NCBI RefSeq assembly: GCF_000246985.2
Contig: NC_022084.1
Span: forward strand, 243,994-307,993
Direction: 5' to 3'
Length of the DNA: 64,000 bases
DNA from: Thermococcus litoralis DSM 5473
GTDB taxonomy: Archaea > Methanobacteriota_B > Thermococci > Thermococcales > Thermococcaceae
The notes below the pieces were generated by a model, which was not told the DNA's origin, did no database searches, and saw nothing but the letters and a program-made list of their open reading frames with translations. A program made the position numbers and the translations under genes. This document shows, one piece after another, positions 1 to 64,000 of this stretch; the first letter of the stretch is position 1, and each line of letters opens with the position of its first letter.

Positions 1-2078
1 GCTCTCCGGGAAGGGAAATCTCGACCTTCTGAGGTTCGCCATAGTAGAAGCCTTCCACCTCGGTTCTCTGCCCCTGCCATCCTATTACCCCGATTTTAAA
101 TGGAAACGCAAAGCCATTTTTGTCCACCAGAGTAAACCTTACGGTGTAGTTGCCATTGGTTTTCGCTATCTCTACATTTTCCACTGTGAGGTTTGGAAGT
201 GCAGGCTTTGTTGTCCAAGTTTTCCAAATCAGCATGACCTTCTCATCTCCTGATTTTTTAGCCAAGAGTTCTGCAAAATCATCGAAATCTGCTTCCTTGA
301 AGATTACTTCTCTTGAAAATTCTGTCAAAGCCTCTTTAAACGCTTCCTCTCCTGCTTGAGTGTAGAGGAGGTAAAACGTCAAGAAACCTTTGTAGACCAT
401 TGAGCTCCTTATCCATGACTTGTCGCTGTAAAAGTATCTGTAGCCTTCAATTAAGGGATATCCAACGTCTGGAAAATCCCTCAAATTCACTCTGTATTTA
501 TATAGCGCGCTTTTTCTGTAATCCCCAAGCCGATTTAACTCGACTCCCTCTAAGAGGGGAAATAAACTATCTGGAACCCATGCATCTTTCGGCTTTATCT
601 TGAAGCTGTTAAGCCAGCTATAATATAAGCCCCAAAGAAGGTACAGCTCGTGATACCCGCTTTTAGGCTTATAGATGAGCAGATCTCTCGACCGATAGGT
701 GTATTCTTTGATAGGCCCTCTTGTGTAGACGATTCTGAAGTTAGAGGAGGGAAGCTCAAACCATTCCAAAGCAGTGTTGAAAGCGCTTAGACTTTGTTTA
801 AACACAGTTGCAGGGCTTTCCACATCGTTGGTATAGTAGAACTCAACTTCTGTTCCGTTTACAAAGCTCTTAAATGTCTTAAATCTACCAGTCACAAGGA
901 ATACAGCTTGGCTCGGCAACGTTGTAGTTATGGGGGTGTTCTTGCTAACTACTTTTATTCCACCTTTTGGAAGTTGCTGAGCAGCAGGCTTTGGGAACAA
1001 ATAATAGTCGAAAAGCAGGGTCAGGTTGGGTGTCATAAACATCCCGGAGAGGAAGTAGTTGATGCCCTCATCATACGTCAATGGCTGAATGCTGAAGTTT
1101 CCAATGTAGGATAGCTCATATACATTTTTTCGTTCATAGGGGAGCAGGAAAGTGAAGCTCTGTAGATATTGAATATCCATCGCCTTTACATTGAGATAGA
1201 CATTCTTGAAGAAAACCGGATAGTACTCCTTAGTATAATTAACCTTGAAGCTTCCATTTGCTAAGAAAAATGCACTTTCTTCATCAACGCTTACTGTAAG
1301 ATTCATTTCCTCGAGCTCGGAAGAGCCCTCTAAGATTCCCCCTCCCCAGAACCATCTGATGAACTCGTTGTACTCTTTTTCAGCGTTGGGGAGGCTTTTT
1401 ATTATCTTGGATGGAGTATCGGTTTCAAGAAGCCTTAAAACTTCACCAATACCATATTTATGGACAAGAAAGCCCACAAAGTCAACCATGCTCCCCTCTT
1501 GCTCCTTAATCTTGCTAACATCTCTGCTGTCTACCAAGGACAAGAGCTCACCAAAGGAAAGTCCTGAGTAATCGGCTCCCCTAAAGTAGAGTTCCCCCAG
1601 GAGAGGGAATACAAAAGTTAGCCCGTTCACTTTTCCGGTTAAATACGCTATCAGTGCACTTTCTACGTTGTAGTAGTCAAGACTTTTGGCGTCCTTCTCA
1701 ATAAAGGTAAATATTTTGTTTCCCTCTATATACCAGGGGAGATCAGTCGAGTAGTCAAACTTTAGATCGTCCTCGGAGGGAGATATGTAAAGCTCGATTT
1801 TTTCTGGAGCTTTTCCAAAGGCTTTTGCATAGCTTTCGTACACGTAATCGATCCCAACCAGGAGAAACCTTATGTTGAAGTTAAACCCTTCTGCCTTAAC
1901 AGGAGGGTAGTAGATCGTAAAATACTTTGTTTCATTCTTCAGCCACCCTTCATAGGCGTTTTCCTCAGCCACAGTATGTACTGGAGTTGAAGATTGGGGC
2001 GTTGTTTCTTTTCCTATGCACATCGTGGAGAAAGTTAAGAGGAAGAGTATGAAAAAAGTCTTCAAGTGTCTGTGCACA
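1..2078 (-). CDS. Predicted lipoprotein, partial at the window edge, apparent frameshift near the 5' end
   Basis: No family is firmly recognised. The gene runs off the left edge, so its C-terminus is not visible. From about 2038 down to 1 one frame is open and encodes a secreted-looking, aromatic-rich protein. A typical signal peptide (GTG start at 2078, basic V-H-R-H-L-K, then an F/L-rich core) sits behind a GGGGTG site at 2085-2090, but it is in the neighbouring frame. The two frames would join as F-L-L-T-F-S-T-M-C-I-G, a lipobox-like Cys, if one base were removed near 2037-2045. Without the shift, the first ATG in the mature frame (2023) has no ribosome-binding site. A segment E-G-S-M-V-D-F-V-G-F-L followed by a W-F-W tail is faintly like peptidase-MA-like domains, but no HExxH motif is seen. 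Confidence 0.6.
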
Positions 2079-2141
2079 ATAAACACCCCAGAAAATTTGA
2101 AATTTAACACATAAAAAAGTTTTGAATAAAAATCAAAAATC

Positions 2142-3410
2142 TCAAAGCCTAGCCCGTTCAAACTCTTCCTTTTTGCCTAAAGGTTTTGTAGCATCAATAC
2201 CCCATTTAGCAGTGAAGCCCTTCTCCCCAGAGGGATCAAGAGAGCTTCCCCTCGCATTAGGAATCACAACCAAGTCCTTATCCGCTTGAAATCTTGTGGC
2301 TACTGCCCATTCTATCTCTTTATCGTCGTAAATGTTAATGTCCTCATCAACCACTACCACATACTTTAGGCTTGGATGGCCAGAAAAAGCTGCCAAGATG
2401 GCATTTTTCCCATCTCCATCGTGCTGCTTTGTGATGCTGACTACCGCATGAAGCCACATGCATCCACCTTCTGTCAGCCTTACGCCGTGAACCTTCGGAA
2501 CTACCTGCTTAACGCTCTTGTATATCTGGGGCTCCTTGGGAAGCCCCATGAGCATGTAGTGCTCATATCCGCTAGAAAGCAATGCATGGAAAATCGGGTT
2601 TTCAACATGGTACATCTTCTCAAAAACCACAACGGGCTGCTCCCTTACGATGTCATATGTCCCAGTTATATCAACAAAGGGCCCCTCTTTGTCAAGCTCT
2701 GGCAAAATTTTTGCCTCGAAGACAAATTCGCTTTCAACTGGAACCGGAATTCCATTGAGGTCTACAACCTCTAAGGGCTTTCCAAATGCAATCTCGCTCA
2801 TAGATGACGCAATGCTGAGCTCACTAACTCCATAAGGCGGGCTTGTCGCTGCCGCTAGGAGGATATGGATTGGATTGCCAACAATTATTCTAACATCAAG
2901 CTCTTCACTGTGTTCTGCCTTATCCTTCCACATTGCATACAGATGCCTAGGAACTAATCTAACAGTCCCGGTTTTTTCATCTCTCACCATTGTTCTGTGA
3001 TATGAAAGGTTTACAAATCCATTCTCATCCTTTGCTATGTAGATCGCCGATGTAAAATACTGCCCCCCATCCTTTGGAAAGTAATGCGGAACCGGCAACT
3101 CTTTGAGGGAGAAATCTTTTGTGGAGTTCTTAAAAAATTCAGCAGTTTTTGCCTCTTTATATGGTCTAGGATTCTCTATAGCTTCCATTATGAAATGAAT
3201 GAGCTCTTCCCTTTTTATGCCGAGGTACCTTGCTATTCTCTCCCGCGTGCTCCATATGTTGCCTGCAACTTCCCATCCATCGACATCTTTAAACAGAACG
3301 GGCTTAGTTTTATGCTGAAGAAGATAGCTCGTTATCTCGAACTTTTTACTAACGGGCTTCTCAACGATAATGAGCTCATCATGAAACTGGTTTAATATCT
3401 CCTGTATCAT
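2142..3410 (-). CDS. UbiD-family decarboxylase, candidate anhydromevalonate phosphate decarboxylase
   Basis: This is a prenylated-FMN-dependent UbiD-type decarboxylase of about 422 residues. The start is taken at ATG 3410 (M-I-Q-E-I) because a GGTGGT ribosome-binding site lies directly before it, inside the four-codon upstream extension. The cofactor-site signature E-G-P-F-V-D is at about residues 242-247: the first acidic residue of the family's catalytic pair is kept and the second is Asp where fungal Fdc1 has Glu. In archaea a UbiD homologue decarboxylates trans-anhydromevalonate 5-phosphate in the modified mevalonate pathway. HMG-CoA reductase 10 kb away fits this pathway but does not prove it. 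No UbiX flavin prenyltransferase is seen in the window. The family is sure; the substrate is inferred. Confidence 0.82.
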
Positions 3411-3552
3411 GACACCACCCATTCAAACTCTGCTTGTATCGTGATAAACTTTTTGGAGGTTTTCATTTTTTCGTGTCTATTTTTGAATATTTTTCAAAAT
3501 GATAGAGAAAGAGCTATAAAGGGGGAATTCCAAAAATTTCTTTTGAGTTGCT

Positions 3553-4917
3553 ATGAAGACCGTGGTGTTGAGAATCCCGGATAAATCTGCACTGGTGTAT
3601 ATTGAGAAGGCCGATCCTAAGATATACTTCATGATATACGAGGAGCTAACTTACCGGAAAAGTTTCGGCAAATGGGAGAAGCCTGAGAGCCTATACGACC
3701 CTCACACAAAGTCCTTCCCCGTGGGATTAATTCCCCGTGTAAAGAAGCTTTTAAACTCAAAAGGATATAGAATTAGGGTAATTGACGAAAGAAAAATTGA
3801 AGGAGTAGAGATAAACGCAACATGGAACGAAGAGTATAAGCTAAGAAAGTATCAAGAAAAAGCCGTTAAAAAAGCATTAAAATCCGGTATGGGAGTCTTA
3901 GCGTTACCCGTGGGGAGTGGAAAAACAATAATAGGGCTGAGAATTATCTATGAACTTAACCTATCAGCCCTCGTTGTTGTGCACACCAAGGAACTTCTTT
4001 ATCAGTGGGCTGAGAATATAAGGCGAGTTCTCGGAATTGAGCCCGGACTTGTAGGGGATAACAACTGGATAGAAAAGCCGGTGACGGTGGCTATGATACA
4101 AACCCTTCTCTCTAGGGGGGTTGATAAGCTCCAGCTCCCATATGCGGTGGTTGTATTTGATGAATGCCACAGGACTTCTGCCGCAGAAAAGTTCTATGAA
4201 CTTGGAATAAGCCTCCCCCAGAGATTTAGGTTTGGTCTCTCTGCAACTCCATGGAGGAGAATTAAAGGAGAAGAGCTAAAGATAGAAGGGGCGATAGGAC
4301 CAATAATCTATGAAGTTAAAGCCGAAGACCTGATAAAAGAAAAGTTCCTGGCAAAGCCAAGGTTTAAGGTAATTGAATATGAATCCTCCATGCCGCCGTT
4401 GGCAGAGCGCTACAAAGAGCTTTATGAAGAAATAATCATGGAAAATGAAGAGAGAAACAAGGCTATAGTTGAGACTGCATATAAGCTTGCGAAACAAGGC
4501 CATCGTGTCTTAATAGACGTCAAAAGGATTGAACACGGAAAGATCCTTGTGGAGATGCTTAAGAAGAAGGGCATAAATGCCGAGTTTTTGAGCTCTCAAA
4601 GTCCAAACAGGTGGGAGATTTTTGAAAAGTTCAAAAATGGCGAGATTAACGTTTTGGTCTCTACGCTATTGAAAGAAGGGGTAGATATCCCAGAAATTTC
4701 CGCTATAATACTAGCTGGCGGAGGGAAGAGCGATATAATGACAATTCAGACAATCGGGAGAGCGCTAAGACCTAAAGGTGGGAGCGGTGCTGTTATAGTT
4801 GACGTGAAAGATGAAGATCCACTGCTCTTTACTCACTTCATAGAGAGACAAAAAGCCTTGAGGCAGTACTATGGCAGGTACTATGACAAGGAGCTCGAGA
4901 AGCTCATAAAGACGTGA
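3553..4917 (+). CDS. xpb: XPB/Rad25-like DNA helicase (SF2)
   Basis: A 454-residue superfamily-2 helicase of the archaeal XPB type, expected to unwind DNA in repair or transcription-linked processes. An N-terminal damage-recognition-like region of about 95 residues precedes a Q-type L-R-K-Y-Q at 97-101. Helicase motifs follow: Walker A L-P-V-G-S-G-K-T at 118-125, DECH at 203-206, SATP at 230-233, and Q-T-I-G-R-A-L-R-P at 399-407. The usual archaeal partner, the nuclease Bax1, is not adjacent. A TATA-like element G-C-T-A-T-A-A-A-G lies about 35 bases upstream of the start. The 3' end overlaps the convergent truA gene by 14 bases. Confidence 0.9.
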   Translation: MKTVVLRIPDKSALVYIEKADPKIYFMIYEELTYRKSFGKWEKPESLYDPHTKSFPVGLIPRVKKLLNSKGYRIRVIDERKIEGVEINATWNEEYKLRKYQEKAVKKALKSGMGVLALPVGSGKTIIGLRIIYELNLSALVVVHTKELLYQWAENIRRVLGIEPGLVGDNNWIEKPVTVAMIQTLLSRGVDKLQLPYAVVVFDECHRTSAAEKFYELGISLPQRFRFGLSATPWRRIKGEELKIEGAIGPIIYEVKAEDLIKEKFLAKPRFKVIEYESSMPPLAERYKELYEEIIMENEERNKAIVETAYKLAKQGHRVLIDVKRIEHGKILVEMLKKKGINAEFLSSQSPNRWEIFEKFKNGEINVLVSTLLKEGVDIPEISAIILAGGGKSDIMTIQTIGRALRPKGGSGAVIVDVKDEDPLLFTHFIERQKALRQYYGRYYDKELEKLIKT

Positions 4918-5704
4918 ACCAGTCTTCAAAAATGCTCGCTGTTATTAAGTGTTGGGCAAACCTCTCAAAGAATTCTCTTTTTGCCTTTTCAACTGCATAA
5001 GGATCTTTTTCAAAGAATATTTCATCGTACTTAACTTCCCACAGGACGAGGTTTTCTGGGGGGGCAGGAGGGAGCTTTTTGTCAACTTCCTCTTCCAGCA
5101 TTCTTTTCACTTCTTCTATTGAGAGAGCGCCAGAGGCGCAGAGCTTGAGAGCCGTTATAATCCTTCTCACCATTTCCCAGAGAAAGCTCTCCCCCTCAAC
5201 TTCAACTGTAATTACCTTTCCCCTTTGGAGTACTTCAATCCTGTCTATCTTTCTTATAGGGTTTTTATCCTCCTCAAGCTTAGCAAAGTTTGAGAAGTCG
5301 TGAACTCCCACAAAAATTTCAGCACAAGATTTCATTTTCTCAATATCAAACCCCTCATTGAGGAGGTAGTATCTATACACCTTTCCTTTGCTCCAGAATC
5401 TTGGATGGAAATCCTCTGGAACCTGTGCCCTCCCTAAAACCCACACATCTCTCAAGTGATGATTCAAAATTCTCGGAGACGTTAGTTCAGGTTTGAAAGT
5501 GTTAAACGCAACAACGTTTCCAAAGGCAGAAACCCCTCTGTCAGTCCTTGAAGCCCCCTTAAAGTTGGCATCTTTGGGGTTTTCAATTATTCCGAGCTTA
5601 GTTAATACCCTAATTATCTCGGCTTCAACGGTTCTTAAGTTGGGCTGCCTTTGAAAGCCGTAAAACCTCCTCCCGTCGTAGGCAATTTTCAAAGCTACCC
5701 TCAT
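4904..5704 (-). CDS. truA: tRNA pseudouridine synthase A
   Basis: A 266-residue enzyme of the TruA family, which isomerises uridines in the anticodon arm of tRNA (positions 38-40 in bacteria). The N-terminal Y-D-G-R-R-F-Y-G-F-Q signature and the catalytic-Asp motif A-S-R-T-D-R-G-V (Asp55) are both present. The length is normal for archaeal members. The start ATG at 5704 lies only about 25-30 bases below an AT-rich TATA-like stretch, so the transcript probably has a very short leader. The gene is convergent with the XPB helicase. Confidence 0.93.
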   Translation of the reverse strand: MRVALKIAYDGRRFYGFQRQPNLRTVEAEIIRVLTKLGIIENPKDANFKGASRTDRGVSAFGNVVAFNTFKPELTSPRILNHHLRDVWVLGRAQVPEDFHPRFWSKGKVYRYYLLNEGFDIEKMKSCAEIFVGVHDFSNFAKLEEDKNPIRKIDRIEVLQRGKVITVEVEGESFLWEMVRRIITALKLCASGALSIEEVKRMLEEEVDKKLPPAPPENLVLWEVKYDEIFFEKDPYAVEKAKREFFERFAQHLITASIFEDWFTSL

Positions 5705-5879
5705 GATTGGAAATTTGAGTGGGGCTATAAAAGGGTTGTCCGTCTTATTCTCTTTACAAATATCAAAGTCAATATGTCTATATATTCGAGTTTGTTCCGG
5801 AATGTTTTTGGAAATTTGACAACGAAAATAGGATAAAAGCTAAAACCCCTACTCCTTAAAGAAAATTGGGGGTGACAAA

Positions 5880-5981
5880 ATGGTGACTGAGATCGATATA
5901 GAGACCATGGAGTGCTTAATCAACTTTGATATCATGTTTACATTTGCAAAGAAATTTCTCCGAGAAGGGAGGTCTTTTTAA
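5880..5981 (+). CDS. Small protein, 33 codons, unknown function
   Basis: A short gene supported by signals rather than homology. A strong GGGGGTGA ribosome-binding site (5869-5876) precedes the ATG at ideal spacing. A TATA-like A-G-G-A-T-A-A-A-A lies about 40 bases upstream. A stem-loop with a T tract begins at the last codons. The predicted peptide begins M-V-T-E-I-D-I-E-T-M-E-C, is amphipathic, and ends in a basic K-K-F-L-R-E-G-R-S-F tail. It contains one Cys and no membrane segment. I do not recognise it. It could instead be a leader peptide or the visible part of a small RNA. Confidence 0.55.
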   Translation: MVTEIDIETMECLINFDIMFTFAKKFLREGRSF

Positions 5982-5991
5982 CTCCCTTTTT
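5965..5991 (+). terminator. Stem-loop with T tract after the 33-codon gene
   Basis: An inverted repeat AAGGGAG / CTCCCTT with a T-rich loop is followed directly by a T run. It overlaps the stop codon of the small gene. The T tract is on the + strand, so it would terminate + strand transcription rather than that of pheT, which ends at 6010 on the other strand. Confidence 0.5.
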
Positions 5992-6009
5992 AAGAGAAAG
6001 GGAAGAAAA

Positions 6010-7692
6010 TCAGAGAAAACTCCCCTTGTAGAAAGGCCTTAGGAAAATCTCAAATGCCGCTATCGGCATCTCTATTCCCCAGTTTTCGAGCACCTGTGGA
6101 TGGATCTCTCCTATTATCCCAACGCTCTTCCCATCAACTATTATCTCTCCCACTCTACCGGGAATAAAAGAGCCGTGTTCTATTTCTTTGAGCTCGTATT
6201 CAGCACCAAGATGGCGCATTAGGCTGTCGAGGATTTCTTTTGCTTCTGTGAAGGTTACTTTGGGATGAGCAAGGGCAACGGCAAGTTTGCTCTCGCTGAC
6301 AGTCTTTGTTTCTCTGCTTTCGTCTATGAGGGTCACCTTACCAACCTCAAAGATCTTCTGAGGATATTCCTCATGGGTATTCTGGCTTAGGAATTCCATC
6401 AGGCTTGGAAGGAGCCATTTTCTCAACGCAGACCATTTCTGGCTTATAGGATTCTCTATCTCCACTATTTCCTCCTCTGAAATGTTCATTTTGTCAAACT
6501 GGGCTTCCTTATTCGTGAGGTTGAAGGTCATAACCTCTTGGAGGCCAAAGCCAACCATGAGATCCCTCACAGCGTTTTCAAACTCTATAAAATCGTCTCC
6601 CTTCCCTTGAACGGCAAGCTTTGGCTCTTCTGGAACAATGTTGTTGTATCCGTATGCAATGAGGACGTCCTCCAAAACGTCTCTTGCATGCATTATGTCG
6701 TCTCTAAATGCTGGATACTTCAGCTTTGCCTTTCCATCAAAGATTTCAACCTCATACATCATGCGCTCAAGTAGGTCTTTTATTTCCTCATCGCTGAGCT
6801 CAACTCCCGTAAGTCTTTTGATGTAGCCAAGATCAACTTCGAACTCCTTGGGAGTCAAGTCGGGAGTTTCTATCTCGAAATCCTTGTAAACTACCTTGAC
6901 GCTCCTTATTTTTCCGCCACGCTCAGCTAAGGCAGTTACAATTACATTCAAAGCAAGCATGATCTTGTTAAGATCCCATCCCGTGATGTCTATGAAGATG
7001 CTCTTGGTCTCTTCAGTGACCTTCCCATGGGTTTCGGAGTTTATAACCGGAGGCATTGAGAGAACGTTTCCTTCCCTGTCAACAAGCAATGGATAATAGA
7101 TCTTTCCTTTAATCAAGTGACCGTATTCCTTCCCCTTTTCGTGCTCCTCAAGTATCTCATCAGCACTCATTTCTCGGTCGCTGTTTAATGGAATAAATCT
7201 TATTTTATCTGGCTCAACGGCTTTGTAGTAGAAAGGAGGCTTGAGCTTATCGAAGTCGAACGTTCCTATGGCAACTTCCCTTCTTCTCCTTCCAAAGGTG
7301 AGCGCCACTTTCTCCTGAAGCTGGATTATCTGTCTCAAGGCTTCTTCATCAAGTTCAAGGTTCTCAACTATGGCATAAACTCCATAGGGTCTTATATCTT
7401 TCAATTTTTCATCAACATAGACAACAACGTCGCTTTTTTCGATTTTATATTTCGGCAATCCCTTTGCCATTCCAAGAGCCCATTTTACCTGTCTCGCTAT
7501 TCCCTCGGCACTCCACAAATCAGGCCTGTTCGTATCTTTGGCATCTGCTTTGAAGTATATCTTACCTTCGTGCTCCCACACATCGTCAAGCTCGCATTTT
7601 GCGTAGAGGAATAAGTCTTCCCACTCTTCGATCGTAAATTCTTTCCCAATTAATCTCTCCAAGTCATGCTTGGCAACATCGAACTTCGGCAT
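6010..7692 (-). CDS. pheT: Phenylalanyl-tRNA synthetase beta subunit
   Basis: The 560-residue archaeal/eukaryal-type beta chain, which pairs with PheS to charge tRNA-Phe. Recognisable parts are the N-terminal domain with K-D-T-N-R-P-D-L-W, a B3/B4-like editing region, the B5 helix-turn-helix (around L-T-P-K-E-F-E-V-D-L-G-Y-I) and a catalytic-like C-terminal core. The length matches Pyrococcus homologues. The partner pheS is not adjacent: it lies about 1.6 kb away, beyond a divergent alcohol dehydrogenase. A ribosome-binding site G-G-A-G-G-T-G precedes the ATG. Confidence 0.95.
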   Translation of the reverse strand: MPKFDVAKHDLERLIGKEFTIEEWEDLFLYAKCELDDVWEHEGKIYFKADAKDTNRPDLWSAEGIARQVKWALGMAKGLPKYKIEKSDVVVYVDEKLKDIRPYGVYAIVENLELDEEALRQIIQLQEKVALTFGRRRREVAIGTFDFDKLKPPFYYKAVEPDKIRFIPLNSDREMSADEILEEHEKGKEYGHLIKGKIYYPLLVDREGNVLSMPPVINSETHGKVTEETKSIFIDITGWDLNKIMLALNVIVTALAERGGKIRSVKVVYKDFEIETPDLTPKEFEVDLGYIKRLTGVELSDEEIKDLLERMMYEVEIFDGKAKLKYPAFRDDIMHARDVLEDVLIAYGYNNIVPEEPKLAVQGKGDDFIEFENAVRDLMVGFGLQEVMTFNLTNKEAQFDKMNISEEEIVEIENPISQKWSALRKWLLPSLMEFLSQNTHEEYPQKIFEVGKVTLIDESRETKTVSESKLAVALAHPKVTFTEAKEILDSLMRHLGAEYELKEIEHGSFIPGRVGEIIVDGKSVGIIGEIHPQVLENWGIEMPIAAFEIFLRPFYKGSFL

Positions 7693-8046
7693 ATTTACAC
7701 CTCCACCGGAACAATGTAGATAACCTTTTTAGTTTTGCGAGACATATAGACTTTTCCCTTTTGAAATTTTTAGCGATTATGATCATCTTGCTCTCATGGA
7801 TTTCTTCTTTGTTATCCAACTAAAAAAGTTTCGTGAAAGTTTATAACAAATTCGTTACTCTTTCCTTTTCCAAATTAATGTACATTAATGTTCTGGACAT
7901 TACAGTATGGTACCAACTAATAACTGCTCTGATTGATATATTAGCTTTGCTAAAAGAAACATTTTTGTATATTCACCTTTGGTTTAAGAAACGATTTTAA
8001 AAAACAATATTTAATATAACATTGAACACATTTGGAGGGATGTACA
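7693..8046. promoter_or_regulatory. Divergent pheT / alcohol dehydrogenase control region with a 16-bp palindrome
   Basis: This 354-base gap has no convincing gene. It carries a perfect palindrome ATTAATGTACATTAAT at 7874-7889, a weaker inverted repeat AATGT-TCTGG-ACATT just after it, and AT-rich TATA candidates near 8000-8020 (T-T-T-A-A-T-A-T-A-A-C) that suit the dehydrogenase. The long spacing and palindrome suggest regulated transcription of the dehydrogenase. The regulator is not identified. Confidence 0.5.
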
Positions 8047-9267
8047 ATGTTGTGGGAATCAAGACTCCCCATAAACCAGGTTTTTGAGTTGAGATGCAGA
8101 ACCATAGACTACTTCGGTGTTGGTGCTATAAACAAATTCTATGACATTGCAAAGGACTTGAAAGAAAACAGAGACATTGATAAAGTCCTTCTTGTCACAG
8201 GTAAGAGCTCATACAAGAAGTGCGGCGCTTGGGACGTTATAAAGCCCGCCCTTGAGAAATACGGCATTGAATACGTTCACTACGACAAGGTTGGCCCGAA
8301 TCCCACCGTTGACATGATTGACGAAGCTAAGGAGATGGGTGTAGAGTTTGGTGCTCAGGCTGTCATTGGTATTGGCGGAGGAAGTCCAATCGACACTGCA
8401 AAGAGTGTCGCAATCCTCTTAGAGTACCCAGACAAAACCGGTAAGGACCTTTATGAATTTAAGTTCAAGCCAACAAAGGCCAAACCTATCATAGCAATAA
8501 ACACCACACACGGTACCGGTACTGAAGTTGATAGATTTGCTGTCGCATCCATCCTCGAAAAGGAGTACAAGCCAGCCATAGCCTATGACTTCATATACCC
8601 ACTCTACGCTATCGACGACCCCGCCCTTATGACAAAGCTCCCAGCTAACCAGACGAGATACGTTACAATCGATGCCCTCAACCACGTAAACGAGGCAGCC
8701 ACAACAAAGGCAACAAACCCATACTCAATTCTCCTTGCGCAAGAGACTGTCAGGTTGATCTCAAAATACCTACCTGCAGCTCTTGCTCACCCAGAGAACC
8801 TCCAAGCTAGGTACTACCTCCTCTACGCATCAGCAATAGCTGGTATATCCTTTGACAACGGACTCCTGCACTTCACACACGCTTTGGAGCACCCATTGAG
8901 CGCTGTCAAGCCAGATCTCCCACACGGACTTGGCCTTGCAATGCTCCTCCCAGCGGTGGTCAAACACATCTATCCAGCAACAGCTGAAATACTCGCGGAG
9001 GTATACAGACCAATAGCCCCGGAGGCGAAGGGATACCCAGGAGAAGCGGAATTCGTTGCAAAGAGAATCGAGCAATGGCTCTTCAGTATAGGAATCAAGG
9101 AGAAGCTCACAGACGTTGGATTCGGAGAAGATGACATTGACAAGCTAACAAAGCTTGCGATGGAGACCCCTGGGCTAGACGGTCTCCTAGCAATGGCTCC
9201 AGTCGAAGCAAATGAAGACGTAATAAGAGCAATCTACAGAGACTCACTCTATCCACTGAGCGAGTGA
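8047..9267 (+). CDS. adh: Iron-containing alcohol dehydrogenase
   Basis: A 406-residue group III Fe-dependent alcohol dehydrogenase of the type purified from several Thermococcus species. It reduces aldehydes from peptide fermentation with NADPH in the cytosol. The cofactor loop G-I-G-G-G-S-P-I-D is near residue 110. Predicted Fe ligands, by analogy with FucO, are Asp209 and His213 (D-A-L-N-H), His278 (F-T-H-A-L-E-H) and His293 (P-H-G). The start is ATG 8047, with GGAGGG seven bases upstream; an in-frame TTG at 8032 overlaps that site and is less likely. The gene sits between pheT and pheS, transcribed against both. Confidence 0.93.
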   Translation: MLWESRLPINQVFELRCRTIDYFGVGAINKFYDIAKDLKENRDIDKVLLVTGKSSYKKCGAWDVIKPALEKYGIEYVHYDKVGPNPTVDMIDEAKEMGVEFGAQAVIGIGGGSPIDTAKSVAILLEYPDKTGKDLYEFKFKPTKAKPIIAINTTHGTGTEVDRFAVASILEKEYKPAIAYDFIYPLYAIDDPALMTKLPANQTRYVTIDALNHVNEAATTKATNPYSILLAQETVRLISKYLPAALAHPENLQARYYLLYASAIAGISFDNGLLHFTHALEHPLSAVKPDLPHGLGLAMLLPAVVKHIYPATAEILAEVYRPIAPEAKGYPGEAEFVAKRIEQWLFSIGIKEKLTDVGFGEDDIDKLTKLAMETPGLDGLLAMAPVEANEDVIRAIYRDSLYPLSE

Positions 9268-9309
9268 TTTCTCCTTTCCCAATTTTCATTTTAAAAAATT
9301 GGAAAGGCT

Positions 9310-10821
9310 CTACCAGATTAATTTGGCTTCTCTCAACCACTTTAAGTCATAGCTAAAGAGGTATCTTATGTCGTCTATTCCGAGCTTGAACATAGCTAAC
9401 CTGTCGATACCGATTCCCCATGCAATTACTGGCACGTCTATTCCAAGCGGTTTTGTCATCTCTTCTCTGAATATTCCCGCTCCCCCGAATTCCACCCATC
9501 CGAGCTCTTCGTGATAGGCACTCATTTGAACGCTCGGCTCTGTGAAGGGGTAATAATCCGGAAGGAACTTAACCTTCTTTGCTCCAGCGATTTCAACTGC
9601 AAACCTCTTCAAGATTCCGAGGAGGTGTTTGAATGTTAAGCTCTCATCCACAACGAATCCATCAACTTGGTTGAACTCGATTAGATGTGTTCTGTCCAAA
9701 ACGTCTGGCCTAAAAACTCTTTGAATAGCGAAGTACTTACCCGGTATTTGGACACCTTCGCCAAGCTGTCTTGCACTCAGGGCGGTTGCATGGGCTCTGG
9801 GCATTAAAAGCATAGCCATTCTTGGATCCCACTTGTACCCCCATCCTCTTGAACCCGTTGTCCATCCGTGTTCATGAGATGCCCTAACCTTCTCCACAAG
9901 CTCCTCATCCGGGAGAGAGCCATATTTTGGATACTTCAGCTGATAAGTATCCGTCCAATCTCTCGCTGGATGATTCTGTGGCTGGAACAAAGCATCAAAG
10001 TTCCAGAATTGAGTCTCTATTAGGCTTTCTGCAGTCATCTCAATAAAGCCCATCTCTATAAGTTTTCTCCTTATCTTATCGAGGAAAACCCTATAAGGTT
10101 GCTTTTTGCCAGGATAGACTCTCCTCACAGGGGCTTGAATGTTAAAGCGTTTGAACTCAACCTTTCTCCATTCCCCACTCTTTATGAGCTCTGGAGTTAA
10201 AACTGAGACCTCTTCCTTGAGCTCAAGACCACTCCCAGCGAGTTTCATCCCTTCCTCTGTGATCTCTACCTCTCTCTCCGCCTTAGTGTCTTCTTCCCCA
10301 ATTTTTCTGCTCTTCAGCTCCTTAATAGGGATGAGCTTTTCAAGCTCTTTTGCTTCAACTTCCCCTTTTTCTGCAAGGATTTTCAATGCTTTGTCAATTG
10401 GTCTCTCCTCAGAAATCGCTGTTCTTCCCTTTTCAGTGACCTCAAGAACGAGCTTTCCATCCTCCTTTCTAACATTCGCCCATCCTTCTCTCCTTAAGAT
10501 TCCAACGATAGGCTTAAGCTCATCCTCACTCAGTACTTCCTTTAACTCATCAAGAGAAACTTTGCCTCTCTCAACAAGCAGTTTCAAGGCTCTCCTTTCT
10601 GGAAGTCCAATTTTTGCATATTTTCTCCCTAGTTCTGTTATTCTTACGATTCTCTTCTGTCTTTCATGGAGCTTTGCAAGCCCCTTGCTCTGGAGCCAGA
10701 GAACGGCTCTCATTACCGCTACCTGGTCAAGTCCGGTCTCTTTAACTAGGTCTTCAAATTTCGCCTTTTTTAAATCCCTGAGCTTGATGAGAGTTAATTT
10801 TTCTTGATAGCTTAATTCCAT
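9310..10821 (-). CDS. pheS: Phenylalanyl-tRNA synthetase alpha subunit
   Basis: A 503-residue archaeal/eukaryal-type catalytic subunit. An N-terminal set of winged-helix DNA/RNA-binding-like repeats (about the first 200 residues) is followed by the class II core with motif 2-like [12 protein letters not shown] and motif 3 G-I-G-I-D-R-L-A-M near the C-terminus. E-P-S-V-Q-M-S contributes to the phenylalanine pocket in the family. The start is ATG 10821, six bases after a GGGGGGT site; an in-frame TTG at 10827 is an alternative. It is separated from pheT by the alcohol dehydrogenase gene. Confidence 0.95.
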
Positions 10822-10895
10822 TATCAACCCCCCGAAAGAAGTCTCACAAGACTTACTTAAAAATTGCGGTGGTAAAGATAAAAGGGTTAGAAGAG

Positions 10896-11948
10896 TCAGT
10901 GCTTGTGGGGGAAGAACACAACCTTACCCGTTTTTCCAGCACGCATGAGCTCAAAAGCTTCCTCAAACTTATCGAATCCCTTGTACTTGTGCGTGATTAT
11001 CGGGTCTAAATTGAGCTTTCCGCTTCTAAGGAGGTTAGAGACGGTGTACCAAGTTTGCCATAGGTGCCTTCCGGTAATTCCATGAACTTCCAATGCCTTG
11101 AAGATAACGAGGTTGTTAATGTCGAATGTGACTTCCCTCGGGAAGAGACCCAAAAGACTAACCCTTCCCGCCGGCGTAACCGCCCGTAACCCCTGCTCAA
11201 GGGCCTTTGGAGCACCACTGAATTCAAGAAAAACGTCAACTCCATTGCCATCTGTTAGGTCTTTCACTTCCTTAACAACATCCTCTTCCATGGGGTTTAT
11301 AACCACATCAGCACCCACTTTTTTAGCCAGCTCTCTTCTGAAGTCACTCGGCTCGCTTACTATTACCAGAGAAGCCCCACTTGCCTTCGCTACCGTTATG
11401 CCTAGAAGACCTAAGGGTCCAGCACCGGTTATGAGAACAGTCTTACCTGAAATTGGCCCAGCTAAAACTGTATCGACGGCATTACCCAAGGGCTCCTGGA
11501 GGGTTGCGTATTCTGGGGGAATCTCCTTTGGATTTTTCCATGCATTCTGGGCTGGGACTATCGCATATTCCGCAAAGACACCATCGGTGTCTACTCCAAA
11601 TATTTTAGTGTTCTGACAAACATGGTAGTTGCCGGTTTTACATTGGTAGCATTTTCCGCAAACTATATGCGTTTCTGCAGAGATGTAGTCGCCTACTTGA
11701 ATGTCATCCACTCCTTTTCCAACTTCCACAACCTCTCCAGCGACTTCGTGACCCATTATCTGGGGGGGTTTTATTCTGCTCTGTGCCCATTCATTCCATT
11801 CATAGATATGGAGATCGGTTCCGCAGATGCTAGTTGCAAGAACCTTGATGAGGACTTCCCCTTCTTTTGGCTGTGGAACATCAACTTCAACAAGTTCAGC
11901 ACCGTAAGCGGGCTTAGTTTTCATGATAGCGGTCATTTTTTCGCCCAT
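10896..11948 (-). CDS. tdh: L-threonine 3-dehydrogenase
   Basis: A 350-residue zinc-dependent medium-chain dehydrogenase that oxidises L-threonine to 2-amino-3-ketobutyrate with NAD+. The catalytic zinc region ([10 protein letters not shown] and G-H-E-V), the four-Cys structural zinc lobe (C-G-K-C-Y-Q-C, then H-V-C), and the Rossmann loop G-A-G-P-L-G-L-L-G are all present. The sequence is nearly that of the Pyrococcus enzyme. The start is ATG 11948 (M-G-E-K-M), preceded by GGAGATGGT. The longer in-frame extension upstream has no support and would run into the divergent TRAM gene. Confidence 0.95.
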
Positions 11949-12169
11949 GGTTACCATCTCCACAGGTTTTTTAACATTAATATCTTCATTGTTTTGTGAT
12001 ATAAAGCTTTTTGTCCCCATAAAATACTTGGCAGTTGGCTTCTTTTTTTCAGAAGGAAAAAGCGAAATTAAGCAACAAAAGGTTTGAAAAAGTTGTGAAA
12101 CCACCAAAAATTTTAAATACCACCATCATCACAATTAAGATTGCAGATACTTGCTTGGTGGTGTCTGAA

Positions 12170-12406
12170 TTGGAGGATAGGAAATTTGGAAAGAGAAGGA
12201 TGGACAGAGGAGGCTCAAGACTGCCTCCAGTTAAAGTTGGAGAAAGATACAAGGTAAGGATAGAAGCCCTTGGAAAAGGTGGAGATGGGATAGCAAGAGT
12301 TAAGGGCTTTGTGATTTTTGTCCCTAACACAAAAGTGGGGGATGAGGTAGAGATTGTTATAAATTCCGTGAAACAGAAGTTTGCATTCGGAGAAATTATT
12401 GGTTGA
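12170..12406 (+). CDS. Stand-alone TRAM domain protein
   Basis: A 78-residue protein with a basic N-terminus (D-R-K-F-G-K-R-R) and one TRAM domain, a small RNA-binding beta-barrel. The core is [20 protein letters not shown] and [10 protein letters not shown]. Single TRAM proteins act as RNA chaperones in some archaea. The start is inferred to be TTG 12170, six bases after a GGTGGTGT site; GTG at 12161 is in frame but lies inside that site. A strong TATA box TTTTAAATA at 12111-12119 gives a leader of about 25 bases. Confidence 0.82.
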
Positions 12407-12539
12407 TTCTTTTCCTTTCTTCCCCCCTTATACGAAAATCTTATATTTCATTTTGTAATAGAAGTAGTGTACCTATCACTGCGATGATTTAGCAACTTTG
12501 TCACTGATTTAAAGATTGATTATCAAGGAAGTGTGAGTA

Positions 12540-13283
12540 ATGCCGGTTATAATCGTTACCGGGAGAGGGGGAGCTGGTAAAACCACAACCACTGCAAATC
12601 TAAGCGTGTATTTTGCTCAAAAGGAGTATAGGACTTTAGCTATAGATGGTGATCTCTTCTTGCCCAATCTCGGCTTCCATTTTGCTTTGGAGAATGTCAA
12701 CTATACTGTCCATTCCCTTCTCAAAAATCCCGAAGTTGATCCGGAGTGGGCAATCTACAAACACGCAAAGACTGGAGTTAACGTGATGCCCGGTAGTACT
12801 AGGCTGCAGGATGTAATAGGTATATCACCCAAAAGATTAAGGGATATCGTCGAGCAGATGAGGTATAAGTTTCCGGTGGTTTTTGTTGATTCTCCCACTG
12901 GAATTCCCTTTGATACCCTTCCAACTTTTGAAGTTGCTGACTATCAAATAATAGTTGTTGAAGTTGAAAGATCACCGATTTATTCCTTTGAAACAATGGT
13001 GGAGAATGAGATTAACAAGCTTAAGGCAATAGGCGAGGAATATGGGTTAAAGATTGGGGTAGTGCTAAACAAGGTCAGGGAATCGGAAGATGTTATAGAC
13101 CACATAATAGACGAGATCACTGAAAACGTTGGCCTGCCGGTTGTTGGGGTAATACCATTTGATGAATATGTTCCAGAATCCATAAACGTGGGGATCCCAG
13201 TACTTGCATATAAACCAAGAAGCGATGCGGCTATAGCGTTTTATGAGGCCGGAGAGATATTAGAGGAATGGATATTTAAGTAA
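12540..13283 (+). CDS. MinD/ParA-family P-loop ATPase
   Basis: A 247-residue SIMIBI-class ATPase. The deviant Walker A is G-R-G-G-A-G-K-T at residues 8-15, so the signature Lys that usually precedes G-G is Arg here. A Walker B-like F-V-D-S-P is near residue 119, and an N-K-V base-recognition-type motif follows. There is no obvious C-terminal amphipathic membrane-targeting helix of the bacterial MinD kind, and no MinE or ParB partner nearby. The role (cell-surface positioning, division or cofactor handling) cannot be told from sequence. HMG-CoA reductase follows after 38 bases and may be co-transcribed. Confidence 0.8.
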   Translation: MPVIIVTGRGGAGKTTTTANLSVYFAQKEYRTLAIDGDLFLPNLGFHFALENVNYTVHSLLKNPEVDPEWAIYKHAKTGVNVMPGSTRLQDVIGISPKRLRDIVEQMRYKFPVVFVDSPTGIPFDTLPTFEVADYQIIVVEVERSPIYSFETMVENEINKLKAIGEEYGLKIGVVLNKVRESEDVIDHIIDEITENVGLPVVGVIPFDEYVPESINVGIPVLAYKPRSDAAIAFYEAGEILEEWIFK

Positions 13284-13321
13284 GGTTAAAAAGATCTGAA
13301 ATCTCTTTTGGGGGTAGGGAG

Positions 13322-14545
13322 ATGAACTTGGAAGAACTTATCGAAAAGGTAGCCAGTGGAGAAATTAAGCTTCACCAAGTGGAAAAATACACCGGAAGCA
13401 AAAGGCTTGCAACTGAGATAAGAAGAAAAGCCCTTGAGAAAAAATTGGGGATATCCCTCAAAAACATCGGGCATTACTCTATCGACCCCGAGGAAGTTAT
13501 TGGGAAGAACATAGAAAACATGATTGGGGTTGTCCAGATACCAATGGGAGTGGCCGGGCCCTTAAAGATAAATGGTGAATATGCCAAAGGGGAGTTCTAT
13601 ATTCCCTTGGCGACAACTGAAGGAGCATTGGTTGCAAGCGTTAATAGAGGGTGCTCAGCTTTAACTGCCGCAGGCGGTGTGAAAACAACCATAATCGACG
13701 ACAAAATGACAAGGGCGCCTCTTTTAAAATGCCCCGATGCAAGAAGGGCTAGAGAAGTTGCCCAATGGGTCGAAGAAAACCTCGAATATCTCCAAGAGAA
13801 AGCGGTTTCAAAAGTAACTAGGCATGGAAAGCTTAGGGGAGTTAAGCCATACATCGTCGGCAACAATCTCTATTTGAGGTTTGAGTTCGAGACAGGCGAT
13901 GCCATGGGAATGAACATGGTCACGATAGCAAGTGAAGAGATAATGAAGGTTATCGAAGAACACTTCCCGGATGTTAAGTACCTAGCCCTTTCTGGAAACC
14001 TCTGCGTTGATAAGAAGCCCAACGCAATGAATTTCATCAACGGAAGGGGAAAAACAGTGATAGCCGAGGCGATCATTCCAAGGGAGATCGTGGAGAAAAA
14101 GCTCAAGACAACGCCGGAACTCATAGCGGAAGTAAACTATAGGAAAAATCTCGTAGGCTCAGCCCAGGCTGGAAGTTATGGATTCAACGCCCATTTTGGA
14201 AACATTGTGGGGGCAATATTCTTAGCAACTGGCCAGGATGAAGCCCAAATAACCGAAGGCTCCCATGGAATAACCCTTGCAGAGGTCACTCCTGAGGGGG
14301 ATTTATACATAAGCATAACAATGCCGAGCCTCGAAATCGGAACAGTGGGGGGAGGAACGAGAGTTCCTACGCAGAGGGAAGCATTAAGCATCATGGGCGT
14401 TGCTGGCGGTGGAGAGCCAGCAGGAACAAATGCAAAGAAGTTTGCGGAGATTGTTGCAGGTGCAGTATTAGCGGGAGAGCTCTCTTTGTTGGCAGCTATA
14501 GCGGCAAAGCACCTAGCAAAAGCGCACAAAGAGCTTGGACGTTGA
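13322..14545 (+). CDS. hmgA: HMG-CoA reductase (class I)
   Basis: A 407-residue NADPH-dependent HMG-CoA reductase that makes mevalonate for archaeal isoprenoid lipids. Family signatures seen are P-M-G-V-A-G-P-L, T-T-E-G-A-L-V-A-S (catalytic Glu), D-A-M-G-M-N-M, and G-T-V-G-G-G-T near the C-terminus; the H in the A-K-H-L-A-K-A-H tail matches the C-terminal catalytic His region. It has no membrane domain, as is usual in archaea. The GGGGGTAGGGAG leader provides a good ribosome-binding site. It ends four bases before a convergent gene. Confidence 0.96.
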   Translation: MNLEELIEKVASGEIKLHQVEKYTGSKRLATEIRRKALEKKLGISLKNIGHYSIDPEEVIGKNIENMIGVVQIPMGVAGPLKINGEYAKGEFYIPLATTEGALVASVNRGCSALTAAGGVKTTIIDDKMTRAPLLKCPDARRAREVAQWVEENLEYLQEKAVSKVTRHGKLRGVKPYIVGNNLYLRFEFETGDAMGMNMVTIASEEIMKVIEEHFPDVKYLALSGNLCVDKKPNAMNFINGRGKTVIAEAIIPREIVEKKLKTTPELIAEVNYRKNLVGSAQAGSYGFNAHFGNIVGAIFLATGQDEAQITEGSHGITLAEVTPEGDLYISITMPSLEIGTVGGGTRVPTQREALSIMGVAGGGEPAGTNAKKFAEIVAGAVLAGELSLLAAIAAKHLAKAHKELGR

Positions 14546-14549
14546 GGTT

Positions 14550-15191
14550 TTATTTCTTTTCTAAAAATTCTAAAGCTGATGGCGGGAAGCTTATCTTTGT
14601 GATTTTAGTCTTCTTTTTCTTCTCTACTAATCTAACTCCTTTAAAGGGAAGAATTAGCGAGGGCCAGTCTATTAGAAGAGCTATCAAAAGCACCACTATT
14701 GCAATCAGAACTGAGGAGAGCAAGAAGTCCCAATAACTTTTAGGCTCGAAGAACGCAGATGTAACAACACCTCCCACCATAGAGACCAAAAAGGTCATCA
14801 TGGAGAATCTCCTGCGCTTCTTTGGGTCTATTTTGCCTTCGCATATGAGCTTAAGGAGATATTTTAATCCCTCGGGAGTAAAAACATCAAACTCAAGCTC
14901 CTCTTCAAACTCCACTCTCTCAGGGAAAAGGTAAAACATCCTGTTTAGCTCTCTCCTCACCTCTACTATTCCAATATGTTCACTCTCACATAAAGACTCT
15001 GCGAGGCTTTCTAAGGTATAACATTCCGGGTCTATGAGCCTAATTGGGCGTATTCCCAGAGACGAAAAGCGCTCTTCAAGTGCCCTTGAAGTTTCTGCAA
15101 GAGAGCCTGATATTACAGAGTAGGTACATCTCTTGGGCTTTTTCGAGGTTGAGCTTGGGGGATAATGTAGTGGGATTCTCAATCCTCCCAA
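14550..15191 (-). CDS. Membrane protein, paralog of the gene just upstream
   Basis: A 213-residue protein of unknown function. A cytosolic-type N-terminal domain of about 125 residues (features Y-S-V-I-S-G-S-L, D-P-E-C-Y-T-L-E-S-L, R-E-L-N-R-M-F-Y-L-F-P-E) is followed by two predicted membrane helices around residues 128-148 and 158-180 and a basic tail. The upstream neighbour has the same order: the D-E-x-Y-T-L motif, an E-x-N-R-x-F-Y-L-x-P motif, then two helices. The genes overlap by 13 bases, which points to tandem duplication and coupled expression. The GTG/ATG choice at the start is not certain. Confidence 0.6.
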   Translation of the reverse strand: MGGLRIPLHYPPSSTSKKPKRCTYSVISGSLAETSRALEERFSSLGIRPIRLIDPECYTLESLAESLCESEHIGIVEVRRELNRMFYLFPERVEFEEELEFDVFTPEGLKYLLKLICEGKIDPKKRRRFSMMTFLVSMVGGVVTSAFFEPKSYWDFLLSSVLIAIVVLLIALLIDWPSLILPFKGVRLVEKKKKTKITKISFPPSALEFLEKK

Positions 15192-15811
15192 CCTCTCCTT
15201 TTGTATCCTTTTTTAATGCTCTGCAGTGCGAAGATGAAAAACAATACAAAAGTTACAATGTTGCTGAGCTGAGAAAGGTCAATAACATTTTCAAGTGCCA
15301 AATAGCCAGCCACAAATGTTAAAATACCTAAGGCCACTTCTATTGCCGTCACTACAAGTTCAAACGTGCTCCTCTTAGCTAACTTGCCCTCAGCGATTTT
15401 CTTAAATATCTCCTCAAGGGCAGAGTCCTTTTTGATAAGGAACACCATGTACTTGTCTTTATTTTTGAACTTAATTCTCTCCTCACTCGGCACGAGATAA
15501 AACCAGCGGTTCATCTCATCAGTCAGTTCAACCACATAGAGCCTGCTTGATCTTGAGAAGAGGTTTTGGGCGTTCATTAAGAGGGTATATTCATCAGGGT
15601 TAACCACCCTGTTAAAGGTCTTCCCCTTAAAAAGCTCCTCTAGCTCCTTAGCTTTTTCGCTTATCATTTGCTCGGGCTTTAATTTAATGAGAACGTAGAC
15701 TAACTTCTTCTCTCTTTTTCGAGGGATAGTCTTTTTTTCCACTTTCTTTTTGTTCTCTGGTTTCTCTTTAGGCTTTCGTGGAATTATAATCGGGCCCGGA
15801 ACAAAGGTCAT
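15179..15811 (-). CDS. Membrane protein with Lys/Glu-rich N-terminus, paralog of the next gene
   Basis: A 210-residue protein of unknown function. It starts with a P-R-K-P-K-E-rich, highly charged segment of about 35 residues. The domain shared with its downstream paralog follows (N-P-D-E-Y-T-L-L, D-E-M-N-R-W-F-Y-L-V-P-S), then two hydrophobic helices near residues 155-175 and 180-197. Helices at the C-terminal end and a soluble domain in front suggest a membrane-anchored cytosolic domain. No catalytic motif is evident. Confidence 0.6.
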   Translation of the reverse strand: MTFVPGPIIIPRKPKEKPENKKKVEKKTIPRKREKKLVYVLIKLKPEQMISEKAKELEELFKGKTFNRVVNPDEYTLLMNAQNLFSRSSRLYVVELTDEMNRWFYLVPSEERIKFKNKDKYMVFLIKKDSALEEIFKKIAEGKLAKRSTFELVVTAIEVALGILTFVAGYLALENVIDLSQLSNIVTFVLFFIFALQSIKKGYKRRGWED

Positions 15812-15868
15812 CTCTCTTCCCGCTTAGGATACAACTTCAAATCTTAAAAAGTTATTGAAAAAGGAGAA

Positions 15869-17752
15869 TTAAGAGCTGAACTCTTGAATCTTTTTCCTCA
15901 CGAGCTGGCTAACCAGCTTCCCATCGGCCTTTCCTCTAAGCTTGGCCATTGCCCTTCCCATGAGCATTCCCATTGCACCCATGCCTTTTGCCTTTACCAC
16001 GTCTATGTTCTCCTGAACTATTTCCTCGACTATTCTCTCAACTTCTTCTTCACTTAACAACGTGAGTCCTTTCTCCTCTGCAACCTGCAAAGCGGTCTTC
16101 TCTGGATGGAGTGCAAGCTCCTTGAATATTTCTTCAAATGCCTCCTTTGCTATCCTGTTGTCGAGGAAAAGTTTGAACGCATCTTTTATGTGCTTCTCCG
16201 TAATGTTCTCAATTGGCACTTCCTTCTTAAGACCTTTGAGAACCACTACAAGGACTGAAGCCGCCAAGGAGGGTTTAACACCCATCCCTATAAGCTCCTC
16301 AAAGAGCTCATCTCTCTCATCATCAACTAACGTCTGTGCTAAGCTTTTGTCTATGCCGTACTCCTTAACGTAGCGCTCCACTCTCGCCTGTGGATACTCT
16401 GGAAGGTTCTCTAAGATCTCTTTCTTAAGCTCTTCACTGATAAATATCGGCGGAATATCTGTTTCTGGATACATTCTAGCCTTTCCTGGGAGAGGGCGCA
16501 TGTATTGGGTATTTCCATCCGGCAAAGCCCTTCTCGTTTCCTCGGGGACACCTCTAATGGCCTCTCTTGCCCTCTGAAGAACCTCTCTAAGGGCTTTCTT
16601 GGCAATCTCTTCCTCAGCCGCAACTAACACAAAGGCATCAAGTTCCCCAAGGTTGAGTCTCTCAACGACCTTGTCGACTTCCTCTTGGCTTATGCCATAG
16701 TTTGGCAGCTCATCGATATGGAATATACCTTTTACGTACTTCTTAGCCCTGTCAGCCATTTCCGTTCCAAGCCTTCTTCCGGGCTGAATTTCGAAGCCTA
16801 TAAGACCTCTAAACTTTGGAAGCCTAATAGCCAAAACTTTTCCTCCCTTTTTCAAGACATTGGCAATTATCTTTGAGCCTGTGTTAGCAAAGATGTCGCT
16901 CACGTCATAAAACTCCTCTTTCAGCTCTTCCTCTTTTGCTCCCCTCTTCTCAAGCTCCTCTTTGATCTTTATGAGATTGAGCTGTCTCTCAACTTCGCGC
17001 TTAATTATCAAAGGTATCATATCCAGCTCTTGAACACCCTTAATCTCAATCCTAGCCCCGCCTTTGATGGAAACGTTTAAATCTTGCCTTATTGTCCCGA
17101 GACCACGTTTTACTTTGCGCGTTGCCCTCAAAGCATCGCCTATGAACTTTGCCACGACCTTTGCCTGTTCCGGATGGTGAATGTCTGGAGTAGTTGCTAT
17201 TTCAATTAAAGGAATCCCCAAACGGTCAAGCCTGTAAACTGCTTTTTTGTCTCCCTGCTCTATAATCCTACACGCATCTTCTTCAAGACAGATCGTTGGA
17301 ATCCCAACGCTCCCCCATGGAGTATCCACCTTGCCGTTCATGCCAACTATGGCAGTCCTCTGGAAGCCCGAGACGTTGGAGCCGTCTATGACGATCTTCC
17401 TCATAAAATGAACTTCATCAACCGGAATGGCATTTAGGAGATAGGTAATCTGGAGGGCAACCCTTAATGCCTCTTCATCCGGTAGATGGGGCGGCTCTTC
17501 ATCCAGATAAACCAGATCACTGTACCTGTAGTTCCCCTCATAGACAAAAACCCTACCCTTTTTGAACTCTTCAAGTGCAGCCTGGTCAATCTCTCCAAGC
17601 TCGCTCATTGTAGGCCTTAGTCTTCTCTCAACTGTAAAATCCACCTCCTCATGAAGTTCACTCGGTACCGGGGAGAACAGCTTTTTCGTATCGAGCTGTC
17701 TGTGAATTTCAAGACCAACTTTGAGACCAAGTGCCTTATAATCAAGCTCCAT
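15869..17752 (-). CDS. gatE: Glutamyl-tRNA(Gln) amidotransferase subunit E
   Basis: A 627-residue GatE, the archaeal-specific GatB relative that binds misacylated Glu-tRNA(Gln) and, with GatD, converts it to Gln-tRNA(Gln). The start of the GatB-like cradle ([15 protein letters not shown]), an AspRS-like insertion region in the middle, and a C-terminal YqeY-like tail ([11 protein letters not shown]) are present. The ATG at 17752 follows GAGGTGAT at a normal distance; a GTG at 17761 is the only alternative. The gene follows gatD directly. Confidence 0.95.
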
Positions 17753-17757
17753 ATCTA

Positions 17758-19077
17758 TCACCTCAGATAAGTGTCAAATCTTGTGTAGGGGGTAATCTCT
17801 CCAGCATAGTTCGTGAGCATCATATTTCTAACTTCCTCAAGGTTCTGCGTATGACCAAGAACCCATATGAGCTTCACGTAAGCCGTCTCTGGAAGCATGT
17901 CCTCACATGGAATAACACCGGCTTTAAGGAGCTTTCTCCCAGTGGAATAGACGTTGAGGTTGACTCTACCGTAGAGGCACTGGCTCGTCATGCAAACTGC
18001 AACACCTTCCTCAACTGCCCTCTCTATTGTTGGGATTATCTCGTTTGGTGTGTGACCGAGACCTGTGCCCTCTATTACAATTCCCTTGTAGCCTTTATCC
18101 ACTAAAAAGTCTATGAGCTCCCCGCTCATGCCTGGATAAACCTTTATTAGGGCAACTTTTTCTTCAAGCTTGTCATCAACCCATACTTCGCTCTCCCTTC
18201 TTTTTCTGTAGTCGTCCCTTAGATACTCGACTCTTCCATCAGACCATATCTTTGCTATGGGAACGTCGTTTATACTCCTAAAGGCGTCTCTCCTTGAGGT
18301 GTGCATTTTTCTAACCTTTGTCCCTCTGTGTGCCAAACAGTAGGTGTCGCTGGTTTCTCCGTGCATCACAACAGCAACCTCACCAAAGTCCTCAACTGCC
18401 ATCCTGGTGGAGCATATTAAGTTCATCGCGGCATCGCTTGAAGGTCTATCGCTACTCCTCTGGGAGCCAACGAAGATTACAGGCTTTCCTAAATCTCTTA
18501 GCATGAAGCTTAATGCAGCAGCAGAATACCCCATCGTATCTGTTCCATGGCCTATTATAACTCCATCCTCCCCACTGTTGAGTGCCTTTGCAACCTCATG
18601 AGCCATCTTTTTCCAGTATTGAGGCTTCATGTCTTCACTCATTATGTTAAAGAGAAGCTTTGGGGTTATGTTTGCTATTTCAAAAATTTCCGGAACGGCT
18701 TTTGCGAGCTCCTCAGCTGTAAATGCCGCATGAACCGCACCGGTTTTGTAGTCTATTTTGCTCGCTATGGTTCCTCCGGTTCCTATTATGGTAACGTTTG
18801 GAAGCCCAGGTTTTTTAGGTAAAACTTCTTTAAATGAAATCTCTTCTCTTGGCTTGGCTTTTTCGAGGATCTTCACTTCAACTATCTGGTCGATTAAAAT
18901 CCCGATGTTGTACCCGTTGTCCAGCTTTATTGTAAGGGTTTCTCCCTTTGAAAGCTCATATGGGGGCATTACAATGCCCCTGTGAGTAACTCTTGTGCCG
19001 TTTTCCTCCTCCACAACCTCAACATAATCGCCAATTTCAATGCCTTTTTCCTTCATGAAAAGCTCGACTTTTCTCAT
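17758..19077 (-). CDS. gatD: Glutamyl-tRNA(Gln) amidotransferase subunit D
   Basis: A 439-residue GatD, the asparaginase-like glutaminase that supplies ammonia to GatE. A small N-terminal beta-barrel domain precedes the asparaginase fold with I-G-T-G-G-T-I-A-S (catalytic Thr), G-H-G-T-D-T-M (Thr-Asp) and G-T-G-L-G-H-T in the C-terminal lobe. The start ATG 19077 (M-R-K-V-E-L-F) has AGGGGGT upstream and gives the length of the Pyrococcus protein; the longer frame to 19131 lacks support. It forms a two-gene operon with gatE. Confidence 0.95.
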
Positions 19078-19159
19078 AGCGAAACCCCCTTTGAATCTTA
19101 GGCTAGATAGAGGTGAGAGGGATATAAACATTGTCTCTTTTCCACTCCAGGTATGGCCC

Positions 19160-19453
19160 CTATCGAGTCTCGATTTTAAACCTCGGCTCTTCGATCCATT
19201 CCGACCTGCACTTTGGACACTTGCCAGGAATTTTTATCTCTGGTTTAAATACGAAGCCGCACTTCCTGCACTGGGCTGGCTGAATGAGGAGAGCCTTTCC
19301 TTCACGCTTTACGATATTTGCAATAGCTTTAAGGTCTTCAAGGATTACCTTCTTGCTCCCTTTGCCTCTCATCTCAAGGAGCATTGCAAGTTCACTTACA
19401 CTGTAGTCCCTCTCCTCCAAAAGCTTTATTATCTTCTGTCTTCTCGTCATCAT
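19160..19453 (-). CDS. HTH plus zinc-ribbon transcriptional regulator
   Basis: A 97-residue protein in which a winged-helix-type N-terminal region (M-T-R-R-Q-K-I-I-K-L-L, then Y-S-V-S-E-L-A) is fused to a C-terminal zinc ribbon with two Cys pairs (C-R-K-C-G-F-V-F and C-P-K-C-R-S-E-W). This architecture is known as a predicted archaeal transcription regulator family. It is divergent from pus10, with only 45 bases between start codons, so their promoters overlap. Its targets are unknown. Confidence 0.78.
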   Translation of the reverse strand: MMTRRQKIIKLLEERDYSVSELAMLLEMRGKGSKKVILEDLKAIANIVKREGKALLIQPAQCRKCGFVFKPEIKIPGKCPKCRSEWIEEPRFKIETR

Positions 19454-19498
19454 AGGGGAAAGTTTGAAAGGGCATTAAAAAGCTTAAGGGTGCGAGTG

Positions 19499-20671
19499 AT
19501 GATAATAGAAAAGGCCGAAGAGATACTCAAAGAGCACAAACTCTGTGACCACTGCTTGGGAAGGGCCTTTGCCCTGCTTGGGAAGGGGGACAATCACATC
19601 CGAGGGAAATCAATAAGGTTAGTCATTAATATGGAAAGAGAAGCTAGAGGCGAGGAGGGCTTTCAGGAGCCTCAAGAGTGTGAGCTTTGCGGAAATATCT
19701 TCAAAAAGACCGAATATCTTGCAAGGCTTTGCTATGATAAGGTTTCAAGGCTTGGACTTGAGTTTGAGAGCTTTCTCGTTGGCTCAAGGGTTCCCAAGGA
19801 AATTGTAGAGAAAGAACGGGAGATAATTGAAAAGTTTGGGTTGAAGTATGCTGAACCAATAAACAGGGAATTGAACAGGGAAATTGGAAAGCTCCTTGAA
19901 CTCATACTTCAAAAGCCTGTAAACAAGAGCAACCCAGATGTTGTTTTTATAGTGGAGCCATACAACGAGAGGGTGGAACTCCAGATAAAGCCTCTCTACA
20001 TCTATGGTCGCTACAGGAAGCTAGTTAGGGGGATCCCTCAAACGCCATTAAGGGGATTCAAAGAAAGTGTTGCGTCAATAATCTGCAAACCTTTTTCAAA
20101 AGCGACAAAAGGAAAATGCATATTCCACGGAGCTGGAAGAGAGGATGTAGATGTGAGAATGCTTGGGAATGGGCGACCCTTTGTTGTTGAGGTTAAGAGG
20201 CCAATAAAAAGGCATATTGACTTAGGGAGAATTGAAGAGGAAATCAACAAGAGCGGGAAAGTTGAGGTTTTAGGGCTCAGGTTTATAACCAAGGAAGAAG
20301 CCGAAAAGGTTCTCACATCAAACCACAAAAAAGAATACGAGGCACTTGTTTACGTTGAGGAGGGCATCAGCAGAGAAGAGGTTGAAAAGGTCGTTAAGGC
20401 ACTCGAAGGAGCAACCATTCATCAAAGAACCCCTAGAAGGGTTTTAGGGAGAAGGGCCGATTTGGTGAGAGTGAGAAAAGTCCATGAGGCTGAAGGTGAG
20501 CTTTTAGATGAGAGGCATTTTAAACTCCGCCTGATAACCGACGGAGGGCTCTACATAAAAGAACTAATTTCGGGAGACAAGGGGAGGACAACCCCTTCGG
20601 TGAGCGAGATATTAGGAAAGAAGGCTTGGTGCGAAAAACTTGATGTGCTGAACATCCTAGATGAGCAGTGA
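19499..20671 (+). CDS. pus10: tRNA pseudouridine(54/55) synthase Pus10
   Basis: A 390-residue archaeal Pus10, which makes pseudouridine 54 and 55 in the T loop of tRNA. The N-terminal THUMP-containing region carries two Cys pairs (C-D-H-C at the start and C-E-L-C about 50 residues on) that bind zinc in this family. The catalytic segment G-R-E-D-V-D-V-R-M-L-G contains the essential Asp. The start is ATG 19499, preceded by GGGTGCGAG; the same frame stays open for 460 bases upstream, but that stretch overlaps the divergent regulator and is not real coding. Confidence 0.93.
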   Translation: MIIEKAEEILKEHKLCDHCLGRAFALLGKGDNHIRGKSIRLVINMEREARGEEGFQEPQECELCGNIFKKTEYLARLCYDKVSRLGLEFESFLVGSRVPKEIVEKEREIIEKFGLKYAEPINRELNREIGKLLELILQKPVNKSNPDVVFIVEPYNERVELQIKPLYIYGRYRKLVRGIPQTPLRGFKESVASIICKPFSKATKGKCIFHGAGREDVDVRMLGNGRPFVVEVKRPIKRHIDLGRIEEEINKSGKVEVLGLRFITKEEAEKVLTSNHKKEYEALVYVEEGISREEVEKVVKALEGATIHQRTPRRVLGRRADLVRVRKVHEAEGELLDERHFKLRLITDGGLYIKELISGDKGRTTPSVSEILGKKAWCEKLDVLNILDEQ

Positions 20672-20794
20672 AAACTTTATAAATGGTTGAGCACATGAGC
20701 TTATGGTATTGGGAAAGACCCATAGTTGATAAAAGCTTGTTCCTAAACGTATAAGTTGTTGAAACTCCTAAATAAGCTCTAAGAGGTGATTGAT

Positions 20795-21088
20795 ATGGTT
20801 CAAAAAGCCCATACTGTTAGAAGGAAAACCAGAGGTAAGCTTAGCAAATCACCAAGGAGGAGAGGCCTTCCTCCATTAACAAGGTTCCTCCAAGAGTTTG
20901 AAGTCGGACAGAAAGTCCACATAGTGATTGAGCCAAGCTACCACAAAGGAATGCCCGATCCAAGGTTCCATGGAAGAACCGGCACAGTGGTTGGAAAGAG
21001 GGGAGATGCATACATAGTCCAGCTCACCGATGGCGGTAAGGTTAAGACATTCTTTATTCACCCAGTCCATTTAAGACCCCAGAAGTGA
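20795..21088 (+). CDS. rpl21e: Ribosomal protein L21e
   Basis: The 97-residue archaeal/eukaryal large-subunit protein eL21: basic N-terminus with R-R-K-T-R-G-K-L, then an SH3-like barrel with [15 protein letters not shown]. The start ATG 20795 follows GAGGTGAT. It is the first gene of a conserved Thermococcales operon (L21e, rpoF, DUF655, ksgA). The 123-base gap upstream holds TATA-like elements (C-T-T-T-A-T-A-A-A-T right after the pus10 stop), leaving a leader of about 95 bases with a possible small TATGG/CCATA hairpin. Confidence 0.96.
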
Positions 21089-21093
21089 GAGCT

Positions 21094-21456
21094 ATGATAG
21101 GGCGCAAGAAGCTTAAGGAGGAATACATCTCAATTCCAGAGGCAAGGGAATTACTGCTCAAGAGAAAAGAGGAAGGGGCTGAAGAAAACCCAGAGGAGCC
21201 AATATTCTATGAGGCAAGGGTCAGCATTGAGCATGCCGAGAGGTTCTCAAAACTACCAGCAGAAAAGGCAAAAGAGCTTAGAGAAAAGCTAACAGGCCTC
21301 TTTGAATGGCTTGATGGGAGAATAGCGACAAAAATTGTTGACATAATGCCCGAAGACTACTTTGACATAAGGGTTATCTTTGCCAAGGAAGAACACATGC
21401 CCACCAAAGAGGAAGCAGAAAAGATACTCGAAATACTTGAAGAATATAGGGAGTAG
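21094..21456 (+). CDS. rpoF: RNA polymerase subunit F (Rpb4 homologue)
   Basis: A 120-residue archaeal RNA polymerase stalk subunit that dimerises with RpoE. The helical HRDC-like fold, typical P-E-A-R-E-L-L-L start and P-E-D-Y-F-D-I-R-V-I-F-A segment match Thermococcales RpoF. The start is taken at ATG 21094; GTG 21085 is in frame, overlaps the end of L21e, and is also possible. It sits five bases after the L21e stop, so translation is probably coupled. Confidence 0.93.
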   Translation: MIGRKKLKEEYISIPEARELLLKRKEEGAEENPEEPIFYEARVSIEHAERFSKLPAEKAKELREKLTGLFEWLDGRIATKIVDIMPEDYFDIRVIFAKEEHMPTKEEAEKILEILEEYRE

Positions 21457-21532
21457 CACTCTTTTCTTCTTTTTCAAAATTTCTCGAAAAGTATTAAAAG
21501 CCCTAAGCTGTATATTCTTGGGGGGAGAGACC

Positions 21533-23512
<1,980 letters not shown>

Positions 23513-23624
23513 AACAACACCCAAATTTTATTTTCACTTTTGAAGTTTAAAAGCATACCCAATTTTGAGTATCAAACCCCAATGACCCGCTGGATTTTTA
23601 AACCTCTAACCAAAATCCCCACAC

Positions 23625-25369
23625 ATGATAGTTGCGATAGTTGATGGCTACACCGACGAACCAGCGGGGCTTGGAGTGCCTCCATATTTGGGGATCTACC
23701 CAAGATACGCCTATGGTGCAATAAAAAAGCCAGAAAAGATGCGAGAATTTTTTACCTCACGATAGATGACCTCCGCTTTACTTTTGAAGGCGAGCAAGGG
23801 ATAAAAACCAAAAACAAAACTCCCAACGTGTATAAAACAAAAGAGATTCTTGAGAAGGCTGATGTGATTATATACATCGGTGGACTACACACCCCAGGAA
23901 AATACCTTTCTGCGGTTCCTTCTCAAGTGGAAGAGGTTGCAAAGTTTATAAAACCCTTCAAGGGCATTAAAATCCTCGGCGGGCCGGCTTTTATGGGCTC
24001 AGCCCATGAAGGTGGTACAAAGATAAGCTCAAGGGGACTAACCCTTGCCCATGCAATTTTTGACCACATCGTTTACAGTGACTTGGAAGCTTTTCTTTAT
24101 GACTTCTTCACAAACCCCAAGGACGCAAATCCATTTCGCTTTAGGGACTATTTGGAATTAAGGGACTACGCACTCTTAGGTGCCGAAGTCGTGAAGCAAT
24201 TTCCCGATTATCCGGATTTTGTTATAGTGGAAATCGAAACCCAGAGAGGATGCCCCAAAGCTGCAGGCATAGGAGGTTGTTCTTTCTGTACAGAGCCGGT
24301 TAGATACAAATCAATAGAAGACCGACCTATTGAAGACATCGTTAAGGAAGTTGAAGTGCTCTATAACCTGGGAGTAAGGCACTTTAGGATAGGGAGGCAG
24401 AGCTGTATCTTTTCATACATGGCTAAGCCGAACGGCAGGGTTCCGATTCCAAACCCAGAAGCCCTTGAGAAGCTCTTCAAGGGAATTAGAGTAGTTGCAC
24501 CGGATGTGAAGACCTTGCATGTAGACAATGCCAACCCAGCGGTTATAGCAAATTATCCTGAGGAAAGCATTAAAATTGCAAAGACGCTTATAAAATACGG
24601 CACACCTGGCAACGTCGTTGCCTTTGGGCTTGAAACGGCCGACCCAAAGGTTGCAAGGCTCAACAACCTGAACTCCACAGCGGAGGAAACCTACGAAGCG
24701 GTTAGGATTTTGAATGAAGTTGGTGCCAAAAGGGGCTACAACGGAATGCCCTGGCTTTTACCAGGAATAAACATCCTCTTCGGCCTTCCTGGAGAAACCA
24801 AGAAGACTTACGAGCTTACCTATGAGTTCTTAAAGAAAATCCTCGACGATGGGCTGTTGGTGAGGAGGATAAACATAAGGCAGGTCGTTGTCTTTCCAGG
24901 GACACCTTTGTGGCATATGAGGGATAAGGTAAAGACCGAAAAGCACAAAGCCCTCATAAAGCACTACAAGTACAAGATAAGGCACGAAATAGACTACCCT
25001 ATGCTTAAAAGATTATTACCAGTGGGAACGATTTTGAGGGATGTTAGGGCGGAGGTGTTTGATAACGGCCTAACATACGGCAGGCAGATAGGGAGCTATC
25101 CCCTGATAGTCGGAATTCCAAAGAAAATTGAACTGAACAGGTTTTATGATGTTTTAATTGTTGATCACGGCTTTAGGAGCATAACTGGAATACCGATTCC
25201 TATAAACGTGAACAGGGAGAGCTCAAAGGTTTTGAGCTATCTGCCTGGAATTGGAAAGAAAAAAGTTGCAAAGATCCTTGCAAAAAGACCGTTCAAAAGC
25301 AAGGAGGAGTTTTTAGAAATTGTGGAGCATGAGAAAAGAGAAATGTACAAAAGAGCTATAGAAGTTTAA
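23625..25369 (+). CDS. Radical SAM protein with C-terminal helix-hairpin-helix (COG1031), frame switch at A_AAA_AAG
   Basis: A radical SAM enzyme of unknown reaction, predicted 581 residues once the frame is restored. The ATG at 23625 opens M-I-V-A-I-V-D-G-Y-T-D-E-P-A-G-L-G and meets a TAG at 23763. The rest is open one frame back and joins exactly at the heptamer A-AAA-AAG (23723-23729): after a -1 slip the next codons read A-R-K-D-A-R-I-F-Y. The cluster motif R-G-C-P-K-A-A-G-I-G-G-C-S-F-C has CX8CX2C spacing rather than CX3CX2C. The C-terminus has Y-L-P-G-I-G-K-K-K-V, a helix-hairpin-helix. The start appears leaderless behind G-G-A-T-T-T-T-T-A-A-A. A one-base sequencing deletion in the A run is the main alternative to programmed frameshifting. 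Confidence 0.8.
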
Positions 25370-26052
25370 CTGCTCTCTCCTGTTGCCTGTGATGCAATTA
25401 TTGTTTTCAGTGCCAAGACTTCAATGAAGAGGGTTTGTTCGCTTGTAGCCTCAATTATCAGCACTCCTTCCCTCGGGACGTAAATTCTGTTCGTCTTTGC
25501 CCCCTCAACAGGGCCCTTTAGTATTATCACGAGGTGTTTTTTGTTCCCCATTAATCCAAGGCCGAGCTTGGCCTTTTGGGCAAAAGCGAGAGTTGTTGTG
25601 TGAATTTTATCCTTATCCGCCTGAGCCCTTGCAAGGGCTTCTGTTTCATTATAACCATTGTGGATGTAGTACCAGTATCTCGCGGCCGTGAATATTGGTG
25701 ATACAGTTACCGAAAGCTCAGAGGCAGTTTTGCTCCTCAAAACACACATCTGCCCGTATTGTGAAACGTCACAGTTCCTAAAGATTGGATCGCCAACAAC
25801 TATCGTAAGATCATCATAAACATTGCTTCTCAAAGTAAGATTCAACTCCAAAAAGGGATCACCACTTATATAACTTTCGAGAAGAACCTTATACTGTCTC
25901 CCGCTATAAGGAACTTTAACCAAAACCTTATCCAGAGGGTCTCCTTTTGGAGTGATTGCTTTTTCCCAATTCAAATACCCATAGAAGACAACTCCGAGAG
26001 AAGCGGCAATGAGAACAATGGATAACAAAACTGCCAGTATCTTTTTATTCAA
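25366..26052 (-). CDS. Membrane-anchored protein of unknown function
   Basis: About 228 residues. One N-terminal hydrophobic segment (I-L-A-V-L-L-S-I-V-L-I-A-A-S) acts as signal or anchor. An extracellular beta-rich domain follows, with a Cys pair (F-R-N-C-D-V and Q-M-C-V-L) about 11 residues apart that could form a disulfide. No family is recognised. The start is uncertain: no ATG is available, and three in-frame TTGs lie at 26067, 26058 and 26052; the last has the best spacing from GGGGG. It lies between a convergent radical SAM gene and the S-layer gene upstream, and could be read through from the latter. Confidence 0.6.
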   Translation of the reverse strand: MNKKILAVLLSIVLIAASLGVVFYGYLNWEKAITPKGDPLDKVLVKVPYSGRQYKVLLESYISGDPFLELNLTLRSNVYDDLTIVVGDPIFRNCDVSQYGQMCVLRSKTASELSVTVSPIFTAARYWYYIHNGYNETEALARAQADKDKIHTTTLAFAQKAKLGLGLMGNKKHLVIILKGPVEGAKTNRIYVPREGVLIIEATSEQTLFIEVLALKTIIASQATGESS

Positions 26053-26098
26053 TTTCAAAACCCCCAAGAAAAGTTAATTAAAAAAGAAGGAAAAGGCT

Positions 26099-27997
26099 TC
26101 AGAGGCCAGCCAAGTACTCCATGAGCTCCTTGGCTGCGTCTCTTGTGGCGTACCTGTCTTCACCAGCAACAATAAGGACGTCATACTCGCCAAAGACATC
26201 CTCTAAGTAGTTAAGGTCCCCGTCTCTGTTCTCCCAATCGAACATTCCCTGTTCAACGAGGTACTTGGTGATTGCGTTCGCAACTGGTCCACCGACGAGG
26301 ATGAGGTTGCTGTCGACTGCGTTGACGTCAACCTCAGTGTCAAGCACTGTGATTGATTCTGCAATCTTGTTGACCTCGACGGTCTTGACTTTCTCGGTCT
26401 TAACGCTGTCAATGATGTAGTCATCAAGTTCCTCTCCGATCTTAACTTCCTTAGTCTCATATTGTGGTTCTTTTGGATCCACTGCTATATATGCCCTCGC
26501 GGCATAGTAGTTCTCTTCATCCTCTGGGTTTTCCTTTGTCTCACTTTCGAATTCATACTTGAGCACATATCTGTCAAAGAGGTTTATTGTTGAACCAACG
26601 AGGTCGTCTGTGTTTGTGAGCTTTATACCAAGCAGTCTGTCCCCATCATCATTGAATATGAGGTCCACTTTCCATCCATCGAGGAAGTCCTCGTCCCCAT
26701 CTTCTATAGTGCCCACATCTGTCTGAATGCTTATCTCAGCTATCGTTGAGCCCTCGATACCAACAAACACTGTTTCAAGTTCAATTCTTAGGTCGTCTAC
26801 TTCGTCGGATTCTCCCACGTCAACGCTTACGAGTTCTGTGTCTCCATCAGGGGTTGTAACCCTAAACAGTGCTCTCTCTTCGTTAATTGAAAGGTCGACT
26901 GCTTCAATTTTGTAGCCGTTGAATTCCAGAACCTGGTTTACTTTAATCCACTCAGTTCCCCAGTCCTTACCGATTTCAATTTCACCCTCGGTACCATTAA
27001 TGGATAGTATCTCATACTTCTCTCCGAAGAGTGTGAATGCATCCCCTTCTTGAAGTCCCTCATAAAAGCTGTCGTCCTCTACATCATCAGTTGATAGGTC
27101 GTCGTAGTAGTAGCTGTGGCTCTCAAAGCCGAAGTCATCTGTATCTGCTTCGTCATAAACCTCTATTGTGAAGTCTATGTACACTTCAAGACCTTCTTCT
27201 GGAACTATCAGCTTAACACTCTTTGGTGGGATTGTTTTATCATCGTCGTTTAGATAATCCTCGTCATCTTCATCGAACTTGTAAAGACCGATTTGCTTTA
27301 TGTTAATGAGGTAGTCAACTATTTTTGCTTCCTCAAGCTCGAGTTCTGTCTCAAATGGTGTGTCTTCACCGTAGGTTCCGCTTTCACTGTCGCCGAGCTC
27401 TATTGACTCAACGTCTGCGAGCTGTATGCCGGTAATTGTATCACCAAATGGCTGTATGTCCGTATCGTACTCGTCAAAGAACGTTGAGTAATAGTCGGTG
27501 TTCTCCAATTCAAGGATGTCGTGTTCTCCATCCGCATCTACACTGAATAGCTCATCAAACTCTGCTGAGTAGTATGCATCGCTGAGAGCGCTGTCGTCAT
27601 CGGCAAATGAGCCGTTCCACCATCTGTTTCCTGGTAACTCACTGTATTTTTGAGCAGTAACTTCATCGTACTCATCGTCTGAGTCTTCAACAAAGCTTGA
27701 GTAGAGTGGGATGTCCTCTGGGTCAGGGGCAGTGTCCTCCTTAACAACAACTGCCGTTGCCCCTGCTTCGACCTCTTTCTCGGTGTAGAGGAGCGTACCG
27801 AGCGCTACAGCTACATCTGCTGCACTCACAACGTCCATAGCAGCAGCGTTGCTTCCAACTACGATTTTAACGTTTGGCATTCCATCCTTAACAAAGAATT
27901 CCTTTCCTGGAAGCTCTGATTGGGCGCTTGCATACCCAAGGGTTGCTCCAACCATTGCGGCACCAACAGCAAGGGCCGCGATTTTTCTTACCTTCAT
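26099..27997 (-). CDS. S-layer protein
   Basis: A 632-residue secreted surface-layer protein of the Thermococcales type. A cleavable signal peptide (M-K-V-R-K-I-A-A-L-A-V-G-A-A, ending A-S-A-Q) is followed by an S-layer N-terminal domain (M-P-N-V-K-I-V-V-G-S-N-A-A-A) with a very acidic, Asp/Glu/Tyr-rich body. The C-terminal domain ends V-A-G-E-D-R-Y-A-T-R-D-A-A-K-E-L. The acidic composition differs sharply from neighbours, as is usual for this protein class. The promoter and leader look very strong. It would form the paracrystalline cell envelope outside the membrane. Confidence 0.92.
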   Translation of the reverse strand: MKVRKIAALAVGAAMVGATLGYASAQSELPGKEFFVKDGMPNVKIVVGSNAAAMDVVSAADVAVALGTLLYTEKEVEAGATAVVVKEDTAPDPEDIPLYSSFVEDSDDEYDEVTAQKYSELPGNRWWNGSFADDDSALSDAYYSAEFDELFSVDADGEHDILELENTDYYSTFFDEYDTDIQPFGDTITGIQLADVESIELGDSESGTYGEDTPFETELELEEAKIVDYLINIKQIGLYKFDEDDEDYLNDDDKTIPPKSVKLIVPEEGLEVYIDFTIEVYDEADTDDFGFESHSYYYDDLSTDDVEDDSFYEGLQEGDAFTLFGEKYEILSINGTEGEIEIGKDWGTEWIKVNQVLEFNGYKIEAVDLSINEERALFRVTTPDGDTELVSVDVGESDEVDDLRIELETVFVGIEGSTIAEISIQTDVGTIEDGDEDFLDGWKVDLIFNDDGDRLLGIKLTNTDDLVGSTINLFDRYVLKYEFESETKENPEDEENYYAARAYIAVDPKEPQYETKEVKIGEELDDYIIDSVKTEKVKTVEVNKIAESITVLDTEVDVNAVDSNLILVGGPVANAITKYLVEQGMFDWENRDGDLNYLEDVFGEYDVLIVAGEDRYATRDAAKELMEYLAGL

Positions 27998-28090
27998 GTC
28001 TTCACACCTCCGATACCTTGTGGGGGCTAAACCCCCAACTATGGTATTCTTCAGTAGCTATATGTAGCTTAGGGTTTATATACTTTTCGC
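27998..28090 (-). promoter_or_regulatory. S-layer promoter and leader with a G5/C5 hairpin
   Basis: Reading the minus strand: a purine-rich BRE-like G-C-G-A-A-A-A is followed by the TATA box GTATATAAA (28075-28083), predicting a start of transcription near 28048-28052. The leader then contains a hairpin TGGGGG-TTTAG-CCCCCA (28021-28037), and GGAGGTG immediately before the ATG. The remaining gap to 28282 is AT-rich and shows no gene. Confidence 0.7.
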
Positions 28091-28282
28091 TTTCAGACCC
28101 TTTCTAACGATTAGAAAAGCCGTATTTTTCCCTCAATGGCCAAAAGTGGCATTTACCTAATGCCTACACCCAATTCGCCTTTTGCCGATAATATCTCAAC
28201 AAAAGTTGAAGATGACAATAGATTCTCTACCAGCAATAATGATCTCTGCTTATAAACTTTTCCCCTTCGATAAATTAAAGGA

Positions 28283-29107
28283 TCAAGAGAGCCTGAATTT
28301 GAAGGTGTCCTTTTCTATGAGCTTTTTCTTAAGCGGTCTGTGGATGAGTTCGTGGACAAAACCTCCAAGGTCTGTGAGAGCATTTTGAAGCTCCGTTGCA
28401 GAGATGTCAACTATCTCTGGCTCGATTATCGATATTGCAACCGGTGCATATTTTGCCGTAAGCTGGAAGAGAACCTCAAAAGGTGATACTAGCTCACTCG
28501 CAACAAGGGCGTATATTCTCTCCTCCCCCTCCTCCTGCACTTTTACAAGGATTTTGTTTATCTTACAGCCCTCATATGCGAAGGCCTTCAGCATGGTCTC
28601 CTCCACGACTTCCTTGTTTTTCCCATACGTTTCTATAACGAATCGGTAGAGAATCTCTTTGCCGTCAATTATCATCTCTTCAATCTCTTCCCTACTGTAA
28701 CCTATTCTTGGCTTTGGAATCTCATCAAGCGGAGGATACGCTACAAGACCTCCAAACTTCTCCATGAGCTTGCCCATGAATAAAGAAACCTCCCCAAGGA
28801 TTTTCATAAGGTCTTTACCTTCTATTTCAATTTTGGCAGGGGATACAACTTCAACTATTGCGGGGGCATATTTCATGGTGGCTTTCACTATTTCTTCAAA
28901 AGAACCCTCCAGTTCTGCCTCAACCATGCTTGAGTATTTGAGCATCTCCTCTTCAGGATTTTCAAGGATATCCTCGGCTCTTATGTTCTCAACCTTTACA
29001 TTGGTTTCATTCTTTAGGGACTTTACGATCTCTTCGACAGCCCTTTCCAAAGCTTTCTTATGGTTTGAAAGCGCCTCTATATAAAATCTAACCCTCATTG
29101 TTGCCAT
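28283..29107 (-). CDS. Protein with internally duplicated domain, next to AmrS
   Basis: A 274-residue cytosolic-looking protein of unknown function. Two halves repeat one pattern: Y-A-P-A-I-V-E-V-V-S-P-A-K-I-E-I followed by L-M-K-I-L-G-E-V in the first, and Y-A-P-V-A-I-S-I-I-E-P-E-I-V-D-I followed by L-Q-N-A-L-T-D-L in the second, each ending in a helix with M-E-K-F-G or I-H-R-P-L. This indicates an old tandem duplication. The start ATG 29107 follows GGTGGT and lies one base after the amrS stop, so the two are probably translated together. Confidence 0.62.
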   Translation of the reverse strand: MATMRVRFYIEALSNHKKALERAVEEIVKSLKNETNVKVENIRAEDILENPEEEMLKYSSMVEAELEGSFEEIVKATMKYAPAIVEVVSPAKIEIEGKDLMKILGEVSLFMGKLMEKFGGLVAYPPLDEIPKPRIGYSREEIEEMIIDGKEILYRFVIETYGKNKEVVEETMLKAFAYEGCKINKILVKVQEEGEERIYALVASELVSPFEVLFQLTAKYAPVAISIIEPEIVDISATELQNALTDLGGFVHELIHRPLKKKLIEKDTFKFRLS

Positions 29108-29108
29108 A

Positions 29109-30155
29109 TTACCACCACATTCCTCTGTAATGTCTTTTTTTATATTCGCCAATTATCGGTATTGGTTCACCACAGTATTCACACTTTCCATCCTTTATGT
29201 GGTACTCCTCTATCGTAAAGCCCCACCTGACTATTAAAGGTTTTCCACACTTTGGGCAGTATGTGTTTTCTCCATCATGGCCCGGGATATTCCCGGTATA
29301 CACAAATTTCAACCCCTCCTCCTTAGCTATGCGATAAGCCTTTTCAATGGTCTCAACTGGCGTTGGAGGCAACGTGAGGAGCTTATAATGGGGGAAAAAG
29401 CGTGAGAAGTGTACTGGTGTATCATCACCTAGCTCTTCAACCACCCATCTCGCAAAAGCCCTTATCTCATCTTCACTGTCGTTTAGCGTTGGTATTATGA
29501 GGTATGTAAGCTCAACGTGAATCCCAAACTCCTTCTTGGCTATAACTGCAGTTCTCTTGCTCGGCTCCAAACTTGGCACCTTCGAGATCTTTCTGTAAAA
29601 CTCATCTTTGAATGCCTTTATGTCAATGTTCATGGCATCTATATAAGGAGCTAACTCCCTAAAGGGTTCCTCGTTTATGTAGCCGTTCGTCACGAGAATG
29701 TTCTTGAGGCCTTCTCTTTTGGCGATCTTTGAAGTTTCGAGAACGAATTCATACCATATCGTTGGCTCGTTGTATGTGTAAGCTATGCTCTCGCATCCAT
29801 AATGTTTGGCCAGCCTCACTATAGCCTCCGAAGTGACATCCTCCAAGTAGGGGAAAGTCTCATCAGCCTGGCTTATCTCCCAGTTCTGGCAGTGGATGCA
29901 GTGCATGTTACACCCAACTGTGCCTATAGAGAATGCACAGGAGCCTGGATAGAAGTGAAAGAGCGGCTTCTTTTCAATCGGATCGGCAGCCATAGAAGAT
30001 ACCTTCCCATAATTGAGGGTGTAAAGCTTACCACCAATGTTCTTCCTAACCCTGCAGGAACCCCTCTGTCCTTCATCTATGAGACAGTTCAAGGGACATA
30101 AGTAACATCTCACCCTGTTGCCCTCTAAGGGCTCCCAATACATAGCCTCTCTCAT
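29109..30155 (-). CDS. amrS: AmmeMemoRadiSam system radical SAM enzyme
   Basis: A 348-residue radical SAM enzyme related to pyruvate formate-lyase activating enzymes. The cluster motif G-C-N-M-H-C-I-H-C (CX3CX2C) is near residue 80, preceded by the family hallmark Y-L-C-P-L-N-C and S-C-R-V-R. The C-terminus carries two Cys pairs (Y-C-P-K-C-G and C-E-Y-C-G) that suggest an extra metal site. It is named for co-occurrence with AMMECR1 and Memo proteins, which are not in this window. The system's reaction is not established. Ribosome-binding site GGTGGT. Confidence 0.9.
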   Translation of the reverse strand: MREAMYWEPLEGNRVRCYLCPLNCLIDEGQRGSCRVRKNIGGKLYTLNYGKVSSMAADPIEKKPLFHFYPGSCAFSIGTVGCNMHCIHCQNWEISQADETFPYLEDVTSEAIVRLAKHYGCESIAYTYNEPTIWYEFVLETSKIAKREGLKNILVTNGYINEEPFRELAPYIDAMNIDIKAFKDEFYRKISKVPSLEPSKRTAVIAKKEFGIHVELTYLIIPTLNDSEDEIRAFARWVVEELGDDTPVHFSRFFPHYKLLTLPPTPVETIEKAYRIAKEEGLKFVYTGNIPGHDGENTYCPKCGKPLIVRWGFTIEEYHIKDGKCEYCGEPIPIIGEYKKRHYRGMWW

Positions 30156-30260
30156 AAAACCACCATTCTAAAATAGCACTTACTATAGTTTAAGCTTTTG
30201 GTTCAAAAACAGGCTAAATAAAAGAGAGAATAGAGCAGCTTATTGGACTTTTGGTAAGAT

Positions 30261-30965
30261 CTACACCACTCTCTTCCTAAACAGCACTACCAGAGGTATC
30301 AGCCACGCCAGATGCACCGCAAGAGCTATTGGGAAATTGCTGTAGTCGTTAAGTGGGATTCCTTCAAAGACCTTGTAGAGCCAGTAAGTTGGGAGGAAAG
30401 CAGTGAACTTACTCCAGTCCGTTGAGAGGTTTCTCCATACGACGACGAGCTTTATCACCGGTGGGAGCATTAGGAACCAGCCAATGACTTTGCTTACTGT
30501 TAAAGCCTGCATCCTTGACTCCGAGAACACCGTGATGAGCAGCCCGTAGATCCACACCTCGAAGAGGAAGAGAGTCATCAGAGCTAGAATGCCCTTTTGA
30601 GGTATTTCTATGTCGAGTATATAGGGGGCAACGAAAGTAAATACAGCCACTACTATTGAAGCCCAAGTTAGCCTATATGCCAAAAAGGCCTCGCTTGAGA
30701 TGGGGATAACTTGGAGGGCTTGAATAGTTTTGTCTTCCTTCTCGTCGGCCATCATGAAGCCAGGTATCATGCCGAATATCATGGGTATGAATATCAAGCC
30801 TAAGAGAGCCAAGAGGGAATAATAAATCCCGATGCGGTCTTTGAAGTAGCGGATGATGAGGAGGATCACGAGAGTCATAGCAACGCTGTACAGGAGCATC
30901 GGGTCCCTCCTCAGGAGCTTGAGGTCGGTCTTGTAAATAGCTCCAAACTTCTTCACAAAACTCAT
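30261..30965 (-). CDS. ABC-2 type transporter permease
   Basis: A 234-residue integral membrane protein with about six hydrophobic helices. The cytosolic loop D-E-K-E-D-K-T-I-Q-A-L-Q-V-I-P-I after helix two is typical of ABC-2 exporter permeases. It is the last gene of a three-gene operon and overlaps the preceding permease by four bases, suggesting that the two permeases form a heterodimer with the ATPase gene at the head of the operon. The substrate is unknown. Confidence 0.82.
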   Translation of the reverse strand: MSFVKKFGAIYKTDLKLLRRDPMLLYSVAMTLVILLIIRYFKDRIGIYYSLLALLGLIFIPMIFGMIPGFMMADEKEDKTIQALQVIPISSEAFLAYRLTWASIVVAVFTFVAPYILDIEIPQKGILALMTLFLFEVWIYGLLITVFSESRMQALTVSKVIGWFLMLPPVIKLVVVWRNLSTDWSKFTAFLPTYWLYKVFEGIPLNDYSNFPIALAVHLAWLIPLVVLFRKRVV

Positions 30966-31663
30966 CTCAATCCCTCCACAGCGTACTTGTAGAACCTGAT
31001 TTTAGCGATGTAGTAAGCTATAGCCAACCAGAGAAGCAAAGCTACCCCTGAAAGCGCCAAGGTATCCCTTGAGACCTCTACAAATGGTGCTTTGAAGAAG
31101 TAGAGGGCTGGATAGCTGGGAACAATGTAGAGGACTTTCCATATTTCGTTTGTGAAGTAGCCGTGGTAGTGGGCGAAGGGGAGCAGGGAAACCACCAGGA
31201 CGGCCATTATTGGCACGAAGTAATCATCAAGATCGTGGTACTTTGCCGCTATCCCTATGCCGAGGAGTGTGTAAACCACCGAGCACAGGAAGACCCCAGT
31301 GATGACGTAGGGAAGCCCGTCGAGGGAGCGCGTGCCAATAGCCATTATTAGCACTGCCCCAATTATCGAGAGAACGCTCATTATGACAGTCTTAGCTAGA
31401 ATGTAGCTCCTCCACTCTATCGGCGTCACTGCGAGGGCGCTTATTGCGCCATCCTTCTTCTCCGCGAATATCTCCGTTCCAACGAACATAAATCCAACGA
31501 GCCCCGGCTCGAAGAGGAGGAATATGGGCACCATTGTAGGGAGGTACTGCTCTGGAAACGCCAGGAGCATCAGGCCGTAGGCGAGGCCTATCAGCACGTA
31601 TATAGGGTAGACGTAGCTCCTTGATCCGACGATTACGCTTGTTTTCAGCAGGTTCTTCATCAT
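30962..31663 (-). CDS. ABC-2 type transporter permease
   Basis: A 233-residue membrane protein with about six helices and the same coupling-loop pattern (E-K-K-D-G-A-I-S-A-L-A-V-T-P-I) as the next gene. It overlaps both neighbours by four bases, so all three proteins are probably made together. The codon third positions in this operon look more GC-rich than in surrounding genes, which might indicate a different history. The substrate is unknown; exporters of this class move lipids, drugs or peptides. Confidence 0.82.
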   Translation of the reverse strand: MMKNLLKTSVIVGSRSYVYPIYVLIGLAYGLMLLAFPEQYLPTMVPIFLLFEPGLVGFMFVGTEIFAEKKDGAISALAVTPIEWRSYILAKTVIMSVLSIIGAVLIMAIGTRSLDGLPYVITGVFLCSVVYTLLGIGIAAKYHDLDDYFVPIMAVLVVSLLPFAHYHGYFTNEIWKVLYIVPSYPALYFFKAPFVEVSRDTLALSGVALLLWLAIAYYIAKIRFYKYAVEGLR

Positions 31664-32511
31664 ACGAGCCGCCTCCCCGTCACCTTGAGGAATATCTCCT
31701 CTAAGGTCGGCTCCTCCGTGTTGATTCTCCTTATCTCGTGCTCTCTGATAATCCTAAGGAACTCCTCGTTCCGGCCGATGCCCTCGAGCGGGAACTCCTT
31801 CACAGCGACATCACCATTAACAACGTATTCCACCTTAACGAGTTTTTTACCCATCTTCACCTTGAGCTCGCCCGGGTTGTCCACTAGCCTTACGGAGCCG
31901 TCAACGATGAAGGCAACCCTGTCGCAGAGTTCATCGGCAACATACATGTTGTGTGTGGTGAGGAAAATCGTCTTTCCGTTCTCCCTCATCTCAAGGAATA
32001 AGTCTTTGAACTTCCTCGCGCTCGCTGGATCAAGGCCCTCAAGCGGTTCGTCGAGGAAGAGTATATCTGGATCGGGAAGTAGAGCCCTTGCCAAATCAAG
32101 TTTTTTCTTCATGCCCTTGGAGAAGCCGGCAACGAGTTGGTCTGCCTCTTTATCAAGTCCCACCATCTTGAGGACTTCCATCGGGTCGAGGTGCTTCTTG
32201 TAGAAGCTCGCGAAGAACTCAAGGTTTTCGAGGGCCGTTAAGCGGGAGTAAACAGCTGGAAACTCGAAGGAAACGCCGATTTTGTTGTAGTACTCCTTGC
32301 CCCACCTCCTAAGGTCTTTGCCAAAAACCTTAACTTCTCCAGTATAGTCCTTTATTATCTTGACGAGAATTTTGACGGTTGTGGTTTTTCCGGCCCCGTT
32401 TGGCCCCAGAAAACCGTAGATTTCCCCTTCCTCAACCTCGAAGCTGAGGTTCTCAACACCCCTAACATCGCCGTAATACTTTCTAACATTCTTAACCTCA
32501 ATCACAGGCAT
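31660..32511 (-). CDS. ABC transporter ATP-binding protein (exporter type)
   Basis: A 283-residue nucleotide-binding subunit. Walker A is G-P-N-G-A-G-K-T-T near residue 36, the signature loop reads F-S-K-G-M-K-K-K (a Met-for-Gln style variant common in ABC-2 exporters), and Walker B is I-L-F-L-D-E-P followed by a T-T-H-N switch His. A C-terminal extension of about 70 residues is typical of the drug/polysaccharide exporter group. It heads the operon; GGTG is present before ATG, and a TATA-like C-T-A-T-A-A-C-T-A lies near 32545. Confidence 0.87.
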   Translation of the reverse strand: MPVIEVKNVRKYYGDVRGVENLSFEVEEGEIYGFLGPNGAGKTTTVKILVKIIKDYTGEVKVFGKDLRRWGKEYYNKIGVSFEFPAVYSRLTALENLEFFASFYKKHLDPMEVLKMVGLDKEADQLVAGFSKGMKKKLDLARALLPDPDILFLDEPLEGLDPASARKFKDLFLEMRENGKTIFLTTHNMYVADELCDRVAFIVDGSVRLVDNPGELKVKMGKKLVKVEYVVNGDVAVKEFPLEGIGRNEEFLRIIREHEIRRINTEEPTLEEIFLKVTGRRLV

Positions 32512-32556
32512 GTTTTCACCAATTTAAAATAGGGCTTTGAAGTAGTTATAGTTAAC

Positions 32557-32572
32557 CCCGCACATGTGCGGG
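32557..32572. promoter_or_regulatory. 16-bp perfect palindrome between divergent promoters
   Basis: CCCGCACATGTGCGGG is a perfect inverted repeat, GC-rich in an AT-rich gap of about 100 bases. It lies just upstream of the TATA-like element of the ABC exporter operon (minus strand) and about 40 bases before the ion-channel gene (plus strand). The position fits an operator for a dimeric regulator acting on one or both genes. Confidence 0.5.
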
Positions 32573-32612
32573 TGCGGAAAGTTTTTAGGAAAGTTCACAT
32601 AAAGATACATTC

Positions 32613-34184
32613 ATGTGCAAGATGGCGCACTTCGGTAACTGTGACCCAGATACTGCTAACCAGAAGTACTGTATTTTTCATAAGCCGAACAAGAGTGAGG
32701 AAGAGGCGAGAGAGTTCTACAGGAAGTTTTTGGAGAGATTTAAGCCAAGAGTCGAAGAGATTGAAGTTCATGGACAAAAGGTAAAGAGGTTAGTTTTTGA
32801 GGAACTGGTTGATGCTAGAGGGTTCGTGTTTCCGCGGATTCCAAACGAACTAATTAAATATTCTGATCCAGAGGGGAATACATTAGATGAAATTTTCTCT
32901 TTTGAGTGGGCAGTATTTAAGGAAAATGTATGGTTTAGCTATTCAAATTTCGAACAAGCATATATTCAAAGTAGTCTCGAGTTGAAGGATATAGAGCTTT
33001 TTCAAAGTTTTGGAAGCGATCAGGTTCCTGATGTGGAAATTGACTCTTTTAAAACTCTAGACGTTGACATGATCTATAAAGACCTGCAAAGCATGATTCC
33101 AATTGAGAACTTTATAAGCTTTCGATACTCAAAATTCGAAAAGGAAGCACTATTTGAAAGAGCAAAATTTAGTGTTGCTAGATTCATGGGTGCACAGTTT
33201 AATCGAGGAATTTTTGAGAATGCGGAATTTAAATATGCTGATTTTATGTGGGCACAGTTCAATATTGCAGACTTCAATTGGGCAGTCTTTGAAGAAGCTA
33301 TTTTTGAAGATTCAAAATTTAACATAGCTCACTTCATGGAAAGCAAGTTCAACAAAGCAAACTTTGCGAGAGCACAATTCAAAAAAGCATACTTTACTGA
33401 TGAGACAATAGTGTATCCTGGGGAGCTTTTAACTATCTACGAAGGGTGGACTAAATTTAACGAGGCTAATTTTAAAGGTGCAAAATTTAATGAGTTGTAC
33501 TTTACGAGAGTTCGAGTCCTCACCTACATATCTTTCGATGGAGCTGTAATTACGGATAGAGCGATGTTTATTGAACCTAACTCTTCAGATATAAACTCTT
33601 TGTTGGATGAAAACTGCGTAGATAAAGAATGTTGGAAAGACATAACCGTAAATAACTCATTTAAGATGTGTATTAAACGTTTTTGCCATCCTCAACCACT
33701 CGCAGAAATTGCCAAAATGCAACGCATTATATACGAGCGACTTGGTGATAAAGAAAACGCAGACAAAATGTTTGTCCTCGAAATGCGGGCTAAACGAAAA
33801 GCCCGTCTCAAAAATGCGCAAACGAAGTTTGAAAAGCTCAAAGCTTATACCCATAATTTCTTTGAATGGCTTCTTGGAGACTTACCCTCAGAATACGGGA
33901 CAAACTGGATTCGCTTGTTAGGAATTTCATTGCTTGTGATTATCGGGAATGCTATTCCTTACACCATCTGGAGCAACTTCATTGAGGGGTTCCCTCAAAC
34001 ATCCAATTACCTCGTTCGCTTTGCCAACGCCTTCTACTACTCTCTCGTCACATTCACAACCCTTGGCTACGGCGACATGCATCCAACGGGCTGGCTTAAA
34101 GCACTAAGCGCCCTCGAAGCATTCACAGGTGCCGTCTTCATGGCACTCATTGTTGCGGTCATAGCAAGAAAATGGATGAGATAA
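32613..34184 (+). CDS. Pentapeptide-repeat protein fused to a two-helix potassium-channel pore
   Basis: A 523-residue fusion. Residues 2-23 hold a Cys/His cluster (C2, H5, C9, C20, H23) that could bind zinc. Residues about 165-300 are pentapeptide-type repeats of the form A-x-F-x-x (for example F-E-N-A-E-F-K-Y-A-D-F), expected to form a right-handed quadrilateral beta-helix. A charged linker with further Cys (335, 340, 353, 358) and a coiled-coil-like K/R-rich part (about 385-410) follow. The C-terminus has two membrane helices (about 432-452 and 497-519) around the pore loop T-L-G-Y-G-D at 483-488, the K+ selectivity filter. It is probably a ligand- or stress-gated channel, but the gating signal is unknown. 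Composition is more AT-rich than neighbours. Confidence 0.8.
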   Translation: MCKMAHFGNCDPDTANQKYCIFHKPNKSEEEAREFYRKFLERFKPRVEEIEVHGQKVKRLVFEELVDARGFVFPRIPNELIKYSDPEGNTLDEIFSFEWAVFKENVWFSYSNFEQAYIQSSLELKDIELFQSFGSDQVPDVEIDSFKTLDVDMIYKDLQSMIPIENFISFRYSKFEKEALFERAKFSVARFMGAQFNRGIFENAEFKYADFMWAQFNIADFNWAVFEEAIFEDSKFNIAHFMESKFNKANFARAQFKKAYFTDETIVYPGELLTIYEGWTKFNEANFKGAKFNELYFTRVRVLTYISFDGAVITDRAMFIEPNSSDINSLLDENCVDKECWKDITVNNSFKMCIKRFCHPQPLAEIAKMQRIIYERLGDKENADKMFVLEMRAKRKARLKNAQTKFEKLKAYTHNFFEWLLGDLPSEYGTNWIRLLGISLLVIIGNAIPYTIWSNFIEGFPQTSNYLVRFANAFYYSLVTFTTLGYGDMHPTGWLKALSALEAFTGAVFMALIVAVIARKWMR

Positions 34185-34223
34185 AGGATCTGAAAACAAG
34201 AATACCTTACGATACCTTACAAA

Positions 34224-34958
34224 TCACCCCTGCTTTTCAGCTAGCACCATTATCTCAATATCGTCAAAGTCAACCTTCCTCTTCCCCCACCTTCCGGCAG
34301 TGCCGCCCCAGATGCCGAGGACGTTGAAACCGGCCATCTTAAACATCAAGTACAGCTCCGTAGGCACATAAACGCGCTCCCTTATGGGGAACTTTGTCCC
34401 ATCAGGGGCTTCAATCTCCTCGAAGAAAGTCATTGAATTTGGGTCGAATATGCCCTTCTCTATATCTTCATTAGTCGCTCCCTTTACCCTCCCAAGGGCA
34501 CTCAGGGCCGTCAGCAAGAACTTCCCTCCCGGCTTCAGCGAGTCGTAGACATTCCGAAGTATTGCAAGGTCGTGCTCTATTGGGTCATCACTTAAACCAA
34601 GAAGCGAGAATGCACCTTCACAAAGGCAAATGGCAGCATCAAACTCGTTTTCCCTCTTAAACTTTGTAGCATCGGCCTTGATGAACTCAACCTGCACGTC
34701 TTCTTCCTCTGCTTTCTTCATAGCTTCCCTAAGCATGCCCTCGGAGATGTCTATTCCAGTGACTTTGTACCCTCTCTTTGCGAGTTCTAAGGAGTGTCTC
34801 CCCACACCACAGCCAACATCAAGAATCTTTGCTCCTTTAGGGAGCCTAAACTCCCGCATTATGAATTCAATTTCCTCCTTTGTATTCTTTGTAAAAGGCT
34901 CATCGAGGTAGTGAGGTGCCTCCCTGTTGAAGAACTCTTCCCATACGTTCTTTTTCAT
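34224..34958 (-). CDS. Class I SAM-dependent methyltransferase
   Basis: A 244-residue Rossmann-type methyltransferase. Motif I is I-L-D-V-G-C-G-V-G-R-H-S-L-E-L near residue 45, then G-I-D-I-S (motif II) and D-A-A-I-C-L-C-E-G-A-F (motif IV region). The substrate is not predicted; there are no fused domains. GGAGAGTGA precedes the ATG. It is a single-gene unit between the channel gene and a toxin-antitoxin pair. Confidence 0.85.
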   Translation of the reverse strand: MKKNVWEEFFNREAPHYLDEPFTKNTKEEIEFIMREFRLPKGAKILDVGCGVGRHSLELAKRGYKVTGIDISEGMLREAMKKAEEEDVQVEFIKADATKFKRENEFDAAICLCEGAFSLLGLSDDPIEHDLAILRNVYDSLKPGGKFLLTALSALGRVKGATNEDIEKGIFDPNSMTFFEEIEAPDGTKFPIRERVYVPTELYLMFKMAGFNVLGIWGGTAGRWGKRKVDFDDIEIMVLAEKQG

Positions 34959-34994
34959 AAGTTCACTCTCCTTTTAACCCAATCCGTTTCTATT

Positions 34995-35471
34995 TTATGT
35001 CTCAAAAACATGCATCACTAAACCAGAAATGAATTCAAACTTTCTGAAAGTGCTATCTGATGTAATTTTTTTATCCGCGGTATAAAATTCAGAAGCCTTC
35101 ACTCTTTTTGCAGACTCAATTTGGATAGCATCTGCTTGATAAATATGACATTTCTCCAAAAGGCCCCAACAATTTGTTAGAATTGAGCCATAGATCGGAA
35201 TTATCTTTAATATCCCAAGTCTCTTCATCCTAAGGACTTCAGAAAGAAATCTGGCTCTAACTAATTCATGAGCCTCCTCATTAATTCGCTTTATTCTTTT
35301 TGCTCTATCCAATACCCCCAAAACTTCTCCTATATTCCACAAACTAAAGGCTAGCTTAATTTCACCTTGATATGCCCTAGTGTACAGCCCCACTATTTTT
35401 TCGCTGTTTTCTTCTTTTATGTAGCGCTTTATTATCGCGCTACTGTCCAAGTAGACTGTCTTCTCGCTCAT
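34995..35471 (-). CDS. vapC: VapC-family PIN-domain ribonuclease toxin
   Basis: A 158-residue PIN-domain protein. Acidic residues expected to bind the metal are in Y-L-D-S-S-A (Asp9), N-I-G-E-V, Q-A-D-A-I and T-A-D-K-K. VapC toxins cut tRNA or rRNA and are held in check by VapB. The gene overlaps the upstream antitoxin gene by 32 bases, the usual arrangement for translational coupling. The C-terminus includes a short extension F-I-S-G-L-V. Confidence 0.85.
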   Translation of the reverse strand: MSEKTVYLDSSAIIKRYIKEENSEKIVGLYTRAYQGEIKLAFSLWNIGEVLGVLDRAKRIKRINEEAHELVRARFLSEVLRMKRLGILKIIPIYGSILTNCWGLLEKCHIYQADAIQIESAKRVKASEFYTADKKITSDSTFRKFEFISGLVMHVFET

Positions 35472-35709
35472 CCCTCATCCTCCTAACAAGTTCACTTATA
35501 GAACCCCTGGCAGGGACTGGTTCAAACTCAATTTTTTTCTCGAATTTTTCCAACATCTTTTCCAAAGCACTTTCAATATCCAATAAAAGGCCCTCAGAAA
35601 TAATCTCTTCAAGAAGCTTACTTAGATCTTTTTTCTCTTCCGCAGCATCTTTTTTGAGCTCCCACCATAGTTCATCGTCTATATAAATGCTGGTTTTGAT
35701 CTTTCCCAT
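35440..35709 (-). CDS. vapB: VapB-type ribbon-helix-helix antitoxin
   Basis: An 89-residue antitoxin. The N-terminal strand and two helices (K-I-K-T-S-I-Y-I-D-D-E-L-W-W-E-L, then S-K-L-L-E-E-I) form a ribbon-helix-helix DNA-binding fold. The C-terminal half is highly charged and is expected to wrap VapC. The start is ATG 35709 behind AGGTGAG; GTG 35718 overlaps that site. It is expected to repress its own promoter together with the toxin. Confidence 0.82.
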   Translation of the reverse strand: MGKIKTSIYIDDELWWELKKDAAEEKKDLSKLLEEIISEGLLLDIESALEKMLEKFEKKIEFEPVPARGSISELVRRMRDEREDSLLGQ

Positions 35710-35761
35710 AAGTCTCACCTGTAGATAATTACTGAAAAACAGATTTAAGTATTTCGGTAAA

Positions 35762-36421
35762 TTAGCCTATAAGCTCCTCAAGGATTTTCCTCTCCGCTTT
35801 CCTTAAGTGCTCCTTCACGGTTGATGGACTTAGGCCGAGTATTTGCGCCAGTTCTCGGAGGGTTATCCTCCTTGGATTGTCGAAGTAGCCGCTCTTGTAG
35901 GCCACCAGCAGGGTTTTTAGTTGTTTTTCTGTGAGCTTTGAGAATATGCCCTCCTTTGGCGTGTAATCTTCTATGCTGGCGACCTCTGCGTTATAGATTC
36001 TCTTAATGGCCGATATGACTTCAGGAACCAGGTTCTCCTCACACACGACGTAGAGAAAACTCTCCTCGCGAGTCATCGTGCCCTTCTCAAATATTAAAAA
36101 GCCTCTTTTCTGGAGCTCAAGTATGTCAAAGGCTTCTTCTGCGTTAGGGTGTCTTGGGAGTTTTGCACGTGTGTACAGGTAGTAATGGCCGTTTTTTAGG
36201 GGTATCAGCTTGACGTCCTCTACATAGGGAAGGTTCCTCATTCGATTCATGATATCTTGGGGGTTAACTTTTTCTTTGAACTTCAATTCCGCGAGCTTTA
36301 TGATTTCGTCACCGACCATGAAGTGCGTGTCCCCGTATGCCCAGTCAATCGCCTCTATAAACCATTTAAAGTCCGAGAACACATCCGAAGAATTGAGAAA
36401 CCTGAACTTTATCCTCTTCAT
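35762..36421 (-). CDS. Bat-type (HTH-10) transcriptional regulator
   Basis: About 219 residues. The C-terminal HTH of the bacterio-opsin-activator class (L-T-E-K-Q-L-K-T-L-L-V-A-Y, then I-T-L-R-E-L-A-Q-I-L-G-L-S-P-S-T-V-K-E-H-L) follows an N-terminal domain of unknown ligand. The start is set at M-K-R-I-K-F (36421); a TATA-like A-A-A-A-T-T-A-A-T-A-A about 30 bases upstream makes it near leaderless. The gene is divergent from an SDR gene with about 100 bases between, so that enzyme is a candidate target. Confidence 0.78.
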   Translation of the reverse strand: MKRIKFRFLNSSDVFSDFKWFIEAIDWAYGDTHFMVGDEIIKLAELKFKEKVNPQDIMNRMRNLPYVEDVKLIPLKNGHYYLYTRAKLPRHPNAEEAFDILELQKRGFLIFEKGTMTREESFLYVVCEENLVPEVISAIKRIYNAEVASIEDYTPKEGIFSKLTEKQLKTLLVAYKSGYFDNPRRITLRELAQILGLSPSTVKEHLRKAERKILEELIG

Positions 36422-36493
36422 AGGCATCAAAGATAGTTGGAAAGCAAAAGTTATTAATTTTGCCAAAGCCGTTTTAGTTAGACTTATATCCAA

Positions 36494-36503
36494 TGGCTAG
36501 CCA
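36494..36503. promoter_or_regulatory. 10-bp palindrome at the SDR promoter
   Basis: TGGCTAGCCA is a perfect palindrome directly after the TATA-like C-T-T-A-T-A-T-C (36483-36490) of the SDR gene, close to the expected transcription start. It could be an operator for the divergent Bat-type regulator, but 10-bp palindromes also occur by chance. Confidence 0.3.
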
Positions 36504-36526
36504 AAAAAGATTAGACGGTGAACAGG

Positions 36527-37234
36527 ATGCTGGCTGTAGTTACGGGAGCATCAAGAGGCATCGGCCGTCTTTTGGTCGAGAGGTTAATCAAAAAGGGCTA
36601 CCAAGTTGTGGGGATAGCGAGAAGCAGAGAAGCACTGGAGGAGCTTAAAGCTAGATTCGGCGACTCTTTTGAATATGTAGTCCAAGATTTAGCCCAGAAT
36701 GGCGCAGAAAGAGAGGTCAAGAAAGCCCTTGAGAGGCTGGGGGTGGATAAGGTTGACCTCCTCATCAACAACGCCGGGTTTGCTGTAAAAAAGCCCCTTC
36801 TGGAGCACGGTGAAGAAGAACTTCAAAAGCTGTTTAGAGTTTTAACAATAAGCCCGGTTTTAATGACTAAAGAACTGCTACCCCTTATGCAAAGCGGTTC
36901 GAAGGTTGTAATGGTGTTGAGTGGAGTTGCCTTTGTTAGAACTCCTGAAATTCCAGCCTACGGTGCCGCAAAAGCCGCCCTTCACTACTTATCACTTACA
37001 CTTAGCGAAGAGCTCCGGGAAAATGGAATAAAGGTCATAAGGGTATATCCAAAGCAGGTTGCCACGCCTTTCTGGGACAAAACTCCGAAGGGAGCTATCT
37101 CACCGGAGCAGGTTGCCGATGCCATAATAAAGGCAATAGAAAATGGAAGAGAAGAAGTTTTCGTGCCGGGATACATTAAGGTTGCGAAATACCTGCCGAG
37201 ATGGCCAGCTCTAACCTACAGGTTTGAATTTTAA
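36527..37234 (+). CDS. Short-chain dehydrogenase/reductase
   Basis: A 235-residue classical SDR. The NAD(P) loop is T-G-A-S-R-G-I-G near the start, where the S-R pair suggests NADP(H). N-N-A-G is near residue 88, and the catalytic Ser (V-L-S-G-V) and Y-G-A-A-K are near 130 and 147. The substrate is not predicted. The start is ATG 36527 behind ACGGTGA; GTG 36518 in frame lies inside that site. It overlaps the convergent thiL gene by four bases. Confidence 0.87.
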   Translation: MLAVVTGASRGIGRLLVERLIKKGYQVVGIARSREALEELKARFGDSFEYVVQDLAQNGAEREVKKALERLGVDKVDLLINNAGFAVKKPLLEHGEEELQKLFRVLTISPVLMTKELLPLMQSGSKVVMVLSGVAFVRTPEIPAYGAAKAALHYLSLTLSEELRENGIKVIRVYPKQVATPFWDKTPKGAISPEQVADAIIKAIENGREEVFVPGYIKVAKYLPRWPALTYRFEF

Positions 37235-38166
37235 GGCTTTGCCAAGTGCTCCCATCCCAAAAGGGGCATCCTCTCAAGTTTTCCATCTCTCTGCAGGTAA
37301 ACGCCCTCTCCCTTTTCAACCTCTCCAATTATGGAAAACTCAAAGTCGAGCTTTTCGAGGTGTTCCTCGGGGATAGTAAAGATGAGCTCAAACTCCTCTC
37401 CACTTGCCAGTGCAAGGTTAATAGGGTCAACTCCCAAGAGCTCTGCAACCTCAAAAACTTCCTTCCTTATTGGGAGCTTTTCGGCATAGATGGTTATCCT
37501 CACTTTGCTCATCTCCGCTATCAAATGGAGCTCCTTGCTCATGCCGTCGCTTATGTCTATTGCGGCGTTTGCATAGTTCGACAGAATTTGCCCCTCTCTG
37601 AGCCTCGCCTTGGGCTCAAGGAGCTTCTCATAGAGAGCTTTCCTTGTTTTTGGACTAACTCCAAGGTTATCAAAGTAGACTTTAAGCCCCGCTAGAGCCC
37701 TTCCAATGTCACCGGTAACGCAGACCAAATCTCCCTCCTTTGCTCCGCTTCTCGTGAGCAACCTTTTGGTCTCTCCAAGGGCTATCCCGTCTATTATGAG
37801 ATCGCATGCTTCGTTAGTATCGGCACTTATTATGGGCGTGCTGTAGAAGTCAGAAGCCTTAGCGATCCCCTTTGCAATGGCCTCAAGATACTCCATATCA
37901 ATATCTCTGGGCACTCCAAGGGAGAAGAGGAACCCTATCGGTTTACCTCCCATAGCGGCAACATCGCTCACGTTCATGGTGAAGACTTTAAAGCCAACCT
38001 GCTCGGGCGTCATTATCTCCGGAACGTCTGTGCTTTTCACCAGCATGTCGTTTGTTGCTATGAGCCACTCACCACCGAGCTTTAGTGCTCCAGTGTCATC
38101 TCCCAAAGGTAGCTCCCCTTGATTCTTGAAGTATTTCATGAAGAGCTCTATTATCTCGCGCTCCAC
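37231..38166 (-). CDS. thiL: Thiamine-monophosphate kinase
   Basis: A 311-residue ThiL, which phosphorylates thiamine monophosphate to thiamine diphosphate with ATP. The L-G-D-D-T-G-A metal/ATP motif, T-N-D-M-L-V, M-N-V-S-D-V-A-A-M-G-G, V-T-G-D-I-G and D-I-S-D-G-M-S are characteristic of the PurM-like fold in this family. The start codon is GTG at 38166. No other thiamine gene is nearby. It is divergent from galK. Confidence 0.93.
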   Translation of the reverse strand: MEREIIELFMKYFKNQGELPLGDDTGALKLGGEWLIATNDMLVKSTDVPEIMTPEQVGFKVFTMNVSDVAAMGGKPIGFLFSLGVPRDIDMEYLEAIAKGIAKASDFYSTPIISADTNEACDLIIDGIALGETKRLLTRSGAKEGDLVCVTGDIGRALAGLKVYFDNLGVSPKTRKALYEKLLEPKARLREGQILSNYANAAIDISDGMSKELHLIAEMSKVRITIYAEKLPIRKEVFEVAELLGVDPINLALASGEEFELIFTIPEEHLEKLDFEFSIIGEVEKGEGVYLQRDGKLERMPLLGWEHLAKP

Positions 38167-38206
38167 CGTGATCCCCTTTGATAGTGAGACATGCAGGTTA
38201 AAAAGT

Positions 38207-39306
<1,100 letters not shown>

Positions 39307-40401
39307 TTGAGGGCGCTCGTCTTTCACGGCAACCTTCAGTATGCCGAAATTCCAAAGAGTGAAATCCCAAAGGTCATAGAGAAGGCATACACTCCAACTA
39401 TTGGGACGCTGATTAAAGAAGAAATTCCCTTTGGGCTCAACATAACGGGCTATACCTTAAAGCTCCTCCCGAAGGAGATCATAGACCTCGTTAAGGAGGG
39501 TATCGCGAATAACTTGATTGAGATAATTGGAACGAGCTACACGCACGCAATACTCCCCCTCCTGCCGCTTAACAGAGTAGAAGCACAAGTTCAGGGAGAT
39601 AGGGAAGTTAAGGAAGAGCTCTTCGAGGTCTCCCCTAAGGGTTTCTGGCTGCCGGAACTCGCCTATGACCCGATAATCCCTGCCATACTGAAGGACAACG
39701 GCTATGAGTATCTCTTCGCCGACGGGGAGGCGATGCTTTTCTCAGCTCACCTCAACTCGGCGATAAAGCCAATTAAACCGCTCTATCCGCATCTCATAAA
39801 GGCCCAGAGGGAAAAGCGCTTTAGGTACATCAACTATCTCCTTGGTCTCAGGGAGCTTAGGAAGGCGATAAAGCTCGTTTTTGAAGGTAAGGTAACGCTA
39901 AAGGCAGTCAAAAACATCGAAGCCGTACCCGTTTGGGTGTCCGTGAACACTGCTGTAATGCTCGGCATCGGAAGGCTTCCCCTTATGAACCCTAAGAAAG
40001 TGGCAAGCTGGATAGAGGACAAGGACAACATTCTCCTATACGGCACAGACATAGAGTTCATTGGCTATAGGGACATTGCAGGCTACAGAATGAGTGTTGA
40101 GGGATTGTTAGAGGTTATAGAGGAGCTCAACTCGGAACTGTGCCTTCCCTCAGAGCTGAAGCACAGTGGAAGGGAGCTCTACTTACGGACTTCAAGCTGG
40201 GCACCAGATAAGAGCTTGAGGATATGGACGGAGGATGAGGGGAACGCAAGGCTAAACATGCTGTCCTACAATATGAGGGGCGAACTCGCCTTTTTGGCTG
40301 AAAACAGTGATGCCCGTGGGTGGGAGCCCCTCCCTGAGAGGAGGCTCGACGCCTTCCGGGCGATATACAACGATTGGAGGGGTGAAAATGGGGAACCTTA
40401 G
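39307..40401 (+). CDS. galA: GH57 alpha-galactosidase
   Basis: A 364-residue glycoside hydrolase family 57 protein like the alpha-galactosidase described from Pyrococcus furiosus. It begins with the GH57-type strand V-F-H-G-N-L-Q-Y. The nucleophile motif G-F-W-L-P-E-L-A-Y is near residue 115. The start is TTG at 39307, directly after the galK stop, with GGTGGGG about ten bases upstream. No signal peptide is present, so it acts inside the cell on imported alpha-galactosides. It lies between galK and a sugar transporter, which supports the assignment. Confidence 0.88.
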   Translation: MRALVFHGNLQYAEIPKSEIPKVIEKAYTPTIGTLIKEEIPFGLNITGYTLKLLPKEIIDLVKEGIANNLIEIIGTSYTHAILPLLPLNRVEAQVQGDREVKEELFEVSPKGFWLPELAYDPIIPAILKDNGYEYLFADGEAMLFSAHLNSAIKPIKPLYPHLIKAQREKRFRYINYLLGLRELRKAIKLVFEGKVTLKAVKNIEAVPVWVSVNTAVMLGIGRLPLMNPKKVASWIEDKDNILLYGTDIEFIGYRDIAGYRMSVEGLLEVIEELNSELCLPSELKHSGRELYLRTSSWAPDKSLRIWTEDEGNARLNMLSYNMRGELAFLAENSDARGWEPLPERRLDAFRAIYNDWRGENGEP

Positions 40402-41719
40402 AAGAAGGGTTTCGATTGCACTGCTTGTATTGATGGCAGCTTTTTTGATGGCCGATCAGAACCTTCTTCCTCCAAACTATCAGCAGATAATGGCAGAATT
40501 TGGTATAAGCGAGACTCAAATGGGCCTTGTTTCGACTATTTTTGTTGCAACGAGTGCATTGATCACTATCTTATGGGGCATGCTCTCTGATATAAAAAGC
40601 AGAAAGAAGCTTCTCGTGGTAGGGGTTCTCCTTGGAGAAATCCCATGCTTCCTAACGGCTTACGTTACCAGCTACTGGCAGCTCTTGGCAATGCGCTTTC
40701 TTACGGGGATAGGTATAGGCTCGATAATTCCCATAGGTTACTCTCTAATAGCAGACATGTTTGAGGAGGAAAAGAGGGGAAGAGGATACTCCTATATAGA
40801 AACTGCCTTTGGTTTTGGGACGCTCTTCGGAATGATAATAGCAGGTTTAATAGTGAGCTGGAGGACTCCATTTATAATCGCCGCGGTTCCAAACTTTATC
40901 CTCGCACCGCTCTTCTACTTCGTAGCAGAGGAACCCAAAAGAGGGGAGGGAGAAAAGGAGCTCAGAGAAGTGCTGGAGAGGGGCTATGAATACACTTACC
41001 GGTTGAATAAGGAAGCACTCAAAAAGTCCCTCAAGACCAAGACAAACATCCTAATTTTCCTTCAGGGCATAATAGGGACAGTACCGTGGGGAGTCATAAT
41101 GTACTGGCTTATCTCTTTCTTCATTGTAACGAGGAGCATGGAGAAAAGCACCGCTACGTTTGTCCTCCTCATAGTTGGCATCTCAAGCGTCATAGGAAGT
41201 CTGTTAGGCGGGTTTGTGGGGGATTACTTTGAGGCAAGGCAGAAGGGCGGAAGGGCTGTAATTACCGGTTTGGCAATTTTCATTGGAATGATAGCTGCTA
41301 TAGGCCTTATCATTTACCCCCTTCCGAGCAAATTAACTTCAATTCACTGGATGGGTTTAACCCTCTACTCCCTCGCCTTTATTCAGTTTGTTTCCTATGC
41401 AGGACCAAACGTTAGGGCGATAGTGTCTCAAGTTAATCTTCCAGAAGACAGAGGCACTGTGTTTGGCCTTTTTAATATCTTGGACAACGTTGGGAAAGCA
41501 ACTGGACCTTTGTTTGGTGGATTTTTGATAGAAACTCTTAGGAGCATGGGCTACTCAGATGCACTAGCGTATGAGTATACACTTCTAATTGGGGCACTAT
41601 TTTGGATACCCTGTGCGTTAGTATGGCTCTGGATAAGAAAAAGCTATCCCGAGGACAGAGAAGCAGTAAAGGAAATACTAAAGAAGAGGGCAGAGGAGCT
41701 CGTAAAAGGGACGTCATAG
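40388..41719 (+). CDS. Major facilitator superfamily transporter, probably sugar uptake
   Basis: A 443-residue MFS protein with about twelve membrane helices. The loop 2-3 motif reads W-G-M-L-S-D-I-K-S-R-K-K, and the loop after helix four R-F-L-T-G-I-G-I-G-S-I-I-P has the substrate-family pattern of spinster/sugar carriers. It begins inside the last codons of galA (14-base overlap, GGGGTGAAA site), so it belongs to the galK-galA operon and may carry galactosides or galactose. Thermococcales often use ABC importers for oligosaccharides, which makes an MFS here notable. Confidence 0.85.
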   Translation: MGNLRRRVSIALLVLMAAFLMADQNLLPPNYQQIMAEFGISETQMGLVSTIFVATSALITILWGMLSDIKSRKKLLVVGVLLGEIPCFLTAYVTSYWQLLAMRFLTGIGIGSIIPIGYSLIADMFEEEKRGRGYSYIETAFGFGTLFGMIIAGLIVSWRTPFIIAAVPNFILAPLFYFVAEEPKRGEGEKELREVLERGYEYTYRLNKEALKKSLKTKTNILIFLQGIIGTVPWGVIMYWLISFFIVTRSMEKSTATFVLLIVGISSVIGSLLGGFVGDYFEARQKGGRAVITGLAIFIGMIAAIGLIIYPLPSKLTSIHWMGLTLYSLAFIQFVSYAGPNVRAIVSQVNLPEDRGTVFGLFNILDNVGKATGPLFGGFLIETLRSMGYSDALAYEYTLLIGALFWIPCALVWLWIRKSYPEDREAVKEILKKRAEELVKGTS

Positions 41720-42970
41720 CTCCGGAAGCCCATACTTTGCCAGCAGTTCGTCTTTTATTTTCTTTTCCCTTGCAATCTCTCCATATACGTAACCGCTCTT
41801 TCTCGGTCTCCTCTCAAAGGTCGTGTAGTCCACCTCGACCAGCCCAAAGCGTGGTCTAAAACCCTCAGCCCACTCATAATTGTCCATAAAAGACCAATAG
41901 AAGTAGCCTCTCAAGTCAAAACCATCGTTTAAGGCTTTGTGAACGTACTGGAGGTGCTGAATGATAAATTCTATCCTCCACTCATCCTCTAAGGTAGCTA
42001 TCCCGTTTTCCGTGATGTACATTGGCTTTCCGTAGCGTGAAACCTTTGCTATAGCTTCGTATATGCCCTTTGGATAGACACTCCAACCCATATCTGTTTT
42101 TCTCTCGCTTAAGTCTGCAAGCTTAGCATCGAAGAAAAACTTTAGCGGATTCCAGCTATGCCTTACCTCGCTGGCTGTATAGTAGTTTATTCCTATGAAG
42201 TCCACATCGCTTTCTGGAGTTTTGTAAGTTCCAAAAGCTCCTTTATATTTTCCGCTCCATATTGCATCAAGAAAGTTCCAGTTAAAGAGGTTATCTGCCT
42301 TTTGAGCAGCCTTTATGTCTTTCTCTCTGTTGCTTGCAGGGAGCATTATGGGGATGTTTTTAACTATTCCTACATCAAAGTTACCATGGAGGATATCATA
42401 TGCCATTGCATGGGCCTTAAGGAGGTTTGCAGCAACTTTGAAGGCCTTAAAGGGGCTCTTGACGAAGGGCGGCCAGTATGCCGTGAGGTAACCCATCATG
42501 ACATAAACCATCGGCTCGTTGAATGTAGCTACAAGCTTGACTCCCTTGAGGAGCTCTGCGGCTTTATCAACGTACTTCTCCCAGTATTTGAGATTCTCTT
42601 CCTTCAAAAAGCCTCCCTTCCGCATAAACCACAGGGGTGACGTGAAGTGATGCAGGGTAACGTTTGGTGTGATCCCCTTCTCAAGCAGGAGCTCAATGAT
42701 CTCCCGGTAGCGGTTGAAGGCATCCTCGTTGAACTTCCCCTCTTCCGGGAAGAGACGGCTCCACTCTATCGAAAAGCGGTAGGCGTTGTAGCCGAGCTGG
42801 GCCATTAGCTCTATATCCTCCCTGTAAAGCCCCCAGTGGTTGCAGGCTTTACCGGATTTATAGGGAAGCTTGCCTATCTCCTCATAATACCACCAGTCGT
42901 TCCACCTATTATCGCCTTCAACCTGGTGAGCGGCAGTAGAAGTCCCAAACAAAAACTTCTCCGGGAACAT
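41714..42970 (-). CDS. GH1 beta-glycosidase (beta-galactosidase/glucosidase)
   Basis: A 418-residue family 1 glycosidase. The acid/base motif T-F-N-E-P and nucleophile motif Y-I-T-E-N-G are both intact, and F-L-F-G-T-S-T-A-A-H-Q-V-E-G opens the barrel. At about 420 residues it is shorter than CelB (about 470) and resembles the compact Pyrococcus horikoshii enzyme active on alkyl glycosides. The start is ATG 42970 with GGTG 10 bases upstream. It has no signal peptide. It is convergent with the transporter and divergent from galT, completing a galactoside cluster. Confidence 0.9.
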   Translation of the reverse strand: MFPEKFLFGTSTAAHQVEGDNRWNDWWYYEEIGKLPYKSGKACNHWGLYREDIELMAQLGYNAYRFSIEWSRLFPEEGKFNEDAFNRYREIIELLLEKGITPNVTLHHFTSPLWFMRKGGFLKEENLKYWEKYVDKAAELLKGVKLVATFNEPMVYVMMGYLTAYWPPFVKSPFKAFKVAANLLKAHAMAYDILHGNFDVGIVKNIPIMLPASNREKDIKAAQKADNLFNWNFLDAIWSGKYKGAFGTYKTPESDVDFIGINYYTASEVRHSWNPLKFFFDAKLADLSERKTDMGWSVYPKGIYEAIAKVSRYGKPMYITENGIATLEDEWRIEFIIQHLQYVHKALNDGFDLRGYFYWSFMDNYEWAEGFRPRFGLVEVDYTTFERRPRKSGYVYGEIAREKKIKDELLAKYGLPEL

Positions 42971-43063
42971 TGGACAGCACCGAACATTTAAATGCACTTA
43001 AGTATAAATCTTTTATCATGACTCCAAATATTAAGCCGAACCTAAATTATCGGTGGTGATCAA

Positions 43064-44044
43064 ATGAGAGAGCTGAGGTTTAACCCTTTAACCGGGCAGT
43101 GGATAATGGTTTCCGCCGTTAGGAGGAACCGCCCTTGGAGGCCTAGAGACTTTTGTCCTTTCTGTCCTGGAAGTGAAGAGACGGGTTACGGCTGGGAGGT
43201 TCTTCTTTTACCGAATAGATTCCCCATGCTGTCTTTTGATGCTCCAAAGCCGGAGCAGGAGGAATTTTACACAAAAGCTAGAGCCATCGGGCAGTGCAGT
43301 GTTATAGTAGAAACCCCCGAACACGAACTGAGGGATCTCGACGAGCTTCCGAAGGAGCAGATGATAAAAGTCGTAGAGCTGTGGAAAGAGGCAACTGCCA
43401 AGCTCATGGAAAACCCCAGAGTGGCTTATCTCGCAATCTTTCGCAACAAAGGGGAAGAGATAGGGGTTAGCCTAACTCACCCTCACGGTCAGCTCTATGC
43501 GTTTCCCTTTATCCCGCTCAAGGCTAGATTGAAAATCGAAAACTCAAGGAACTACTACCACCGTTTTGGAGAATGTCTATTTTGTAGAATACTTGAAGAA
43601 GAGGCTAAAGGAGAGAGAGCTATCTATGAAAACGAAAGCTTCATTGCGTTCATGCCCTTCTTCGCCAGCTGGCCTTTTGAAATCCATGTGTATCCAAAGA
43701 GGCATGTTCAGTATTTAACTCAGCTTAACAGCAAAGAGACGAGAGATTTAGCCGATGTGCTTCAAGTTGTTACTGGAAGCCTAAATGAAGTCTTAGAGAG
43801 AGACATGCCCTACACGATGATGATCTTCCAGGCACCGTTTAAAGGGAAATACCCCTTCTACCACCTGCACATCGAGTTCTACCCAATCCTAAGGGACAAC
43901 GGAAAGGTCAAATATACTGCCGGTATTGAATTGGGCACATGGGAATTCACTTATGATGGAGTTCCAGAAGAGAACGCGAGAAAGCTCAGAGAAGCCTGCA
44001 AAAGAGTTGTAAAAAGGCTAAACGCAGAGGGCAGGTGTTTTTAG
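43064..44044 (+). CDS. galT: Galactose-1-phosphate uridylyltransferase
   Basis: A 326-residue HIT-superfamily enzyme that exchanges UDP between UDP-glucose and galactose 1-phosphate. The nucleophile motif is T-H-P-H-G-Q near residue 142. Zinc-site Cys pairs F-C-P-F-C and L-F-C-R-I-L and the second-domain H-L-H-I-E-F are seen. GGTGGTGAT precedes the ATG. It is divergent from the GH1 gene across a 93-base shared promoter region. No galE epimerase is in the window. It overlaps the convergent EndoQ gene by four bases. Confidence 0.95.
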   Translation: MRELRFNPLTGQWIMVSAVRRNRPWRPRDFCPFCPGSEETGYGWEVLLLPNRFPMLSFDAPKPEQEEFYTKARAIGQCSVIVETPEHELRDLDELPKEQMIKVVELWKEATAKLMENPRVAYLAIFRNKGEEIGVSLTHPHGQLYAFPFIPLKARLKIENSRNYYHRFGECLFCRILEEEAKGERAIYENESFIAFMPFFASWPFEIHVYPKRHVQYLTQLNSKETRDLADVLQVVTGSLNEVLERDMPYTMMIFQAPFKGKYPFYHLHIEFYPILRDNGKVKYTAGIELGTWEFTYDGVPEENARKLREACKRVVKRLNAEGRCF

Positions 44045-46500
44045 GCTTTCTTCAAGAAGCTCAAAATCGAGCTCTGTTTTGGTTTGTAGTAGACATCTTC
44101 ATGTTTTATTTCTATACCCTCAATATCTTCAAGCTTAGCTTTCTTTACCTCTTCCGGAAGCTTAATTTCTCCGTATTTGCCTCCTCCACCGGGAATTACG
44201 ATAAGCTTTTCATTCCTGAACGCCCAGATTGCCTTGGTTATTTCTTCTCCAATCAGCTTGGCTATACTTTTTATCGGAACATCGACCAAAACGGCAATTT
44301 CACTGCCGAACTCCCTAAGCAGCCTTTCCCATACACTTTTGACGGCTTTGGTTTCAACACCTTTGTTGAGAACCATGGCTATTATCTCCGCAAGGGGAGC
44401 CAAATGGAGGTAAGGAGGTCTGTCCTTTGGCTTTTCGTTTGTATCGGCAAGCTCAAGAATCCTATCATGAACTCCCTTCTTTATAATTCCCCCGCAAAGC
44501 TCACATCTCCAGTTTAATCTCTTCGCGTCTTCGAGCCTGTATTTGGTGTAGCACTTTGAGCAGGCTGTTAGGTGATACTTGCCCAACCTTGGATCAAGTC
44601 CGGCGTTGAGGATTATCTTCCTCCCTCCCCGCTTTAAGATAGCCTTTCTAACCTCATCAAACGTCGCATCCTCAATCTCAAAGCGGTTAAACTCCCTACC
44701 AAGTCTATGGGGCATTGGAGAATGAGCGTCGGAGTTGCTTAAATAGGTAAGCTTGTGATGAGCCTTTATCCTGTCGGCCATATAAGAATCGGCAGAAAGG
44801 CCGAGCTCAAGGAAGTGAACCTTAGCGTCGCCATATGCCTCTTTAAGGCTGTTGTACTCCTTGTAGAGAGCTGTCCAAGGTGTGAAGCAATTGTGAAGTG
44901 TTCCAGATTCAGTTACATAACTTGAATCTTCTTCAACTTCGAGGTTGTACACGATACCATCATATGGTTCCTTTTCAATTCTGATAATTGGCAAGTAGAA
45001 GTAGACTCCATCAAACCACCCATATCTAATGTCCCCTTTTGGGAGTTTGGTTATTCCTCTTTTCTTCAGCATGTTTTCAATTTCATCGTTAAATGTACTT
45101 ATCCTTGCTTGCCATCTGTCATGAGTAGTTTTGGCATTTCTTTTACCAATTTTAGCACTTTTGACTTTGTGTCTGCTAAAAGTTGAAATAAAGCCATTCC
45201 TCATCGCTATAATGTTCATTTGGTTCATCAGGATCCTTGAGGTAGTTACTCCACCATCCCCTTTCCACCATCCCACAAATATCTCAAATTGTTTTTCTGG
45301 TGGGAGATATAGAAATTCATGCGGCAGTTGCTTGTTCCATGCCCTCTTTTCTTTGCCTTTAATGTAAAACATTTCTCCAAAGAAATTTCTCAGAACTCTG
45401 CTGTAAACTTTTAATTCGTATCCTTTTCCTCGCTTGTCATTTCTAATACTCGGCTTGACTCCGAAGATTTCCTTTAGCAATGTAGTTATATCGTCTATAA
45501 CATCAGTTTCCTCTTCACTCAATGAGAAGGTTATCCCATCCCTAAAGCAACTACCTTCGGCCAAGAAGTACCCTACTAATCTGCAAAATTCTTTTGAGAC
45601 TTCTATTTCTTCGGGGGTGTCCTTTTTCCACTTGTTTGAGGCAACACTATCTATAAATTCCTTAAGGGAAATTCTTTTGATATCCCTAATCTCTTTCAAA
45701 ACAGGGAAAAGGACAACGTCACCGATTTTTAGATCCTTTGCCATAACCCATTCGGGTTTATAAGTTGAATAATATCTTTTGCAGTTCCTTCCCCTCTTCT
45801 TCATTGAAAACTGCCTCTTACATGTGGGTTTGCATATCCCTCGGACTCCGTGGCATGCAGGACTTGTTTTGATTGCATAAATTGGGTGCTCGGGCGTTAC
45901 GATTATCGGCTCTGGAATGTATCTAACTTTAATTTTCAAAATGTTGCCAGTATGTTTCCTTTTATAGACCCTCGCTATCCGTCTAAATCTTCCATTATGG
46001 GTTAGCACTTCATCTCCCTCTTTGACATCGCTGATTTTTGTGATGCCCTTCCTTAAGATCAAGAGTGTATCGGGAGGTACACAATGCGCGGGACCTATCA
46101 AAACGTCAAGCTCATTTGCTAAATCCGCTATTTCAGCGGGACTTAAATTTGCATGCGGTCTTCCTTCGGTTTCAATATCCTTTGAGTAGGGGTTGAGCCT
46201 TTCACGCATCTCTCTTACCGCGTCAATAGAGGGAAAAATCAGGAGATGATGAACTCTTCTGTTATCCTCAACTTCAGCCGTAAGGAGAAACCTCGCACCT
46301 TTTATTTCATAACTTCCCTCATCAACTTTTTGAGCAGCTTTTAAAAGCTCCTTCTCCCATTGAGGATTTAGAATATCTCCAGTGCCCACAATTCCGAGAC
46401 CCTTGAGCTTTGCGTTTTCTGCTAAAATAGGGAAGGTCATTAACTTTGAGACCGCCTTGGAGTAGCGGGAGTGGATGTGCAGATCAGCATCAGTTATCAT
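44041..46500 (-). CDS. endoQ: Endonuclease Q (PHP-domain DNA repair nuclease), intein-interrupted
   Basis: An 819-residue precursor that splices to a 421-residue EndoQ, the archaeal enzyme that nicks DNA 5' of deaminated bases. PHP metal motifs are D-L-H-I-H-S (H7, H9), G-T-G-D, I-G-P-A-H (H139), and S-N-S-D-A-H-S after the intein. Zinc Cys pairs are C-S-K-C-Y and C-E-L-C-G. The C-terminal Q-S-S-I-L-S-F-L (809-816) fits a PIP box, in keeping with the known EndoQ-PCNA interaction. The 398-residue intein splits the protein directly after His139. GAGGTGC precedes the ATG. Confidence 0.9.
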   Translation of the reverse strand: MITDADLHIHSRYSKAVSKLMTFPILAENAKLKGLGIVGTGDILNPQWEKELLKAAQKVDEGSYEIKGARFLLTAEVEDNRRVHHLLIFPSIDAVREMRERLNPYSKDIETEGRPHANLSPAEIADLANELDVLIGPAHCVPPDTLLILRKGITKISDVKEGDEVLTHNGRFRRIARVYKRKHTGNILKIKVRYIPEPIIVTPEHPIYAIKTSPACHGVRGICKPTCKRQFSMKKRGRNCKRYYSTYKPEWVMAKDLKIGDVVLFPVLKEIRDIKRISLKEFIDSVASNKWKKDTPEEIEVSKEFCRLVGYFLAEGSCFRDGITFSLSEEETDVIDDITTLLKEIFGVKPSIRNDKRGKGYELKVYSRVLRNFFGEMFYIKGKEKRAWNKQLPHEFLYLPPEKQFEIFVGWWKGDGGVTTSRILMNQMNIIAMRNGFISTFSRHKVKSAKIGKRNAKTTHDRWQARISTFNDEIENMLKKRGITKLPKGDIRYGWFDGVYFYLPIIRIEKEPYDGIVYNLEVEEDSSYVTESGTLHNCFTPWTALYKEYNSLKEAYGDAKVHFLELGLSADSYMADRIKAHHKLTYLSNSDAHSPMPHRLGREFNRFEIEDATFDEVRKAILKRGGRKIILNAGLDPRLGKYHLTACSKCYTKYRLEDAKRLNWRCELCGGIIKKGVHDRILELADTNEKPKDRPPYLHLAPLAEIIAMVLNKGVETKAVKSVWERLLREFGSEIAVLVDVPIKSIAKLIGEEITKAIWAFRNEKLIVIPGGGGKYGEIKLPEEVKKAKLEDIEGIEIKHEDVYYKPKQSSILSFLKKA
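44890..46083 (-). mobile_element. Intein with LAGLIDADG homing endonuclease in EndoQ
   Basis: Residues 140-537 of the precursor. Splicing residues are Cys140 first, His536-Asn537 last, and Cys538 as the +1 extein nucleophile. Block A is C-V-P-P-D-T-L-L-I; block B is V-T-P-E-H. A four-Cys segment (C216, C223, C227, C240) lies between block B and the endonuclease and could bind zinc. The two DOD motifs are L-V-G-Y-F-L-A-E-G (308-316) and F-V-G-W-W-K-G-D-G-G (408-417), so the endonuclease looks intact. Block F is Y-D-G-I-V-Y-N-L-E-V. Confidence 0.93.
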
Positions 46501-46527
46501 AAAAGCACCTCAAAAGAAAAGGAAAAA

Positions 46528-47313
46528 TCAAAGGTAGCCTCTATCTTCTTCCTCATGGCCTGGTTGTGGAAGTTGCTGCTCAAACATTGCCCTCTGCATT
46601 TCTTGGACCTTTCTAAGGATCTCTTCAGTTTCTTTTGCCCTCTCATCGAGAGCACTCATGTCTATATCTAAATTGAGAACCTGTGCAACGACGCTTAGAA
46701 CTGCTTTGGCAGCTTTCGCATCCACTATGTAACCAAGGCTTTCTCCAAGGAAGCATGCTCCCCTCATTCCCCTGAGCTTTCCTATGCCCAAGAGCAAACC
46801 TGCTGCTCCAACTATTGCTCCTCCTTCGTCTTCCCTAAACACAACGGGTAGGTGTTTGTATTTCTCCTTTGTTTCCAAATCGGTGAAAGAGGCTAAAACC
46901 CTTGGCTCCCCTTCAAGCTCTGGAACTTGATAACCGCCCATGGTAATTATCTCCCTCGTTCCAAACTGCTCTACAAAGTCGAGCATCTTTCCAACAACTT
47001 CAAAGTGTCCATAGCTGTCGGTTGGAGGTACTTGAGTGTCTCCTGTGATTATTATCAAATCTCTGTGCTCATCATCGGGACTCTTCCAGTAATAGAACTC
47101 GTTTCTCATCAAATCCACTGTCGAATCTTTTTTCACTATGACTTGATGCATGAAGTGAGGAGAGTAAAGCTCAGCGAATTTCTTTGCCTTAAGTTCTTGA
47201 ATTAAATGCTCTGCAGCCAGCTTACCAACTAAACCAATTCCCGGGAGACCTTCAATAAAGACCGGGTCGTATATGTCGGGCTTTTCATAAACAACTATCA
47301 TCGTTTCCTTCAT
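46528..47313 (-). CDS. PAC2-family proteasome assembly chaperone homologue
   Basis: A 261-residue PAC2/PbaB-like protein. [16 protein letters not shown] near residue 20 and the ring-forming fold are typical. The C-terminus is acidic and ends R-G-Y-L, with Tyr next to last, close to the HbYX tail by which PbaB-type proteins dock on the 20S proteasome, although the preceding residue is Gly. The ATG overlaps the nop10 stop as ATGA, so it is translated as the last gene of the aIF2-alpha operon. Confidence 0.87.
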
Positions 47314-47489
47314 TTTTTCACACCAATACCAAGTAGTTCCCTCTTAAGTCTCCTCCTATATTCCCCGTACGGATCCTCCGGGGAAAACTTAGGAGGATGA
47401 GCTGATTTAGTTTTTTCTCCACAAACCGGACAAATATCCTTTAGTGTGTATCTGCCACATTTTGGACATTTTTTAATTCTGAACCTCAT
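47310..47489 (-). CDS. nop10: H/ACA RNP protein Nop10
   Basis: A 59-residue protein. It begins [15 protein letters not shown], has a second Cys pair C-P-V-C-G, forming a zinc ribbon, and continues with the hallmark [17 protein letters not shown] linker helix that binds Cbf5. It is a core part of the RNA-guided pseudouridylation complex. Both ends overlap neighbours as ATGA (with aIF2-alpha before and PAC2 after), the conserved archaeal order. Confidence 0.95.
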
Positions 47490-48313
47490 GCCTCTCTCCT
47501 CTTTATCTTCCTTATCTTCTTTTCCTTCCTTATGAGAGAGGCCTCCCCACCGGCTTGTTTTATGACCTGAAGTATCTCCGAGGCTATCTTCTCTAGCACT
47601 TCTTCGGCTTTATAGTAGTCCGGAGCGGTGATATCTATCCTGTACCTCGGTGCACCGAGATAACTAAACTTAACCTCTATTCCCTGCTCTTCATTCGCCC
47701 TGTCTCTGGCTCTTATAAGGGCTTCTTTTATGATTTCAATACCGTTAGGAGTCGGCACACTTATTTCAAACTCCGCATCTATTGTGACGGTTGGAATTTC
47801 AACGTAGTTCTTTATTATCTCCTCAAGAACCGGTAACCACTCATCTGGAATAAGACCTTTAAGACCTTCAATGCCATTTTGAGCGGCGTCTTCAAATGCC
47901 GCATAAACCTCTCCGTATTCTTCCTCAAGCGGCACCCAAACCTCTCTCCAAGCTGTCTCAAAGTCCTTGCCGAGTTTTTCAGCCGCCATCTTTAAGAGGT
48001 TCTCTGCTTTTTGAGCCCTCTTGAACTCCTGAAGCTTTGCCTTCCTCTCCTGTTGCTTGACCCTTTTGAGGCTTAAATCTATATGACCCTTACTTGGATC
48101 AACGCGTATAACCTTTGCCACAATCTTCTGGCCTTCTTTAAGGTAATCCCTAATGTTTCTCACAAAAGTCGGAGCAACTTCGCTTATGTGCATGAAACCT
48201 TCCTTTCCGGGATACTCGTCAAGTGTCAAGAACGCACCGTAATGGTGGATGCTCTTAACGGTAGCCACAACAAACTCTCCTTCCTCAGGAAATTCTCTAG
48301 CTCTCCTCGGCAT
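47486..48313 (-). CDS. eif2a: Translation initiation factor aIF2 subunit alpha
   Basis: A 275-residue aIF2-alpha. An N-terminal S1 OB-fold ([17 protein letters not shown]), central helical domain and C-terminal alpha/beta domain that binds the gamma subunit are in normal order. With beta and gamma it delivers initiator Met-tRNA. The start ATG 48313 (M-P-R-R-A-R) follows GGTGA; the ATG three codons earlier overlaps that site. The length equals the Pyrococcus protein. Confidence 0.96.
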
Positions 48314-48392
48314 TTTCACCATCTCCCAAAATTTTACCTAATAAAGGTAGTTGTATGAGGTTTTTTAAGGTTTTGGAGAAAAATAAGAGAGA

Positions 48393-48590
48393 TCATTCAA
48401 GAACTTCGAGAATCTTTGCCTTTATGATCCCCTTTCCACCAGCTGGTTCGACGAGAGTTGAACCGCAAACTAAACAGCGCACTTTCGTGGCTGGGTGGCT
48501 GAAAACTATTTGCTCGTTTCCACAGTCAATGCACTTAACTCTGAGGAACCTTGATCTTGGCATTGGAATGAGGTTCTTGGGCATTGCCAT
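48393..48590 (-). CDS. rps27e: Ribosomal protein S27e
   Basis: A 65-residue eS27 with one zinc ribbon: C-I-D-C-G and C-L-V-C-G, flanked by R-F-L-R-V-K and V-E-P-A-G-G-K. It starts 11 bases after the L44e stop with GAGGTGAGAAAAG before the ATG. It is part of the L44e-S27e-aIF2-alpha-nop10-PAC2 operon. Confidence 0.96.
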
Positions 48591-48601
48591 CTTTTCTCAC
48601 C

Positions 48602-48880
48602 TCACACAAGTTCAAACTTCTTTACTCTAAATCCTTCGCCTCTTGTGTGTGCCTTTCCGCACTCTGTGCACCTAAACCTAAGGTCAAGCTTCTTTACTGG
48701 CTTTTCCCTTCCACTTGGGTTTGGCCTTGGGAAACCTTTGTAACCCTTAAGGATTCTCCTGAATCTTCTTTGGCCTGCGCTAAGCTCACTCCTAGGTCTC
48801 TTCTTCACTCTTTCTACCTTGTGAACTGTGTGCTTCTTACAAAACGGGCAGTATGTCCTTATCTGCTTTGGGTATTTCAT
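48602..48880 (-). CDS. rpl44e: Ribosomal protein L44e
   Basis: A 92-residue eL42/L44e with a zinc ribbon formed by C-P-F-C and C-T-E-C-G, and the conserved [12 protein letters not shown] segment near the ribosomal E site. GGAGGTGG precedes the ATG. It is the first gene of the translation operon; its leader is GC-rich and can fold (see 48908-48957). Confidence 0.96.
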
Positions 48881-48907
48881 CTTTCCACCTCCCTAACACG
48901 CCCGGTA

Positions 48908-48957
48908 GGTTCCTTTACGGACACCCCCGAGCATGAACCCATGACAGTCCGAGAACC
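48908..48957 (-). ncRNA. Structured leader upstream of L44e
   Basis: A GC-rich island in an AT-rich gap. On the minus strand GGTTC pairs with GAACC (48953-48957 with 48908-48912), CGGAC with GTCCG (48947-48951 with 48918-48922), and an inner CATG-GGTT-CATG hairpin caps it. A TATA-like T-T-T-T-A-A-A-G lies near 48972-48978, so the fold would sit at or close to the mRNA 5' end. It could be an autoregulatory leader for the ribosomal-protein operon, or a processed small RNA; no C/D boxes are seen. Confidence 0.45.
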
Positions 48958-49043
48958 CCTAACATAGAACCCTTTAAAACGTTTTTGGAAGCTCAGAAAA
49001 ATTTTTAAATACAAAATGTTACTAAAAATCGGGGTGAGGGGCA

Positions 49044-49610
49044 ATGACGCTGGAAGAGCTCCTTCATGAGATTAAAGGGCTGGAGGAAAAAGAACTCGAG
49101 AGCTACAAAAAACTCCTTAAAAAGCTCAAAGATCCAGAATATGCGGATCTGAGAAACTTTCTCCTAAAGCTGACCATAGACGAAACACTGCACAAGCACA
49201 TCTCCGAAGCTCTGGAAAAGGCTTATCGGGAAGTTGAAGAGCTTGTGAGAGAGTACACACCAGAGGAAGAAGTAGAACTGGGAACAGCAGTCCTCTTCCC
49301 GGGAGTGCCAACAATAATTCTTCCAAGGGAAGTAAACGCTATTGGCACTAAAATCCCCACAGATGAAATTTTAGAGGAGTATTTCGGAGAATTCCCAGGG
49401 GAGCCCATAGTACCAGCGGAGCTCATGGAAGAGATTAAAGAGAAGTTAAGGGAATACATAAAGAACAAGGAAGCCCTCATAATGAACTATGAGAAACTTT
49501 CGGAGAAGGCCAAGCACCCAGTGCTAAAGGGAATCGCAAAGGACATCAAAAACAACAAAGAACAGCACAAAAAGATGCTTGAAAAGCTCCTAGAGCACTA
49601 CAAAAGCTGA
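49044..49610 (+). CDS. Ferritin-like helical protein with a mid-sequence insertion
   Basis: A 188-residue helical protein. The first helix (E-E-L-L-H-E-I-K-G-L-E-E-K-E-L-E-S-Y) and second (L-T-I-D-E-T-L-H-K-H) carry Glu/His spacing seen in ferritin-like proteins. A roughly 50-residue Pro/Gly-containing insertion follows (P-G-V-P-T-I-I-L-P, F-P-G-E-P-I-V-P), then two more helices ending N-K-E-Q-H-K-K-M. Function is unknown. GGGGTGAGGGG precedes the ATG, and a TATA-like T-T-T-T-T-A-A-A-T-A lies near 49002. Confidence 0.58.
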   Translation: MTLEELLHEIKGLEEKELESYKKLLKKLKDPEYADLRNFLLKLTIDETLHKHISEALEKAYREVEELVREYTPEEEVELGTAVLFPGVPTIILPREVNAIGTKIPTDEILEEYFGEFPGEPIVPAELMEEIKEKLREYIKNKEALIMNYEKLSEKAKHPVLKGIAKDIKNNKEQHKKMLEKLLEHYKS

Positions 49611-50185
49611 AGGATTAGAGGAATCAAAAAAGGCGCTATTGCCGTTAAAATAAACCCATGTACAAAAGCAAGAAGGGTTATTTCCGTTCCCCCAAATTTT
49701 GCCATCAATGGAAGGGTTGTATCCATGGTAGTTGCGCCTCCCATGACTATCGCCTTCTCTTTTGAAACCTTCTTTACTGCCAGGGGATAGAAGATGATCG
49801 TTAGAATTTCCCTTGTTAAGTTTGCCAGAAATCCAATTACTCCATATATCGGAGAATAAGTTGCCAAGAGAGGACCTGTGAGAGAGTACCATCCAAAACC
49901 GGCAGAAATAGCTAATCCCCATTTGAGGGGAACCTTCAAAAGGAGAGATGCAGCTAAACCGCCGATCAATGATCCCAAAACAGTTGATGCAGGAAGTAAA
50001 ATAGCCATTTTGCCAAGTCGTTTAAGCTCTTCTCTTAATCCCTTGCTCTTTCCAATGTCGATGCCTATAATAAATATGAGAAGATAGAGCATGAGCTCGT
50101 AGAGGTTGCCAAACTCTAAGCTCGTGTACCTTCCAACGAGCATGCCAAGGAGGAGGGATGAGATTACCAGATAGAGAAAACTCAC
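49598..50185 (-). CDS. LysO/YbjE-like exporter, C-terminal part (split gene)
   Basis: A 195-residue membrane protein with about six helices. It matches the main domain of LysO-type lysine exporters (DUF340), with L-L-I-F-I-I-G-I-D-I-G-K-S near the start and G-G-A-T-T-M-D-T-T-L-P near residue 150. Its start overlaps the stop of an upstream 79-codon gene by four bases, and that gene encodes the missing N-terminal helices. Two coupled genes thus replace the single bacterial protein. The substrate in this organism is unproven. Confidence 0.8.
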   Translation of the reverse strand: MSFLYLVISSLLLGMLVGRYTSLEFGNLYELMLYLLIFIIGIDIGKSKGLREELKRLGKMAILLPASTVLGSLIGGLAASLLLKVPLKWGLAISAGFGWYSLTGPLLATYSPIYGVIGFLANLTREILTIIFYPLAVKKVSKEKAIVMGGATTMDTTLPLMAKFGGTEITLLAFVHGFILTAIAPFLIPLILQLL

Positions 50186-50421
50186 TCCCTCACCCCCAGC
50201 AGAGCTATGAAAAGGCTTCCGAGTATTGTAAAAGAGGCAAAAACGAGGGAAAAAATGAGAAGCTGGAGGGCATCTACTTCCACTCTGCCCGCTTCGACAC
50301 CCATGAAAAATATCAAAAACAGCAAAGCAATATTCATCGGCTTGTCCATGCTAGACTTTATTCTACCTCTGAGCAGATAACCTACAAAGACGCCCAGTAC
50401 AAGGGGGATGAAGATGTTCAT
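50182..50421 (-). CDS. LysO-like exporter, N-terminal part (split gene)
   Basis: A 79-residue protein with two to three membrane helices: I-P-L-V-L-G-V-F-V-G-Y-L-L, I-A-L-L-F-L-I-F-F-M-G-V-E-A-G, and L-I-F-S-L-V-F-A-S-F. F-F-M-G-V-E-A-G mirrors F-I-I-G-I-D-I-G in the partner, so the two subunits are related halves. The four-base overlap makes equal synthesis likely. A TATA-like A-T-T-A-A-T-A-T-T lies about 30 bases upstream. Confidence 0.78.
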   Translation of the reverse strand: MNIFIPLVLGVFVGYLLRGRIKSSMDKPMNIALLFLIFFMGVEAGRVEVDALQLLIFSLVFASFTILGSLFIALLGVRE

Positions 50422-50453
50422 GTCTTAACCAAGATACGTAAATATTAATAAAA

Positions 50454-51290
50454 TTATCGGACGCATTCGAGGGCTTTTTCGTAATCCTCTTTGCTCAATC
50501 TCCAGCCCATTGCACCGAAGTTCTCCTTAATGTGTTCCTTGTTTGCCGCTTTTGGAATTGCGACAACGTTTTCCTTCCATATGAGCCAGTTTAATGCAAC
50601 TTGAGCGGCGGTTTTGTTGTATTTTTTCCCTATCTCTGCCAAACACTCGTTTCTGGCTAGGGTTCCCTTTTCCAATGGGGTGTATGCCATCAACGTGATG
50701 CCCTCTCTCTTCATGTATTCCAGCAAGCCGCTCTCTTCTGGTCTTCGGTCTTTTAGAGAGTATTTTACTTGATTTACCACAATTTCGTATTTCCTCATAA
50801 CCTCCTGACTCCTCTTGAGAAGTTCAAGATCGAAGTTGCTAACGCCAATGTATCTGATGAGACCTTCATCTACAAGCTCCTCCAGGGCATGAAGGGTTTC
50901 TTCTATTTTCCTAAAGTCTTCAGTAGGCCAGTGAAGGAGATAGAGGTCTATGTAAGTGCCCAGTCTCTTTGCACTTACCCTTGCTGCTTTTTTGGCACTC
51001 TCGTATCCAAAATGGGTAGGCCAGATTTTGCTCACTATGAAAATATCTTCTCTTTCAAATCCCTCTATGGCTTTCCCAACGAGCTCTTCGCTGTGGCCAG
51101 AGGCGTAGAATTCCGCCGTGTCTATGAGGTTCATTCCGAGTTCAAGCCCGTATCTAAGAGCCTCTATGTGCTCTTTATCTCTTGAGTAGTCCGGACTCTC
51201 CCAGCCTCCTACCCCCCATGTACCCATTCCAATGGCTGTAACCTTGTCATCTCCAATTCTTTTTAGATCATTAAACGCCTTAACCCTCAT
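50454..51290 (-). CDS. Aldo/keto reductase
   Basis: A 278-residue NADPH-dependent aldo-keto reductase with a TIM-barrel fold. The catalytic tetrad fits D-T-A-E-F-Y (Asp, Tyr), V-S-K-I-W (Lys) and L-L-H-W (His). The C-terminal I-P-K-A cofactor motif is present. The start is ATG 51290 with GGAGGGA upstream, inside the end of the MIP18-like gene (11-base overlap). It probably reduces aldehydes; the natural substrate is unknown. Confidence 0.88.
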   Translation of the reverse strand: MRVKAFNDLKRIGDDKVTAIGMGTWGVGGWESPDYSRDKEHIEALRYGLELGMNLIDTAEFYASGHSEELVGKAIEGFEREDIFIVSKIWPTHFGYESAKKAARVSAKRLGTYIDLYLLHWPTEDFRKIEETLHALEELVDEGLIRYIGVSNFDLELLKRSQEVMRKYEIVVNQVKYSLKDRRPEESGLLEYMKREGITLMAYTPLEKGTLARNECLAEIGKKYNKTAAQVALNWLIWKENVVAIPKAANKEHIKENFGAMGWRLSKEDYEKALECVR

Positions 51291-51639
51291 TTTTATCCCT
51301 CCATTCCTCAAGTAAAAGTCCAATTTCATTATACACCTTAACGCTCCTAAAACCTTTTTCCCTTAATACTTCAATGATGTCTTTAATAATCCTCTTCTGC
51401 ACGTTCATGGCAATCGCCTGACAAAAATGACACTCGGGAGTAGTTCTAGCTAGGAAAAGCCATACCATAACCTTTTCATTCTCCACAGTTAAGCCATACA
51501 CTAAACCTTCATCCACTATATTAAGTTCCGTTTCCGGGTCTCTAACTTTTCTAAGCTCCTCCACAACATCTTTAACCTCAGGAGGAAGCTCCTTTAGGGT
51601 CCCCCTAGGTTTTTCTTTAAGGAAATCTAGAAATCCCAT
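51280..51639 (-). CDS. MIP18/DUF59-family protein with a Cys pair
   Basis: A 119-residue member of the family linked to iron-sulfur cluster assembly (SufT/Cia2-like). R-D-P-E-T-E-L-N-I-V-D-E-G-L-V is the family signature. T-T-P-E-C-H-F-C-Q supplies the conserved Cys region plus one extra Cys three residues on. It follows a paralog without these Cys residues and precedes the aldo-keto reductase. The start is ATG 51639, with GTG 51648 as alternative. Confidence 0.78.
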   Translation of the reverse strand: MGFLDFLKEKPRGTLKELPPEVKDVVEELRKVRDPETELNIVDEGLVYGLTVENEKVMVWLFLARTTPECHFCQAIAMNVQKRIIKDIIEVLREKGFRSVKVYNEIGLLLEEWRDKNEG

Positions 51640-51644
51640 CTTCC

Positions 51645-51965
51645 TCACTTCTTCTCAAATTTTGCAAGAAGGTTGTTTTTCATGTCATATATGTAAACCC
51701 TTGGAAACTTCACAAGGGCAAAGCGTTCCATTATATCACCAATTATCTTTGAATGAGCTATTGCAGCGCCCCCAATCATGTTGTAGTAGGCGTTGCTCTC
51801 CACAGCTAGCCATATCTTGAGGGTGTTATCACTAACGTCAAGTCCAGCTAAAAGACCGGCATCGAGTATATTCATCGTGCTTATTGGATCAATAACAGTG
51901 CTTAACTCCTCGAGAACTTCTTTGTATTCTTGAGGATACTCCCTATCCTTTCTATAAACTTTCAT
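51645..51965 (-). CDS. MIP18/DUF59-like paralog lacking the Cys
   Basis: A 106-residue protein aligned along its length with the next gene: I-D-P-I-S-T-M-N-I-L-D-A-G-L-L matches R-D-P-E-T-E-L-N-I-V-D-E-G-L-V. The Cys segment is replaced by A-Y-Y-N-M-I-G-G-A-A-I. It is probably a non-cluster-binding partner of the Cys-containing protein. The GGTGAGG site precedes the ATG. The arrangement suggests a two-subunit unit. Confidence 0.68.
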   Translation of the reverse strand: MKVYRKDREYPQEYKEVLEELSTVIDPISTMNILDAGLLAGLDVSDNTLKIWLAVESNAYYNMIGGAAIAHSKIIGDIMERFALVKFPRVYIYDMKNNLLAKFEKK

Positions 51966-52024
51966 TTTTCCTCACCACTTAAGAATTGGAGAGAATACAT
52001 AAAAACATTTTTGGACAAATTTGG

Positions 52025-53923
52025 TTAAACCTTTTTCACCTCTACCCAGGTTGAATGGAAAGCTGAGGCGTTTCCATATTTCTCCACGGTCTCATCGCTT
52101 GTAAGGAAGTTCACATTCCAGCCGAGCAGTCGAACCCAGAATGCCTTATAGAGAATCACGACTCCTTCGGGAACGTCTTCACTAATCTTCGCCACCGTTT
52201 TTATTTTTCCGTATTCGTTGAAAACCTCCACTTCATCGTTCTCCTTGATACCTCTCACCTTAGCATCCCTGGGGTTAATGTAGAGGTGAGGGTCAATTAT
52301 GTTGTAGGTGTTGTGATACTGGCTTGTGATTGTCAGCTTCCACGTTGGACTCAAAAGCTGGAGCCCTTTCCCTTTCAGCGGTTTATACTCGGGGAAAGGT
52401 GAAAGACCCCGCTTAAGAGCCCTCTGAGAGTAGAACTCTATCTTCCCACTTGGGGTGCCATATTTTCTTTCCTTTGCTTCAACTTTTACAAAGCCTTTCT
52501 TTTTGAGCTCCTTCAAGCTTAAACCGTTCATCTCCAAGACCTTTCTCACAACCTCTTCATCGCTTTCATAAAGGTAGGGATTCTCTATACCCATGGCTTT
52601 AGCGAGCATTCTAGTTACTTCACTGTTGCTCTTCCCATAGAGCCTCGTCACGGGCTCGTTTAATGCAACATAGCGGTGATAATAGGAATCCGCAATATCA
52701 AACCTCTCAAAGAACGTGTTCGCAGGTAAAACCACATGAGAATAAAGGGCTGTATCAGTTAAAAAGATGTCATGAGTCACGACAAACACATCGTTCTCTA
52801 TTATGGCACTTCTTAATCTGTTCTGATTCGGAAGCGAAGCCAGAGGATTAGCGTTGTATATGTAGAGGAACTTAATCTCACCATTCTCTATGTATTCGGC
52901 AAGCTTCATCTGGGGTACTCTTTTGACCGGTTTTGTTCTTAGAAAAGCTCCCTCCGCATAGCTTTTATCGATTGTTTTCATATCGTAGATAAAGCCAAAC
53001 TTATGTCCCACAAGAGCTGGGAGAATAGAAACAGCCCTCACGGCCTCCCCGCCATTGAGGGAACGTTGAAAACCATATCCGATGTGGATAACTCCCCTCT
53101 TCTCGGAATACTCGAAAGCAAACTCCTCTATTCTCTTCCTTCCAATTCCGGTTTCCTCGCTTACAAAGTCTAAGTTTATCTTTTTGAGATATTCCGTAAA
53201 CTCTTCAAACCCGTATACGTTTTCTCTTACGAAGTCCTTATCGTAGAGTTCGTTTTCAACGATTACCTTTGCAATTCCCAAGGCAAACAGAGCATCTGTG
53301 TTGGGCCTTATCTGGAAAAACTTTTCGCTCTTTTTTGCAGTCTCTGTTTTAACGACATCAACAACCCATTTTTCGAGGTTGTATTTTTTCGCAAACATGA
53401 ATCCATGGAGATTCGTCCAAAACGCATTTATCCCCCAGTACACGATAAGCTTTTGGTTCTTGAGATCTTCTGGGTCCATCCCCACAGCAGTCCCATAGAC
53501 GTCTTTTAAAGCCTCTTGACCGGCTCTATCGCATATTCCATAATCGAGCATTGCAGTGTTAAGATAATGGAAAAGCCTCAACGGGAAGGCATAATTAACA
53601 ACCCCTCTATCGCCGGCATAGTTATAAACAAGAACACTTTCGCTTCCATAGTTTTCTATTGTTTCCTTCAACTTGTCTGCAACAGCTTTGATAGCTTCGT
53701 CCCATTCTACCTCTTTGAATTTATCCTTCAGCATTTCCCTCATTAGCGGCTTTTTTAACCGCTCTTCGCTGTGGAACCACTTTGGCAGAAGAGCGCCCTT
53801 CGGACACAAAAAGCCCCTCGTTATTGGATGATCCGGATTCCCCTTAACAAAAAGCTTTCCATCTCTAAGCTCGCTTATAATTGCACAGGTGTCGTAGCAG
53901 TCCCTCATACAAACGCTGAACAT
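52025..53923 (-). CDS. Molybdopterin oxidoreductase (DMSO reductase family) with N-terminal [4Fe-4S] site
   Basis: A 632-residue bis-pterin molybdenum or tungsten enzyme. The N-terminal cluster motif C-M-R-D-C-Y-D-T-C with a fourth Cys in G-F-L-C-P-K-G is intact. D-Y-G-I-C-D-R-A-G, near residue 130, may give a Cys metal ligand, as in assimilatory-type members. The C-terminal molybdopterin-dinucleotide domain (N-P-R-D-A-K-V-R-G-I-K-E-N-D-E-V) is present. No Tat signal or electron-transfer subunit is visible, so it is cytosolic with an unknown electron partner. The start is ATG 53923 behind GGTG. Confidence 0.87.
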   Translation of the reverse strand: MFSVCMRDCYDTCAIISELRDGKLFVKGNPDHPITRGFLCPKGALLPKWFHSEERLKKPLMREMLKDKFKEVEWDEAIKAVADKLKETIENYGSESVLVYNYAGDRGVVNYAFPLRLFHYLNTAMLDYGICDRAGQEALKDVYGTAVGMDPEDLKNQKLIVYWGINAFWTNLHGFMFAKKYNLEKWVVDVVKTETAKKSEKFFQIRPNTDALFALGIAKVIVENELYDKDFVRENVYGFEEFTEYLKKINLDFVSEETGIGRKRIEEFAFEYSEKRGVIHIGYGFQRSLNGGEAVRAVSILPALVGHKFGFIYDMKTIDKSYAEGAFLRTKPVKRVPQMKLAEYIENGEIKFLYIYNANPLASLPNQNRLRSAIIENDVFVVTHDIFLTDTALYSHVVLPANTFFERFDIADSYYHRYVALNEPVTRLYGKSNSEVTRMLAKAMGIENPYLYESDEEVVRKVLEMNGLSLKELKKKGFVKVEAKERKYGTPSGKIEFYSQRALKRGLSPFPEYKPLKGKGLQLLSPTWKLTITSQYHNTYNIIDPHLYINPRDAKVRGIKENDEVEVFNEYGKIKTVAKISEDVPEGVVILYKAFWVRLLGWNVNFLTSDETVEKYGNASAFHSTWVEVKKV

Positions 53924-53932
53924 TGGAAACAC

Positions 53933-54493
53933 CTAATGGGAAATGCTCACCCTTCTAGCCGCTTCTCTCTGAACTAGAACATGCCCAAGGGTTCTCGGAA
54001 GAGTAACTAGATCTCCTGCCTTGAAGGGTCCATATTCCCTCAAGCGTTCGTCCATGACCTTTGGAATATCTTCGAGAATAAGGTAAGCCTCCCAAATCTG
54101 TTTTCCACTCTCTGGAATTTTTTCTTCGACTTCTTCTTCAACTATTTCAATGTCTTCCATGGGGATATGCTCCCTGTTCACAAACGCCAAAAGAATGGAG
54201 AAGATCTTCCTTTCTTCACCAACAAGGTTATGTGGTCTTCCTTCAAAGACCATGTCCACTATTTTATGAAGCCTTATGCGAAGTATTTCCTTGATAAGCT
54301 TTTCCGCAACATTCATCTCTGCAAGATACAATCTTTCCTCGATTTCTTCTCCCCTCTCCTTGGAAGACTCTGCCCTAAGCTTTAATGCCTTTACAAGGCT
54401 GTCGAACTCTTTGTAAAACTCTTCATCTAAGGAAGTTAATTCGTTTGAAGATAATTCCATCTCCAGAAGTTCCCTGAGCTTTGCGAGATCCAA
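53933..54493 (-). CDS. gins15: GINS complex subunit, Gins15/Sld5 type
   Basis: A 186-residue replisome factor that joins MCM and GAN/Cdc45 in the archaeal CMG helicase. A helical A domain (about 130 residues, with R-L-Y-L-A-E-M-N-V-A-E-K-L and N-L-V-G-E-E-R-K-I) is followed by the small beta-rich B domain (G-P-F-K-A-G-D-L-V-T-L-P), the order of the Sld5/Psf1 type. The start is probably TTG 54493, five bases after AGGTGG; GTG 54502 overlaps that site. It follows pcna with a 30-base gap. Confidence 0.87.
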   Translation of the reverse strand: MDLAKLRELLEMELSSNELTSLDEEFYKEFDSLVKALKLRAESSKERGEEIEERLYLAEMNVAEKLIKEILRIRLHKIVDMVFEGRPHNLVGEERKIFSILLAFVNREHIPMEDIEIVEEEVEEKIPESGKQIWEAYLILEDIPKVMDERLREYGPFKAGDLVTLPRTLGHVLVQREAARRVSISH

Positions 54494-54523
54494 TTTAACC
54501 ACCTAAAAAATAGTATGAGGAGG

Positions 54524-55273
54524 TCACTCCTCAACTCTCGGAGCAAGCAAGAACGTAAGCCTTCCCTCGTCCCTAATTGGATAGTCCATCTGGAGGGGCA
54601 TTTCGTTTCCGAATCTGAGAACGACTTCGTCAGCTTTTCCGATTCCTTTCACCATATCCGCGAGGTAGCTGACACCATAGGCGCTCCTAGTTTCTTCTTC
54701 AACTTCAAGGTCGAGTAAGCCTTCGTCTTCAAGCGTGAGCCTTATCTCGACCTCTTGAGTCTCCCCTTCTGCCCTCATAATGAACTCATTCTCTTTGGCA
54801 ATAAACTTTATGGAGTCACTAACAAGGGAGGCATCTTTAACTGCCTCCTTAAGAACCTCACCGAGAACGACTGCTTTTACAGTGAAAGGTAATTCGGGGA
54901 GCTCAAGCTCAAGCTCCTCAACTTCAATGAGGGGAAGTCTGAATGTCCTTTTTGCAGTTCCCTCAAGGGTTACCTCAAGGAAGTTTTCTTCTCCCTTCCT
55001 AAGGACAAGGATGTCTTTGCTCTTTCCTCTCTTGAGGATTTTCTTGAAGTGATCCATGTTAACGCCGATGGTTTCTTCTCCTTCAACGTCATATTTGCTG
55101 AAGATCCCGGCGGGGAGGTTGAGGTCAATCAAAACAACCCTGCTTGGATCCATGGCCCTCATTGATATGCCTTCCTCTGTAACCTTGAAGGCCGCCTCAT
55201 CGATTAAATTACTTGCCGTGTCAATCAAGCTTGCAAAATCCTTTGCCCCATCAAAAACTATCTCGAACGGCAT
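54524..55273 (-). CDS. pcn: DNA polymerase sliding clamp PCNA
   Basis: A 249-residue PCNA, the trimeric clamp for DNA polymerases, ligase, FEN1 and repair nucleases. Typical parts are F-E-I-V-F-D-G-A-K-D-F, the M-D-P-S-R-V-V-L-I-D loop, the interdomain connector after E-V-E-E-L-E-L, and the C-terminal F-L-L-A-P-R-V. GGAGGGAT, spanning the stop of the previous small gene, is the ribosome-binding site. EndoQ in this window ends in a PIP box that could bind this clamp. Confidence 0.97.
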   Translation of the reverse strand: MPFEIVFDGAKDFASLIDTASNLIDEAAFKVTEEGISMRAMDPSRVVLIDLNLPAGIFSKYDVEGEETIGVNMDHFKKILKRGKSKDILVLRKGEENFLEVTLEGTAKRTFRLPLIEVEELELELPELPFTVKAVVLGEVLKEAVKDASLVSDSIKFIAKENEFIMRAEGETQEVEIRLTLEDEGLLDLEVEEETRSAYGVSYLADMVKGIGKADEVVLRFGNEMPLQMDYPIRDEGRLTFLLAPRVEE

Positions 55274-55275
55274 CT

Positions 55276-55446
55276 TTATCCCTCCATATCGTTGAGAATT
55301 TTAGCCATCAACCTTATCCTTTCTTTACCTCTCCATAAATAAGTTTTTCCATTGTTCACATCGGGTATCCTTCTATATGCTTCGTCCAACTCCTTTAAAG
55401 CTTTTTCTACAAGGCGTTTAAGCACTTCTATTTCAAGTCTCTCCAT
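55276..55446 (-). CDS. 56-residue conserved-looking protein between TFS and PCNA genes
   Basis: A short gene in the replication operon. It encodes a charged helical protein: M-E-R-L-E-I-E-V-L-K-R-L-V-E-K-A, a central R-R-I-P-D-V-N-N-G-K-T-Y, and an R-L-M-A-K-I-L-N-D-M-E-G end. Its stop codon lies two bases before the PCNA start, and its last codons contain the PCNA ribosome-binding site, so PCNA translation is tied to it. Function is unknown; a clamp-related or structural role is only a guess from location. Confidence 0.75.
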   Translation of the reverse strand: MERLEIEVLKRLVEKALKELDEAYRRIPDVNNGKTYLWRGKERIRLMAKILNDMEG

Positions 55447-55457
55447 GAATTTCACCG

Positions 55458-55784
55458 CTATTCATAGCTTCTCCATGTGTAGCCACACTTTGTACAGCGG
55501 TAGAAGATCGTTGAAGGCTCATCTCCAGCCCTTGTCTGCATTTCCCACCAGTAGGCCTCATCGTTGCCACACTTTGGACAGGTTATCTTTACTTTTGGAA
55601 GTGTAGCTATGTCCTGCTCAATAACGGGGATGTCTTCTCTCTCGTGCTTGACCTTTTGGGTTATTTTGTATCTGTTTGCCGTCTCTGGATCAAGAGGTTC
55701 CTCATATCCACATTTCCTGCACACAAAGACTCCCTTCTTCTTATCTGGCAGCATTATGCTCCCACATTTTGGACAGAATTTCAT
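55458..55784 (-). CDS. tfs: Transcription elongation factor TFS
   Basis: A 108-residue homologue of TFIIS/Rpb9 that stimulates transcript cleavage by stalled RNA polymerase. The N-terminal zinc ribbon (C-P-K-C, C-R-K-C-G) and C-terminal zinc ribbon (C-P-K-C-G, C-T-K-C-G) flank the catalytic loop T-R-A-G-D-E-P-S-T, whose Asp-Glu pair is intact. It heads the operon TFS, small gene, pcn, gins15. Confidence 0.95.
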   Translation of the reverse strand: MKFCPKCGSIMLPDKKKGVFVCRKCGYEEPLDPETANRYKITQKVKHEREDIPVIEQDIATLPKVKITCPKCGNDEAYWWEMQTRAGDEPSTIFYRCTKCGYTWRSYE

Positions 55785-55900
55785 TCTCTCACCCCCAGTC
55801 TAAGACAAAATTGCCGAGATCGAAATAAAAAGTTTTGCTATGTTAGGGACACAAAGGGAAGAGTTTTTAAGATCACGCTAAAACTCAAAAATAAGAACAA

Positions 55901-55957
55901 CCGATGATGAGTGTCATCCCAGCCGAATGGTGACGAAGTTTTATCCCCACCTGAGGT
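55901..55957 (+). ncRNA. C/D box guide sRNA
   Basis: All four boxes are seen in order with archaeal spacing: C box ATGATGA (55904-55910), a 12-base guide, D'-like CCGA (55923-55926), a 3-base spacer, C'-like GTGACGA (55930-55936), a 14-base guide, and D box CTGA (55951-55954). CC before the C box and GG after the D box can pair as a terminal stem. A TATA element GTTTTTAAG (55863-55871) is about 30 bases upstream. D' is degenerate (CCGA for CUGA). It would direct 2'-O-methylation through L7Ae, Nop5 and fibrillarin; targets were not assigned. Confidence 0.78.
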
Positions 55958-55964
55958 GTAGAAA

Positions 55965-56423
55965 ATGTTCAAATTTTTCAAGAAGAAGAGGAAATATGGT
56001 GCCTTGATATATGTGAGCGAGCCTACGATTATTTACCATACCCAAACCGAAAGGGCGCTGCTGAGGGTTATTGAGGAGAAGCTTAATTCGAACAACTTTA
56101 TACTTCCTTCAGATTATGGGCTAAAGCCCACACACCACATGATAAAAGATGCAGAGATATTTGTTGCTATTGGGATAGTTGGTAAATTCACTTCTCTCGT
56201 TAGCCGGGAAATAAAAATCGCCCAAGAACTTAAGAAGAAAATTTACACCATAAATGTGGTGAGGAAAGGTAATGAGATTTACTACGATTTCTTTGAAGGC
56301 ATTCCCGATGATATGGAGTGGCTAAGCGAGGAAGAAACTCAAAAGCTCTACGAGGACTTTAGGGGCGAGGAATTCTCAGGTTTTATGAAAGTCTTCTTGG
56401 GGGACAGAAGAAGGCAATTTTAG
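55965..56423 (+). CDS. Protein of unknown function, Rossmann-like
   Basis: A 152-residue protein. After a basic M-F-K-F-F-K-K-K-R-K-Y start it has strand G-A-L-I-Y-V, a helix with R-A-L-L-R-V-I-E-E-K-L, I-K-D-A-E-I-F-V-A-I-G-I-V, and S-R-E-I-K-I-A-Q-E-L-K-K-K-I-Y-T-I-N-V. This layout recalls nucleoside-deoxyribosyltransferase-like or TIR-like flavodoxin folds, but no catalytic motif is certain. Its ribosome-binding site GAGGTG is part of the C/D sRNA end, so mRNA and sRNA may share a transcript. Confidence 0.6.
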   Translation: MFKFFKKKRKYGALIYVSEPTIIYHTQTERALLRVIEEKLNSNNFILPSDYGLKPTHHMIKDAEIFVAIGIVGKFTSLVSREIKIAQELKKKIYTINVVRKGNEIYYDFFEGIPDDMEWLSEEETQKLYEDFRGEEFSGFMKVFLGDRRRQF

Positions 56424-56522
56424 TAATTGTGCTTTTCACACTGGCTCCACTCCTCCAGAGGTACTTGAAGAGATAAGAAAAGACTTTTATTTTCTCTCCC
56501 TTATATCCCTTCGGTGATAAAA

Positions 56523-57311
56523 ATGGCAAAATTTTTTGTGCCTAAATCACATCCTAGGTATTGGAGCCTTTATTACAGGCATAAACTGGAGGAAGCTCTT
56601 GAAAAGGGCATTTTGGCTACGGCGGGGTTAATTGCCCATGGAAGGGGAGAAGCTTTTGATTACCTTATCGGAGAAACCACCATCGAACCAGCAGAAAAAG
56701 CCATGAAAGCCGCAATTGCAAAACTCCTCCTAGCTGAGCATCCGGTACTTTCAGTAAATGGAAACGTGGCAGCGCTGGTTCCAAAGGAAACAATAGAGCT
56801 TGCAAAGGCCCTCAATGCAAAACTTGAGATAAACCTCTTCTACCGGACAGAGGAAAGGGTTAGGGCAATAGCGGAAGAGCTCAAAAAATACGACCCGGAA
56901 ATTGAGCTTCTCGGCATAAACCCAACCAAAAGAATTCCAAACCTAGAAAGCGAAAGGGGCAAAGTTGATGAGAATGGCATATGGAAGGCAGACGTTGTCG
57001 TTGTACCATTGGAGGATGGAGACAGAACGGAAGCACTCGTAAAGATGGGCAAGTTCGTTATAACAGTTGATTTGAATCCTCTCTCACGGAGTGCAAGAAT
57101 GGCGGACATCACTATAGTTGACAACATAGTAAGGGCATACCCAAGAATGATCGAGCTGGCCAAGGAAATGAGAGAACTCCCTAGGAAGGAACTCGAAAAG
57201 ATAGTGGCGGAATACGACAACGGGAAGATACTCAGTGACGTTTTAATTCATATGAAGTCTAGACTAGAGAAACTAGCCGAAGAAGGTGTTTGGAGGAGAG
57301 AAAATCTTTAA
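56523..57311 (+). CDS. 4-phosphopantoate--beta-alanine ligase (phosphopantothenate synthetase)
   Basis: A 262-residue archaeal enzyme that condenses 4-phosphopantoate and beta-alanine with ATP, replacing bacterial pantothenate synthetase in CoA synthesis. The start V-P-K-S-H-P-R-Y-W-S-L-Y, A-G-L-I-A-H-G-R-G-E-A-F-D, N-G-N-V-A-A-L, and V-P-L-E-D-G-D-R-T-E-A-L are family hallmarks. The start is ATG 56523 after GGTGAT; GTG 56514 overlaps that site. Pantoate kinase is not nearby. Confidence 0.9.
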   Translation: MAKFFVPKSHPRYWSLYYRHKLEEALEKGILATAGLIAHGRGEAFDYLIGETTIEPAEKAMKAAIAKLLLAEHPVLSVNGNVAALVPKETIELAKALNAKLEINLFYRTEERVRAIAEELKKYDPEIELLGINPTKRIPNLESERGKVDENGIWKADVVVVPLEDGDRTEALVKMGKFVITVDLNPLSRSARMADITIVDNIVRAYPRMIELAKEMRELPRKELEKIVAEYDNGKILSDVLIHMKSRLEKLAEEGVWRRENL

Positions 57312-58036
57312 ATTTTTTCAGCTTTTTCTACTAGAGCCCTTAAGCTTACAATCAGCTCGTTTTCGTCTTTAGCTTTTGATATAACCAGAGGGACTCTCTC
57401 CCTCTCCGCTATTTTTACAGCGAGTTCATCAAGTCTTTTAACCCCATGGAGGACAACTACCGCTGGTTTTAATCCCTGGACTCTTATGGCGATCATTGGA
57501 CTCCTTCCCGTGGTCACTTTGGTGAAGACTAACGCTCTTTCAGTGGTCCACCCGTAGAGCTTCAAAAACTCATCACTGCTCATTTCTAAAATGGCTTGTA
57601 TGCTGTCTATAACGGTATAACCATAAATTTTCCTTCCAAGAAGATCTTCATTTGCAGCAATCTCTCCCTTTACCGCAGTAACTATATCGGCAACTGTAAC
57701 GGGAAAGGCAAACTCCCTTATGTCGAGGATAGCATTTGTGGGGAGATCACTACCTATAGTCCTGCTAAAAGCCCTTATGACATTCCCTCCTCTCTTCTCA
57801 TCTATTTCTAGGAGGGCCTCAACGAATTTCCTAATCGTGGAAGCACCAGGGCTTTTTCTTCTACCACCCTCATAATCGCTGATCACCGAAGAAGATACAC
57901 CAAGAAACTCGGCAAGTTCAGTCTGACTTATGCCAAATATTTCTCTCCACTTTCTCATGGTCTTTCCGGGATCTGAAGATAGGGTTATTTCCCCAGCAAT
58001 TCTTTTTGCCAGAGCTTCCTTCTCTTTCTCCAACAT
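57308..58036 (-). CDS. XRE-type HTH transcriptional regulator (COG1709-like)
   Basis: A 242-residue regulator. The N-terminal HTH (W-R-E-I-F-G-I-S-Q-T-E-L-A-E-F-L-G-V-S-S-S-V-I-S-D-Y-E-G-G-R-R) is strong. The C-terminal 150 residues form an uncharacterised alpha/beta sensor-like domain (V-V-V-L-H-G-V-K-R-L-D-E-L-A). This is a common archaeal predicted regulator family with unknown ligands. It is convergent with the phosphopantothenate synthetase gene (four-base overlap). A TATA-like A-C-T-T-A-T-A-A-C lies about 30 bases upstream. Confidence 0.82.
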   Translation of the reverse strand: MLEKEKEALAKRIAGEITLSSDPGKTMRKWREIFGISQTELAEFLGVSSSVISDYEGGRRKSPGASTIRKFVEALLEIDEKRGGNVIRAFSRTIGSDLPTNAILDIREFAFPVTVADIVTAVKGEIAANEDLLGRKIYGYTVIDSIQAILEMSSDEFLKLYGWTTERALVFTKVTTGRSPMIAIRVQGLKPAVVVLHGVKRLDELAVKIAERERVPLVISKAKDENELIVSLRALVEKAEKI

Positions 58037-58093
58037 AATTAATTCCTCACATTAAGTTGTTATAAGTTTTTCGGCAATTGCCTTATAGAAAGG

Positions 58094-58147
58094 GGGTAAT
58101 AACCCGCCCGAGTTCATCGACTCCGCCTTCGGCGGTGCTCCCCGGGC
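58094..58147. ncRNA. GC-rich structured RNA candidate
   Basis: In an otherwise AT-rich intergenic space, GGGT-AATA-ACCC (58094-58105) is followed by a long arm: lower stem GCCCG/CGGGC (58106-58110 with 58143-58147), a large internal loop (12 and 7 bases), and upper stem CCGCC-TTC-GGCGG (58123-58135). On the + strand AGA follows the lower stem, recalling an H/ACA hairpin with pocket and ANA box, but the upper stem is short and no K-turn is seen. GC-rich islands of this kind have revealed small RNAs in Pyrococcus. Strand is not settled. Confidence 0.55.
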
Positions 58148-58181
58148 AGAGGTAATTGGAACTTTTCATTAATAACCTTTG

Positions 58182-59435
58182 CTATTTCTTCATTTCCTCC
58201 TTTATTGTCTCGGCAAGCCTTTTTATACCTTCTCTAATCTTCTCCTCTGGAACATAGGTGAAGTTAAGCCTCATTGTGTTCTTAACATCCCTGTGGGCAA
58301 AGAAAGCCTCTCCCGGAACATACGCGACGCCTTTTGCAACGGCCTTCTCAAGCATAAGTTTTGTATCAATCCCCTCAGGGAGGGTCGCCCAAACGAACAT
58401 TCCACCCTCTGGCTTTGTCCACTTAACGCCATCTGGCATGAACTCTTCCAAGGCTTTTAGCATTGCATCTCTCCTTGGTTTGTAGAATTCAATTATCTTC
58501 GGTATGTGCTTATCTAAATATCCTCCCTCTACGTACTTCCACGCTATAACCTGGCTGAAGGTGTTTGTACAGAGATCAACGCTCTGCTTGGCTATCTCAA
58601 GTTTTCTTATGAAATGAGGCTCTGCAGCTATCCATCCAATTCTAAATCCTGGGGCAAGTATCTTGGAGAACGTTCCGAGATATATAACCCTGCCCTCTTC
58701 ATCCCATGCCTTAATGGGCTTTACCGGCTCACCAGAGTAGCGGAGCTCCCCATAGGGATTGTCTTCAACTATTATAAAGTCATATTGACTTGCAAGTTCG
58801 AGGAGCCTTTTTCTTCTCTTTTCATTCATTGTTACGCCCGCTGGGTTTTGGAAAGTTGGAATTGTGTAAACTATCTTCACTTTCTTCCCTTCTTTTTCCA
58901 GCTCCTGTAATTTTTCCTCAAGAAGATCAACGTTCATTCCCTCGTCGTCAAGAGGTATCTGAACAAATTCGGGCTCATAGTACTTGAAAGCTTGAAGGGC
59001 GGCAAGGTAAGTTGGAGCTTCAACTACAATAATATCCCCAGGATTTATGAAGACCCTACCGATTAGGTCAAGAGCTTGCTGTGAGCCACTTGTTGTCATA
59101 ATATCTACTTTGGAGATAGGGATATCGTATCTCTCTCTCATCCATTCGGCCAATGCAAGCCTCAAAGGAGTAAAACCTTTAGTGGTTCCATATTGAAGTG
59201 CCTGAGCTGCGTGCTTTTCAAGAACCTCCTTAGTGATTTCCCCAATTATCTCCACTGGGAAGGTTTCAGGCGCTGGAAGACCGCCAGCAAGTGAGATCAC
59301 ATCCGAAGTCTCAACGAGCTTTAAAAGCTCCCTAATTTCTGAAGCCTTCATCCCAAGAGCCTTTTCCGAGAAGTATTTTTCATAATCCAAAGTTGGTGCC
59401 TCCAATTTCTCCTTAAGCCTTTTCTCAAGCTCCAT
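58182..59435 (-). CDS. Class I PLP-dependent aminotransferase (LysN/2-aminoadipate type)
   Basis: A 417-residue aminotransferase of the PLP fold-type I MocR/LysN-like group. S-L-A-G-G-L-P-A-P-E-T-F-P, T-T-S-G-S-Q-Q-A-L-D, V-E-D-N-P-Y-G-E-L-R and G-T-F-S-K-I-L-A-P-G-F-R-I-G-W (the Lys that binds PLP) are seen. Members in Pyrococcus/Thermococcus act on aromatic, branched or aminoadipate substrates, so the precise substrate is open. The leader is about 70 bases from a TATA element G-G-T-T-T-A-T-A-T-T near 59530. Confidence 0.87.
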   Translation of the reverse strand: MELEKRLKEKLEAPTLDYEKYFSEKALGMKASEIRELLKLVETSDVISLAGGLPAPETFPVEIIGEITKEVLEKHAAQALQYGTTKGFTPLRLALAEWMRERYDIPISKVDIMTTSGSQQALDLIGRVFINPGDIIVVEAPTYLAALQAFKYYEPEFVQIPLDDEGMNVDLLEEKLQELEKEGKKVKIVYTIPTFQNPAGVTMNEKRRKRLLELASQYDFIIVEDNPYGELRYSGEPVKPIKAWDEEGRVIYLGTFSKILAPGFRIGWIAAEPHFIRKLEIAKQSVDLCTNTFSQVIAWKYVEGGYLDKHIPKIIEFYKPRRDAMLKALEEFMPDGVKWTKPEGGMFVWATLPEGIDTKLMLEKAVAKGVAYVPGEAFFAHRDVKNTMRLNFTYVPEEKIREGIKRLAETIKEEMKK

Positions 59436-59674
59436 CTTAATCTTCCTCCGTACAGTTTATTTAATGTACTAAAGTGAACACGTACCCTGTTTTATGCATT
59501 GATAGTTTTGTGGCAATTAAATATAAACCTTTCGGCGTTGGTCGGAAATACCCTTTATGTTTGTAAAGATTTGAAACGTGATAATTTTATGTACATCAAG
59601 GAACATATAAAAACATTAACGAACAGAAATTGAAGCAATAGGAGTGAGCTATATAAACCCATCTGAGGAATTAA

Positions 59675-61262
<1,588 letters not shown>

Positions 61263-61314
61263 CTCCAGCTCACCTCTGAAGACAATTCTCTCCAGCAAAC
61301 TTTTTCTAAGACGG

Positions 61315-61656
61315 CTAATTGGTCATTAATCCATTCTTAGCACTTTTTGACCATATTTTGGCGAAAAGTTTATAAAGATATCCCAGATAGCTAAAGTGGA
61401 CATGGCCGGGGTGGTGTAGCCTGGTTAGCACAGGGGACTGTGGATCCCCTAGCCCGGGTTCAAATCCCGGCCCCGGCCCCAGAAACAGACTTTTCTGAAA
61501 ATAGAGATTTAAAAGAGCCTCCTCAAGCAATTGAGACATGTTGATGCCTTCTCTCTTCGCGAACCCCACCAAATCCGCTCTGACTGAAAGCGTTACCTTC
61601 TTCTTTGATGCACGCTTTTGTACAGAATACGTATTCAAATACGTATTAGGAGACAT
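61315..61656 (-). CDS. Ribbon-helix-helix antitoxin-like protein whose 3' end runs antisense through tRNA-His
   Basis: The first 56 codons encode a CcdA/VapB-like DNA-binding fold: K-K-K-V-T-L-S-V-R-A-D-L-V-G-F-A-K-R-E-G-I-N and M-S-Q-L-L-E-E-A-L-L-N-L. The following codons read antisense across the tRNA (G-P-G-P-G-F-E-P-G-L-G-D) and on to a chance stop, so the C-terminal half is not a normal antitoxin tail. This looks like a gene cut at a recombination junction. GGAGGAGAT precedes the ATG. No toxin gene is adjacent. Whether the protein is made and functional is uncertain. Confidence 0.55.
   Translation of the reverse strand: MSPNTYLNTYSVQKRASKKKVTLSVRADLVGFAKREGINMSQLLEEALLNLYFQKSLFLGPGPGFEPGLGDPQSPVLTRLHHPGHVHFSYLGYLYKLFAKIWSKSAKNGLMTN
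61361..61377 (+). promoter_or_regulatory. tRNA-His promoter (BRE and TATA)
   Basis: GCGAAAA followed by GTTTATAAAG (61368-61377) lies about 30 bases before the tRNA 5' end, the textbook spacing for an archaeal tRNA promoter. Confidence 0.7.
61404..61481 (+). tRNA. tRNA-His (anticodon GTG)
   Basis: A full cloverleaf can be drawn: acceptor GCCGGGG/CCCCGGC, anticodon loop C-T-G-T-G-G-A with anticodon GTG between GGGGA and TCCCC, and T arm CCGGG-TTCAAAT-CCCGG. The extra G at position -1 (61404) and discriminator C (61478) are the His identity elements, and CCA (61479-61481) is encoded. No intron is seen. The antisense strand is covered by the end of a ribbon-helix-helix gene, and an AT-rich block begins right after its 3' end. 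Confidence 0.96.
61626..61647. repeat. Twin 10-bp palindromes AATACGTATT
   Basis: Two identical perfect palindromes AATACGTATT (61626-61635 and 61638-61647) are separated by two bases, 12 bp centre to centre, about one helical turn. The first extends to GAATACGTATTC. They lie in codons 4-10 of the ribbon-helix-helix gene, just inside its start, and may be an autoregulatory operator for tandem dimers. Confidence 0.6.
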
Positions 61657-61738
61657 ACATTATCTCCTCCATTTACAACTTCACAATTCTCTAACTCCCC
61701 TCTTTATTATCCTGATCTCATTAAACAAAAAAGAAAAG

Positions 61739-62599
61739 TCAAGAACGTTCTCTCAGCAAATTTGCTATGCCTCTCGTTAACTCTGCTATTGTCTCTAATG
61801 TAATTACGAGCGAATGTTTCTTTTTTGGATCATGAAATTCTTTGAAAGAATCTATCATCCCTACCCCATAGTACACAGCCTTTTCTATTGCGTTCTCTTT
61901 GGAATCTCCCTTCTCGAGCTGATAAATGTACTGTTGTGCAACTTTTTGAATAACCTCATATATCCCATTATTTGAAACCCATTTACGCATATTTCCAATT
62001 GCCAATTGTTGTTTTAGTTCATTAAACTCATCTATACTCAACTTGCCTTCGTATAGTAAATTGAACACACCATCAATAAAATCAAATTTCGGAATAGAAA
62101 TGCCTACCTTTTCCTCAATATTCTCTTTCACGAGTTCGAAATCCTGAACAACCTGTTCAATAGCCATCGTAAACTTTTTGTACAAATCCCTTGTAAATAC
62201 ATTTCTTTCAAAATCACCATGACCAAATTTTTTCAATCCAACATTTGCTCTCTTGTTAAATACTGCAAATCTCTCTGGGTCAATACAGAACAAAATCTCA
62301 GTAATACTCGCTGGTCCAAACCCCGGGATCTTTTCTTCTACCAACTTTTCTGGATCCTTCTTTACTACTTCGAGTTTTTCTGCAATATCCCCAACAGTAA
62401 ATCCTCGGTTTATAATCCTTCTGTCAATTGCTTTGTCTATTGAACTGATAGCTTCTGAAGCCCATAAAGACCTCAATAGGGACTCTAAAGCAGTTTTATT
62501 TCTTTTCTGTAGGAATCTTTCTAAATTTTGAAATACTTCTTCTCTGTGTCTTGCTCTCTCTATCCAATATCCTTTATCAAATAGAATGTCCGAGGCCAT
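61739..62599 (-). CDS. Protein of unknown function with HhH-like segment, accessory region
   Basis: A 286-residue helical protein. The middle I-P-G-F-G-P-A-S-I-T-E-I-L-F-C-I-D-P-E-R-F-A-V-F-N-K-R-A resembles a helix-hairpin-helix plus a segment found in restriction and other defence-associated proteins that check DNA ends. No nuclease motif is visible. GGGGTG precedes the ATG. It is more AT-rich than the core genes, lies directly beyond tRNA-His, and is upstream of the ribbon-helix-helix gene on the same strand. A defence or mobile-element role is inferred only from context. Confidence 0.55.
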   Translation of the reverse strand: MASDILFDKGYWIERARHREEVFQNLERFLQKRNKTALESLLRSLWASEAISSIDKAIDRRIINRGFTVGDIAEKLEVVKKDPEKLVEEKIPGFGPASITEILFCIDPERFAVFNKRANVGLKKFGHGDFERNVFTRDLYKKFTMAIEQVVQDFELVKENIEEKVGISIPKFDFIDGVFNLLYEGKLSIDEFNELKQQLAIGNMRKWVSNNGIYEVIQKVAQQYIYQLEKGDSKENAIEKAVYYGVGMIDSFKEFHDPKKKHSLVITLETIAELTRGIANLLRERS

Positions 62600-62916
62600 T
62601 TTAGAACACCCCTACGTACAATATCTTTGTCGCGTTTTAGTATAATAGCTTTTCGTATGAACTAAATGTTGTACCAAGATATGAAGAAAAAATTTATTCG
62701 ACAATATTGCCATTACTAGTATTGCTCGAGTCAGCTTCTGAAGATAAAAATAGATACATAAATACAATCACATACACAGCCGATAATATAAACTGATAAC
62801 ATAATAATAACTGATAATAACAACGAAGAATATTGAGGAAACATTACTTCTCAAACTGGCAACATAGTGGAAAAGAGTTTTATTAAATTAGCAACTAAAA
62901 TTATTTTGGATGGGCT
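62600..62916. other. AT-rich intergenic stretch with repeated AACTGATAA
   Basis: No gene is seen in these 317 bases. AACTGATAA occurs at 62791-62799 and again at 62809-62817, with a degenerate copy C-C-G-A-T-A-A-T-A before the first. The block is strongly AT-rich and contains TATA-like candidates for both flanking units, for example G-A-G-T-T-T-T-A-T-T-A-A-A near 62875 for the membrane genes. Confidence 0.4.
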
Positions 62917-63051
62917 ATGGAGTTGGACAATCCAAAAATCCTTGTTGCTTTCGTTAATTTCTTCTTTAGCATAGTAGTGTCCATATTATTTATTCCTATA
63001 CCAGAGGTAGCTCATCGAGAAGCCTATAGAACAAAATACCCACCGGGATGA
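62917..63051 (+). CDS. Single-pass membrane peptide, 44 residues
   Basis: A short gene with one predicted membrane helix (L-V-A-F-V-N-F-F-F-S-I-V-V-S-I-L-F-I), an acidic N-terminus (M-E-L-D-N-P-K) and a polar C-terminus rich in Arg, Tyr and Pro. Its stop overlaps the next start as ATGA, which supports reality through translational coupling to the transglutaminase-like gene. There is no strong GGTG site. Function is unknown. Confidence 0.5.
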   Translation: MELDNPKILVAFVNFFFSIVVSILFIPIPEVAHREAYRTKYPPG

Positions 63052-64000
63052 GAATCATGTTCCCGAGAATAATGCACACGATTAGAACTTTGGATAAAAG
63101 ACAATATTTGCCTTCAGAAAAAGATATAGAGCGCAAAGACATCAAAGAACTTTCCTACATTTTAAAAGAGGATTCTGATGTAAAGACACTCACAAATATC
63201 CTCGAATGGCAAGAGCGTAATATTAGGTACTGGGACGAGCGAGGATACTTGCATGCATTGTTTTGGATAATAGCAATAATGCTAATTCTATTCATACCGA
63301 AATTAGAGCTGCAAATTAAAGGTATTCTGATACTGGTAATTGTTGTGATTCTCTATGCCGGAAACATATATTTATATCTTTTACCACAAATTATCTTGCT
63401 GAGTTGGCTTCTTTTCGTTCTATGGTCCATTTATATTACCAATCCACTAGTTAGCATACAGATAGTTTCTCTTGGTCAAATAATTGTGTTGGCTGTAATT
63501 TTAGGAGGGCTAATTTCCCCTATTATTTATTTGTGGGTAAAATACCGGACAATAAAATACTACTCTCCTCATTTCAAATTGAGCGATACTTTTGAAACGA
63601 GTTTACCAGTAGAAAAAATTTTGAGTTATCGCCTCGCGGTGTGTAGGGACTATGCAAAATTAACAGCTGCGTTATTATTTAATCTCTACCCTGAAAACGA
63701 AATATACTTTATTGAAATCCCTAATCACGTTGCGACTGGAATAAAAATTAGGGATAAAATCTATGTACTGGATCAAAAATTGCCAATAACTTCATTAGAC
63801 CAATGGATACATTATTGGAAGTCAAGATTAAATAAAAAGGCACTAGAGGTTACAATTCTGAAAGCAGTTTATCAGAAGGGTAAAATAAAAATAGAAAAAG
63901 TAGACCAGAAAAAAGTCAAAAATCTCAATATTCCCACGGTAGATGTGAACTCTCTCAATAGAAAACTACCAGAAGAACTAGGTATTGAAGAAACAACAAC
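63048..64000 (+). CDS. Membrane protein with transglutaminase-like domain, partial
   Basis: At least 317 residues, running off the right edge. A charged N-terminal part of about 65 residues is followed by four to five hydrophobic helices (for example L-F-W-I-I-A-I-M-L-I-L-F-I). A transglutaminase-like core then carries a possible catalytic triad: Cys in A-V-C-R-D-Y-A-K-L, His in I-P-N-H-V-A-T-G-I, Asp in K-I-Y-V-L-D-Q. Such domains in prokaryotes act as cysteine proteases or crosslinkers. Base composition is AT-rich, consistent with the accessory block. ATG 63048 overlaps the stop of the small membrane peptide gene. Confidence 0.75.
   Translation, partial: MRIMFPRIMHTIRTLDKRQYLPSEKDIERKDIKELSYILKEDSDVKTLTNILEWQERNIRYWDERGYLHALFWIIAIMLILFIPKLELQIKGILILVIVVILYAGNIYLYLLPQIILLSWLLFVLWSIYITNPLVSIQIVSLGQIIVLAVILGGLISPIIYLWVKYRTIKYYSPHFKLSDTFETSLPVEKILSYRLAVCRDYAKLTAALLFNLYPENEIYFIEIPNHVATGIKIRDKIYVLDQKLPITSLDQWIHYWKSRLNKKALEVTILKAVYQKGKIKIEKVDQKKVKNLNIPTVDVNSLNRKLPEELGIEETT

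Follow-up and report, generated by a model that had tools for sequence, protein, structure and literature searches.

The endonuclease Q (EndoQ) gene of Thermococcus litoralis is interrupted by a class 1 intein that contains a LAGLIDADG homing endonuclease and that very probably entered the gene recently by horizontal homing. The gene lies in a 64,000-nucleotide stretch of contig NC_022084.1 (hereafter, the window, to whose first nucleotide all positions refer), where positions 44041–46500 of the minus strand form a single ORF of 819 amino acids with the intein inside. The intein is real and chance plays no part in its recognition. It is accompanied by a short tract of divergent bases around the insertion point that includes the codon for the residue following the intein.

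The EndoQ Host Gene

The ORF was assigned to EndoQ from matches to the TIGR00375 profile and to PfuEndoQ (PDB 5zb8 and 7k30). Its N-extein (46084–46500, minus strand, like all the features of the precursor given below) corresponds to EndoQ residues 1–139 and ends in His139, and its C-extein (44041–44889) corresponds to residues 140–421 plus the stop codon. Removal of residues 140–537 of the ORF leaves joined exteins of 421 amino acids, which gave a full-length alignment with PfuEndoQ 5zb8 (E = 4e-206) and were aligned to both structures across residues 1–400; PfuEndoQ has no counterpart of the 44890–46083 insertion. The zinc ligands Glu76, His84, and His139 are all present in the EndoQ of the window, and their columns are invariant among the aligned EndoQs. 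According to a review of EndoQ structures, these three residues bind the active-site Zn, replacement of any one of them by Ala abolishes activity, and His139 also contributes to the exclusion of normal bases (PMC8307549).

Both exteins are under purifying selection. Compared with the closest relative (genome G075, 96% amino acid identity, dS 0.21), the N-extein had a dN/dS of 0.13 and the C-extein one of 0.08, values that cover the time since the two lineages separated, a separation possibly older than the insertion. These low values fit a spliced, working EndoQ, with the reservation that part of the history that they record may precede the insertion. In addition, the gene shares four bases (44041–44044) with a convergent galT-like gene (43064–44044, plus strand), and its C-terminus, QSSILSFL (44041–44100), looks like a PCNA-interacting (PIP) motif, in agreement with reports that EndoQ binds PCNA.

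Anatomy and Fold of the Intein

The intein comprises residues 140–537 of the ORF (44890–46083) and is full-length, with 398 amino acids that include a Hint splicing domain and a LAGLIDADG homing endonuclease. Its first residue is a Cys (TGT, 46081–46083), at which the match to the N-terminal intein profile TIGR01445 begins, and its last two are H397-N398 (44890–44895), recognised in the sequence and by the C-terminal profile TIGR01443. Block B contains the sequence T63-P-E-H66 (45886–45897), invariant across 25 aligned inteins. The residue that follows the intein is also a Cys (Cys+1, 44887–44889), residue 140 of the mature EndoQ. This combination of Cys1, TxxH, His-Asn, Cys+1, and a Hint fold, as read from the sequence and an AlphaFold2 (AF2) model, is that of class 1 inteins. 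Two LAGLIDADG motifs are present with one acidic catalytic residue each, E176 in LVGYFLAEGSC (45547–45579) and D276 in FVGWWKGDGG (45250–45279), the latter placed by the intein alignment, and the LAGLIDADG_3 profile (PF14528) was matched above its cut-off, as were TIGR01445 and TIGR01443. The boundaries, the intact splicing residues, and the two endonuclease motifs of the original prediction thus proved exact to the base. The intein is probably active, and its homing endonuclease looks intact.

The AF2 model of the isolated intein (pLDDT 81, pTM 0.81) had as its closest fold the TliVMA intein (7qsu, E = 2.6e-21), followed by PI-SceI, PI-PfuI, and further inteins with homing endonucleases; a model of the whole precursor was set aside, as its intein part was of low confidence. 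Base composition was considered as a sign of foreign origin and dropped: the EndoQ intein and the Tes intein of T. litoralis both have a GC content of 39%, so composition is uninformative on origin.

The splicing domain contains a variable loop with four cysteines, C77, C84, C88, and C101 (45781–45855), in the arrangement C-x6-C-x3-C-x12-C, a spacing that appears unlike that of a standard zinc ribbon. This segment had been proposed to add metal or redox control to splicing, a role for which we found no support. It is the part of the AF2 intein model with the lowest confidence (very low), a search for its relatives in the 115 genomes of the phylum returned chance-level matches only, and it is absent from the aligned Hel308, Tes, phage, and plasmid intein relatives.

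Insertion Beside an Active-Site Zinc Ligand

The intein directly follows His139, whose codon (46084–46086) encodes its −1 residue, within target codons for I-G-P-x-H/x-F-T-P-W. His139 is invariant in the orthologs and an essential Zn ligand in PfuEndoQ, where H139A abolishes activity (PMC8307549), so that the placement of the insertion next to an active-site His, anticipated from the sequence, is correct. The 12-residue segment spanning residues 134–145 is among the most conserved of EndoQ, with only 0.5% of windows of this size lower across 98 orthologs, and highly conserved sites are the typical location of inteins (PMC2814812). As a class, native inteins lie at a mean of 8.3 Å from active sites, versus 21.1 Å for other Cys, Ser, or Thr sites (PMC3359363), and the position beside His139 is thus, by itself, no argument for regulation. 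The precursor, with His139 joined to the intein, would probably be an inactive nuclease until splicing.

Sequence Changes around the Insertion Site

Comparison of the joined coding sequence of T. litoralis with that of G075 revealed nine differences in nucleotides 408–429, where the insertion point falls after nucleotide 417, and none in the 46 nucleotides before or the 74 nucleotides after this tract. In codon shuffles scored by their maximum anywhere in the gene, such clustering was reached in 2 of 5000 trials, a figure that refers to a footprint in a single genome, spotted after viewing the alignment, at a position that was, however, set by the intein. When only the changes specific to T. 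litoralis were considered, that is, those at which genomes G075, G080, and G077 agree, 6 out of 24 were inside the tract, a number equalled in 15 of 20,000 shuffles. Since the three relatives agree at these six positions, the change happened in T. litoralis. All but one of the six are silent and at the third position of a codon, the exception being in the +1 codon. In window coordinates, the upstream arm of the tract covers at least 46084–46093, possibly reaching 46139, and the downstream arm, which holds Cys+1, covers at least 44878–44889, possibly reaching 44805.

The residue at +1 is itself unusual. Once duplicates are removed, 93 orthologs from the phylum have Ala there, 4 have Ser, and T. 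litoralis alone has Cys. A wider archaeal scan returned Ala at 83 of 84 matched loci, a set that includes some of the same Thermococcales and that was obtained with search patterns partly favouring Ala. An intein followed by Ala is unable to complete splicing. The simplest reading of the sequence is that the approximately 22 bp around the insertion site are a short co-conversion tract that delivered Cys+1, and a divergent tract of this kind, with Cys+1 in it, points to a recent arrival by homing from a divergent donor. A precedent exists in haloarchaeal mcm, where alleles with Pro at +1 can be invaded only if this residue is co-converted to Ser (PMC10643990). No donor allele was found among the orthologs compared; the one with the most similar tract still has Ala at +1 and departs from T. 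litoralis at 4 of 33 bases.

Distribution and Relatives of the Intein

An EndoQ match was detected in 108 of the 115 genomes of the phylum, and the insertion in T. litoralis only; in every other Thermococcales genome in which the site is covered, EndoQ is uninterrupted, which answers the question, raised with the original prediction, of whether these orthologs have insertions at this site. Among the matches listed for three other archaeal phyla (158, 138, and 22 genomes with EndoQ), a search with the Methanococci outside it, no intein-like split EndoQ was detected. Three genomes of these other phyla with a split EndoQ were examined as possible carriers and proved to have frameshifts or contig ends, and six further candidates were discarded because the gaps were too small for an intein or the pieces were on separate contigs.

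Residues 137–140 of the target are odd in several close relatives (five loci), with the forms IGPGH-A and IGAAH-S and with Ser at +1 in four genomes. Past occupancy may have left them as scars; alternatively, they may confer resistance to the endonuclease or have arisen by drift. In addition, the EndoQ of G077 has a stop codon within the match and a sharply divergent C-terminal end, and a second C-terminal fragment was found elsewhere in that genome. In the T. litoralis genome itself (2,215,172 bp), N-terminal intein signatures scored above the cut-off at about 16 places, with two or three of them in each of several genes, including MCM, RFC, and PolB; the VMA intein of this genome shows no difference from TliVMA across residues 2–429.

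No close relatives of the EndoQ intein were found in the genome contigs or in the viral contigs, and the plasmid and phage collections returned only distant inteins, with 21–26% identity. Among the latter were two full-length relatives, one in the portal gene of the Eggerthella phage LE2-3 and another in a cyanobacterial plasmid of Annamia dubia, in genes annotated only as portal and hypothetical. The match to the portal protein intein covers the full length (E = 2e-34), although that intein belongs to a bacterial phage, resides in another host protein, and lacks the Cys segment. Within the order, the best full-length relatives were the Hel308 inteins of Thermococcales, with around 31% identity over residues 1–390. 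They share with the EndoQ intein the order of domains and the E and D acids in the two motifs, but they reside in another host and site, have Ser at +1, and are devoid of the four-Cys segment. The TliVMA intein of the same organism (PDB 7qss and 7qsu) and PI-SceI show the same architecture, with a Hint domain and a two-motif LAGLIDADG endonuclease, and TliVMA cleaves DNA at its own homing site (PMC8966425); its identity to the EndoQ intein is, however, of about 17% in the fold alignment, and its host and site are different.

Evidence for a Related Intein at the Same Site

The profile used to annotate EndoQ also matched the intein. Intein residues 264–397 matched positions 2–134 of TIGR00375 (85.7 bits, E = 4e-24); the alignment passed without gaps from the end of the intein into the C-extein, which occupies model positions 135–374. 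The N-extein matched the same positions 2–134 with 60.5 bits, so the N-terminal third of the model recognises both EndoQ N-exteins and the intein segment at 44890–45294. No match to TIGR00375 was found for the four other Thermococcales inteins tested, two from Hel308 and two from Tes. The model thus appears to be a mixture, contaminated by an intein that was misaligned against the N-exteins of the other members, and the gapless passage from intein to C-extein implies that the seed already included a related intein inserted at this site. We take the seed protein in question to be MJ0043 of M. jannaschii, the host of the intein named "Mja Hyp-1" in InBase.

The seed intein would share with that of T. 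litoralis the host family and the insertion point, and it is related to it, as seen indirectly through the profile. EndoQ is thus probably an intein host already on record under an uninformative name, and T. litoralis a second lineage with the same allele, which weakens the earlier suggestion that EndoQ might be a new host. No paper linking EndoQ with an intein was found in the literature. The type of element is known and its site was probably known before; the new part is the co-conversion footprint at base level.

Discussion

According to the history that we propose, an EndoQ allele lacking the intein would be cleaved by the intein endonuclease at the sequence encoding I-G-P-x-H/x-F-T-P-W. 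An intein-bearing donor allele would serve as the template for repair, and the intein would be copied together with just around 22 bp, and at most around 140 bp, of the DNA next to it in the donor. With this flank, a codon for Cys, the nucleophile required by the intein, would replace the one for Ala (or Ser) at +1, and self-splicing would then leave a 421-residue EndoQ with Cys140 adjoining the zinc ligand His139. The inactivity of the precursor before splicing would be a by-product of the targeting of a conserved site and not an evolved regulation. That homing overcame in this way a residue forbidding splicing, with the Cys codon copied over that of Ala or Ser and a Cys left permanently beside the zinc ligand, seems likely to us, if less so than the recent entry itself.

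The original prediction had contemplated that splicing could gate a DNA-repair nuclease, and a related possibility is that the intein is retained as a switch, with active EndoQ produced only under certain conditions of temperature, redox, or metal, as in the RadA of P. horikoshii. The insertion right after an essential Zn ligand, the cluster of four Cys, and the conditional splicing described for the RadA intein, also in a repair protein of Thermococcales (PMC5790916), would agree with such a role. However, inteins are found near active sites as a rule (PMC3359363), the Cys segment is without relatives, and the intein is present in one genome only, with the footprint of a recent arrival. The generic location, together with the sporadic distribution and the homing footprint, suggests a recent selfish arrival, so we regard retention as a switch as improbable and the proposal of a repair gate as unsupported. 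A dead element that no longer splices, leaving the strain effectively null for EndoQ, could be tolerated if EndoQ were dispensable, as it may be, but the splicing residues are all intact, stop codons are absent, and both exteins have a low dN/dS, which makes this the least credible of the explanations considered.

A different history would have the intein in the ancestor of the genus, followed by its loss in the relatives through replacement by empty alleles, in which case the local differences would be those of the relatives, the result of chance, or the consequence of selection at the splice site. The odd target residues of these relatives (IGPGHA in G075, IGAAHS in G080, and Ser at +1 in G077, G080, and G084) are what such losses might have left behind. 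Nevertheless, G075, G080, and G077 concur at the six tract positions, which places the change in T. litoralis, and five of these changes are silent ones at third positions, of no use to splicing. The loss would require, moreover, many independent exact deletions. An old intein thus seems to us hardly likely, and we favour recent horizontal homing.

The parallel with the MCM-d intein of haloarchaea is close, as it likewise needs co-conversion of the +1 position where the host residue bars splicing (PMC10643990). In that case the change was from Pro to Ser, whereas in EndoQ a Cys would have taken the place of Ala (or Ser), and the length of donor flank that came with it can be read base by base.

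The putative co-conversion footprint is unusually clear, and the EndoQ allele of T. litoralis would be a natural and clear-cut record of intein homing, in which donor flank, +1 nucleophile, and insertion were copied jointly within a few tens of bases. It would illustrate how inteins enter sites whose native +1 residue cannot splice. The predicted mature enzyme, with Cys140 beside His139, has no equivalent in any other EndoQ examined, and the replacement of Ala by Cys at position 140 offers a testable change beside an essential zinc ligand in a repair enzyme with solved structures. If the proposed origin of this Cys is true, the parasite has edited the catalytic pocket of its host.
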